Part shown: positions 1 to 64,000 of the stretch, in pieces | How positions within the stretch are numbered: position 1 is the first letter of the stretch | Layout of the letters: every line of letters starts with the position of its first letter | NCBI GenBank assembly: GCA_014879565.1 | Contig: JACSRW010000041.1 | Span: 1-64,000 of the forward strand | Length of the DNA: 64,000 nucleotides | DNA from: Chitinophagaceae bacterium | Lineage (GTDB): Bacteria > Bacteroidota > Bacteroidia > Chitinophagales > Chitinophagaceae | Direction of reading: 5' to 3' | Program-made: the position numbers and the translations under genes | Notes under the pieces: generated by a model | The model's database searches: none | The model's input: the letters and a program-made list of their open reading frames with translations, nothing else | Told to the model about the DNA's origin: nothing

Positions 1-29
1 CCGGGCTTTGCCCTTTTGCCACAGGAAGT

Positions 30-115
30 CAACCCCTCCGGGGTTGGGCCGCGTACCGCAGCTGCCTAAGCCCGGGATGCACCCCGGATATGGAAAGTCA
101 AGCCCTCCGGGCTTG
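30..115. repeat. two related hairpin repeats (CAACCCC-TCC-GGGGTTG at 30-46; CAAGCCC-TCC-GGGCTTG at 99-115), each preceded by AAGT
   Basis: direct reading; stems differ by a compensated C:G to G:C change. Confidence 0.7.
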
Positions 116-281
116 CTGCACACTTCCTCAACCAGATGCCAGACCTGAAAAGTCATGCATAACAGGCTTGCTGCAGGTTTCTGACTTAGCAAAACAGATG
201 ATGCTTTTAAGACCGGAAAAGCCGGGGACCCGGGGAATAAAAAAAAGGGTATCCGGCAGAGAACAGTTTTTGCTGATCCGG

Positions 282-324
282 AAAAAGAAACAGGCTGCCG
301 TATACGGGCAGCCTGTTTCTTTTT
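282..324. terminator. bidirectional-type intrinsic terminator hairpin
   Basis: perfect 18-bp stem AAAAAGAAACAGGCTGCC / GGCAGCCTGTTTCTTTTT with 7-nt loop, downstream of the minus-strand metalloprotease gene. Confidence 0.85.
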
Positions 325-338
325 ATACTGAAGCGTCG

Positions 339-3300
339 TTATTCTCTTACGAGTTTCAGGGTTTCTTCTTTTCCGTTATACCGGATCCGGAGCAGATAAA
401 TACCCGCCGGCAGCTGACCCATATTCAGCGTAGTGAAACGGGCTGAACTGTTCTGACGGAGCACCTGTTTGCCATACATGTCCATCAGACGTAAATCCGC
501 ATTACCGTTATTCCCGGGTATACTTACGGTTACCGTACCCGAGGTAACCGGGTTGGGGAATACAGAAGGTTTCTGTACGTCTGTCATCTCCGCAGGTATT
601 TCACGGGTGGCAGTACCCAGGGCTACACGCAGGGTATAACAACTCGTCGCATTCCAGGCACTGCTGTTATTGCCATTCACCCGGATATAGTAGGTGCCGG
701 CAGTGTAGGTCCTTGAAATGGTCTCGGAGTTGGTACCACTTCTTGTGGATGAAGCCAGCAGCGTGGTGCCATTGCTGCTGTACAGCCGCAGGTTGTAGTT
801 GGCCGGCAAAGTAGTAAGCGTAATCGTAGCCGTACCGCCTGTGGTAATGACAAACTTATAATAATCGTTGTCATTGCTCACATTGATCAGTCCTTTCACG
901 TCTGTATTAAACGGAATGGTGGCGGCTCCCGAAGCGGAACCGTTTGTACTGTTATCCAGCGGACTGGCACAACTGGTAACCGTGGTTACCGTTGCGGTAA
1001 GGGTATAACAGCTGGCACTGAAGGCGCCGTTGTATCCGAATACGCGGATATAATAGGTGCCTGCAGCCTGGCTGGTCAGTGATACCGTCTCTGTAGCGGT
1101 GGAACTTGTACCGGAGCCGATCTGCGTGCCGGCACTGTTATAAATAACCAGATCATAATCCACACCCGAGGGTCCGACAAGGCTGAACGTATTGTTGGAA
1201 GTGGCAGTGGTGGTGATCCTGAAATAATCCTGGTCCGTACTGCTGCTGATAGCAGCTGTATTCGCAACACCCGCTGTAATAGCCGCCGCTGCTGCAATGG
1301 ATTCATTCGGTTCAAAGGCCGTTGCACAACCCGAAGCCGCGGTAGTGAACTGTGCCTGACTATAGGCGCTGCTGCCACTGCTGCAATTTGTACGCACTCT
1401 CCAGTCGTATACAGAAGCAGCCGTGAGTCCGCTGAGATTAACGGATGTGGACGCGGTGCCGGTAGCCGCATTGGTCCAGGTGCCGGAGCTGCTGAGTTTA
1501 TAATCCACATCATAGGAGTTCGCACCGCTGACAGCCGTCCAGCTGATGGTAGCCGATGAAGTGGTGACAGCGGAAGATGTAAGCCCTGCCGGCGCATTGC
1601 AGGTTACTTCAGACACCGTAGTAAACTGTGCCTGGCTATAGGCACTGCTGCCTTCGGTACAATTGGCCCGCACCCTCCAGTCATACAGCGATCCGCTGGT
1701 CAATCCGCTGAGCGCTGCTGAAAGCGAAGTGGTGCCGGTAGCCGCATTGGTCCAGGTGCCCGCGCTGTTCAGTTTGTAATCCACATCGTAGGAGTTAGCC
1801 CCGCTGACAGCCGACCAGCTGATCGTGGCGGCGGTTGTGCTGATACCGCTGCTGGTCAGTCCGGCCGGTGTACCGCAACCGCTTCCTGCAGTAATGGTGA
1901 AGTTGGTATTTGAAATATCAAAGAAGATATTGCCAACGGATTCAATTTTGATCCGGGCTGTTGTCGTGGCCGTATTCGGAATGGTTACCACTTCAGAACC
2001 ATCATTCGGCGTACTGGCTACCAGCGTGGTAAACGTAGCCCCTCCATCGGTGGAAAGGGAAATTTTCACATTGGCGCAACTCACCGGGCTGGCAGTTGTG
2101 TTGGCCACATTCCAGGTGATGGTCTGGGCACTGTTACCAGCCCAGGATACAGCGGTATTAGGAGCTGTTACCGAAAAAGGTCCGGAAGTATTGGTCACTG
2201 TGATGACCACATCATCAAAATTGGTTTGTCCCACACTTACAGGTGCAGTAGAACTGTATACTGCATTATCCCTTACCGTCAGTCTGAAATTGAGTGTACG
2301 GGATACCGAGCTGAGGGCTTCAATATTGGCGCCCGCATCACCGCCGGGCAGGGGGCCGGTGATGAGACCGCCGGCCAGGATGGTTTCCATACGGGGGAAA
2401 TAACGGGTGGGTGTGGTAACCGGCAGGAAGGAAATCCAGTTCGGTCCCTGGGTTTTATTGGCCCGGGCCACACTGTTGGTTCCCGTTTGTGTAGAAGGGG
2501 AATTATCATTTTGTTCCCAGCAATAAGTCAGTACATCCCCGCTGTTGGCATCGGTTGCCGAACCGGTCAGGGCAAAGGGAGTGCTGATGGGAATGGTATA
2601 ATCGCTTCCGGCAGATACCGTAGGCGTGGCATTATTGCCAGCGATGCTGGTAGTAACCGGGCAGGTTTTTGTAAGCAGGTTGGCCTGAATCTGTGCAATA
2701 GAAGCCTGATGGAAAAAATCATAGGAATGAGGCGCCAGGTCCTGGCTGGTAATTCCCGCATAACCCATGATTGTGATACCGGAACCGGGTTCTTTATTCA
2801 CTCCGGTGCCTTCATTGCTCATAGAGAAAGTATGGTTGGCGCCAAGCTGGTGGCCGATTTCGTGGGCGACATAATCAATATCAAAATTATCGCCATAGGG
2901 AATGCCATCAAAAGGAGAGGTATAGCCTTTTCCCTTGGAGCCATTTACGCAAACACAACCGATACAACCGGCATTACCACCACCACCGGTTGCCCCGAAG
3001 AGGTGACCGATATCATAATTGGCTTCCCCGATCACGGAAGTGAGTGTGTTTTGCAGTTCTGTATTCCAGGCGCCACCGGTACCGGTACTGGCCGGGGAAT
3101 AAGGATCGGTGGAGGGATTATAATAGATCACACTGGTGGTATTCGCGATCAGGTTGAGGTGGAGCGCCAGGTCTTTTTCAAAAACCCCGTTACAACGGGT
3201 AAGGGTGGCATTGATGGCCGCGAGCACCAGGTTTACCTGGGCCGAACTGGTGGCGCCGAAATAATTGGAGTATTCCGCCGTAACCGACTGCGCCAGGCGC

Positions 3301-3908
3301 ATGGTTTTCAGATCGCCGCCGGAGCGGCTGGTGAAGCCTCCGTTATTAACCTGTTGGTTGAGTCCGTTGGCGAGACGTTCATCCGCCGTGGTGCAGGTCC
3401 AGGGAATACTGCCCTTGTTGCGGGCGGAACGGAAGACAGCATATACACGCTGATCTGCGGAATAGGGTTCCATATATTCTGATTCATTTCCGGCACGGAA
3501 TATCATGGTTTGAATACCCTGCGGGGAATAACTCAGTTTAAGAGAGGCTGAAGGATCGGTAATGCCGCGTCCGGAGAAGGCGCGGATTTCAGGGAAACGG
3601 GCCTGCAGTGCCGGTTCAAAGTTGGAGGCTTCCAGGATTTCAAAATTTTCCAATTGCCCGTCTGCATTGGGCAGACTGATAATGGCAGTTGACCGGGAAG
3701 CGCTGCCCGCAACGGTAAAAAGTTTTTGCCTGAACTGATCAGTATTCAGATCAAACAGTTTAAATGCAGCGGGAAATGAAAGCCGGTTTACTTTTTTGTC
3801 CGGAACAATGCGGTCAGCCGAACTGTGGGCGGTCCAGTAGTCCTGCTGGGCAAAAAGGGATAAGGTTCCTGTGAGGAGGAACAGGAGCAGTCCTGATTTT
3901 TTACACAT
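339..3908 (-). CDS. secreted reprolysin-like (M12B-type) zinc metalloprotease with two fibronectin III repeats, two PPC-like domains and a T9SS type A sorting domain
   Basis: signal peptide; HEIGHQLGANHTF zinc motif; duplicated CxAPAGLTSS...SYDVDYKL FnIII repeats; C-terminal PSVFPNPV...LPAGIYLLRI sorting domain. Confidence 0.9.
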   Translation of the reverse strand: MCKKSGLLLFLLTGTLSLFAQQDYWTAHSSADRIVPDKKVNRLSFPAAFKLFDLNTDQFRQKLFTVAGSASRSTAIISLPNADGQLENFEILEASNFEPALQARFPEIRAFSGRGITDPSASLKLSYSPQGIQTMIFRAGNESEYMEPYSADQRVYAVFRSARNKGSIPWTCTTADERLANGLNQQVNNGGFTSRSGGDLKTMRLAQSVTAEYSNYFGATSSAQVNLVLAAINATLTRCNGVFEKDLALHLNLIANTTSVIYYNPSTDPYSPASTGTGGAWNTELQNTLTSVIGEANYDIGHLFGATGGGGNAGCIGCVCVNGSKGKGYTSPFDGIPYGDNFDIDYVAHEIGHQLGANHTFSMSNEGTGVNKEPGSGITIMGYAGITSQDLAPHSYDFFHQASIAQIQANLLTKTCPVTTSIAGNNATPTVSAGSDYTIPISTPFALTGSATDANSGDVLTYCWEQNDNSPSTQTGTNSVARANKTQGPNWISFLPVTTPTRYFPRMETILAGGLITGPLPGGDAGANIEALSSVSRTLNFRLTVRDNAVYSSTAPVSVGQTNFDDVVITVTNTSGPFSVTAPNTAVSWAGNSAQTITWNVANTTASPVSCANVKISLSTDGGATFTTLVASTPNDGSEVVTIPNTATTTARIKIESVGNIFFDISNTNFTITAGSGCGTPAGLTSSGISTTAATISWSAVSGANSYDVDYKLNSAGTWTNAATGTTSLSAALSGLTSGSLYDWRVRANCTEGSSAYSQAQFTTVSEVTCNAPAGLTSSAVTTSSATISWTAVSGANSYDVDYKLSSSGTWTNAATGTASTSVNLSGLTAASVYDWRVRTNCSSGSSAYSQAQFTTAASGCATAFEPNESIAAAAAITAGVANTAAISSSTDQDYFRITTTATSNNTFSLVGPSGVDYDLVIYNSAGTQIGSGTSSTATETVSLTSQAAGTYYIRVFGYNGAFSASCYTLTATVTTVTSCASPLDNSTNGSASGAATIPFNTDVKGLINVSNDNDYYKFVITTGGTATITLTTLPANYNLRLYSSNGTTLLASSTRSGTNSETISRTYTAGTYYIRVNGNNSSAWNATSCYTLRVALGTATREIPAEMTDVQKPSVFPNPVTSGTVTVSIPGNNGNADLRLMDMYGKQVLRQNSSARFTTLNMGQLPAGIYLLRIRYNGKEETLKLVRE

Positions 3909-4103
3909 AAAGTTGGGTTTGGTTTGTGGACGAAATATCCTACAATATAAAACTGTGTTCTGAACATTTGTTAGCCCCTGATAAAAATTTTTAATCTGTA
4001 AATATTAAGATTACCGGACTTTGCAGGAATATGCGGGAATATGCAGGATTGCAGAATCAAATTTACTTTCCGCAGTCGTTTGCCTGATCAAAGAGCCGGC
4101 TGA

Positions 4104-6329
4104 TTGAGTACATTAGTCAAAAGAATCGGTATGTATAAAGTTTGGCTAGCCCTGTTTCTTCATCTTTCACTTAGCACATTAGCCCAGGAAAAGAAAACCG
4201 AATTAAGAAACGCCCTTTTTATGTCCGGAGATAACCCGGCCTGGAGTCAGCCGGACTATGATGACCGGGACTGGAAGCCGATTGATCCTAGCCGGAACTG
4301 GGACAAACAGGGGTATGCCGAGCTGGATGGTTTTGGCTGGTACCGGTTTCATTTCACGCTTTCTTCTTCCCTAAAGACCCGGAACTGGTGGCCGGATTCC
4401 TTGCGTGTTTACCTGGCCAAAATTGATGATGCCGATGAGATTTTTCTCAATGGAAAACAAATCAGCAAAACAGGCCGTTTCCCCTCCGATCCCGGGGGCT
4501 ACAGCACGCGCTGGGACCGGGAACGGGTCATCCGCTTAGCGGTATCCGATCCCCTGTTGCGCTGGGACCAGGAAAATATCCTGGCCGTGCGGGTCTATGA
4601 CGGGGGCGGTATCGGGGGTATTTTCGGAGCTGTTCCCTCAGTGGGTCTTCTGCAGCTGAAAGATCTGGGAAGCCTGCAGTATGAAAACGGGCAACTGAAG
4701 CTGCATCACCAGTTACCGGCCGCGATGGGCGGCAAACTGGCTATTACGGTGGTGGATCCCGCAAAAGGACTGACGGTTATACAGAAAATCAAGCATATCC
4801 GGATACCGGCCAATAGCGCATATACAGAACCGTTAGTAACCGACAAATCACAGCGGCTGGAAATAAGGGTAAGTTTTACAGAGGACAGGAGCGGGCAGAA
4901 AATATCCCTGCTCACAGTACCGCCCTATATCCTGACACCTCCCGCCTCTGCCCTGCCCCGGATTAACAATGCCCGTGTATTCGGGGTAAGACCGGGTTCG
5001 CCTTTTCTGTTTAAGATCGCCGCCACCGGCGACAAACCCCTGCACTATGCCGTTGAGCGGCTGCCGGCAGGACTGCAGCTGGATGCGGCAACCGGTATCC
5101 TCAGCGGAAAGCTTGACCAGGCGGGTGAGTATCCCTTAGCCATCCGGGTCAGTAATGCCAAAGGAAAAGCCGAACAGCTTTTCACCATCAAATGCGGAAG
5201 CCTTCTTGCCCTGACTCCCCCGATGGGCTGGAACAGCTGGAACTGCTGGGGGCTGAGCGTGAGTACGGATAAAGTGAAGGCATCGGCACAGGCCCTGATT
5301 GACAAAGGGCTGATTGATCATGGCTGGATGTATATGAATATTGATGATGGCTGGGAAGCACCGGCGCGGGGAGCGAACGGGGAGATACTGACCAATGAAA
5401 AGTTTCCCGATATGAAGGCCCTTGGTGACTGGCTGCACAGCCGCGGGCTGAAATTCGGTATCTATTCCTCTCCCGGTCCGCTTACCTGCGGCGGGTATCT
5501 CGGATCCTGGGAGCATGAACGGCAGGATGCGGATACCTATAACCGCTGGGGCGTGGATTACCTGAAATATGACTGGTGCAGTTACGGACAGATACATGGC
5601 GGTAAAGACAGCAGTACGGCATCTTATATTAAACCTTATACGGTCATGCAGGAGGCCTTACGCGCACAGCCCAGGGATATTCTTTACAGTCTCTGCCAGT
5701 ATGGTATGAAAGAAGTATGGAAATGGGGCGCTGAGGTGGATGGCAACTGCTGGCGCACCACCGGCGATATTGAAGATACCTGGCAGAGTATGTACCAGAT
5801 CGCCTTTAACCAGACCGCCATGCAGCCCTATGCAAAACCCGGTCGCTGGAACGACCCCGATATGCTGATTGTGGGCAATGTGGGATGGGGAGAAAACCTG
5901 CATCCTACCCGGCTCAACCCGGACGAACAATACACCCATATCAGTCTCTGGTGTCTGCTGGCATCTCCCCTGCTGATCGGCTGTGATATGGCCAGTATGG
6001 ATGATTTCACCGTAAGCCTGCTCAGCAATGACGAAGTGATCGCGGTAAACCAGGATCCGGCAGGTAAACAGGCCATCCGGAAGATCAAAACCGATACCTA
6101 CCAGGTCTGGGTAAAAGAACAGGAAGACGGCTCTTATGCCGCGGGAATTTTTAATGTGTCGGAAACGTATCAAAAGATACAATTCAGCTGGAAGGAGGCC
6201 GGTCTGGAAGGGAAAATGGCCATGCGGGATCTCTGGCGGCAAACAGATACCGGGGTGGCTGATCAGTTCAGCGGAAAGATTCCCCCCCATGGGGTATTGC
6301 TCCTGAAAATCCGTCCGCAGGTACCCTGA
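4104..6329 (+). CDS. alpha-galactosidase (GH27) with N-terminal jelly-roll and putative Ig domain
   Basis: TPPMGWNSWNCWG, NIDDGW, YLKYDWC and WNDPDML motifs. Confidence 0.92.
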   Translation: MSTLVKRIGMYKVWLALFLHLSLSTLAQEKKTELRNALFMSGDNPAWSQPDYDDRDWKPIDPSRNWDKQGYAELDGFGWYRFHFTLSSSLKTRNWWPDSLRVYLAKIDDADEIFLNGKQISKTGRFPSDPGGYSTRWDRERVIRLAVSDPLLRWDQENILAVRVYDGGGIGGIFGAVPSVGLLQLKDLGSLQYENGQLKLHHQLPAAMGGKLAITVVDPAKGLTVIQKIKHIRIPANSAYTEPLVTDKSQRLEIRVSFTEDRSGQKISLLTVPPYILTPPASALPRINNARVFGVRPGSPFLFKIAATGDKPLHYAVERLPAGLQLDAATGILSGKLDQAGEYPLAIRVSNAKGKAEQLFTIKCGSLLALTPPMGWNSWNCWGLSVSTDKVKASAQALIDKGLIDHGWMYMNIDDGWEAPARGANGEILTNEKFPDMKALGDWLHSRGLKFGIYSSPGPLTCGGYLGSWEHERQDADTYNRWGVDYLKYDWCSYGQIHGGKDSSTASYIKPYTVMQEALRAQPRDILYSLCQYGMKEVWKWGAEVDGNCWRTTGDIEDTWQSMYQIAFNQTAMQPYAKPGRWNDPDMLIVGNVGWGENLHPTRLNPDEQYTHISLWCLLASPLLIGCDMASMDDFTVSLLSNDEVIAVNQDPAGKQAIRKIKTDTYQVWVKEQEDGSYAAGIFNVSETYQKIQFSWKEAGLEGKMAMRDLWRQTDTGVADQFSGKIPPHGVLLLKIRPQVP

Positions 6330-6337
6330 TTAATCAG

Positions 6338-6345
6338 TAATTTTG
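6338..6345 (+). promoter_or_regulatory. Bacteroidota -7 element TAATTTTG upstream of gmk
   Basis: match to TAnnTTTG, 8 nt before ATG 6354. Confidence 0.6.
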
Positions 6346-6353
6346 CGCCTTCT

Positions 6354-6932
6354 ATGGCGTATCCGCGGCACAAAATCATCATTATCGCCGCGCCTTCCGG
6401 GGCGGGCAAAACTTCTGTGGTCAGGCATTTGCTGAAGGTACTTCCGGATAAACTGGCTTTCTCCATTTCGGCCGCCACGCGTAAACCCCGGAACAATGAA
6501 ATGCATGGGGTGGATTATTATTTTATCAGCGCCGCGGATTTTGAAAAAAAGATCGCCGAAGATGCTTTTGTGGAATGGGAAATGGTGTATGAAGGCAAGT
6601 ATTACGGTACGCTGAAACAGGAAGTGGAACGGATCTGGGCAGCGGAAAAAGCTCCCCTGCTGGATGTGGATGTAAAAGGCGGACTGCATGTAAAAGATAA
6701 ATACCCGGGACAAACGCTTTCCCTGTTCATACAACCCCCTTCTATTGAGGAACTGGAAAGAAGGTTACGCAGCCGGGGTACCGAATCCGAAGAGTCAGTG
6801 AAATCCCGGATCAGCAAGGCCGCTTATGAACTCACCTTTAAGGATCGTTTTGATTTTGTGATTCTGAACGACAAACTGGAACGGGCCTGTGCCGAAGCCG
6901 AAGCGCTGGTGCGGAAGTTTCTGAACAGCTGA
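6354..6932 (+). CDS. gmk: guanylate kinase
   Basis: IIIAAPSGAGKTSVVRHLL P-loop, SAATRKPRNNEMHGVDYYFIS, LDVDVKGG. Confidence 0.96.
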   Translation: MAYPRHKIIIIAAPSGAGKTSVVRHLLKVLPDKLAFSISAATRKPRNNEMHGVDYYFISAADFEKKIAEDAFVEWEMVYEGKYYGTLKQEVERIWAAEKAPLLDVDVKGGLHVKDKYPGQTLSLFIQPPSIEELERRLRSRGTESEESVKSRISKAAYELTFKDRFDFVILNDKLERACAEAEALVRKFLNS

Positions 6933-6955
6933 TTACTCGTCCCTCCCCATTTTCC

Positions 6956-6963
6956 TATCTTTG
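6956..6963 (+). promoter_or_regulatory. -7 element TATCTTTG, 4 nt before the start codon
   Basis: TATCTTTG-CCCA-ATG. Confidence 0.65.
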
Positions 6964-6967
6964 CCCA

Positions 6968-8224
6968 ATGATCGCCTGGGAATCACTCGTCTTCTTTTTT
7001 CTCACCCTCCTGCTCATGGGTTTTTTTGCAGGAATTGAAATGGCTTTTTACAGCGCCAACCGGCTGAGCCTGGAGATTAAAAAAAAGCAGGGAGACCGGC
7101 ATATGGAGATCCTGGCCGGCTTTATGGAATCCCCCGCCCGTTTTCTGGGCACCACCCTGCTGGGTTATCATATTTTCCTGGTTGTACTGGGTTTACAGGT
7201 AAGCATGAATGTGATGGCCCCGATCTGGACCTATCTGAGTATCGGCTCGGATACCGTACACCTGCTGGTGGAGATTATACTGGCCACATTTTTTGTATTG
7301 CTATTCGCTGAGTTTATTCCAAGAGCTTTTTTCCGGGCCCGGAGTACCTCTTTGCTGCAAAAACTGGCCGGTGTAACCAATGTCTGTTACCAGTTTCTGT
7401 TTCCCATAGCTGCTGCCTTTATTGACCTTTCGGAATGGCTGCTGAAATATGTCTTCAATATCCGGATGGATAAACACAACAAACAGGCCATTAAACGAAG
7501 TGACCTGAAACATCTTTTTCAGCCGCACAGCGATGATGAGCGGCAGGAGCGCAATACCCAGCTGATGGAAAATGCGCAGGAGTTGCCTAAAGTGAAGATC
7601 CGGCAATGCCTGGTACCCCGCAAGGAAATTGTGGGGATTGACAGCCGCGCTTCCGTGGAGGAGCTGACCCGGAAATTTGTGGAAACCAAACTCAGCAAGC
7701 TGGTGGTGTATGAAAAAAATATTGATCATATCATCGGGTACGTGCACCAGCTGGATATGTTCAAAAAACCAACCGATATCCAAAGCGTCCTGCTGCCCAT
7801 ACCGGCCGTTCCGGAAAGTATGAGCGCCACCGATCTGATCGGTAAATTCAGCAAAGAAAGAAAGAGTATCGCCTGGGTGGTGGATGAGTTTGGCGGCACT
7901 GCCGGTATCATTACCATGGAAGATGTACTGGAGGAGCTGTTCGGGGAAATACAGGATGAATATGACACGGAAGAATTCGTGGAAAAGCAACTGGCCGAAC
8001 ACGAGTATATTTTTTCCGGTCGCCTGGAACTGGACTACCTGGAGGACAAATACGGTTTCGAATTTCACTCGGAAGAGGCGGAAACCCTGTCCGGATTTAT
8101 TATCAACCATCACGAAACCATTCCCCGGCAGAAAGAACGGATCATCATAGACGATTATGAATTCGACATCCTGCACGTAACAGAAACGAGGATTGAGACG
8201 GTGAAGATGAAGAAGCTGAAGTAG
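6968..8224 (+). CDS. CNNM/CorC-type (hemolysin family) transporter with DUF21, CBS pair and CorC_HlyC domain
   Basis: N-terminal TM domain; GYVHQLDMF and FGGTAGIITMEDVLEELFGEIQDEYD motifs. Confidence 0.88.
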   Translation: MIAWESLVFFFLTLLLMGFFAGIEMAFYSANRLSLEIKKKQGDRHMEILAGFMESPARFLGTTLLGYHIFLVVLGLQVSMNVMAPIWTYLSIGSDTVHLLVEIILATFFVLLFAEFIPRAFFRARSTSLLQKLAGVTNVCYQFLFPIAAAFIDLSEWLLKYVFNIRMDKHNKQAIKRSDLKHLFQPHSDDERQERNTQLMENAQELPKVKIRQCLVPRKEIVGIDSRASVEELTRKFVETKLSKLVVYEKNIDHIIGYVHQLDMFKKPTDIQSVLLPIPAVPESMSATDLIGKFSKERKSIAWVVDEFGGTAGIITMEDVLEELFGEIQDEYDTEEFVEKQLAEHEYIFSGRLELDYLEDKYGFEFHSEEAETLSGFIINHHETIPRQKERIIIDDYEFDILHVTETRIETVKMKKLK

Positions 8225-8290
8225 ATTAGCAGATTAAAGGATTGGCGGATTTGGGGATTAGAGGAGTATATTTGCGTTCCAAAAGATTAC

Positions 8291-9145
8291 ATGGCCCTTC
8301 TTGATTTTTTCAATAAACGAAAGCCCGATACTCAGGGGGAGATGACCTTCATTGACCACCTGGAGGAATTGCGCTGGCACCTGATCCGTTCCGTAATCGC
8401 GGTACTGGTCTGCGCCGTGGTCGTCCTGATTTTTTCGCGGGAAGTGGTGGAAGATATCCTGATGGCTCCCACCCGCTCCGGTTTTATTTCCGCCCGCTGG
8501 CTTTGTACTCTGGGTCATTCTATCGGCATTGGTGACACCCTCTGTTTCCCGGCCGTAAATGCCCAGTTCCTGGAAAATACCATGACGGGCCAGTTTATCT
8601 CTTATTTCACGCTGGGCTTTATCGGTGGTTTTGTACTGGCCTTCCCCTACATTTTCTGGGAGTTCTGGCGTTTTGTAAAACCGGCCCTTTCAGAAAAGGA
8701 ACTCAAAAAAACAAGGGGCGTTATTTTCTGGGTATCCCTTCTCTTTTTCACCGGAGTGGCTTTCGGGTATTTTATCCTGACTCCCTTTATGGTGAACTTC
8801 TACTTTAATTTTAAACTCAGTTCCCAGATTGTCATTATGCCTTCTTTCTCCGATTACCTGGAGAACCTGATCTATACGACGGTGGGCATCGGGGTGCTTT
8901 TCCAGATGCCCCTGCTGATGATGGTACTGGCGCGTATAGGAATTGTATCCGCCCGGTTTTTACGCAAATACCGGCGTCACGCCTTTGTGGTGATTGTCAT
9001 CGCAGCGGCTATTATCACCCCTTCCACCGATCCGTTCAGCCTGACCATTGTCACCATTCCCCTCTACCTGCTTTTTGAAGCCAGTATCATGCTGACAGCC
9101 CGGATAAATAAACAGCAGGAGGAGAAGGCGAAGGAGTGGAGTTAG
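8291..9145 (+). CDS. tatC: twin-arginine translocase subunit TatC
   Basis: MTFIDHLEELRWHLIRS N-terminus; multi-TM; FRKYRRHAFVVIVIAAAIITPSTDPFS. Confidence 0.95.
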   Translation: MALLDFFNKRKPDTQGEMTFIDHLEELRWHLIRSVIAVLVCAVVVLIFSREVVEDILMAPTRSGFISARWLCTLGHSIGIGDTLCFPAVNAQFLENTMTGQFISYFTLGFIGGFVLAFPYIFWEFWRFVKPALSEKELKKTRGVIFWVSLLFFTGVAFGYFILTPFMVNFYFNFKLSSQIVIMPSFSDYLENLIYTTVGIGVLFQMPLLMMVLARIGIVSARFLRKYRRHAFVVIVIAAAIITPSTDPFSLTIVTIPLYLLFEASIMLTARINKQQEEKAKEWS

Positions 9146-9192
9146 GAGGCGGGAGACGGGAGACAGGAGACGGGAGTTAGTAGAGAGTAGGC
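9146..9192. repeat. short purine-rich GGAGACGGGAG-type simple repeat
   Basis: ggaggcgggagacgggagacaggagacgggagttag; related to 31.3 kb and 63.87 kb. Confidence 0.6.
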
Positions 9193-9252
9193 CGGAGTTT
9201 GTACCTTTGGAGAGTTAAGCTCAGATTGTCGTTCACACATATAAAAAAATCT

Positions 9253-9708
9253 ATGCATTCTGCTTTTGATTTGCACAAACCTATTGCCATCGGCAGCGAC
9301 CATGCCGGATACAAATACAAAGAGCAGCTGATCTCATTCCTCGAAGGGAAGGGGCTGGCTTTTACGGATTTTGGCACCGACGGACCGGATTCTGTGGATT
9401 ATCCTGACTTCGCCCATCCCGTTGCCAGTGCGGTAGAAAAAGGAGAAGCCTCATTTGGTATCCTGATTTGCGGCAGCGCCAACGGGGTGGCCATCACCGC
9501 CAACAAACACCAGGGGGTACGCGCAGCAGTATGCTGGGGAGAAGAACTGGCGCAACTGGCCCGGGCGCATAATAACGCGAATATTATCTGTATCCCCGCC
9601 CGTTTTGTACGCGAAGGTGATGCGGAAAAAATGCTGGCCCATTTTATCACGACCGAATTTGAAGGCGGACGGCACGCCACCCGCGTGGGCAAGATTGCCT
9701 GCTCCTGA
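9253..9708 (+). CDS. rpiB: ribose-5-phosphate isomerase B
   Basis: IAIGSDHAGYKYKEQL, DYPDFA, ILICGSANGVAITANKH; start trimmed to ATG 9253. Confidence 0.93.
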   Translation: MHSAFDLHKPIAIGSDHAGYKYKEQLISFLEGKGLAFTDFGTDGPDSVDYPDFAHPVASAVEKGEASFGILICGSANGVAITANKHQGVRAAVCWGEELAQLARAHNNANIICIPARFVREGDAEKMLAHFITTEFEGGRHATRVGKIACS

Positions 9709-9733
9709 TCAGCCGCCGGTCATCCATATTTTT

Positions 9734-9764
9734 ATCCCTTCCTTTACCGGAAGGGATTATTTTT
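9734..9764 (+). terminator. intrinsic terminator after rpiB
   Basis: ATCCCTTCC-TTTACC-GGAAGGGAT followed by T-rich run. Confidence 0.75.
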
Positions 9765-9789
9765 ATCCGAACAATTCAAACCATGCATC

Positions 9790-11331
9790 ATGTTAAAAAG
9801 AATTATTATTTACCTGTCGCTGTTTCTGCCCTTAGTGGCCGGTGCACAGAAAAAAGATAAAAACGCCGTGAAGGCAGCCGCAACGATTACGGTGGAGGAT
9901 CTGAAAAAACACCTGTATATCATTGCCAGCAAAGAAATGGAAGGACGGGGCACCCCTTCACCCGGATTGGAAAAAGCCGCCGATTATATTGAGGCCCATT
10001 TCCGGGCACTCGGTTTACAGCCAGGTAATAAAGACAGTTACCGTCAGTATTATCCCCTTTATAAAGATTCCGTGATCAGCGCGGGTATGCAGCTCAATGG
10101 TCAGGCGCTTACGCTGAATACCGATTTTCAGCCTCAGCCCGGGAATTTTGCCGCTACCATGCGTTTTTCAGAAGTGGTTTATGCCGGTTATGGTATCAGT
10201 GACGGGGAGAACCGGGATGATTACAAGGACCTGAAAGTGGCCGGCAAACTGGTTATGATTATGGAGGGGAGTCCGGCCGGTTATAAGTCTTCCCAGACCG
10301 GTTTTGGTTCTCCTGCCGGTACCATGGGAAAAATGAATGCCGCCCTGAACAAGGGAGCGGCAGGGGTACTGACGATCAGTACCAGTTTTCCCCGCAGGGC
10401 CAGCATGGTTACCTCCGGCTGGGGAATGAGCAGCTATAAGGCAAATCAGTCACCCTTCAGCTTTTCCGTTTCCCTGGAAACAGCGGCCAGAATACTGGGA
10501 GAAGAGGCGGCCGGTTTTGCGGAGAAAATAAAAAACGGAACTCTTGCCTCCAAAGTCTATCCGGCAGACCTGGAGCTGAGTTATAATAAAATAGTCCTTA
10601 CTGAAAAAGCCGGTAATGTAGTAGGTGTACTGGAAGGTACAGATCTCAAAGATGAATACGTGGTGATCACGGCCCACTATGATCACCTGGGCAAACGGGA
10701 TACGGTAATTTATTACGGGGCAGACGATGATGGTTCCGGCACCACGGGTGTGATGGAAATTGCCGAAGCCTTTGTAAAAGCGAAGCAGGCTGGCCATGGT
10801 CCGCGCCGCAGCATCATTTTTATGACCGTGAGCGGCGAAGAGAAAGGACTCTGGGGTTCGGGTTATTATGGGAACAACCCGCTTTTTCCCCTGGAAAAAA
10901 CCACGGTGAATCTGAATATTGATATGATCGGTCGCAGTGATGCCAGCCGCAAGACAGGTGATTCTGCCAATTATATCTATGTTGTTGGCGATGATAAAAT
11001 CAGTACCGACCTCAAACCCATCAGCGAGGGGGTGAACAAACTTTACCTGAAGATGGAGCTGGATTATAAATTCAATGACCCCAAAGACCCGAACCGGATT
11101 TATTTCCGCAGCGATCATTACAATTTTGCCCGGAAGGGAGTACCTATCATCTTCTACTATGACGGGATGCTGGGCGCGGATTATCACCGTCCCACCGATA
11201 CGCCTGATAAAATAGAATACGATGTATTTGTGAAAAGAGCCCGGCTGATTTTCCATACTGCCTGGGAAATGGCCAACCGGAATGAGATGCTGAAGAGGGA
11301 TCTGAAGCTGGAGATACCGGCGAGGAATTGA
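9790..11331 (+). CDS. M28-family secreted metallopeptidase with PA-like insert
   Basis: signal peptide; YVVITAHYDHLG, YYGADDDGSGTTGVMEIA, TVSGEEKGLWGS, YHRPTDTPDKI. Confidence 0.92.
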   Translation: MLKRIIIYLSLFLPLVAGAQKKDKNAVKAAATITVEDLKKHLYIIASKEMEGRGTPSPGLEKAADYIEAHFRALGLQPGNKDSYRQYYPLYKDSVISAGMQLNGQALTLNTDFQPQPGNFAATMRFSEVVYAGYGISDGENRDDYKDLKVAGKLVMIMEGSPAGYKSSQTGFGSPAGTMGKMNAALNKGAAGVLTISTSFPRRASMVTSGWGMSSYKANQSPFSFSVSLETAARILGEEAAGFAEKIKNGTLASKVYPADLELSYNKIVLTEKAGNVVGVLEGTDLKDEYVVITAHYDHLGKRDTVIYYGADDDGSGTTGVMEIAEAFVKAKQAGHGPRRSIIFMTVSGEEKGLWGSGYYGNNPLFPLEKTTVNLNIDMIGRSDASRKTGDSANYIYVVGDDKISTDLKPISEGVNKLYLKMELDYKFNDPKDPNRIYFRSDHYNFARKGVPIIFYYDGMLGADYHRPTDTPDKIEYDVFVKRARLIFHTAWEMANRNEMLKRDLKLEIPARN

Positions 11332-11445
11332 GGTTGAGGCTGAGGCTGATAAAAAAGTTTTAAACCTTTTGCAACTTCGGGAGTCTTTCTTCTGTCTTTC
11401 TGTTAACTACCTGCCGGAAGAATTAATCCCTACCTTCTATATAGC

Positions 11446-11479
11446 AAGAGCCCCGGAACAATCTGTTACGGGGCTCTTT
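11446..11479. terminator. terminator between convergent genes
   Basis: AAGAGCCCC ... GGGGCTCTT stem followed by TCGCTTTTT. Confidence 0.8.
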
Positions 11480-11505
11480 CGCTTTTTATGCCGTATACCG
11501 GCTGA

Positions 11506-12480
11506 TTACCAGCCCAGCACCCAGGCAAAGATCAGGGGGGCCACGATGGTGGCGTCACTCTCTACGATAAACTTGGGGGTGTTCACATCCAGTTTGCCCC
11601 AGGTAATTTTTTCATTCGGCACGGCGCCGGAATAAGAACCATAGGAAGTAGTGGAATCGCTGATCTGGCAGAAATAGCTCCAGAAGGGCACATCATGCCA
11701 TTCCAGGTCCTGGTACATCATGGGTACCACACAAATCGGGAAATCGCCCGCGATACCTCCGCCGATCTGGAAAAAACCCACTCCTTTTCCGGCAGAATTG
11801 TTCCGGTACCAGTCGGCCAGCCAGGCCATGTATTCAATCCCGTTTTTCACGGTACTGGCCTTCAGTTCTCCTTTAATTACATAACTGGCGAAGATATTTC
11901 CGGTGGTACTGTCTTCCCAGCCGGGTACCACGATGGGAATATTCTTTTCAGCCGCCGCGATGATCCAGCTGTCTTTGGGATCAATCTCGTAGTATTGTTT
12001 CAGTTCGCCGCTGCGTACCACTTTGTACAGGAATTCGTGCGGGAAGTACCTTTCCCCGGCGGCTTCGGCTTCTTTCCACTGTTTCACCAGGTGTTTCTGG
12101 AGCCGGCGGAAAGCTTCTTCTTCCGGGATACAGGTATCTGTAACACGGTTATAATGATTTTCCAGAAGGTCCCATTCTTCCTGGGGGGTAAGATCCCGGT
12201 AGTTGGGAATACGTTTGTAGTGGGAGTGGGCCACGAGGTTCATCACGTCCTCTTCCAGGTTGGCGCCTGTGCAGCTGATAATATCGACTTTACCCTGCCG
12301 GATCATTTCGGCCAGGGAGATACCCAGTTCGCCTGTGCTCATGGCACCGGCCAGGGTGATCATCATTTTTCCGCCTTCCAGCAGGTGCTGTTCATAGCCT
12401 TTAGCGGCATCCACCAGGGCAGCTGCATTAAAGTGGCGGTAATGATGCTGAATAAATTGAGAAACCGGACCTTTGTTCAT
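11506..12480 (-). CDS. deoxyhypusine synthase-family protein
   Basis: MITLAGAMSTGELG, IISCTGANLEED, GGGIAGDFPICVVPMM, C-terminal ITWGKL with candidate catalytic Lys. Confidence 0.9.
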   Translation of the reverse strand: MNKGPVSQFIQHHYRHFNAAALVDAAKGYEQHLLEGGKMMITLAGAMSTGELGISLAEMIRQGKVDIISCTGANLEEDVMNLVAHSHYKRIPNYRDLTPQEEWDLLENHYNRVTDTCIPEEEAFRRLQKHLVKQWKEAEAAGERYFPHEFLYKVVRSGELKQYYEIDPKDSWIIAAAEKNIPIVVPGWEDSTTGNIFASYVIKGELKASTVKNGIEYMAWLADWYRNNSAGKGVGFFQIGGGIAGDFPICVVPMMYQDLEWHDVPFWSYFCQISDSTTSYGSYSGAVPNEKITWGKLDVNTPKFIVESDATIVAPLIFAWVLGW

Positions 12481-12644
12481 CGCAAAAATAATTTTGGATC
12501 CGCCTTCAGATCACAATATGGTGAGACATTGCGGTGTGCAAAAGTACAGGTTTCACCGGTTTTGCGGCAGCGATCCTGCAAAAACAAAACCCCGGCCGCC
12601 GGAGCAGACCAGGGTTGTTTTTACCACACACCAAAACAGGTTTA

Positions 12645-13082
12645 TCAGGCTTTTTTCTGTTTTTCGTACACAGTCCAGGGCTGTTCCGCTGTTGCTTTCA
12701 GTACGAGGCGGGTATCGGCATCTTCCAGGGTGATATACCAGAAAGTGCCTTCTTCCCGGGCGGCTTCAAACAAGTCGCTGATCCAGTACTGGTCATAATT
12801 TTTCTTCAGACAGGTCTGAAGTTTCAGCGGCAGTTCCGATACGGTGATATTCCGGGTCAGTCCCAGGAGACGGCCCTCTTCAGAATAAAAGGCGTACACA
12901 TATTTTTCATTATAGAGAAAAACGGCCTTGTAAAAACCGCTGCCGGTTGTCCATTCCACCTGTGTGGCGGAGGAAAAATCTTTTTTGAAGGCATTCAGCA
13001 CTTTTTCATTTACACCTGCATCACCGGCCATGGCTGCCAGGGAGAAGAGAAGTGCCGTCGCGGCCACGATTGTCTTTTTCAT
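12645..13082 (-). CDS. small secreted protein, possibly PepSY-like
   Basis: signal peptide MKKTIVAATALLFSLAAMAGDA; VLNAFKKDFSSATQVEW. Confidence 0.65.
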   Translation of the reverse strand: MKKTIVAATALLFSLAAMAGDAGVNEKVLNAFKKDFSSATQVEWTTGSGFYKAVFLYNEKYVYAFYSEEGRLLGLTRNITVSELPLKLQTCLKKNYDQYWISDLFEAAREEGTFWYITLEDADTRLVLKATAEQPWTVYEKQKKA

Positions 13083-13339
13083 ATTGGTTTCTTTAAAGGT
13101 TTATGGTTATTTGTCTGTTCTCTGTATCTGTGACGGAATAAAGGTACCGCGGGTTACAGGGGAAGGCAAGCCAATTATGATCAATGGAGTGCCCTGTTAA
13201 GGCTTGTTAACAGGTGTTACGGATTATTAACCATTCAGCCGCAGGCGAAACCGGTTATCCCGGAATTGAAACAGTAACAGAAAGTAATTGGAAATGTCAA
13301 AAGTTATTTAGATATTTGTCTAAATGTTTAAATAGTTGT

Positions 13340-13603
13340 ATGAATACGGCATTCAAGGCCCTGAATGATCCGACCCGGCGGGAGATCCTGGAACTATTGC
13401 AGCAGCGTGACATGACTGCCGGGGAAATTGTGGAACACTTCAGTTTATCCGGTCCGAGTATTTCGCATCACCTCGATCTGCTGAAGCAGGCCGGGCTGGT
13501 TAGCGCGGAAAAACAGGGCCAGTACATTCTCTATTCGCTGAATACCACTGTAGTGGATGAGATCATGAAGTGGTTCCTGCAATTCCGTTCTAAAAAGAAG
13601 TGA
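13340..13603 (+). CDS. ArsR/SdpR-type transcriptional repressor
   Basis: MNTAFKALNDPTRREILELLQQRDMTAGEIVEHFSLSGPSISHHLDLLKQAGLV winged HTH; start trimmed to ATG 13340. Confidence 0.9.
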   Translation: MNTAFKALNDPTRREILELLQQRDMTAGEIVEHFSLSGPSISHHLDLLKQAGLVSAEKQGQYILYSLNTTVVDEIMKWFLQFRSKKK

Positions 13604-13604
13604 T

Positions 13605-14273
13605 ATGAATAAACTGATGCAGCCGCTGATCTGGCTGATTTCGCTGGTACCGGGCATTTACCTGGCGGTAATCTGGAATAAACTTCCGGCCGAAGTCGCC
13701 ATGCATTTTGATATCAACGGAAAACCCGACCGCTACGGGAGTAAGAATGAATTACTGCTGATGGCAGCGATTTTATTTTTCCTCAGCATCGGGCTTTATT
13801 ACCTGATGGCCAATATACACCGGATAGATCCGAAGCGTTATGCGGATGAGAACCGGTCCCGTTTCAAAAAAATCGGCTTCGCCGTATCCCTGTTCCTGTC
13901 TGCGCTGACCGTATTTATCATTTACTCCAGTTCCAATGGCGGATCACGGATGGATGTTAATATTATACTGACTGCTGTGGCCCTTTTAATGGCTGTTATT
14001 GGCAATTATATGCCTAACCTGAAGCCGAATTATTTTGCGGGGATGCGTTTACCCTGGACCCTGGAAAATCCGGACAACTGGCGGGCTACCCATTTACTGG
14101 CGGGAAAAATCTGGTTCTGGGGCGGGCTCGCACTGGCTGTGTTCTGTTTTATCCTGCCCCCGGCAATTGCCACCATAATTTTTATTGCAGGAATATTCGC
14201 AATGGTGCTGATACCGGCGATTTTTTCCTGGCGTTTTTACCAGCAGCAGAAGCGCAGCGGACCGGTTTCGTAA
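13605..14273 (+). CDS. SdpI-family membrane protein
   Basis: DUF1648-like LPAEVAMHFDINGKPDRYGSK; NYFAGMRLPWTLENPDNWRATH typical of SdpI; follows SdpR-like gene. Confidence 0.88.
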   Translation: MNKLMQPLIWLISLVPGIYLAVIWNKLPAEVAMHFDINGKPDRYGSKNELLLMAAILFFLSIGLYYLMANIHRIDPKRYADENRSRFKKIGFAVSLFLSALTVFIIYSSSNGGSRMDVNIILTAVALLMAVIGNYMPNLKPNYFAGMRLPWTLENPDNWRATHLLAGKIWFWGGLALAVFCFILPPAIATIIFIAGIFAMVLIPAIFSWRFYQQQKRSGPVS

Positions 14274-14278
14274 ATTTG
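14271..14278 (+). promoter_or_regulatory. -7 element TAAATTTG overlapping the SdpI stop codon
   Basis: match to TAnnTTTG upstream of the AcpH-like ORF. Confidence 0.5.
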
Positions 14279-14282
14279 CACC

Positions 14283-14900
14283 AAACCGTTACGCATCAAT
14301 TACCTGGCACACGCATATCTTTCCTTTAATGAGCCCGGCATCCTCGTCGGCAATATGATCAGTGATTTTGTAAAGGGGCGCCGCAAACTGGACTACCCGG
14401 AAGCGGTACAGCGGGGTATTACCCTGCACCGGGCTATTGATGAATTCACCGACCGGCACGAAGCCAGCCGCGAAGCCAAACTGGTATTCCGGCCGGCCTA
14501 TCGCCTTTATGCCGGGGCTATTGTGGACGTGATCTATGATCATTTTCTGGCGGCCGATGAGCAGGAATTCACCGAAAGTTCACTTCATGGTTTCTCGGGC
14601 GGGGTATACCAGACGCTTCACCAGCATCTTGACCTGCTGCCCGAGCGTTTTGCCCGCATGTATCCCTATATGAAGGAACAAAACTGGCTTTTTCATTACC
14701 GGAGCCGCTGGGGAACGGAAAAAAGCCTGGGCGGACTGGTACGCCGTTCACGTTATCTGACAGAAAGTGATACCGCTTTCCGGCTTTTTGAAGAGCACTA
14801 CCAACTTCTGGGCGATTGTTATCGTCATTTCTGGGCGGAGATAAAGCCGTTTGCGGCTGCTTACCTGGCCGGACTTACGGATCCGGAAAAAAAGCCATGA
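14283..14900 (+). CDS. acyl carrier protein phosphodiesterase (AcpH-like); start codon uncertain, no upstream ATG
   Basis: in-frame INYLAHAYLSFNEPGILVGNMISDFVKGRRK...GITLHRAIDEFTDRH; conserved N-terminus precedes the first ATG at 14355. Confidence 0.8.
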   Translation, partial: KPLRINYLAHAYLSFNEPGILVGNMISDFVKGRRKLDYPEAVQRGITLHRAIDEFTDRHEASREAKLVFRPAYRLYAGAIVDVIYDHFLAADEQEFTESSLHGFSGGVYQTLHQHLDLLPERFARMYPYMKEQNWLFHYRSRWGTEKSLGGLVRRSRYLTESDTAFRLFEEHYQLLGDCYRHFWAEIKPFAAAYLAGLTDPEKKP

Positions 14901-14966
14901 TGAATGGTAACAAGCCGGTAAACAATTCGTTATACTTTTGTTCATCACACATTAAAGCAGGAACCC

Positions 14967-15527
14967 ATGAAAAAAATTGCAGGTATCGTTCTTTTCTTCC
15001 AGCTTGTTTTTTGCAGCCTGATGGCCCAGACCTTGCCCCCGGTTGACAAATCCCCGATGGATGTAAGTTATTATCCGGCCAATTACCCCGTGCTGAAGAT
15101 CCAGGATAAAGTGACGGAAAGTCCGGTTGCCCGGGTCATTTATTCCCGGCCCCAGAAAGCGGGTCGTGTAATTTTCGGCGGACTGGTAAAATACGGGGAA
15201 GTGTGGCGCCTGGGTGCCAATGAAGCCACCGAGATAGAATTTTTCAAACATGTAAAAATTGACGGGAAAAGGGTACCCAAGGGCCGTTATACCCTGTTTG
15301 CCATTGTCAACGAAGGCAACTGGACTTTTATTCTGAATAAAGACACCGATACCTGGGGTTCTTTTAAATATGACAGTAAAAAGGATCTGCTCCACGCTAC
15401 TGTTCCTTCGCAAAAAACCGATACCCCGCTGGAATCGCTGGCGATGGGATTTGAAAAAACCGCCAGCGGCTGCAGCCTGCAGGTTGCCTGGGATAACCTG
15501 AAAGTGGCTTTGCCAATAAGTTTTTAA
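14967..15527 (+). CDS. DUF2911 family secreted protein
   Basis: signal peptide; ARVIYSRPQKAGRVIFGGLVKYGEVWRLGANEATEIEF. Confidence 0.88.
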   Translation: MKKIAGIVLFFQLVFCSLMAQTLPPVDKSPMDVSYYPANYPVLKIQDKVTESPVARVIYSRPQKAGRVIFGGLVKYGEVWRLGANEATEIEFFKHVKIDGKRVPKGRYTLFAIVNEGNWTFILNKDTDTWGSFKYDSKKDLLHATVPSQKTDTPLESLAMGFEKTASGCSLQVAWDNLKVALPISF

Positions 15528-15535
15528 CTTGCCGC

Positions 15536-16201
15536 ATGCACCCCAGACTCAACCTCAACCTCAGCCTCAGCCTCTGCCTCAGCCTCTGCCTCCTCCTGTT
15601 ATCCTGCAGCGATGAAAGCAGCAAACAGGCTGGCCGTAATGACAGCAGCGGTATCCGTGACAGTGCCCCGGCCGCCCGGCTGGAAAGACCGGCTCTGAAT
15701 CCTTATGCCGGGGTGGATGTTTCTCCCCTGGATATGGTTTATTACCCGGTGGATTATCCCAAGCTGAAGATGACGGGTGCTGTCAGCAGCGCGCCCCTGG
15801 CACGGGTGATTTATTCCCGTCCGCACCTGCAGGGTCGGCATATTTTTCATGAGGTGCTGAAGTACGAAGAACCCTGGCGACTGGGAGCCAATGAAGCCAC
15901 TGAACTGGAATTATACAGGGATGCAATGGCCGGAGATAAAAAAGTAAAAGCCGGCCGGTATTCGCTTTACTGCATACCCCACCCCGAAAACTGGACCATC
16001 GCTATAAATGCCAATACAGATATCTGGGGCCTGAAACCCGATACCCTGAAAGATGTGGCCCGTTTTACCGTACCGGTAACAAAAACACAGCAAAGCCTGG
16101 AATACTTCACCATGGTTTTTGAAGAAAAAGAAAACCAGGTTTTCCTGCTGATGGCCTGGGATGATGTGGAAGTGCGGCTGCCTTTCTCCTTCGGTAAATA
16201 A
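15536..16201 (+). CDS. DUF2911 family lipoprotein, tandem paralogue
   Basis: lipobox LLLLSC; ARVIYSRPHLQGRHIFHEVLKYEEPWRLGANEATELEL. Confidence 0.88.
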   Translation: MHPRLNLNLSLSLCLSLCLLLLSCSDESSKQAGRNDSSGIRDSAPAARLERPALNPYAGVDVSPLDMVYYPVDYPKLKMTGAVSSAPLARVIYSRPHLQGRHIFHEVLKYEEPWRLGANEATELELYRDAMAGDKKVKAGRYSLYCIPHPENWTIAINANTDIWGLKPDTLKDVARFTVPVTKTQQSLEYFTMVFEEKENQVFLLMAWDDVEVRLPFSFGK

Positions 16202-16269
16202 TCCGCCTGCCAAACAGCCTCCCCCGGCTGCTATTTATTCCTCATCTTTGCAGGAATAAATCAATCAGT

Positions 16270-17409
16270 ATGAAATCTGCCACTAAATACATTCACGCCG
16301 GTTCACACCCGGACCCGTCCACCGGCGCGATCATGACCCCCGTATACCAGACCTCTACCTATGTGCAGGAGGCGCCCGGGGTTAATAAAGGTTATGAATA
16401 TGCCCGCAGCCAGAATCCGACCCGTACTGCGCTGGAAGAAGCCCTGGCGGTGATTGAAAACGGAAAGTTCGGACTGGCTTTCAGCAGCGGAGTGGCCGCA
16501 ACCGATGCCGTTATTAAACTGCTGAACCCAGGTGATGAAGTGATTTGCGCCAATGATATGTACGGAGGCACCTATCGCCTGTTCACCAAGGTATTTGAAC
16601 GTTTTGGCATCGTATTCCGCTATGTGGATACAACATCAGCCGCCAATGTGGAAGCAGCTGTTACCCCGAAAACCAAACTGATCTGGCTGGAAACACCCAC
16701 CAACCCGCTGATGAATATTACGGATATCGCCTCCGTAGCCGCCATCAGCAAGGCGCATAAACTGATCCTGGTGGTGGACAACACTTTTGCCTCACCCGCT
16801 TTGCAGAATCCGCTGGATCTCGGCGCTGATATCGTGATGCACTCGGCCACCAAGTACCTCGGCGGACACAGTGATGTGATCCAGGGCGCCCTGGTGATGA
16901 ATGATGTTGAACTGCGTGACAAACTCTATTTTATCCAGAAAAGCTGCGGGGCCGTCCCCGGTCCTATGGATTGTTTCCTGGTATTACGCGGGATTAAAAC
17001 CCTGGGTGTACGCATGAAAGCCCATTGCGAGAACGGAAAACGGATTGCGCACTGGCTGAAAGATCATCCGAAAGTGAGCAAAGTGTACTGGCCCGGTTTT
17101 GAAGACCACGCCGGTTACGCGGTAGCCAGCAAACAGATGAAGGGTTTTGGCGGCATGATTTCCTTTGAATTGAAGAACGACAGTGTGGAAGAAGCCAAAC
17201 GCGTTTTATCCTCCACGCATTTGTTTTCCCTGGCGGAAAGCCTGGGGGGCGTGGAATCCCTGATCAATCACCCGGCCAGTATGACCCATGCCTCCATTCC
17301 CCGGGAAGAGCGGATAAAAAACGGGTTGTCCGATTCCCTGATCCGGCTGAGTGTGGGCATTGAAGATGCGGATGACCTGGTGGAAGACCTGGCAAAGGCC
17401 ATTGGCTGA
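16270..17409 (+). CDS. cystathionine gamma-synthase / gamma-lyase family PLP enzyme
   Basis: YEYARSQNPTRTALE, MHSATKYLGGHSDVIQGA (PLP Lys), SLGGVESLINHPASMTHA. Confidence 0.93.
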   Translation: MKSATKYIHAGSHPDPSTGAIMTPVYQTSTYVQEAPGVNKGYEYARSQNPTRTALEEALAVIENGKFGLAFSSGVAATDAVIKLLNPGDEVICANDMYGGTYRLFTKVFERFGIVFRYVDTTSAANVEAAVTPKTKLIWLETPTNPLMNITDIASVAAISKAHKLILVVDNTFASPALQNPLDLGADIVMHSATKYLGGHSDVIQGALVMNDVELRDKLYFIQKSCGAVPGPMDCFLVLRGIKTLGVRMKAHCENGKRIAHWLKDHPKVSKVYWPGFEDHAGYAVASKQMKGFGGMISFELKNDSVEEAKRVLSSTHLFSLAESLGGVESLINHPASMTHASIPREERIKNGLSDSLIRLSVGIEDADDLVEDLAKAIG

Positions 17410-18185
17410 TGAAGAAAGATAATTTCATAGATTTTCTGAATGAAAAAGTAAGGCTGTACAACCAGCCTTCTTTTATTGCCGGTGACCCTGTTTCGGTGCC
17501 GCACCATTTCCATAAAAAACAGGATATTGAAATCGCGGCCTTCTTCGCAGCGGTATTCGCCTGGGGCAAACGCAGCACCATCATCAATAAGGCAAATGAA
17601 CTGATGCGGCTGATGGATGATGCGCCTTTTGCCTTCTGTACAGGCCATACGGATAATGATCTGAAAAAACTGCTTTCCTTCAAACACCGCACCTTCAATA
17701 CTACCGACCTGCTCTATTTCATTGAATTCTTCAAATGGCATTACAGTAAACACAAAAGTCTGGAAACTGCTTTTACCATGCATGGGACAACGATCGAAGA
17801 GATGCTGACCGGTTTCCCTCATTATTTCTTTTCACTGGAAGATGCCCCGCCCCGTACCCGCAAGCATATTGCCAGTCCGGAAAAAGGTTCCACCTGTAAA
17901 CGCCTGAATATGTTTTTACGCTGGATGGTCCGGCGGGATAAACAGGGCGTGGATTTCGGCATCTGGAAAAAAATTTCCCCGGCACAGCTGATCTGCCCGG
18001 TTGACCTCCATGTGGCGCGGGTGGCAGACCGTTTCGGGCTGATTGACATAAAAGACCGGCAAAACCCGGTGGTAAACTGGAAAACGGCTGTGACACTAAC
18101 GGATTACTTACGAACTTTAGATCCGGATGATCCCGTGAAATATGATTTTGCCTTATTTGGTCTGGGGGTCATGGAAAAATACTAA
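17409..18185 (+). CDS. TIGR02757 (DUF2400) family protein
   Basis: DPVSVPHHFHKKQDIEIAAFFAAVFAWGKRSTI, FLRWMVRRDKQGVDFGIWKKISPAQLICPVDLHVARVA. Confidence 0.85.
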   Translation: MKKDNFIDFLNEKVRLYNQPSFIAGDPVSVPHHFHKKQDIEIAAFFAAVFAWGKRSTIINKANELMRLMDDAPFAFCTGHTDNDLKKLLSFKHRTFNTTDLLYFIEFFKWHYSKHKSLETAFTMHGTTIEEMLTGFPHYFFSLEDAPPRTRKHIASPEKGSTCKRLNMFLRWMVRRDKQGVDFGIWKKISPAQLICPVDLHVARVADRFGLIDIKDRQNPVVNWKTAVTLTDYLRTLDPDDPVKYDFALFGLGVMEKY

Positions 18186-18189
18186 GCAT

Positions 18190-18516
18190 ATGACATTGAT
18201 TCCCCAGGAACTGGTACCGGCCATCAATCAATCCATGGAGCTAACACTGCCGGCCACCGGTACCTATGAACAGTTAAGGAATAAACTGGCAGCGGTCATC
18301 AATGAAATGATCCATCATGATTTTGAAAAGCTGGTATTCCATCTGTACCGGATTGATGTGGATGAGGCCCGGATGCGGGCGCTGCTGGCTGACCGGTCGG
18401 AAGAAAATGCGGGCGGATTAATAGCGGAACTGATCATTGAACGGCAGTTGCAGAAGCTGAAGTCAAAAGCGGCATTCAGACAGGATGCGAAGCCCGCTGA
18501 AGGTGAAGAATGGTAA
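18190..18516 (+). CDS. conserved hypothetical protein
   Basis: ATG 18190 directly follows the upstream gene; acidic helical sequence. Confidence 0.6.
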   Translation: MTLIPQELVPAINQSMELTLPATGTYEQLRNKLAAVINEMIHHDFEKLVFHLYRIDVDEARMRALLADRSEENAGGLIAELIIERQLQKLKSKAAFRQDAKPAEGEEW

Positions 18517-18565
18517 GTTCAGCCATTTTAAGCGCATTATATTACATTCACGCAAATTGCACCAG

Positions 18566-19996
18566 ATGAGAAATCAGTTACTGACTGCGGGATTTTTTTT
18601 ACTTCTTTCTTCTGTGTATTCATCCGTCTCTGCTCAGCACGAAAAATACCAGGCGCCATCCGACACGTTAGTGCAGCAGAAATTAACCCAATGGCAGAAC
18701 CTAAAGTTCGGTTTGCTGATGCACTGGGGACCCTACAGTCAATGGGGGGTGGTGGAGAGCTGGTCCATTTGCCCGGAAGACGAGGGCTGGACACAACGCA
18801 CCGGTCCGTATGCCAAAACCTATACCGGGTATGTGAAAGCCTATGAAGACCTGCAGAAAAGTTTCAACCCGGTTTTGTTCAACCCGGAAAAATGGGCCAA
18901 AGCAGCAAAAGAAGCCGGGATGAAATATGTGGTCTTTACCACCAAACACCACGATGGATTCTGCATGTTTGACAGTAAAGAAACAGATTATAAAATAACC
19001 GGCTCCGCGTCCCCCTTTGCCACTCACCCGAAAAGTAATGTCACCAAAGAGATTTTCACTGCTTTCCGCAAGCAGGGCTTCTGGACCGGCGCTTATTTTT
19101 CCAAACCCGACTGGCACCATGAAAATTACTGGTGGCCCTATTTCCCGCCAAAGGACCGGAACGTGAATTATGACCCCGTGAAATACCCGGAGAAATGGCA
19201 AGCCTATAAAAAGTTTACCTATAACCAGCTGCAGGAACTGATGCGCGATTACGGGAAAATGGATATTCTCTGGCTGGATGGCGGCTGGGTGCGGCCGCTT
19301 TCTACGGTGGATACCAGTGTGGATTGGCAGCGGGGCATTAAACAGGATCAGGATATTGATATGCCCGGAATAGCGGCCATGGCGCGTTCATACCAGCCCG
19401 GTTTACTCATTGTTGACCGTACGGTAACCGGGGAATATGAAAATTATACCACCCCCGAACAGCAGGTACCCGACAAACCCCTTCCCTTTCCCTGGGAAAC
19501 CTGTATGACGATGGGGGGCTCCTGGAGTTATGTACCCAACGACCGGTATAAATCTGCCGGAGAACTGATTCAGCTGCTGATAAAAATCGTATCCAGGGGC
19601 GGTAATTTCCTGCTCAATATCGGGCCGGGCCCTGACGGGGAGTGGGCAACGGATGCTTATGACCGGCTCCGGGAAATTGGACAGTGGATGCAACTGAACG
19701 GGGAAGGAATTTACAACAGCAGACCCCTGGCGCCTTACAGCAGCGGCAACCTTTATTTCACCGCCGCCCAAAACGATCAAGCCAGCTATGTATTTTGTCT
19801 GCCCGACAGCAATGGAAAATGGCCGGAGCAAATAACCCTTCCGGCCAACCTTGCAAAAAAGGGTGCCCTTGTCCGCATAGCCGGGGAAAAAAATAAACTG
19901 ACAACAAAAAGAGAAGGCGAAGAGCTGCAGGTAAGGTTGCCGGAAAGGGTAAACGAAAAGTACCGGCACGCGCTTTTATTAAAAATCACTCACTGA
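18566..19996 (+). CDS. alpha-L-fucosidase (GH29)
   Basis: signal peptide; FGLLMHWGPYSQWG, YVVFTTKHHDGFCMFDS, WLDGGW, NFLLNIGPGPDGEW; start trimmed to ATG 18566. Confidence 0.93.
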   Translation: MRNQLLTAGFFLLLSSVYSSVSAQHEKYQAPSDTLVQQKLTQWQNLKFGLLMHWGPYSQWGVVESWSICPEDEGWTQRTGPYAKTYTGYVKAYEDLQKSFNPVLFNPEKWAKAAKEAGMKYVVFTTKHHDGFCMFDSKETDYKITGSASPFATHPKSNVTKEIFTAFRKQGFWTGAYFSKPDWHHENYWWPYFPPKDRNVNYDPVKYPEKWQAYKKFTYNQLQELMRDYGKMDILWLDGGWVRPLSTVDTSVDWQRGIKQDQDIDMPGIAAMARSYQPGLLIVDRTVTGEYENYTTPEQQVPDKPLPFPWETCMTMGGSWSYVPNDRYKSAGELIQLLIKIVSRGGNFLLNIGPGPDGEWATDAYDRLREIGQWMQLNGEGIYNSRPLAPYSSGNLYFTAAQNDQASYVFCLPDSNGKWPEQITLPANLAKKGALVRIAGEKNKLTTKREGEELQVRLPERVNEKYRHALLLKITH

Positions 19997-20074
19997 TTGC
20001 CGGTTGGTAAAGTTGTAAACTGAAACAGTTGCAAACCGCTCATAAACATTTTGGCGCAAGGCGGGGCTTTATTG

Positions 20075-20082
20075 TAGTTTTG
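20075..20082 (+). promoter_or_regulatory. -7 element TAGTTTTG, 4 nt before ATG
   Basis: TAGTTTTG-CGGC-ATG. Confidence 0.65.
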
Positions 20083-20086
20083 CGGC

Positions 20087-21211
20087 ATGTTCGTTACGGA
20101 GGTACAAGACGGTCAGGCAGAAAAGGAGTTTATCCGGCTCCCTGCAAAACTGTATAAAAATGATCCCAACTGGATTGCCCCGCTTGACAAGGATATCCGG
20201 GCCGTTTTTGATCCCGCCCTCAATAATTTCTTCGTGCACGGTGAATGTACCCGCTGGTTATTAAAGAACGATAAAGGCGAAACAACCGGAAGGATTGCCG
20301 CATTTTACGACACCCATAAAAACCAGGCACAGGCCGAACCCGCCGGCGGAATCGGATTTTTTGAGTGTATCAATGACCGGGAGAGCGCTTTTCTGCTTTT
20401 TGATACCGCCAAAACATGGCTGAAGGCTAAAGGAATGAAGCGTATACTCGGTCCGATTAATTTCGGGGAGAATGATAAATACTGGGGGCTGCTCGTGGAA
20501 GGTTTCAAACCACCGGGAATGGGTATGAATTATAATCCGCCCTATTACCAGGCACTTTTTGAAGCATACGGTTTCACCAAAGAATACGATCAGCTGACCA
20601 ATTTCCTGGATGTGACGGTGCCGTTTCCTGAACGTTTTGTCAAAATTGCGGAATGGGTGATGAAAAAACCGGAATACCAGTTCCGGCATTTCAGCAAGAA
20701 AGAGTTTTCAAAATTCGCAGCTGATTTCCGGGAAATCTATAATGACGCCTGGAGTGAGTTCCCCGCCTTCACCGCCATTGAAATGGAAACCATTGAGGAA
20801 CAGTTCAGGCAAATGAAACCGGTGGTGGATGAAAAAATCATCTGGTTTGCCTATCATAATAATGAGCCGATTTCTTTTATACTCTGTATGCCCGATATCA
20901 ACCAGGTATTAAAACACCTGAACGGCAAACTGAACTGGTGGGGTAAACTGAAATTTCTCTGGTATAAAAATACACTCACCATTGACCGGATCCGGATCAT
21001 TGTAATGGGCTGTAAGAAGAAATACCAGAACCACGGCATAGAATCCGCACTGATACGCAAACTGCAACTGGAGGTTATTCCCCGAAATACCATTAAAGGC
21101 GTAGAACTGGCCTGGGTGGGAGATTTCAATCAGAAAATGCGGGCTATTCATGAAGCCACCGGCGCGGTGAAAGATAAAGTACACCGGACTTACACCTACC
21201 GGATTGAATAA
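20087..21211 (+). CDS. GNAT-like acyltransferase family protein
   Basis: MKRILGPINFGENDKYWGLLVEGF, YQNHGIESALIRKL, GVELAWVGDFNQKMRAIHEATGA. Confidence 0.75.
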   Translation: MFVTEVQDGQAEKEFIRLPAKLYKNDPNWIAPLDKDIRAVFDPALNNFFVHGECTRWLLKNDKGETTGRIAAFYDTHKNQAQAEPAGGIGFFECINDRESAFLLFDTAKTWLKAKGMKRILGPINFGENDKYWGLLVEGFKPPGMGMNYNPPYYQALFEAYGFTKEYDQLTNFLDVTVPFPERFVKIAEWVMKKPEYQFRHFSKKEFSKFAADFREIYNDAWSEFPAFTAIEMETIEEQFRQMKPVVDEKIIWFAYHNNEPISFILCMPDINQVLKHLNGKLNWWGKLKFLWYKNTLTIDRIRIIVMGCKKKYQNHGIESALIRKLQLEVIPRNTIKGVELAWVGDFNQKMRAIHEATGAVKDKVHRTYTYRIE

Positions 21212-21232
21212 TGCAGCGGTATACCCACTCAC

Positions 21233-21252
21233 CACCTGCCTGCCGGCAGGCA
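21233..21252. repeat. intergenic palindrome TGCCTGCCGGCAGGCA
   Basis: 16-bp perfect palindrome within CCTGCCTGCCGGCAGGCAAG between convergent genes. Confidence 0.7.
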
Positions 21253-21258
21253 AGCTCA

Positions 21259-21936
21259 CTAGTCACTATTCCCCTTCTTCTCAAACATCAGCTCCTTCAC
21301 TTTCTCCTTATCTTCTTTCTCTCCTTTCAGATCGAACATAGTACCAAATACATGATCCCAGAGGGTGGAACTCACGCCGAAACCCTGGTGTTCATTTTTA
21401 TAGTGATGCAGGTGGTGATTGCGCCAGAGTCCCTTCATCCATTTAAAAGGCGGGTTCCAGGCATGAATGGCATAGTGCATCGAACCATAAAGAAGGTAAC
21501 CAATCATGAAGCCCGGGAAAAACATGAGGGCATGTGATCCTATTGCCAGCCAGGTCAGTCCGAAAAGGGAGGAGGAGATTATCAGGCTGGGTACCGGCGG
21601 CATAAAGAGCCGTTGCCTGTCGCGCGGGTAATGATGATGGTTTCCATGAAGGGTGTAAACGATTTTACGGGCAGTGCTTCCTTCGGGCACCCAGTGAAAA
21701 ATAAAGCGGTGGGCGATATATTCAAAGAATGTCCAGAAGAACATCCCCGCAAAAAAAAGCAGCAGGATCCTTCCGGTACTGTAGCCGTACCGGTCTGCGG
21801 CCAGATAAATAATGTACGAGAGGATGGGGATATACATGCCCCAGATCACCAATGGATTTGCCTTGGTAAGCGCTTCCAAAAAATCGTTCCTGAACAAACG
21901 CGCCTGCCCTTTATTGTGGATTTTTTCGAAATGCAT
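21259..21936 (-). CDS. fatty acid hydroxylase / sterol desaturase family protein
   Basis: His clusters HRFIFH, HGNHHH, HAWNPPF, HHLHHY; start set at ATG 21936 because of TATCTTTG-TGGT-ATG. Confidence 0.88.
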   Translation of the reverse strand: MHFEKIHNKGQARLFRNDFLEALTKANPLVIWGMYIPILSYIIYLAADRYGYSTGRILLLFFAGMFFWTFFEYIAHRFIFHWVPEGSTARKIVYTLHGNHHHYPRDRQRLFMPPVPSLIISSSLFGLTWLAIGSHALMFFPGFMIGYLLYGSMHYAIHAWNPPFKWMKGLWRNHHLHHYKNEHQGFGVSSTLWDHVFGTMFDLKGEKEDKEKVKELMFEKKGNSD

Positions 21937-22016
21937 ACCACAAAGATAAAAAGGGTTCAAAATAAATTTCCAAGAGGAAAGTGAAAATTATCTCTCCCCA
22001 AAACAGCCTTTCCTGG

Positions 22017-24515
22017 TTACCCGGCCAGCTGATCAACCGTTAAAAACCGGTAACCTTTTGCCTTTAAATATTTTATTAATTCCGGGAGCCGGTAAAAAAA
22101 CTTGTCGGTTCGATGAGGGCCGGCCCCGGCATGCAGCAGCAGCAGAAAGCCGTTGAGTCCGGCGGGTTTTGTTTTTTCATAGGAGAGCACTGATTGCAGA
22201 ATAGCGGCTGAAGACTGGAAGTTTTTGGCCGAATCGGTCGTATAATCCGCATGACTGCGGGTGCCGGGGGTATAACTGATCAGCTGAAAGCCCAGGGCTT
22301 TTGTCCAGGCGGCAATACTGTCGTTATACCATTCATAGGGAGGCAGGAACCAGCGGGCTTTGTGTACCTCAATACCCAGTTGCGCCATGGCGGTATAATT
22401 ATCCGCCAGATCAAAATTGAATTGATCACGGCTTATCAGCAGACTGTCCCGTTTTACCCAGTCACAATACAGCAAGTGACAGTCGGAATGGGCGCCGAGG
22501 TAATGTCCTTGCTGATTCAGTTTTCTGACCAGACGCTGAAAAGCAGGGTTGCGGTAGAATTCGCCGGTAAAAAAAAAGGAGGCCCGGATTTTTTCCCGGG
22601 CAAGCAGACTGTCAATATAATACCCGCCCTCCGCGAATTCATGTCCGGTGAAAACAAGGGCGATTTCCTTCCGGCTGCTGTCGCCCCGGATCAGGGCTCC
22701 CTGGTTATACCTAAAGTTTTTTTTTACTGCAACAGACTTTCTGTTTTTACCAGTTTCCGCTTCTTTGGCGGCTAACAGGTAGATCAGGGAAGCGGTACCA
22801 TCCATCGTAGGTTCATTGGTACTATAATCGCCGTAGTCGTCATGGTATACGGCCAGCCGGCTCTGGAATTCCGCGTATTCATCGGCGTCTTTTAACTGGA
22901 TACCGATCAGTCCGTTGAAAATACTGCCATACACGGGGCCGTCCACCAGTCCCCCGTCAATCGGATAGTTTTTTATATGGGTAAAAGCGGAATGGGGATC
23001 CACCGGGGTATCTCCCCATTCGGGAAGTCCGTATACCATTGAGGTACCCCAGGGGTTACAACCAAATAACCAGTCAAAATTGGCCTGTTCCAGTTCCAGG
23101 AATTGCTGATCCCCGGTCAGTTCCCGGTACCAGTAACACTGAATAGCAAAGGAAGTAGTCAGATTATTACTGCACCAGATAAAGGGGATTCCCCGGTAAA
23201 AGGCATTTTGCCTGGCTTTGGCCATTACTTTTTCAATGCCCTGTTTATAATACCCGGTAAGCGTGGTTCTGGCACTGCCGGTTAAGGTTTTGGCCAGTTC
23301 ATAATGACCCGGATTGATAAAGGGATACCACTGGTAATGGGCTGCGGTATCCGCGCCAAGCCAGGGCGTGATCTTTTCTATGGCGGCATACGCGAACGCT
23401 TCGGCCTGATAGTCCGGTTTATGGGTTAGCCGGTACAATTGCGCAGCGGCCAGTTCCATATCATCCGTCCAGTTCATTTCCGCGTAGATATAGGGAGAAC
23501 GCACCGAGGCGGTTTGGGTAAAACCGGGTTTTAATTTTCCGTACTGATAAGCCGATAAGGCTTTTTTAAACAGGATACCGGCATAAGCAGGATCGGCGTT
23601 TTGGAAAGCTGCCTGGCCCAGGGCAAAGGCGGTGGCAAATTTACCGGCGGTGGAACTGGTGCCGGTGGTGACATTCATGAATTTGCCTCTTTGCTGGGGT
23701 TCACCACTTACAAAATAAACCGGACGTTCCAGTCCTCTGCCATAATAATTGGTGTCCTGTCCCGGCATGCGCATACCCATATGATCCCGGTCGTCGCCGA
23801 TCTGGTTGAACATCCTGTCTTCCTGCGGATGCATTTTTAACAACCAGTCAAGGCCCCAGCGGGCCTCGTCCAGTACATCGGGTCTTCCGTTGCTGCCATC
23901 CAGTCCGCTGGCTTGTTTTTCATCTCCGAATACAGCCGGAAAATCGCGGTAGGCCATCAGGAGATGGGAGGTGGCATTGGCTGAAGTAGTACTATACTGC
24001 AGGTAGTCGGAGGCATCGTGCCATCCGCCGGTTACATCGGCGTAACTGCTGTCTTTGATGCCGGCTTTTTCCCCGTATAACACATAGCCGTCATGGGTAT
24101 GGCAACTGTCATTCAGATAGGGATTAAAGCCGGTACGCTGCTGGCGCATATACCGCAGGCAGAAATCCGCCGTGCCCTGGTAGATATCCTCCCCGATCCG
24201 GAAATCGGGCGACTCTGTCTTGCCGGCGCGGAGATAATAGGTGCCCGGCTTTTTGTAAGCGGAGAAATTCAGTCGGCTGGAACGCGTAAAAGGTCCCCAT
24301 GCCCCGAAGTCACGGCCGGCTTTTCCTTTCATGACGATATTACCGGTGCTGCGTTCCACAAGTTCCCAGGCGCTGATACCCTGGTTTCCTTTGGTACACC
24401 ATACGGCGACTTTACTGCCCGCAGGTGTGTATCCCAGCTGATTGATGCGGATCCAGCTGTCCTGGCTGCACACGGCCAGGGGAACAAACAGGAAAAAAAG
24501 TTTTTTCAGAAACAT
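22017..24515 (-). CDS. GH9 family endoglucanase-type protein fused to C-terminal polysaccharide deacetylase (NodB/CE4-like) domain
   Basis: cellulase Ig-like N-terminus IRINQLGYTPAGSKVA; GGWHDASDY; GDYSTNEPTMDGTASLIYLLA; then FTGHEFAEGG...LGAHSDCHLLY; start trimmed to ATG 24515. Confidence 0.9.
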   Translation of the reverse strand: MFLKKLFFLFVPLAVCSQDSWIRINQLGYTPAGSKVAVWCTKGNQGISAWELVERSTGNIVMKGKAGRDFGAWGPFTRSSRLNFSAYKKPGTYYLRAGKTESPDFRIGEDIYQGTADFCLRYMRQQRTGFNPYLNDSCHTHDGYVLYGEKAGIKDSSYADVTGGWHDASDYLQYSTTSANATSHLLMAYRDFPAVFGDEKQASGLDGSNGRPDVLDEARWGLDWLLKMHPQEDRMFNQIGDDRDHMGMRMPGQDTNYYGRGLERPVYFVSGEPQQRGKFMNVTTGTSSTAGKFATAFALGQAAFQNADPAYAGILFKKALSAYQYGKLKPGFTQTASVRSPYIYAEMNWTDDMELAAAQLYRLTHKPDYQAEAFAYAAIEKITPWLGADTAAHYQWYPFINPGHYELAKTLTGSARTTLTGYYKQGIEKVMAKARQNAFYRGIPFIWCSNNLTTSFAIQCYWYRELTGDQQFLELEQANFDWLFGCNPWGTSMVYGLPEWGDTPVDPHSAFTHIKNYPIDGGLVDGPVYGSIFNGLIGIQLKDADEYAEFQSRLAVYHDDYGDYSTNEPTMDGTASLIYLLAAKEAETGKNRKSVAVKKNFRYNQGALIRGDSSRKEIALVFTGHEFAEGGYYIDSLLAREKIRASFFFTGEFYRNPAFQRLVRKLNQQGHYLGAHSDCHLLYCDWVKRDSLLISRDQFNFDLADNYTAMAQLGIEVHKARWFLPPYEWYNDSIAAWTKALGFQLISYTPGTRSHADYTTDSAKNFQSSAAILQSVLSYEKTKPAGLNGFLLLLHAGAGPHRTDKFFYRLPELIKYLKAKGYRFLTVDQLAG

Positions 24516-24595
24516 AAGGCAATTTACTGAGAAGCGGCTGACTTCCCTTCCTTGCTGACCACCTTTTGTTAACTTAGCGCACACAAAACCGGAAT

Positions 24596-25600
24596 ATGAA
24601 ACTGATTACTTATCTGAAAGAAGGAAGGGAGCAGCTGGCTGTGCTCATCAGCGATATGGCCTATGATATGGAAGTGTTGCACCCCGACCTGCCCAATAGC
24701 ATGAATCTTTTTTTAAACTACTGGGAGGATTATTATCCGGTGGCACAGGCCGGTGAACTTTTGCTGAAAGAGGGAACCCGGACCAGTAACCGGGGCATAC
24801 CGGTTTCGCAACTGGAATTGCTATCGCCGGTTCCCTTTCCCACTTCCTGCCGCGACGGATATGCATTCCGGCAGCATGTGGCAGCGGCCAGGCGCAACCG
24901 GAAGGCGGAGATGATTCCGGAATTTGATCAGTACCCGATTTTCTATTTCACCAATCACCACAGTATCCAGGGACCGGGAGAAATCCTTTGTATGCCCGAT
25001 CATTTTGAGAAGCTGGATTTTGAACTGGAAGTGGCCATTGTAATCGGCAAACACGGAAGAAACATCAAAGCGGCGGAAGCCGATGAATATATTGCCGGGC
25101 TGATGATCATGAATGATATGAGCGCCCGCCGTTTGCAGATGGAGGAAATGCTGCTGAATCTCGGTCCGGCCAAGGGTAAGGATTTTTCCACGGTACTCGG
25201 CCCCTGGCTGGTAACACCGGATGAACTCACGGCTTATGAAATTCCGGCAAAGGAAAATCATACCGGCAAAAACTGGAACCTGCGGATGAAGTGTTTTGTG
25301 AACGGGGTGCAGGTCAGTGACGGTAATTCCGGGGATATGGACTGGACCTTCGCGGAGATCATAGAACGGGCATCCTATGGGGTAAGTCTTTATCCGGGGG
25401 ATGTGATCGGAAGCGGTACCGTAGGTACCGGCTGTTTCCTGGAGCTCAACGGTACCGGCAAACTAAATGACCCCAATTATACAGAGCAGTGGCTGCAGCC
25501 CGGCGACCTGGTGGAAATGGAAGTGGACGGACTCGGCCGGCTCAGCAATACGATTGTGGCCGAGGATACCGACTGGAGTATCCTGCAGCAGAAAAAATAA
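24596..25600 (+). CDS. fumarylacetoacetate hydrolase family protein
   Basis: FYFTNHHSIQGPGE, DFELEVAIVIGKHGRNI, GLMIMNDMSARRLQ, GDVIGSGTVGTGC. Confidence 0.9.
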   Translation: MKLITYLKEGREQLAVLISDMAYDMEVLHPDLPNSMNLFLNYWEDYYPVAQAGELLLKEGTRTSNRGIPVSQLELLSPVPFPTSCRDGYAFRQHVAAARRNRKAEMIPEFDQYPIFYFTNHHSIQGPGEILCMPDHFEKLDFELEVAIVIGKHGRNIKAAEADEYIAGLMIMNDMSARRLQMEEMLLNLGPAKGKDFSTVLGPWLVTPDELTAYEIPAKENHTGKNWNLRMKCFVNGVQVSDGNSGDMDWTFAEIIERASYGVSLYPGDVIGSGTVGTGCFLELNGTGKLNDPNYTEQWLQPGDLVEMEVDGLGRLSNTIVAEDTDWSILQQKK

Positions 25601-25607
25601 GCGCCAA

Positions 25608-26477
25608 TCAGGGTCTGCGCATGGAAGCCAGGCCCTTTTCCTGTACGAGCATTTTATAATTAACCGCGCGGTATTTCGGATCCTTCAGCAGGGCAGCGAA
25701 TTCAGGGGACAAGAGAGCGTCTCTTTCCGCCAGCCGGTGACGGCTCATCTCTTTCGGCCCAAAAGGATTGAGATCTTCCATGGCGGAGAGTTCGGCGTCA
25801 TTCTCCCCCACATGAAATACCAGTAGCCGTACGGCGCCCGGCTGCAGTTCCTTCATCCGGGTCAGCAGGGTGTCTTTTTTAGAGGTGACCGGGGCTGCAT
25901 ACACGCCATTTACATCGGTTTCCCCGAAGTAGCGGGAAATTCCCAGCTTAAATTCCGTTGCCAGTTTTTCAACGATCATTCTTGTTTCCAGGGTTTGCAT
26001 GGCTGCCCCCATATGATAGTCGAGGTAGTCAATTTTCAGCCCTGCCTTTATTGCTTTTTCAATCTGGGCCCTGAGTTCTTTTTCAATATCCGCCAGGGAG
26101 GGATTATTGGCAAAGAGGGCCGCCCTTGAGGGGAAGAAATAGCCCAAAGAATCCACCAGGCTGGGTACAGCTTCCGCGCCGGCTACCTGCCCCCATCGGT
26201 ATTGTTTCCATTCTGCATTCAGGGTGAGGTGTATGCCCACTGAAACGTTCGGATATTTTTTCAGCATGGCAGCTCCTTCGGGAAACCAGCTGCAGGGGAC
26301 CATGACCGACATGGATACAGGCATCCCGCTCATGGCAATTTTTTCGGCGGCCAGGTTAACAGAATGGCTCATGCCGATATCATCACAGCGAATCAGTACC
26401 GGTACCTTTTGCGTATCGGTCTGGGCCTTCAGCTGTAAAGCTGTTGCCAGCGCCCCAACCAGGAATATTTTTTTCAT
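25608..26477 (-). CDS. secreted ChbG/YdjC-type carbohydrate deacetylase
   Basis: signal peptide; VLIRCDDIGMSHSVN, NVSVGIHLTLNAEW, IDYLDYHMG; start trimmed to 26477. Confidence 0.85.
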   Translation of the reverse strand: MKKIFLVGALATALQLKAQTDTQKVPVLIRCDDIGMSHSVNLAAEKIAMSGMPVSMSVMVPCSWFPEGAAMLKKYPNVSVGIHLTLNAEWKQYRWGQVAGAEAVPSLVDSLGYFFPSRAALFANNPSLADIEKELRAQIEKAIKAGLKIDYLDYHMGAAMQTLETRMIVEKLATEFKLGISRYFGETDVNGVYAAPVTSKKDTLLTRMKELQPGAVRLLVFHVGENDAELSAMEDLNPFGPKEMSRHRLAERDALLSPEFAALLKDPKYRAVNYKMLVQEKGLASMRRP

Positions 26478-26647
26478 AGCCGCTTTTCCTAAAAATACTG
26501 CATCCGGCGGGTTCGTAAAAATCCGGAAAATGATCTTTCTTTCTAGCAATTATTACGTAAATCCGGAATTCTTCACAGCAGGTTAATCCGTCCTGCTTGC
26601 AAAAATCATTTTCTGCGGTTAATTTAGACCTCCCAAAGGTTAAGGCT

Positions 26648-26917
26648 ATGCAGGCATTTTTTCCCCCGGTGCGTATCACCAGGGAGGTATACGACTATCT
26701 CTTTATTGATGTTCCTTCCGGTAATACCCGGGGTTTGGAATATTCCATTCACTCTCCGGAAGGCGAAATGCTCCGGAAAGGCTGTTTCCGGGGACTGAGT
26801 ACTCAGTTGCGCCTTACCCATCTTCCCGAAGGACAGTATTTTCTCAAGCTGGAATCCGGTCCCGAGGCATACGAGGAATATCAGTTTGTGAAAAGAAATC
26901 CGGAACAAAAGAGGTAA
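26648..26917 (+). CDS. small stand-alone protein resembling a T9SS type A sorting domain
   Basis: DVPSGNTRGLEYSIHSPEGEMLRKGCFRGLSTQLRLTHLPEGQYFLKLESG; no signal peptide. Confidence 0.6.
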   Translation: MQAFFPPVRITREVYDYLFIDVPSGNTRGLEYSIHSPEGEMLRKGCFRGLSTQLRLTHLPEGQYFLKLESGPEAYEEYQFVKRNPEQKR

Positions 26918-26966
26918 GATTTCCCGTTAGGGAAAATATTCCGTCATTTGCAGGAAACAAACCTGT

Positions 26967-28697
26967 ATGCGTTCACCTCTTATCCTGATGGCCCTGCTGC
27001 TGGCCGGCCTGTCTGCCCCTGCACAAATCCTTATCAAAAATGTGCTGATTCCCGATACGGAGCAGAAAAAACTTCTTACAGGCTATTCCGTCCTGGTGCA
27101 GGATGGAATAATTCAGCGGGTGGATAAGGATAAAAATTTCAAAGCGCTTCCTCCCGGTACAACGGTACTGGATGCCGGTGGCAACTACCTGGTACCGGGT
27201 TTTACTGACGCCCATGTGCATTTTTTCCAGAGCGGGGGCCTGTATGCCCGGCCGGATGCCATTGATTTACGAAAATACCGGCCTTATGCGGAAGAAATCA
27301 GCTGGACCCAGTCCCATATGGCGAACCTGCTGCGTCGTTATCTGTCGGCGGGTATCACATCGGTAATTGATGTAGGGGCTTCGGAAAATTTCCTGAAATT
27401 AAAAGACAGTCTTTCCCGCAAAAGCGGTTTACCGCTGGTGAGGATGACCGGTCCGCTCCTGACTACCTGGGTGCCGGCGCCCTTTAAAAATCTGGGGGCA
27501 AACAGTCCCTTTACCGAGATGCTAACGGAAGAGGATACCCGAAAATCGGTACGGGATCAGCTGGCGCTTCATACCGATTTTATCAAAATCTGGTATATCG
27601 TTACCGGGAATGATATAGAAGCCGGTGCCCGTAAAAACCTGCCGCTTGTAAAAGCCGCCATTGAGGAAGCCCATAAAAACAATAAACGGGTGGCCGTACA
27701 TGCCACAGAGCGGATCACAGCTCAGCTGGCCGTGGAAGCGGGAGCCGATTTCCTGGTGCACAGTGTGGATGATGAAGTGCTGTCTGACTCCTTTGTTCAG
27801 TTACTGAAGAGCCGGAAGACCGTGCTTTGTCCTACCCTGGTGGTAGCGGGTAATTATGGAAAAGTGCTGGGGGATACCTATCATTTCAATACCCATGAGC
27901 TGAACCTGGCACACCCGGCCACCATCGGTTCCATTATTGATTATCCCTGGCCGGATACCGCCCTTGCCCGGATGTATAAAGCCAGTTTATCCTCCCCTTT
28001 GCAGAAAGCCCGGCAAAAGGGCACGGATTCCATAATGGCCCTCAACCTGATGAAACTGGTTAATGGCGGAGTGATTATTGCCACCGGCACCGACGCAGGG
28101 AATACGGGTACCCAACATGCAAGTTCTTATTTCAGTGAACTGGAAGCCATGCAGGCCGCCGGTATGAATCTCTGGCAACTCCTCGAGTCCAGCACAATCA
28201 ACGGAGCCAGGGCGCTGGGACAGGAAGCGGAATGGGGCAGTATTGCCAAAAATAAAAAAGCCAACCTGCTGCTGCTGGAGGCCAATCCGCTGGACAGCCT
28301 GGCCAACTGGAGAAAAATTCACCGGGTTATGCTGAACGGGGAGTTGCTTGATCCCGATACCCTGCTGCAGCCTGGTCCGGAAGAACTCGTACAACAGCAG
28401 CTTAATGCGTACAATGCCCATAATCTGGAAGCCTTTTTGGAGCCTTATGCAGCGGATGTGGAGCTGTATGAATTTCCCGGTAAACTACTGATGAAGGGAA
28501 AAGAAAATATGCGGAAGGATTATCTCTTTATTACCCGGATTCCTGCGCTGTATTGTAAACTGCAAAACCGGCTGGTACAGGGCAATATGGTTATTGATCA
28601 TGAGGAGGTTTGGGGATTTGGACCCAAACCTGTATATGCGGTCGCCATCTATATTATTGAAAAAGGGAAAATCAGTAAAGTCTATTTCCACCAATAA
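26967..28697 (+). CDS. secreted metal-dependent amidohydrolase with C-terminal SnoaL-like domain
   Basis: signal peptide; YLVPGFTDAHVHFF; VAVHATERITAQLAVEAGADFLVHSV; IIATGTDAG; C-terminal NTF2-like EELVQQQLNAYNAHNLEAFLEPYAADVELYEFPG. Confidence 0.87.
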   Translation: MRSPLILMALLLAGLSAPAQILIKNVLIPDTEQKKLLTGYSVLVQDGIIQRVDKDKNFKALPPGTTVLDAGGNYLVPGFTDAHVHFFQSGGLYARPDAIDLRKYRPYAEEISWTQSHMANLLRRYLSAGITSVIDVGASENFLKLKDSLSRKSGLPLVRMTGPLLTTWVPAPFKNLGANSPFTEMLTEEDTRKSVRDQLALHTDFIKIWYIVTGNDIEAGARKNLPLVKAAIEEAHKNNKRVAVHATERITAQLAVEAGADFLVHSVDDEVLSDSFVQLLKSRKTVLCPTLVVAGNYGKVLGDTYHFNTHELNLAHPATIGSIIDYPWPDTALARMYKASLSSPLQKARQKGTDSIMALNLMKLVNGGVIIATGTDAGNTGTQHASSYFSELEAMQAAGMNLWQLLESSTINGARALGQEAEWGSIAKNKKANLLLLEANPLDSLANWRKIHRVMLNGELLDPDTLLQPGPEELVQQQLNAYNAHNLEAFLEPYAADVELYEFPGKLLMKGKENMRKDYLFITRIPALYCKLQNRLVQGNMVIDHEEVWGFGPKPVYAVAIYIIEKGKISKVYFHQ

Positions 28698-28848
28698 GTA
28701 TCAGGAGCCATCCTGATTTTCGTCGTCTTTACAGGCTGTTGTCTTATCTCTCCGCTTGATTAAAAACAGGCGAGGGGGCCGGGACTGTCAGGCTGCCGGC
28801 CCGAAAGGAAAAATAGTTTTGCAGGAACTGCTGGTAAAACCAGTCCTC

Positions 28849-29985
28849 ATGAAAAGCAAAACCATTCTTATTCTCGGCGGATACGGACAGGTCGGCACCG
28901 AAGCGGCCCGGCTGCTCCTGTTGGAAAGCGGGGCAGACCTCCTCATTGCGGGCCGGAACAGGCAAAAAGCGGAGCAGACGGCGACGGCCCTGAACCGGCA
29001 GTTTCCGGGTGAGCGGGTAAAAGGGGCCTGTTGTGATGCTGCGGACAGGAAAAGCCTGGAACCCCTGTTCAGGGAAGCCCGCCTGGTGCTGGTTTGTTCC
29101 AGTACGGCAAAACATACCCATCTCATAGCGGAAACAGCCATTTCCTGCGGCACAGATTATATGGATATCCATTTTGGTGCAGCTGTTTTTAATGAGCTGA
29201 AAAAAATGGAACCTGCCATTAAAAAAGCCGGGCGCTGCTTTATAACCGGCGGGGGTTTTCATCCCGGCTTACCTGCGCTGCTGATCCGCTACGCGGCGGG
29301 TTTTTTTGATGAAATTTTAAGTGCCCGGGTGGCGGGACTGATGAATATTGATTTCAGTTCTTACAGGGCCGGGGAGTCCACGCAGGAGGAATTTGTGGAT
29401 GAGCTCGCGGATTACCAGGGCCGTTATTATAAAAAAGGGCGCTGGAAAAAAATGAATATGCTGACCGGCCAGGGTATAATTAAAGCCGGGTTTGGCAAGG
29501 GTTATGGCAATAAATACTGTGCGCCTTTCTTCCTTGAAGAACTGAGAAGTCTGCCGCAATTGTATCCGCAACTGAAGGATTGCGGATTTTTTATTGCGGG
29601 CTTTAACCGGGTGACAGACTATTTTATCATGCCGCTGGTTATGCTGGGCCATAAGATTTTACCGGTATTTCTGCGGCCTTCCCTGTCGCGTTTGCTCACC
29701 GGGAGTATGAAAAAATACAGCCGGCCGCCTTATGGTTATGTACTCACCTGTGATGCGGAGGGCCGGAAATACGGGCAGCAAAAAAAATGGTCACTCCGGA
29801 TGGAGCACCAGGATCCTTCTTTTATAACAGCGGTGCCGGTGGTGGCTTTTCTGAAACAGTATCTGAGCGGCGAAACGGATCAGCCCGGGCTCTGGCTGCA
29901 GGCTATGGCGGCAGAACCCCGCCGGATGATACAGGACATGGGGCGGATGGGGCTAAAGATGATTATTAAGGAATCCGGAAAATAA
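28849..29985 (+). CDS. saccharopine dehydrogenase NADP-binding family protein
   Basis: TILILGGYGQVGTEAARLLL Rossmann motif; ITGGGFHPGLPA; start trimmed to ATG 28849. Confidence 0.85.
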   Translation: MKSKTILILGGYGQVGTEAARLLLLESGADLLIAGRNRQKAEQTATALNRQFPGERVKGACCDAADRKSLEPLFREARLVLVCSSTAKHTHLIAETAISCGTDYMDIHFGAAVFNELKKMEPAIKKAGRCFITGGGFHPGLPALLIRYAAGFFDEILSARVAGLMNIDFSSYRAGESTQEEFVDELADYQGRYYKKGRWKKMNMLTGQGIIKAGFGKGYGNKYCAPFFLEELRSLPQLYPQLKDCGFFIAGFNRVTDYFIMPLVMLGHKILPVFLRPSLSRLLTGSMKKYSRPPYGYVLTCDAEGRKYGQQKKWSLRMEHQDPSFITAVPVVAFLKQYLSGETDQPGLWLQAMAAEPRRMIQDMGRMGLKMIIKESGK

Positions 29986-29988
29986 AAA

Positions 29989-30018
29989 GAGGCTGTTCCC
30001 GTGTTCAGTTACAGCCTC
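29989..30018. terminator. terminator between convergent genes
   Basis: GAGGCTGT ... ACAGCCTC stem with A-rich 5' flank. Confidence 0.5.
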
Positions 30019-30039
30019 CGGTCCGGTTTAATGGTATAA

Positions 30040-30396
30040 TCAGGTTGTTTTCTTTTTCCGGGTCAGGATGGTTTTCAGTTTTTCCCCTGCTTTTTCTATT
30101 CCTGCCTGCAGGCTGCTGTCAATTTTTGCCCCTGCATAGCCCGTCAGTTTTTTACTGAGGTAGGCGGTACCGGCATTGACCAATCCGCTGACCAGTCCTT
30201 CTTCTCCCGGTTTTTCCCGGGTATATTCGGCCAGTTTGTTACGCAACAGTTTACCGGGACGTAAATCTTCTTTCAGCTCCAGCCAGCTTTCGCGCAGGGC
30301 TTTTTCCTGCTCCAGCTGCTGAACCCGCAGACGCAGTTTTTCCCTTTCAATATCCCGGCTATTTCTGATCTTCCTCATGTTCTTCGTCTTTATCAA
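30040..30396 (-). CDS. conserved hypothetical protein, helical
   Basis: overlaps the end of the holin-like gene in operon arrangement; actual start may be 30378. Confidence 0.6.
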   Translation of the reverse strand: MIKTKNMRKIRNSRDIEREKLRLRVQQLEQEKALRESWLELKEDLRPGKLLRNKLAEYTREKPGEEGLVSGLVNAGTAYLSKKLTGYAGAKIDSSLQAGIEKAGEKLKTILTRKKKTT

Positions 30397-30730
30397 ACAG
30401 TGCTTCTATCAACGCATTCATAATCGGTATACGGATCAGCCTGTCCTTTGCCAGCCAGATAATCAGTCCGGTCAGCAGTACGAATCCGGCCACAATCAGG
30501 AATCCCAGCCAGAGGCTGTTCAGCCATTGGCCAACCAGAAGGGCGGCAGCCACAGCAAGCAGCACGAAAAATAAGAAGAACACCAGGGCCGACAACAGCA
30601 TTGCGATCATCGTGGCGGCCAGTTTGGAGATCTTTTCCGCCATGGACAGCTTTGCCTGCGATACCCTGGTGTTTACGTACGCTCTGAGCTGTTCGGCCAG
30701 CGACTCGAATTTTCTGAACTCTTCTGACAT
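30359..30730 (-). CDS. phage holin superfamily III-like membrane protein
   Basis: two TM helices; FESLAEQLRAYVNTRVSQAKLSMAEKISKLAATMIAML. Confidence 0.75.
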   Translation of the reverse strand: MSEEFRKFESLAEQLRAYVNTRVSQAKLSMAEKISKLAATMIAMLLSALVFFLFFVLLAVAAALLVGQWLNSLWLGFLIVAGFVLLTGLIIWLAKDRLIRIPIMNALIEALFDKDEEHEEDQK

Positions 30731-30757
30731 GGTGAGATGATTAGAGGCTAAGGACCG

Positions 30758-31000
30758 TCAGATTACTTCTTCGAGTTCGCCATTTACCCGGCTGAGTTTT
30801 TCTTCCATTTTCTCTTTGCCGGCTTTAAACTTGCTTTTCAGCTGATCAGCAAGTTTTTTTCCATTCTCTGCAATTTTGTGGCGGGTGTTTACGCCTTTAT
30901 CAGGGGCGAACAACACACCCAGGAGGCCACCAATGGCCAAACCTGCTCCCAGCGCAATCAGCACTTTAGATGTGTTTTTCATTTGTTTATGTTTAGGCAA
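30758..31000 (-). CDS. YtxH domain-containing protein
   Basis: KVLIALGAGLAIGGLLGVLFAPDKGVNTRHKIAENGKKLADQLK. Confidence 0.88.
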   Translation of the reverse strand: MPKHKQMKNTSKVLIALGAGLAIGGLLGVLFAPDKGVNTRHKIAENGKKLADQLKSKFKAGKEKMEEKLSRVNGELEEVI

Positions 31001-31127
31001 TTAATAATCCGGTCCTTTCGTACCTAATTTAACTCCCCGACCCCTGTAAAAACAATGAGCGAATTCACTCCCGGCAATGACACGCATCATCCGGAAGGCC
31101 TGGGTGGAAGGTGGAAATTGTCAGTTT

Positions 31128-31226
31128 GTTGAGGGGTTGAGGGGTTGAGGGGTTGAGGGGTTGAGAGGTTGAGAGGTTGAGAGGTTGAGAGGTTGAGGGG
31201 TTGAGAGGTTGAGAGGTTGAGAGGTT
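31128..31226. repeat. tandem repeat, about 12 copies of an 8-bp unit GGTTGAGG/GGTTGAGA
   Basis: direct reading of 31128-31226. Confidence 0.95.
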
Positions 31227-31281
31227 CCCGCAACCATAATTTTGATAGAACTACTACTAACTTCTAACTCCTATCTGCATA

Positions 31282-31371
31282 CTCCCGTCTCCTATCTCCC
31301 GTCTCCCGTCTCCCGTCTCCCGCCTCCCGTCTCCCGCCTCCTATCTCCCTCCTCCCGTCTCTTCTGCCATT
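31282..31371. repeat. pyrimidine-rich simple repeat, CTCCCGTCTCC/CTATCTC units
   Basis: direct reading; complement of the GGAGACGGGAG motifs at 9.15 and 63.87 kb. Confidence 0.9.
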
Positions 31372-31445
31372 CTGTCAACCCCCTCCCCTTTGGCCCAATC
31401 TTGGTATTTTCGCCGGCACGTTTAACTCTGTCAAATCAATCAATT

Positions 31446-33329
31446 ATGGTACAGGAAAAAGGCACGATTTCGATCAACACGGAAAACATTTTTCCGATCA
31501 TTAAAAAATTCCTCTATTCTGATCATGAGATCTTTCTCCGCGAGCTGGTCAGCAATGCCGTAGATGCCACCCAAAAGATCAAAAGGCTGGGTTCGCTCGG
31601 GCATTATAACCAGGAACTGGGCGAACTGAAGATCCGGGTGGCCGTGGATCCGGAAGCCAAAACCCTCATCATCTCCGACAGTGGCATTGGCATGACTGCC
31701 GAAGAGATTAAAAAATATATCAACCAGGTGGCTTTTTCCGGGGCCACTGAATTCATGGAAAAATTTAAGGAAGCCAGTGATGCCAATGAAATCATCGGGC
31801 GGTTCGGATTAGGTTTTTATTCTGCCTTTATGGTGGCGGAAAAAGTGGAAATCCAGACACTTTCCTACCAGGACGGAGCTGAGCCGGCCCGCTGGAGCTG
31901 TGATGGCAGTACAGAATTTGAAATCACCGAAGGAAGCCGTAAGGAAAGGGGGACCGATGTAATTCTTTACCTGAATGAAGAATCCACCGAGTTCCTGGAA
32001 AAGACCCGTATCCAGGGCATATTGGATAAATACGCCAAATTCCTTCCCGTACCTGTGCAGTTTGGTACCCGCAGCAGTTCCGAACCCGATGGCGAGGATG
32101 AAAAAGGAAACCCGAAGTATAAGACGGTGGAAGTGGATAATATCATCAATAATACCACTCCCATATGGACCAAGGCGCCGGCCGACCTCAAAGATGAAGA
32201 CTACCTGGAGTTCTACCGGGAACTGTATCCCTTCCAGGATGATCCGCTGTTCTGGATCCACCTGAATGTGGACTATCCCTTTAACCTCACCGGTGTGCTG
32301 TACTTCCCCAAACTGAAAAATGATTTTGAAGTTCAGAAAAATAAGATCAAACTTTTCAGCCGCCAGGTATTTATTACGGATGAAGTAAAAGATATTGTTC
32401 CTGAATTTTTGCTGCTCCTGCACGGGGTGATTGATTCTCCGGATATTCCGCTGAATGTAAGCCGCTCCTTCCTGCAGAGTGACAGCAATGTGAAAAAGAT
32501 CAACAGTTATATCAGCCGCAAGGTGGCGGAGAAACTGGCGGAGCTTTTCAAAAAAGACAGGAAGGCCTACGAAGAAAAATGGAGTGATATCGGCATTTTT
32601 GTTAAATACGGCGGGCTGAGTGATGAAAAATTCTGGGAAAAGGCCAAGGAGTTTCTGCTGCTCACCAATACCAAAAAGGAAAATTACACACTGGAAGAAT
32701 ACCAGGCCAAAGTGAAAGATTTCCAGACCGATAAAAACGGGCAGCTGGTTTATCTCTACAGCGCTGACGCGGATTACCAGCACAGTTATATTGCGGCCGC
32801 GGAGAAGAAAAACTATGATGTGCTGCTGATGAATACGCCGATCGACACCCATTTTATCCATCACCTGGAAATGAAACTGGAAAAAACATCGCTGAAGCGG
32901 GTGGATGCCGATGTAACGGATAAACTGATAGAAAAAGACGATACGGAAAAACACAAACTGACAGAAGAGGAAACCGGGAAACTCAAAGCCATCTTTGAAA
33001 AAGCAATCGGTAACCCCGCAATGAAAGTGGAAGTGGAAAGCCTGCAGGCGGAAAGTTTTCCTGTCACCATTACCATGGAAGAGTGGATGCGCCGGATGAA
33101 GGACATGAGCCGGCTGGGTGGTGGTATGAATTTCTATGGCAATCTGCCCGACAGTTACAAAGTCGCCATAAACGGTAATCACCCGCTGATTCCTAAAATT
33201 CTGAGTGCCGGTGAAGAAGAGCAGACCCTGCTCGCCAAACAGGCATTCGATCTGGCCCTGCTGGCCCAGGGGATGCTGAAGGGCGCCGACCTGACCGCCT
33301 TTGTGGAGAGAAGTGTGAAGGTGCTTTGA
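31446..33329 (+). CDS. htpG: molecular chaperone HtpG (Hsp90)
   Basis: NTENIFPIIKKFLYSDHEIFLRELVSNAVDATQKIK; GIGMTAEEI; GRFGLGFYSAFMVAEKVE; start trimmed to ATG 31446. Confidence 0.96.
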   Translation: MVQEKGTISINTENIFPIIKKFLYSDHEIFLRELVSNAVDATQKIKRLGSLGHYNQELGELKIRVAVDPEAKTLIISDSGIGMTAEEIKKYINQVAFSGATEFMEKFKEASDANEIIGRFGLGFYSAFMVAEKVEIQTLSYQDGAEPARWSCDGSTEFEITEGSRKERGTDVILYLNEESTEFLEKTRIQGILDKYAKFLPVPVQFGTRSSSEPDGEDEKGNPKYKTVEVDNIINNTTPIWTKAPADLKDEDYLEFYRELYPFQDDPLFWIHLNVDYPFNLTGVLYFPKLKNDFEVQKNKIKLFSRQVFITDEVKDIVPEFLLLLHGVIDSPDIPLNVSRSFLQSDSNVKKINSYISRKVAEKLAELFKKDRKAYEEKWSDIGIFVKYGGLSDEKFWEKAKEFLLLTNTKKENYTLEEYQAKVKDFQTDKNGQLVYLYSADADYQHSYIAAAEKKNYDVLLMNTPIDTHFIHHLEMKLEKTSLKRVDADVTDKLIEKDDTEKHKLTEEETGKLKAIFEKAIGNPAMKVEVESLQAESFPVTITMEEWMRRMKDMSRLGGGMNFYGNLPDSYKVAINGNHPLIPKILSAGEEEQTLLAKQAFDLALLAQGMLKGADLTAFVERSVKVL

Positions 33330-33459
33330 GGGGCAGTGGGCAGTAGGCAATGGGGAATGGCTGTTCCCCTCTTCAAATATTTATACTCCCTGGTATGTAA
33401 TTCCTCTTTCGCCCGCATCCGTTAAAAAAGAGTGAATCTTCTGACCAAAACCAGGGAGT

Positions 33460-36012
33460 ATGAAACCATTACTGCTGGCAGGATGCCTGCTGCCTGTACT
33501 TTGCGCGGCCCAGACCAGGGGACCGGTGATTGCTGAAGACTACCTGCGGCTCATCCGCAAAGACAGCAATCAGATCCGATGGTCCGACAGTACCAATAAC
33601 TTAAAAACAGCCTGGCTCAGGGGAGAGCCCTTCAATCTTTACAATTATCAGTCGGTAAGGAAAATCATCACGGGAAAAAACAACCGCCTGCGCATTATTC
33701 CCGGTTTTGAAAAAACGCTTTATACCGGGGGCAGTTACAGCCAGACGATTGAATGGCAGCAGCGAAACCGGATACCCGCTCTGCAGCGGGAATTTTCCCA
33801 GGGCCGGCCGGGCGGGGGACAATATCAATGGCGGGGACCCGAAACCCATGAACTGTTCAGTTATGGCCCCGCATTATCCGGACTGGTATATGACGGGACT
33901 GCCTATGCCTGGGATGTAAACGGCAGGCTGGTTACTGCCGGCAGCAATAACAGCCGCAGGGCCAATTCCTACACAAACTCCGTTTTCCGCAACGGGATAC
34001 AGTTCAACAATAACATTAATGTATATGCGAAGTTAAAGAGTGCTCATAATAAATTCATGAACCTTACCCTCTCCGCAGGGCAGGTAAGCAACAAAACCAT
34101 ATTGAGGAAAAATTCCGTTTTTTCGGATCAGCTCAGCTTTTTATTCAACGGGCAAAATAAGCGTTTCATTTTTTCATCTTCCTGGAGCCGGCGGGAAGAG
34201 CAGGATGATTACAGTAACCGGGATGGTTTTCTGCAGCGGGTATACCTGTACAGTTTGCTCAGCCCGGTCAGTTTTTCTGCTGAACAGGGCCTCCGGTTAC
34301 CTGGCGGCCAGCGTAGTTACAGTGCGGAGGCCGACAATCCCTTTTTCCTGCTTGACAATCCTGCAAGGGGTCTGCGACGGGTTCAGGAAACCCGCTCTTT
34401 GGGTGTTGAGTTTACACCCGGACGTTTCCGGGTCAGACTTAACCAGTCCTGGGAGCAGGATACAGAAAAAAGTCAGGAATACAGGGAAGCCGGCACCGCG
34501 GGTTTTCCGGCGGGTTTACAGGCAGAGAGAAATTTCAGCTACCGGGTTTATTCACTCAACAGTCAGCTGAATTTCTCCGTTCCCTTCACGGATTATAAGT
34601 TCCGCGCTGATGCTGTGCTGAATTATATACTGACTGACAGCCGCAGCCGGATAGCATACCCCTTTCAGCAGTTATTTTATGCTTACCATCGTTTAAGCCA
34701 GGAAGCCAGGATAAGTTTCCATCCATCAGTCCGGCTGAATACATTTGAAGCGGGACTGGAACTGGCCGGAAAATTCCGGCATTCGGGTACCAGTACAACA
34801 AACCTGAACCTGATGCCTTCCGTATCCCTTTACAACTGGATATACAATCCGTTTGACTGGAGCTGGATGGATATAAAAATAACGGGATCGTATAACCGCT
34901 TTGACAGTGAAATATCACTTGACCAGTCCTTTGCGGGCACGGCACTCCTGCTGACCGATCCGGATCAGTTCAATACATACCTGCCCCTTCAGGAAGCCGG
35001 CAGTTTTGCCGGGCTGAAGCCATTGCAGCACCGCGAATACCAGGCCTCTGCAGCATGGTATCTTTTCCGGAGAGTGGTTCAATTATCTTACTCCTGGTAC
35101 CGGCGTTCGGTAAAGGAGGATATATTTCCCCTCCGGCAGGGAGGCGAATGGCAGCTGGTCAATCTCGCCAGCCATGTCACCCGGGGCACCGAAATCATGC
35201 TGGAGCTGTATCCCTGGCAATATAAACGGCAGCAACTAAAGCCCGGACTCATCGCCAGTTTTTTCCGTTATCGCAGTAAAGTCACCGGTATAAAAGAAGG
35301 ATACAATCATCTTCCTCTTGCCGGCTTCCGCGGTATCCACAAAGCACTGGTAAAGGGAGAAGCGCCCGGTGTCATCCGGGGCAGCGGCTGGCTGCGCAAT
35401 ACTGCGGGGAATGTCATTATTGGTCAGGACGGTTTTCCGCTTGCAGATACCGCTTTGAAAACAATCGGGAACCCCCTACCTGACTTTGTCATTAAGTTTT
35501 CCCCCCGGCTTCAGTTCCGCTCGTTTGATTTTTCCATGGACTGGGAATGGAAAAAGGGCGGACAGATCTGGAATGGTACGGCTGCTGTTTTGAATTACTA
35601 CGGCAGATCTGCAGAAACAGCCAGACAGCGATCCTATACGGGGTACCTGTTCAACGGAGTGCTTTCCGACGGAACGCATAATACCCTTCCTGTATCATTC
35701 AGTGACCCTTCCCGGCCAATAGAAGAAAACCGATGGGTCCGTTATGGACTTTCAGGTGTGGCAGAAGAATATATTCAGCCTGCCGATATTCTCTCTATAC
35801 GCCAGGTCAGTCTTACCTGGAAGCATGCCTTCAAAAAAACGCTGAAACAATTTACTGCAGGCATCTATGCCGCCAATCTGCTGGTTTGGACCCCCTATAA
35901 GGGAGCCGATCCCGGTCAGCTCCTGCTGGATAAACCCGGAACCGAAGGTCTTGATTTCTTTAACCTGCCCTCTGCCCGGTCGGCCGGCTTCACCCTAACG
36001 CTTCAATTCTGA
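33460..36012 (+). CDS. SusC/TonB-receptor-like outer-membrane beta-barrel lacking a recognisable plug domain
   Basis: signal peptide; strand-rich barrel-type sequence ending in ...GFTLTLQF; no VVVTG, RGLASINGNNEPLYVINGVP-like or ILKD plug motifs in its 850 aa. Confidence 0.8.
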   Translation: MKPLLLAGCLLPVLCAAQTRGPVIAEDYLRLIRKDSNQIRWSDSTNNLKTAWLRGEPFNLYNYQSVRKIITGKNNRLRIIPGFEKTLYTGGSYSQTIEWQQRNRIPALQREFSQGRPGGGQYQWRGPETHELFSYGPALSGLVYDGTAYAWDVNGRLVTAGSNNSRRANSYTNSVFRNGIQFNNNINVYAKLKSAHNKFMNLTLSAGQVSNKTILRKNSVFSDQLSFLFNGQNKRFIFSSSWSRREEQDDYSNRDGFLQRVYLYSLLSPVSFSAEQGLRLPGGQRSYSAEADNPFFLLDNPARGLRRVQETRSLGVEFTPGRFRVRLNQSWEQDTEKSQEYREAGTAGFPAGLQAERNFSYRVYSLNSQLNFSVPFTDYKFRADAVLNYILTDSRSRIAYPFQQLFYAYHRLSQEARISFHPSVRLNTFEAGLELAGKFRHSGTSTTNLNLMPSVSLYNWIYNPFDWSWMDIKITGSYNRFDSEISLDQSFAGTALLLTDPDQFNTYLPLQEAGSFAGLKPLQHREYQASAAWYLFRRVVQLSYSWYRRSVKEDIFPLRQGGEWQLVNLASHVTRGTEIMLELYPWQYKRQQLKPGLIASFFRYRSKVTGIKEGYNHLPLAGFRGIHKALVKGEAPGVIRGSGWLRNTAGNVIIGQDGFPLADTALKTIGNPLPDFVIKFSPRLQFRSFDFSMDWEWKKGGQIWNGTAAVLNYYGRSAETARQRSYTGYLFNGVLSDGTHNTLPVSFSDPSRPIEENRWVRYGLSGVAEEYIQPADILSIRQVSLTWKHAFKKTLKQFTAGIYAANLLVWTPYKGADPGQLLLDKPGTEGLDFFNLPSARSAGFTLTLQF

Positions 36013-36015
36013 TAT

Positions 36016-39000
36016 ATGAAAAGAAATTTCCTGCTCCTTATTCTTCTATTTGTACTGGCCTGTTCCCTGTTTGCCCAGGATTATGCCGCATCCAAAGAAA
36101 AAATATACCTGCATACCAATCACCATTTCTTTAAACCGGGTGAAACCTTGTTTTTTAAAGCCTACCTGGTAAAGGGAGAAGACAATACCCCGGGTGATAT
36201 CAGCAGTGTCATGCAGGCTGAGCTGATCAGTCCTTCAGGTACCGTTGTGCAGAAATCCCGTTTCCCTGTAAAAGACGGGTATGCGGAAGGCAGTTTTGAT
36301 TTCCCGGAAGAGGCTCCCGGAGGTCTATATAAAATCAGGGCCCGGACCAGCTGGATGCAGAACGAAAAGGAGGATCAGTTTTTTGTAAAGGAGATCATTC
36401 TGCAGAAAGTTATTGCCCCCAGGATCCTGCTGAAACTGGATATTCCCGGAAAAGGGTTCGGACCGGGTGATGAAGTGACTGCTTCGTTTTCCATGCGCAG
36501 TCTCAGTGATCAGCCCATTGCCGGGCAGGATGCTTCCTTCACTGTTTTTATTGGCGGTAAATCCGTTCAGCAAACTGTTTTCACGACCACCCGGGAAGGG
36601 AAAGCCAGCATCCGCTTTCATTTACCGGCCAGTCTGTCCGTGAATGATGGCCTGTTGAGTGTAACCGTAAAATATGATGGATTTACAGAGTCGGTTTCCC
36701 GCAGCATTCCCATACTGCTCAACCAGGTAGCCATACAATTTATGCCGGAAGGAGGCAGTTTTGTACAGGGTCTTCCCAACCGGGTGGCGTTTAAAGCGCT
36801 GAATGAGTTCGGAAAAGCTGCCGATATCAGCGGAGAGATTGTAAACCAGGCGGGAATTAAAGTCGCGGAATTCCGTTCCTTTCATTTTGGTATGGGTCTG
36901 TTTAGCATCCGGCCGCTGCCGGGAGAAACCTATTCGGCCCGTATTCTCTCTCCCGCCGGAATCAACCGGTTGTATCCCCTTCCTGCAGCCGCCGGAAGCG
37001 GTTTGCTGCTGCAGGCTGACAGAAACGGGGAAAAAATACAAGTACGGTTATACAGTACTGTTAGTATGAAGGTAAAAATCCGGGGTACTGCCAAAAACAC
37101 AGAATACTATTCGGAAACGATCCGTCTCGAAAACGGGGAAAAATCCGTTTATATCAGGGAAAAGGATTTCCCGGCCGGTATTATCCGGTTTACCGTTTTC
37201 AGTGAAACGGATCTGCCCCTGGCCGAAAGGCTTGTCTTTCTGAACCGCGACCGGCAGCTGCAGGTACAACTGGCATTTGATAAGAAACGGTATCAGCCCC
37301 GGGAGAAAGTGACCCTTCGTATCCGCACAACAGATCAAACCGGCTCACCGGTTCCCTCCAACCTCTCTCTTTCTGTGGTGGATGATAAATTGTGGACGAT
37401 GGCTGATGATAAACAGGACCATATCCTTTCATGGCTCCTGCTGGGCAGCGAACTGAAAGGAAAAGTGGAAGAGCCGCCGTTCTATTTTAAACAAGATGAG
37501 CCAAAATCTCTTCCTGCGCTGGATCTGCTCATGCTTACACATGGCTACCGTTATTTTGATTTTACCGAGTATGTGGTGAAGGAAGGCCGGCTGCAATTCC
37601 TGCCGGAACAGGAGCATATAGTAAGCGGGGTGGTGCAAAACCTTTCCGGAGAGCCGGTACAGGCAAAAATGTTTATCCTTCAAAACAAACCAGACGGCCG
37701 GGCGCTGGAATTTATTACCGGGGAAGACGGGCAGTTCTTTTTTTCAGGCCTGGAGCCCAATAGTCAGTATTATCTTTTTGCCCAGTCACTTAATCAAAAA
37801 GGAAAACTGCAGATCCGTATCCTGCAGAACGGAATCGGTTATAACCCGATGAAGACAGGAACATTCAGTTTGCTGGGTTCGCGGCCAATGTCATTTGACG
37901 GAGTGAAAGAAACAATCATTCAGCAACGAAAGCAAACCATGGAGCCGGGACAGCTACCTGGTTTTCGTGACGCTAATGCCCTGCAGGAGGTGGTGGTAAC
38001 AGGTTCTGGTTCCGCCCGGAAAAAAGACATAGTTGGCTCGGTTATGTTTATCCGGCAGGAAGATATTCTTCTGCAGACGAATCTGCAAAATCAACTGGCC
38101 GGTAAAGTGGCCGGTTTGCAGGTCCGTTTCAAGGCCAATAACCCGGATGGCAACCAGATTCGGATCAGGGGACTGGCTTCCATCAATGGGAACAATGAAC
38201 CCCTCTATGTTATTAACGGTGTACCGCTTGACCGGTTTCGTTTGAATACACTCAACCAGCACGATATTGAATCCATTACCATTCTTAAAGACGGAGCCGC
38301 CACTGCGCTCTACGGGCAAAGGGCGGCCTGGGGGGCTATTATAATTGAGACCAAAAAATTCAGGCAGGAAAGAATGGCCCTTAAATTCGGTAACCGGTAC
38401 ACCTATACCACACAGTACTTCACTACAAACGGCACAGCCTATACCCCCGTCAGAAAGTTTTATGCCCCTTCGTATAGTTCCGTTTTCACGGAGGAACGGA
38501 CCGATTTCAGGGAAACGATTTACTGGAACCCGGTAATCCAGACCAATAAGGAGGGTACCGCAGTTGTGGAATTCTATAACTCCGATGCCAGCACCACTTT
38601 CCGGGCTGTTACTGAAGGAATCGGATTTAATGGTATGCCAGGCCGTACAGAACAAACTTATGCCGCCCGGACACTACTGCAGGCAGACTGCAAAATACCA
38701 CCCTATCTTACCACCGGGGATGAGGCCTTGCTGCCACTTGTTATAAAAAACAATGGTGAAAAGCCGGGAATTTTTTCGGTCCTGGTCAGCGCGCCTGAAC
38801 ATTTTAAAACGGGCGCTTATAGCCGCTCTGTCACCATTGCTGCGGACAGTACCCTGCGGGTATCCATTCCGCTGGAAGCAGTTGCTGCATCCGCCGGAAG
38901 CCTGCGGATTGAGATCAGCGGAGAAAATGAAAAAGAAACACTAATTCTTCCGGTTCAGGCTGTTGATAAAGGTTTTCCAGTCCGGCTGGTTATGTCGGGT

Positions 39001-46599: not shown

Positions 46600-47685
46600 T
46601 CTCGCCGTACACGACAAACAAGGATCATACGAGGCGATGATCGCCGGAGCTGATGCATACTCATTATTGGTAAACGCGTGTACCATACCGGCCACATTGG
46701 AAAAAGTCGGGGCCTTGATTTTCAGCCTTTCCAGTACCTGGGTTTTATTTCCTTTGGCATAGTAAAACAGTTCGCCCCGGGGCGCTTCCAGTCTTACTGT
46801 TGCTTCTCCTTCCGGAAAGGCCTTGGTTTCCGTTACCAGATCCGATTCCGGCAAACCGGCAATCACATTCCGGATAATACGGATTGACACTTCAATTTCC
46901 CGCAGGCGCACCATATTCCGTGCATGCACATCGCCTGCTGTATCGGTGATCATCTCATATCCCACTTCTTTCCAGGGCAGCAGGTCCTCGGTTTCATTGC
47001 GCACATCCACGGCCAGACCGGCCGCACGGGCAAAGGGGCCCACCACATTCAGCCGCATGGCATCTTCTTTACTGATACGTCCCACCCCCTTATTCTTCAG
47101 CGAAAGGGTCCAGTTGTTTTTATAAATTCCGATCAGTTCTTCCAGCTGGGGCATAAAATGATCCAGTCTTTTGAGGATCATATCCGCCACTTCCGGTTTC
47201 AGATCGCGGGTTACGCCGCCCACGATAGAAAAGTCATACTGGATCCTGTTGCCGCATACCGCTTCCAGTAATTCCATAGAGAATTCACGGTATTGCATGG
47301 TCTTCATAAAGAGCGCTTCAAAACCGGAGTTTTCCGCCACATGGCTCAGGCAAAGCAGGTGCGAGTGAATACGGTCAAGTTCAATCACCAGCATCCGCAG
47401 GTATTTGGCGCGGCGCGGGATCTCAATCTTCAGCAGTTTCTCCGCTACCTGTGAATAGGCGGTGGTATGTGAAATGGAGCAGAGCCCGCAAACCCGTCCC
47501 ACCACAAAACTCACCTGGCGGAATTTGAATTTGGAGCAACAGGCCTGTTCAATACCCCGGTGCACATAAAACACATTGGCATCGGTTTTAACGATCTTTT
47601 CGTTCTCGGTGGTAAACCTGAAGTGCAGCGGTTCCAGCAGGGAAATATGCTGCGCGCCTACAGGTATTTCATATTGTTTGCCCAT
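46597..47685 (-). CDS. group 4 [NiFe]-hydrogenase large subunit (EchE/NuoD-like)
   Basis: L1 RVCGLCSISHT and C-terminal DPCLSCTAR with the stop immediately after. Confidence 0.92.
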   Translation of the reverse strand: MGKQYEIPVGAQHISLLEPLHFRFTTENEKIVKTDANVFYVHRGIEQACCSKFKFRQVSFVVGRVCGLCSISHTTAYSQVAEKLLKIEIPRRAKYLRMLVIELDRIHSHLLCLSHVAENSGFEALFMKTMQYREFSMELLEAVCGNRIQYDFSIVGGVTRDLKPEVADMILKRLDHFMPQLEELIGIYKNNWTLSLKNKGVGRISKEDAMRLNVVGPFARAAGLAVDVRNETEDLLPWKEVGYEMITDTAGDVHARNMVRLREIEVSIRIIRNVIAGLPESDLVTETKAFPEGEATVRLEAPRGELFYYAKGNKTQVLERLKIKAPTFSNVAGMVHAFTNNEYASAPAIIASYDPCLSCTAR

Positions 47686-47686
47686 A

Positions 47687-48028
47687 TTATTTTTTCTTTA
47701 AGAGGGGTCCGCTTTCAAAGTCCGGTTCCAGCACAAATCCTTTGGCGGTATTTTCCACGTTAATATTCATCAGGTCCACCAGTTCGGCCTCGGCCACCCA
47801 GGCAGAATCCACTATGTCTTTTATACTCGGCACTTCTTCGCCCCTTTCAATCAGCGTAAAAAAGCAGGTGGTTTCGCAGGGATGAGCATAATCACAAAAA
47901 AACCATTGCACTTCCATTTTTTCGCCCATCTCCACGGCATTCATCACCATAAAATGGTGTTCGGCCGGGTTGTAAAAACTGGCCAGGTCATTCTTCAGCG
48001 TGGCCAGACTGGTTTCTATCTTCTTCAT
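47687..48028 (-). CDS. NuoC-like subunit (EchD-like)
   Basis: short ORF between large and small subunit genes; WFFCDYAHPCETTCFFTLIERGEEVPSI. Confidence 0.8.
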   Translation of the reverse strand: MKKIETSLATLKNDLASFYNPAEHHFMVMNAVEMGEKMEVQWFFCDYAHPCETTCFFTLIERGEEVPSIKDIVDSAWVAEAELVDLMNINVENTAKGFVLEPDFESGPLLKKK

Positions 48029-48549
48029 GTCAGAGCGGGTTTGATTTCGCCGGCTACATGACGGCGGTTAATTTGTTCTCCTTCCTTGAGGGCTTCTTTT
48101 TTCAGCCGTACAGATTCTTCCATGGCCCTGGTTTTCTTTTCCAGGATGCCCAGCGCCTGTACCACCCCGTCTATGATCTGTTCCGGCCGGGTACCACAGC
48201 CACATACATAAACATCAACCGGGATAAACTGATCCACGCCGCCTTCACAATTGTACATGCCGCGGAAAACGCCGCCCGTACAGGCACAGGCACCGCAGCT
48301 GATCACCACTTTGGGTTCGGGCATCTGGGCATAAATCTCAACCAGTCTTTCCCGGGTGCGTTTGGTGACGGGTCCGGTGATCAGCAATACATCCGATTGT
48401 TTGGGATTACCCGTATTGATCATACCGAAACGCTCAATATCGTATTTCGGTCCCAGGCAGGCGAGAATTTCAATATCACATCCGTTGCAGCCGCCTGCAT
48501 TAAAGTGCAGGATCCAGGGTGATTTTTTCCGGTAAGGTGCCAGTTTCAT
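48025..48549 (-). CDS. group 4 [NiFe]-hydrogenase small subunit (EchC/NuoB-like)
   Basis: NAGGCNGCDIEILACLGPKYDIERFG, ISCGACACTGGVFRGMYN, VDVYVCGCGTRPEQI. Confidence 0.92.
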   Translation of the reverse strand: MKLAPYRKKSPWILHFNAGGCNGCDIEILACLGPKYDIERFGMINTGNPKQSDVLLITGPVTKRTRERLVEIYAQMPEPKVVISCGACACTGGVFRGMYNCEGGVDQFIPVDVYVCGCGTRPEQIIDGVVQALGILEKKTRAMEESVRLKKEALKEGEQINRRHVAGEIKPALT

Positions 48550-49385
48550 GTGAGACTATTGATTAATAAATTAATAAAGGCAAGGGTGAACGCGATACCC
48601 AGCGAGAAACGCAGCATCTGTTTGTAATTGACCCTTGCAGTTGAATTATCCAGGGCGTTCAGGTATAAGAACGTGCCGGCCACCAGTCCGATACCAAGCA
48701 GGATATTACTCCCGGCAAAAAGGAAGACCAGGGTGTAGCAGAAAATATAATCCAGCCATTTGGCGGTATACACTGCTTCAAAAAAAAGTCCGGAAAATTC
48801 AAGCTCCACACCGCCGGTAATCTCCTGGTGTGCTTCGGCCACATCAAAAGGTGATTTCTTCAGTTTGATGGGCAGCACAAGCAGCAGCGCCACAAAGGCC
48901 AGCGGCATTTTAAATAAAAGCGGTTCTTCACTGGTAAAGGCGGCAGCAGCATCGAAGCTGCCGGTATTGATAAAGAGAGAGACGGCAATAATAATCAGTA
49001 CCGGTTCATAGGCCAGTATACTGAGCGCGGTACGGTTGGCTCCCAGGTGACTGAAGATGGACCGCGTGCTGAAACCGGCCATTATCAGCAGGGCGGATGA
49101 CAGTAAATGCAGAAAGATCACGAGAATCAGGTCGGCTCCCAACAGCAGAAGGGCCAGCGCAAACCACAGCGATACAAAATGCATGATACCCAGAAAAGCA
49201 TGGGCGGAATGCACAATCATCTGCCTCTTGTCAGCCAGTTTCAGAAAATCATAAAATGGCTGAAGCAGGGGGGGGCCAATCCTCCTTTGCATCCGGGCTT
49301 TTACAATGCGTTCAAATCCGTATACCAGTCCACCGATAAAGGGAGCGAGGATAATCAGCAGTACAGGAAGGAGATAACCGTTCAT
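48546..49385 (-). CDS. NuoH-like membrane subunit (EchB-like)
   Basis: GLVYGFERIVKARMQRRIGPPLLQPFYDFLKL; KKSPFDVAEAHQEITGGVELEFSG. Confidence 0.93.
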   Translation of the reverse strand: MNGYLLPVLLIILAPFIGGLVYGFERIVKARMQRRIGPPLLQPFYDFLKLADKRQMIVHSAHAFLGIMHFVSLWFALALLLLGADLILVIFLHLLSSALLIMAGFSTRSIFSHLGANRTALSILAYEPVLIIIAVSLFINTGSFDAAAAFTSEEPLLFKMPLAFVALLLVLPIKLKKSPFDVAEAHQEITGGVELEFSGLFFEAVYTAKWLDYIFCYTLVFLFAGSNILLGIGLVAGTFLYLNALDNSTARVNYKQMLRFSLGIAFTLAFINLLINSLT

Positions 49386-49396
49386 ACCTAATCAGT

Positions 49397-51262
49397 TTAA
49401 AGCAGCGCTGCCAGCAGCAGTGCAATGAAAAACAGGATACCGGCGGCTGAGAAATACGGAACCGCCCGGTCAATAGTGAAATAGAAGGAAGAAAACGAAT
49501 AATTCACTTTCTCCCCGCACATATATTCTTTGGCTCTGTCCGCATGCCGGAAACGGATAAACATGGCCGTTACCAGGGTCAGCGGCAGGAGGATAAAGGC
49601 AATCAGCATCGGAAGCATTGGTATCCGCATGGTACCCACAAAGAAATTCCAGCCATCCTGAAATACCGGCACCGCCTGACCCAGGGTGGTCGTGGCTACC
49701 GGACCGAAATAATACATCAGCAGCAGGGGCAGTCCGATAATACCCGCCATCACCAGTCCTAATAACAGATAGGTAGTGCCCGCATAATACGGACCTGTTT
49801 TTTCAAACTGTACCCGGTCTTTCTCACCACTGCGGGCAATCAGCAGTCCCATTACCTTAAAATATAGTAAGGATAGCACCGCCCCGCCCCCGGCAACGGC
49901 TACCATCACCAGGGCCCCCAGCAGTTTTTTATCTGTGGCCAGGGTTCCGATGGTTTCAATACTCAGCCATTTCCCGATAAAGGCGCCAAAAGGAGGCAGT
50001 AACAGTGACATAAAACCAATGCTGATCACCAGCGCGGTAAAGGGGCCACTTTCACCCAGTTTGTCCATATCGGATGATTGTTTCAGGTGAAAGACTCTTT
50101 CCAGTATCCCCGCATTGAGGAAGAGCATACACTTGGAAATACCATGAAATAAAACCAGCACCAGGGAAGCCACAATCGTTACGGGCGAACCAACAGCACC
50201 CATCATGATCATTAAAGCCAGCAGGGCGATAGTGGAATGAGCGAGTATCCTTTTGAAATTATCCTGTGAAAGGGCACTGATGGCAGAAGCGATGAAAACA
50301 AAACCTGTCAGCCCGATCAGCACCATGGCCACCGGGGTATCTTTTATCGCGGGCGAAAGCCGCAGGATGATAAAGGGCGCAATCTTCACCATGGTGGAAG
50401 AGTGCAGCAGGGCACTGACCGGTGTGGGGGCCACCATCGCTCCCAGCAGCCATTTGCTGAAGGGCAGCTGGGCTCCTTTGATCAGGGCGGCCATACTCAG
50501 CAGGGCCAGGGGCAGCAGCACTCCTTCTGCAGTGGAGTGGGCCAGCAGGTTGGTAAAGGTGATTTCGCCATAGCCGTTATAGGCAATAAAGAAAATAGCA
50601 GCCAGGATGGTCAGTCCGCCGATCTGGTTCATCCAGAGAGCCGTCAGCGCATTTTTGACTGACACTTCGTCTTTCCGGAATCCGATGAACAGGAAAGAAG
50701 CCAGGGTGGTCAGTTCAAAGAAGAAAAAGAAGAATTCGAGGTTATCGGAAATCACCACCATATTCATCGCGGCGATAAACCAGAATAAAACCGAAAGGAA
50801 GAATTTTTTCCGGAATGCTGAGCAATCCTCTTCGTCTATATACCGCAGGGAAAAAACGGCGATAATACCGCTGATTACATTGATCAGCAGTAACATGAAT
50901 GTACTGAGTTTATCCACCAGCAGCTGCGGCGCTTCCGAAGCCGGTAAAGTCCGGAGCAGGTAAAGCAGGCCGCCGAGTTGCAATACGGAAAGCAAGCCCA
51001 CCAGCACACTCTTCCGGCGAATGGCTACCCAGCCGAAATACAACAGCATCAGGATATCGGCCACCACAATTCCCTCATTTACGGCATGGGGGAGCGTAAT
51101 ACGCAACGGCTCATCCACCTGTATATACAGGAGCAGGGCGAGCGCGGATAAAACCAGGGAACTGAGGATAACAAGGCCTTTGGAAATTTTCGGCGGCAGT
51201 ATTAGTAGGAGCGCACTTACCAATAATGGAAGCAGGATCACCCCTGTGAGATATAAATTCAT
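49397..51262 (-). CDS. proton-translocating antiporter-like subunit (EchA/NuoL-like)
   Basis: ALIKGAQLPFSKWLLGAMVAPTPVSALLHSSTMVKIAPFIILRL; KRILAHSTIALLALM. Confidence 0.93.
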   Translation of the reverse strand: MNLYLTGVILLPLLVSALLLILPPKISKGLVILSSLVLSALALLLYIQVDEPLRITLPHAVNEGIVVADILMLLYFGWVAIRRKSVLVGLLSVLQLGGLLYLLRTLPASEAPQLLVDKLSTFMLLLINVISGIIAVFSLRYIDEEDCSAFRKKFFLSVLFWFIAAMNMVVISDNLEFFFFFFELTTLASFLFIGFRKDEVSVKNALTALWMNQIGGLTILAAIFFIAYNGYGEITFTNLLAHSTAEGVLLPLALLSMAALIKGAQLPFSKWLLGAMVAPTPVSALLHSSTMVKIAPFIILRLSPAIKDTPVAMVLIGLTGFVFIASAISALSQDNFKRILAHSTIALLALMIMMGAVGSPVTIVASLVLVLFHGISKCMLFLNAGILERVFHLKQSSDMDKLGESGPFTALVISIGFMSLLLPPFGAFIGKWLSIETIGTLATDKKLLGALVMVAVAGGGAVLSLLYFKVMGLLIARSGEKDRVQFEKTGPYYAGTTYLLLGLVMAGIIGLPLLLMYYFGPVATTTLGQAVPVFQDGWNFFVGTMRIPMLPMLIAFILLPLTLVTAMFIRFRHADRAKEYMCGEKVNYSFSSFYFTIDRAVPYFSAAGILFFIALLLAALL

Positions 51263-51398
51263 ATAGCCATGAATTTTACAGATCTTAGAGGATGCTATAT
51301 TAGGCCGAAAAAAAAGGGTGGGATATGACAGTCATCACCGGCAAAGATGATATGCCTTATGCAGTAAACTAACCTGTATTATATTAAAGGCGAATAAG

Positions 51399-51899
51399 TT
51401 ATGACTTACCCGTGACCGTCCCTTCCTGTTGAAGATTCCCCTTCAGCCATTCCGACTTGAAATAGCGGAAGGCTTTGGCCAGGTTATCCTCCGCCTCCCG
51501 GCTGAGTTTGGTACCCAGTCCCCAGTTTTTTCCGCTGATAGCCAGCACCCAGGCCTCGGGTTCCTGATGGTAAAGCTCCCGGGCGAGATAGAGAATGGTT
51601 TCGGGACTCTGCATGTGAGAGGAATAATAATAATGCGGTGCAGCCCGGCAGGGTCTGAGTACAAAGCCCTCCCTGAGCTCTTCATGTGTCGCGTCTACAA
51701 AGAGAATTTTCTTATGCCGGCACACCGGAAGCACATCCTCCACTTGTAACTGGTACCGGTATTCGCAATCCAGTCCGGGATCCCTTAACCCGGTAGCCAT
51801 ATCCGTGAACCGCCAGCCCAGTCCGTCATCCCTTCTTCCATTATTGCCGATACCCAGCAGGAGCAGGGCACCGGTTTTATCAGTTTTTACGTTTTTCAT
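51399..51899 (-). CDS. [NiFe]-hydrogenase maturation protease, adjacent to the hoxH1-like gene
   Basis: LLLGIGNNGRRDDGLGWRF; SSHMQSPETIL; overlaps the large-subunit gene end. Confidence 0.88.
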   Translation of the reverse strand: MKNVKTDKTGALLLLGIGNNGRRDDGLGWRFTDMATGLRDPGLDCEYRYQLQVEDVLPVCRHKKILFVDATHEELREGFVLRPCRAAPHYYYSSHMQSPETILYLARELYHQEPEAWVLAISGKNWGLGTKLSREAEDNLAKAFRYFKSEWLKGNLQQEGTVTGKS

Positions 51900-53331
51900 C
51901 GATCAGCACTCCTTTATAATCATACAATTCCAGTTGCAGGGGCATCTTACCCATGGCCTGTGTGGCACAACTGAGGCAGGGATCATAGGCCCGGATTGCC
52001 ACTTCTACCTGGTTGAGCATCCCGTCGGTAATGGTACCCTTGCGGCTGATAACATTATTAGCCACCCATTTCACCGCCTGGTTCATGGCATCATTATTAT
52101 GGGTGGTGGAAACGATCAGGTTGCAGCGGGTGATCATACCCTTTTCATCCACTTCATAGTGGTGGGTGAGGGTGCCGCGGGGGGCTTCAATAATCCCGAT
52201 CCCTTTCAGCCGGGGGCTGCCCTTGCGGACCAGGTCATCACTCATCAGTTCCGGATCGTGCAGCAGAACTTTTATTTCTTCCGCGCAGTGCAGGATTTCA
52301 ATCAGTCTGGCCCAGTGCGAATACATGGTACTGTTGTTCACTTTTTTCCCGGTAAAAGCCACAAAGTCTTTCCGGGCCTGCTCGGCCAGCGGGGTAGGAA
52401 TGGAATCACATACATTGATTCTTGCCAGGGGGCCCACCCGGTTCCATCCCTTATCCCTTCCCACTTTTTTCAGGTAGGGAAATTTCATATAGGACCACTG
52501 GGCCACTGCTTCTGTAAAATACTCCTGGTAGAGATCGGTATCTATATCATCCAGGGTAATATCGCCTTCGTCATCAATGGCCCGCAGTTTTCCGTCATAC
52601 AGATCCATGGCGCCCCATTCGTTAACCATACCCAGGTGTCCGGAAGGAAAAGCGGCAAAATCATCGAGAAATTTCCGGTTCTTTTCATGATAGTCCTTCA
52701 TAAAATCCACCATCGCTTTTGACCACTCTATCATGGTATCAATATTCTCTATCTCCTTTCCATTGAGAAAGTAGTCTCTTTCCGCTTCGGTAAGCGACTG
52801 GTGAATCCCTCCGGGTACTGCCAGGATGCCGTGAATTTTTTTCCCGGCCACTGCTTTGATAATCTCCTGTCCGAATTTGCGCATAGTGATCCCCTTCAGG
52901 GCCAGTTCGCGGTTTTCAGCGGCTACCGCCACCACATTTCTTTTTTCTGCCGGTGCATCCACCCCAAAAAGAAGATCCGGGGAAGCGAGGTAGAAAAAAT
53001 GCAGGGCATGCGACTGAAAGACCTGGCCATAGTGCATCAGCCTTCTGAGTTTGGTAGCGGCCGGCGACAAATCTTCCGGGTCAATGCCCACCAGCTGATC
53101 GATGGCTTTGGCCGCTGCCAGGTGGTGACTGACCGGACAGATCCCGCACAAACGCTGCACCAGCACCGGGGCTTCCCAGTAGGGATGTCCCTGGATAAAC
53201 CGTTCAAAGCCCCTGAACTCCACGATATGAAAGAAGGAGTCCTTAACCTGGCCGTACTCATCCAGGTGTATGGTCACCCGGCCATGGCCTTCCACGCGGG
53301 TTACGGGATCAATAGTGATCTTTCTGTTCAT
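51880..53331 (-). CDS. hoxH: group 3 [NiFe]-hydrogenase large subunit, HoxH-like copy 1
   Basis: ITIDPVTRVEGHGRVTIHL; RLCGICPVSHHLA; C-terminal DPCLSCATQAMGKMP; start trimmed to ATG 53331. Confidence 0.93.
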   Translation of the reverse strand: MNRKITIDPVTRVEGHGRVTIHLDEYGQVKDSFFHIVEFRGFERFIQGHPYWEAPVLVQRLCGICPVSHHLAAAKAIDQLVGIDPEDLSPAATKLRRLMHYGQVFQSHALHFFYLASPDLLFGVDAPAEKRNVVAVAAENRELALKGITMRKFGQEIIKAVAGKKIHGILAVPGGIHQSLTEAERDYFLNGKEIENIDTMIEWSKAMVDFMKDYHEKNRKFLDDFAAFPSGHLGMVNEWGAMDLYDGKLRAIDDEGDITLDDIDTDLYQEYFTEAVAQWSYMKFPYLKKVGRDKGWNRVGPLARINVCDSIPTPLAEQARKDFVAFTGKKVNNSTMYSHWARLIEILHCAEEIKVLLHDPELMSDDLVRKGSPRLKGIGIIEAPRGTLTHHYEVDEKGMITRCNLIVSTTHNNDAMNQAVKWVANNVISRKGTITDGMLNQVEVAIRAYDPCLSCATQAMGKMPLQLELYDYKGVLIDEKRKN

Positions 53332-53341
53332 AAAAGGCTTT

Positions 53342-54613
53342 TTAATCGTACTTGAACTCGGAATACAAAATCGAATACTCTTCTCCCCAGAGAATATTTC
53401 TGACCGCTTTCCAGATATGGTTGGCATCCGGCGGGCAACCGGGTATATAATAATCAATCTTCACAATCTCATTACAGGCATATACCCGGTCCAGTATCTT
53501 GGGCAGGTCTTCGTGATAGGGTATAATATTGGCGCCGGGTTCACTGGTAGCCGAATTGAGATAGGCTTCTTCCAGGCATTCGCTCAGCGGAATGGAGTTG
53601 CGCATGGTAGGCAAACCGCCCCAAACCGAACACTCTCCCAGAGACACCAGGATATCACACTGTTCGCGGAACCGGCGCAGGGTTTCCACATTTTCAGAAT
53701 TGCAGACGCCTCCCTCAATGATACCGATATGACAGCGGGACGTGAAGTTTTTGAAATCCGTCAGGGGTGATTTATCAAAGGATACCAGCTCCACCAGGTC
53801 CAGCAACTCCTCATCCACATCGAGCAGGGACATATGACAGCCAAAACAACCGGCCAGGGAAACAGTGGCCACGATTTTTTTACTCATCATCGGGGGCCGG
53901 GGTATATTCTTTTTTCTTTCATTGTAGGATGGCTGTACCGATTCCATATCAAATTTTCTTTCCCCGAAGGGTTCGGCGAGACTTACCCCTCTTACAATAA
54001 TGGCACCGGTGGGACAGATCCGCATGGCATTGGCCGCTTCTTCTTCCGACAGCCTGGCTTCCTGTTCGTAATCAATCCCGACAAAGGTTTCATTGCCCCG
54101 GTTCTGGTAGGTAAAAACTTTTTTGCCGTCCCTGGTTTTTACATCCACCACACAGCGGAGACACTTGATACAGCGGTTATGCTCCATAACCATCCGGCGG
54201 GGATTAAAGTCAATCAGGCGGTCTTTAAACAGGTGAGGAAAGCGGGTGGCTGAGATACCAAGCTCATATCCCATGTGCTGCAGGTCGCAATGACCGCTTT
54301 TTTCACAGGCGGGACAGACGTGGTTCCCTTCGGAAAACATCATTTCCACCAGGGCTTTGCGGGTATCATTCAGTTCGGGGGTATTCACTTCCACCTGCAG
54401 TCCTTCGCTGACTTTTTCCGTACAGGCGGGACTGTATTTGCCGTTGATCCGGCAGGTGCATACCCGGCAGGTGCCCAGCGGGGGTTCAATATGTTCATAA
54501 AAACAGAGGGAAGGTATAAAGATGCCGTTTTCACGCGCTACGGCCATCAGGTTTCTTCCTTCTTCGGCTGTAATGGTTTTGCCGTCAATGCTGATGGTAA
54601 CGTTCTTTGACAT
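53342..54613 (-). CDS. fused HoxU-HoxY-like protein (diaphorase Fe-S subunit plus hydrogenase small subunit)
   Basis: N-terminal CRVCTCRINGKYSPAC and CPACEKSGHCDLQ; C-terminal SLAGCFGCHMSLLDVDEELL...IPGCPPDA in one frame. Confidence 0.92.
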   Translation of the reverse strand: MSKNVTISIDGKTITAEEGRNLMAVARENGIFIPSLCFYEHIEPPLGTCRVCTCRINGKYSPACTEKVSEGLQVEVNTPELNDTRKALVEMMFSEGNHVCPACEKSGHCDLQHMGYELGISATRFPHLFKDRLIDFNPRRMVMEHNRCIKCLRCVVDVKTRDGKKVFTYQNRGNETFVGIDYEQEARLSEEEAANAMRICPTGAIIVRGVSLAEPFGERKFDMESVQPSYNERKKNIPRPPMMSKKIVATVSLAGCFGCHMSLLDVDEELLDLVELVSFDKSPLTDFKNFTSRCHIGIIEGGVCNSENVETLRRFREQCDILVSLGECSVWGGLPTMRNSIPLSECLEEAYLNSATSEPGANIIPYHEDLPKILDRVYACNEIVKIDYYIPGCPPDANHIWKAVRNILWGEEYSILYSEFKYD

Positions 54614-54618
54614 ACCGG

Positions 54619-56358
54619 TCAGTTTTTATATTTCTCGTAATCACGGGTGGCGGCCTCCATATCAAAACGAAGGTTGAGCCCGTTGAATTCCTTGTCGAGT
54701 TTGCCTGCGAAATAGTCATGGAATTTGTCCATGGCATAAATCAGGGAGTTGGTGGCGGTTTTACCGAGTCCGCAGCGACTGGTATTTTTCATGATGGTTC
54801 CCCAGTTTTTCAGGTCTTCCAGGTCTTTTTCGGTGGCCAGTCCGTTATCCAGTCTTTCCAGTTTGCGTTGTATGATAAAATTACCGGCGCGGCAGGGTGT
54901 GCAGATTCCGCAGGATTCCGACTTGAAGAATTCGGTAAAATTGAGCAATACTTTCACCAGGTCACGCTGCCTGCTAAAAATCATAAAGGAACCCCCGCAA
55001 CGGATATCTTTCCGGGCCAGCAGGTCAAGCATGGAGATGCGGCGGAATTTTTCTTTGATGGATATACATTCGCCGGAGGGACCGCTCACCTGTATATAAT
55101 AAGGATCTTCCGCTTCGCAGAGTTCCAGCAATTCAGCCACGGTCATCCCCCATTCTATTTCATAAATACCGGGCAGGCGGCAATCACCGGACACACTCAG
55201 CAGTTTCACCCCGGGTGAACCGGGGATACCGAGCTGTATATATGCATCGGCGGTCATTTCAATAATCCGGGCTGCCGCGCAGAAGGTCTCCACATTATTT
55301 ATTACAGTCGGCTGCTGCAGGTAGCCTTTTTCCACCGGGAAATACCATTTGGTACGGGGCTCTCCTCTCTTGCCTTCCAGGGATTCCAGTAAGGCCGTTT
55401 CTTCGCCGCAGACATAAGAGCCGGCGCCCATCTGTACATGGATATCGAAACGGAATCCGTTCAGTTTCGGATTGGGCGCTCCCAGCAAACCGGCTTTTTC
55501 ATACTCCTGAATCGCTTCTTCCAGTTTGTGCTTCAGCCAGCGGTATTCTCCCCGCAGATAGATTATCCCTTCCGCGGCTCCCACGGCATAGCCGCAGAGC
55601 ATCATTCCTTCAATCAGGGAGGCTGACTGGGTATTGATCAGCACCCGGTCTTTAAACGTGCCCGGCTCTCCCTCATCCGCATTACAGATAATATACTTGG
55701 GACCCGCGGGTTGTGATTTTGCAGCCAGCCATTTTTTCCAGGTGGGGTAATAGGCCCCGCCACGGCCGGCGAGCTCGGCTTTTTTCAATTCATCCAGAAT
55801 ACCCTCAGGACCGATCAGGGCTGCCCTTTCCAGGGTACAGCCTGCTTTAAAGGATTTGAAAAAAACGGTTTTATTGCCGGCCGGCATATATCGGATATTA
55901 TCCGCCGGCTGATCGCATATACTTTCGGGTGATACCCCCTTCTTCAGCATCCCGATAATATCCTTCACCTTAATCGCATTGAGATTGGTGAACGGATAAA
56001 AATTAATCAGGGCTGAAGGCTCCTGGTCGCTGAGCCCGATACAGGGGGTAAGAAAGAGGCCGAAAGTGCCCGTGCGGTCCACGGTTCCCACCGTGGCCCC
56101 GGTTTCCCTTTCAAAGGTTTCCCGGATCCGCCGGAAACCCTTGAGATCAGCTACTATACTATTATTAAGGTAGATCACATATTTACCGGTCGGTTTGCGG
56201 TGAAAGAAATGGTAAAAACTTACCACGCCTTCCACTTCCACATCCGAAAGACCGAAACGGATAGCCAGATCTTTAATATCCTGGTCATTGATATACCCGT
56301 TTTTTAACTGTAAATCCCAGAGCTGGTTCAGCAGCAGGGTTTGCCGGGGAGCTTCCAT
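54619..56358 (-). CDS. fused HoxE-HoxF-like protein (NADH diaphorase) with degenerate HoxE domain
   Basis: N-terminal thioredoxin-like NuoE fold; [65 protein letters not shown]. Confidence 0.92.
   Translation of the reverse strand: MEAPRQTLLLNQLWDLQLKNGYINDQDIKDLAIRFGLSDVEVEGVVSFYHFFHRKPTGKYVIYLNNSIVADLKGFRRIRETFERETGATVGTVDRTGTFGLFLTPCIGLSDQEPSALINFYPFTNLNAIKVKDIIGMLKKGVSPESICDQPADNIRYMPAGNKTVFFKSFKAGCTLERAALIGPEGILDELKKAELAGRGGAYYPTWKKWLAAKSQPAGPKYIICNADEGEPGTFKDRVLINTQSASLIEGMMLCGYAVGAAEGIIYLRGEYRWLKHKLEEAIQEYEKAGLLGAPNPKLNGFRFDIHVQMGAGSYVCGEETALLESLEGKRGEPRTKWYFPVEKGYLQQPTVINNVETFCAAARIIEMTADAYIQLGIPGSPGVKLLSVSGDCRLPGIYEIEWGMTVAELLELCEAEDPYYIQVSGPSGECISIKEKFRRISMLDLLARKDIRCGGSFMIFSRQRDLVKVLLNFTEFFKSESCGICTPCRAGNFIIQRKLERLDNGLATEKDLEDLKNWGTIMKNTSRCGLGKTATNSLIYAMDKFHDYFAGKLDKEFNGLNLRFDMEAATRDYEKYKN

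Positions 56359-64000: not shown

Follow-up and report, generated by a model that had tools for sequence, protein, structure and literature searches.

A2Ms of the E. coli/Salmonella type, represented by ECAM/YfhM and SaA2M, combine an MG2 domain, a bait-region domain, a PF00207 domain, a thioester (TED) domain with a CXEQ motif and a C-terminal MG10 domain; the ECAM-like type I forms additionally carry a lipobox inner-membrane anchor and are encoded adjacent to pbpC. The complement proteins C3 and C5 feature a folded module (ANA) at the equivalent point of MG6, the removal of which triggers the thioester. The SusC/RagA proteins, such as BT2264, BT1763 and RagA, are by definition single polypeptides, in which a CPR-like domain, a TonB box and a SusC-type plug accompany a 22-strand barrel. 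Separate closure of a channel is seen in the T9SS SprA translocon of F. johnsoniae, a large outer-membrane channel that is closed by a distinct Plug polypeptide. A delta-plug strain of the latter system is mentioned in the literature (PMC12611786).

Here we describe a pair of adjacent genes from a Chitinophagaceae bacterium, found in a stretch of 64,000 nucleotides (contig JACSRW010000041.1, positions 1 to 64,000; hereafter the window), in which a SusC-like barrel lacking a plug is followed, 3 nt after its stop codon, by an A2M-like protein with a plug at its bait site. The features of the pair are as follows:

33460..36012, + strand: plug-less SusC-like 22-strand outer-membrane barrel, 850 aa
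36016..40503, + strand: A2M-like protein with a plug at the bait site, 1495 aa
36016..36078, + strand: A2M signal peptide, residues 1-21 (by inspection)
36103..36378, + strand: MG2 domain, residues 30-121 (Pfam)
37249..37389, + strand: end of A2M_BRD/MG6-alpha strand, residues 412-458 (Pfam)
37396..37620, + strand: highly conserved segment ADDKQDHILSWLLL..., putatively LNK-like, residues 461-535 (mean conservation 0.70)
37621..37794, + strand: carboxypeptidase-regulatory-like (CPR; CarboxypepD_reg) domain, residues 536-593 (Pfam)
37834..37980, + strand: bait-like hypervariable linker, residues 607-655 (conservation, length variation, pLDDT)
37981..37998, + strand: TonB-box-like LQEVVV, residues 656-661 (alignment with relatives and SusC BT1763)
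38020..38334, + strand: TonB-receptor Plug, residues 669-773 (Pfam, E 3.4e-16)
38446..38514, + strand: alpha'NT-like segment with R828 and F831, residues 811-833 (conservation)
38515..38766, + strand: A2M domain PF00207 (MG6-beta onward), residues 834-917 (Pfam)
39097..39912, + strand: thioester (TED) domain, residues 1028-1299 (Pfam, E 1e-27)
39136..39147, + strand: thioester motif CFEQ, residues 1041-1044 (77 relatives)
40135..40458, + strand: C-terminal MG10/receptor-binding-like domain, residues about 1374-1481 (to 1483) (Pfam)

The downstream protein shares the MG2, bait-region, PF00207, CXEQ-bearing TED and C-terminal MG10 elements with ECAM/YfhM and SaA2M, but has a CPR domain, a TonB box and a plug in place of the bait and lacks matches to the N-terminal bMG1, A2M_bMG2 and bMG3. 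A Foldseek search with it recovered A2M-fold matches, including ECAM and SaA2M, with C3 as the best, and its thioester motif, GCFEQ, is invariant in 77/77 relatives. Thus, by its thioester, domain order and bait position it is a true member of the A2M family. The inserted module differs from that of C3/C5 in being a transporter plug rather than an anaphylatoxin. Further, in contrast to the ECAM-like type I proteins, its partner is a barrel gene and there is no conserved lipobox: across the family no conserved lipobox Cys was found in the A2M signal peptides, which are of the non-lipoprotein kind. The same genome codes for a second A2M of 2081 aa (L022:7454-13699, contig C1) with MG2, PF00207 and bMG10 domains and no TED match, which is possibly of a thioester-less type.

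The first-pass annotation had placed the plug within 37360-38640, at about the point where the bait region of an A2M is expected. Its coordinates and motifs are correct. This interval corresponds to residues 449-875 and encloses the plug stretch, and the placement itself is borne out by Pfam boundaries, alignment with ECAM, the residues R828/F831 and a disordered segment in plug-less relatives. The Pfam A2M_BRD match covers profile positions 96-136 of 140, and the interval in question, from VVDDKLW460 to YW836, holds the CPR domain, the linker, the TonB box and the plug. In ECAM, A2M_BRD ends at 905 (AVDSGVLN, 898-905) and the aligned MG6-beta begins near VNIVVQQ 965; in a profile comparison, ECAM from 965 onward pairs with the window protein from 837 onward (VNIVVQQ with approximately 837-842), and the thioester motifs of the two proteins also align with each other. 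Given that the published ECAM bait, Arg923-Leu942, lies between the end of A2M_BRD at 905 and 965, the plug falls in the very interval that holds the ECAM bait. These landmarks, common to both proteins, rule out insertion of the plug into an unrelated linker, and its position is not a matter of chance because 76/77 full-length relatives place it identically.

In A2M, the alpha'NT signature R732/F735 is located after the bait and passes through a channel (PMC9352918). In the corresponding segment of the window protein, R828 is retained as Arg in 74/77 relatives and F831 as Phe in 76/77. We take these to be the counterparts of R732 and F735, a residue match that draws in part on the human A2M sequence. 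In the plug-less A2M relatives the same site is occupied by a CPR domain and then by a long disordered stretch, acidic and rich in proline, that has the look of a bait.

N-terminal to the plug, residues 611-650 show the lowest conservation of any 40-residue stretch in the protein (mean 0.25 versus ~0.60 overall in the 77 full-length relatives). The linker ranges in length from 41 to 75 among these relatives and is predicted to be disordered, with a pLDDT <50 from residue 618 on in the AlphaFold model. Right after it comes LQEVVV (656-661), which corresponds to the TonB box VDEVVV of SusC BT1763 (PMC7782687) and is well conserved in the alignment: L in 74/77, E/D in 74/77 and V/I in 75-76/77. 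Similar strings also occur near the N terminus of 18/76 barrels, so the A2M is not strictly the sole bearer of such a box.

The hypervariability and disorder of the bait-site linker (607-655), the intact thioester and the long bait-like segment at the same site in plug-less relatives would all fit an ordinary protease-bait A2M, in which a cut in the linker or the plug leads to collapse, the plug serves mainly as an exposed, sacrificial bait or a releasable tether, and TonB has no part in triggering. We consider this possible, if doubtful, for a simple bait needs neither a conserved TonB box nor a dedicated barrel that is always present; moreover, as the linker lies N-terminal to the plug, a cut there would leave the plug still held on its C side, with just one end freed. 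SusC plugs are known to be able to leave their barrel, upon which they become protease-sensitive (PMC7782687). The release or repositioning of the plug by protease cleavage, as the first-pass annotation had proposed, is plausible.

The upstream protein supplies what the A2M lacks of a SusC protein. A Pfam search returned no domain match and no plug for it, and it matches the NCBIfam SusC profile TIGR04056 only at profile positions 273-981, the barrel part. The A2M matches the same profile at positions 74-224 (residues 652-800, E 6.9e-47), making the two halves complementary, and it also scores above the cut-off of the SusC signature TIGR04057. Its CPR domain (536-593) occupies the position of the SusC N-terminal extension. 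The AF2 model of the upstream protein (pLDDT 88.1) is an empty barrel of 22 long strands. Foldseek against the PDB gave SusC proteins as the best matches, led by BT2264 (E 2e-39); a phmmer search of PDB sequences gave no match, so that relatives emerged only from the fold search. Its Flavobacteriaceae relatives display a signal peptide, a CPR-type N-terminal extension and the barrel without a Pfam plug; they are SusC proteins with the plug cut out. Thus, the pair shares with SusC/RagA the SusC-type plug, the TonB box, the preceding CPR-like domain and the 22-strand barrel, but it falls outside the SusC definition in that plug and barrel are two polypeptides, with the plug lodged in an A2M.

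This arrangement is conserved as an operon. A scan of GTDB genomes with peptides lying outside the plug and the barrel (WMQNE[KN]E and ADDKQDH) yielded 80 loci from Chitinophagaceae, Flavobacteriaceae, Roseivirga, other Cytophagales, Saprospiraceae and Desertivirga. Together with the window, a plug-less barrel is encoded upstream on the same strand in 75/75 evaluable loci, the remainder being cut by contig ends (at L100, a barrel lies beside a cut A2M). The gap between the two genes is -20 to +30 nt in 72/75 loci, with a median of 4 nt, and a plug match was sought and not found in any barrel of this set. Among 399 genomes of the order, full-length plug-A2Ms and strong barrel matches (E<1e-100) occur in the same 17, in all cases adjacent as judged by coordinates; beyond these 17, G120 and G277 have a pair with a partial plug. 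A class-wide draw of 396 genomes added three full-length plug-A2Ms, two with an adjacent barrel and one (G803) cut by contig ends. The idea of faulty assembly or annotation, or of a single isolated gene fusion, merits next to no credence: about 80 independent genomes, drawn from several families, share the architecture, which rules it out. In Niastella caeni (L030:7385-9703), the barrel ORF lacks the usual C-terminal strand, lies 216 nt from the A2M and looks frameshifted.

The surroundings of the pair in the window have features of their own. Intergenic short tandem repeats flank the gene group at 31128-31226, 31268-31361 and 40540-40626, with units of an 8-mer (GTTGAGAG, x12), a 7/21-mer and a 7/14-mer (CCACTTT/CCACTCTCCATTTT), and ORF calls starting at TTG or ATG extend through them. 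Downstream, on the minus strand, 42583-46410 encodes 2-oxoacid:ferredoxin oxidoreductase-like subunits along with a ferredoxin-like gene; these oxidoreductase genes keep their neighborhood in two relatives of the genus (L016 and L017).

Clustering of the flanks of the loci identified no conserved third neighbor gene across families. This bears on an alternative under which the barrel and the A2M-borne plug import peptides or proteins through TonB pulling, with the A2M taking no part in protease inhibition but receiving the cargo in the periplasm through covalent or steric binding. The conserved TonB box would suit such a role, as would the closest solved barrel, BT2264, whose SusCD complex structures carry oligopeptide ligands (PMC7782687). 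However, the pair differs from SusC/RagA in showing no conserved SusD-like neighbor in this clustering, and neither a peptidase nor an inner-membrane transporter is conserved beside it; hence, we regard import as unlikely to be its function.

The bait site shows further variety within this A2M lineage. A Cytophagales A2M (L099:162-5201) displays two CPR domains and a TonB C-terminal domain (PF03544, residues 866-941, E 6e-13) at this site, the plug being absent. Two larger A2Ms of about 1800 aa (L166:5019-10511 and L167:2412-7811) have CPR domains and a partial plug there, with no adjacent barrel; their N termini extend beyond the first MG domain by an additional region, and a short ORF lies just upstream. 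Part of the plug is missing at two Saprospiraceae-type loci that retain the barrel; in the barrel-A2M pairs L163:2379-9495 and L164:981-8187, just the first half of the plug (Pfam Plug 3-70) remains alongside the retained barrel. Finally, a separate and common family of half-length A2M-like proteins of about 820-937 aa (L185:5364-8072, L186:4435-7107, L187:4779-7250, L191:4927-7641, L192:4464-7055 and L193:4909-7614) features MG domains, a divergent plug at the same site and MG6-beta, and then stops, with neither a TED nor an adjacent barrel. The varied parts of the TonB system at this site indicate that the bait site of this lineage took them up repeatedly, and strict pairing with the barrel belongs to the full-length plug-A2M form.

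Some of these variants, namely the short proteins with a plug but no adjacent barrel and the truncated plugs persisting in L163/L164, raise the alternative that the plug no longer docks and instead serves the bait loop as a folded adaptor or spacer, the barrel having been kept for another role, such as anchoring the MG domains or forming a constitutive pore. A mirror-tree comparison is also in line with it: barrel distances correlate better with those of MG1-6 (r 0.95) than with those of the plug (0.54), so that the plug was not singled out as coevolving with the barrel. This is weak evidence against docking, as the plug is short and fast-evolving, and it does not help the docking model. The plug-anchoring glutamates offer mixed evidence for a plug-barrel fit: that of the PE motif (window L522) never varies in intact relatives but persists in just 11/23 split barrels, while that of GxE (window E578) is E/D in 21/23. 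Nevertheless, a non-docking plug seems to us distinctly improbable, given that nearly all paired A2Ms retain a full-length canonical plug with R718 (75/77), K758 (74/77) and the TonB box, and that a barrel without a plug would leak. Modeled alone, the plug gives a low-confidence AF2 structure, which is consistent with the isolated FepA plug behaving as unfolded (PMC11658791).

Taken together, the dedicated plug-less barrel and the TonB box, neither of which the first-pass annotation had picked up, suggest docking of the plug in the barrel, with TonB force as a second possible trigger. Our main reading, to which we assign a probability of roughly 0.6, is that the products of the adjacent genes form a single machine of the envelope: a SusC-type TonB-dependent transporter divided between two polypeptides, with its plug in the bait position of an A2M. 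The upstream protein would be the empty 22-strand barrel, and the downstream protein a secreted A2M that contains a thioester and has the N-terminal module of SusC (CPR, TonB box and plug) in place of its bait. In this machine the plug probably docks in the upstream barrel. Both ends of the SusC plug face the periplasm (PMC7782687), so that a periplasmic location is expected for the A2M body, whose plug would enter the barrel from below, and the docked plug would thereby tether the A2M trap beneath the pore. The genome encodes TonB and ExbD, which might pull on the TonB box of the A2M; on balance we favor such coupling. The trap could be triggered in two ways: a protease may cut the variable linker next to the TonB box, or TonB may extract the plug by pulling. 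Either event may disturb the bait/alpha'NT segment, causing the A2M to collapse and expose its thioester to whatever enters; that a cut or extracted plug triggers the thioester in this manner strikes us as close to an even bet. The full picture, a TonB-powered two-protein thioester trap in which the plug of the gate is the bait, and opening or cutting the gate arms a covalent trap beneath the pore, is advanced tentatively, at somewhat under even odds.

In the open-licence literature (subscription papers and preprints being outside its scope), our searches turned up neither a plug-bearing A2M nor this pair, and no natural transporter with a plug in trans. The SprA system likewise consists of a channel and a separate closing polypeptide, but its proteins are unrelated to those described here, and it features neither a TonB box nor an A2M. 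The presence of the pair in about 80 genomes, many of them from cultured strains, makes it experimentally reachable, and it represents a natural test of a TonB plug working as a separate protein. If the proposal is true, the A2M would be the first of its superfamily for which force, and not only proteolysis, is a trigger, and the transporter would be the first natural TonB-dependent one to have its plug in trans; the pair would join an A2M/complement trap and a TonB-dependent outer-membrane gate in one conserved Bacteroidota module.
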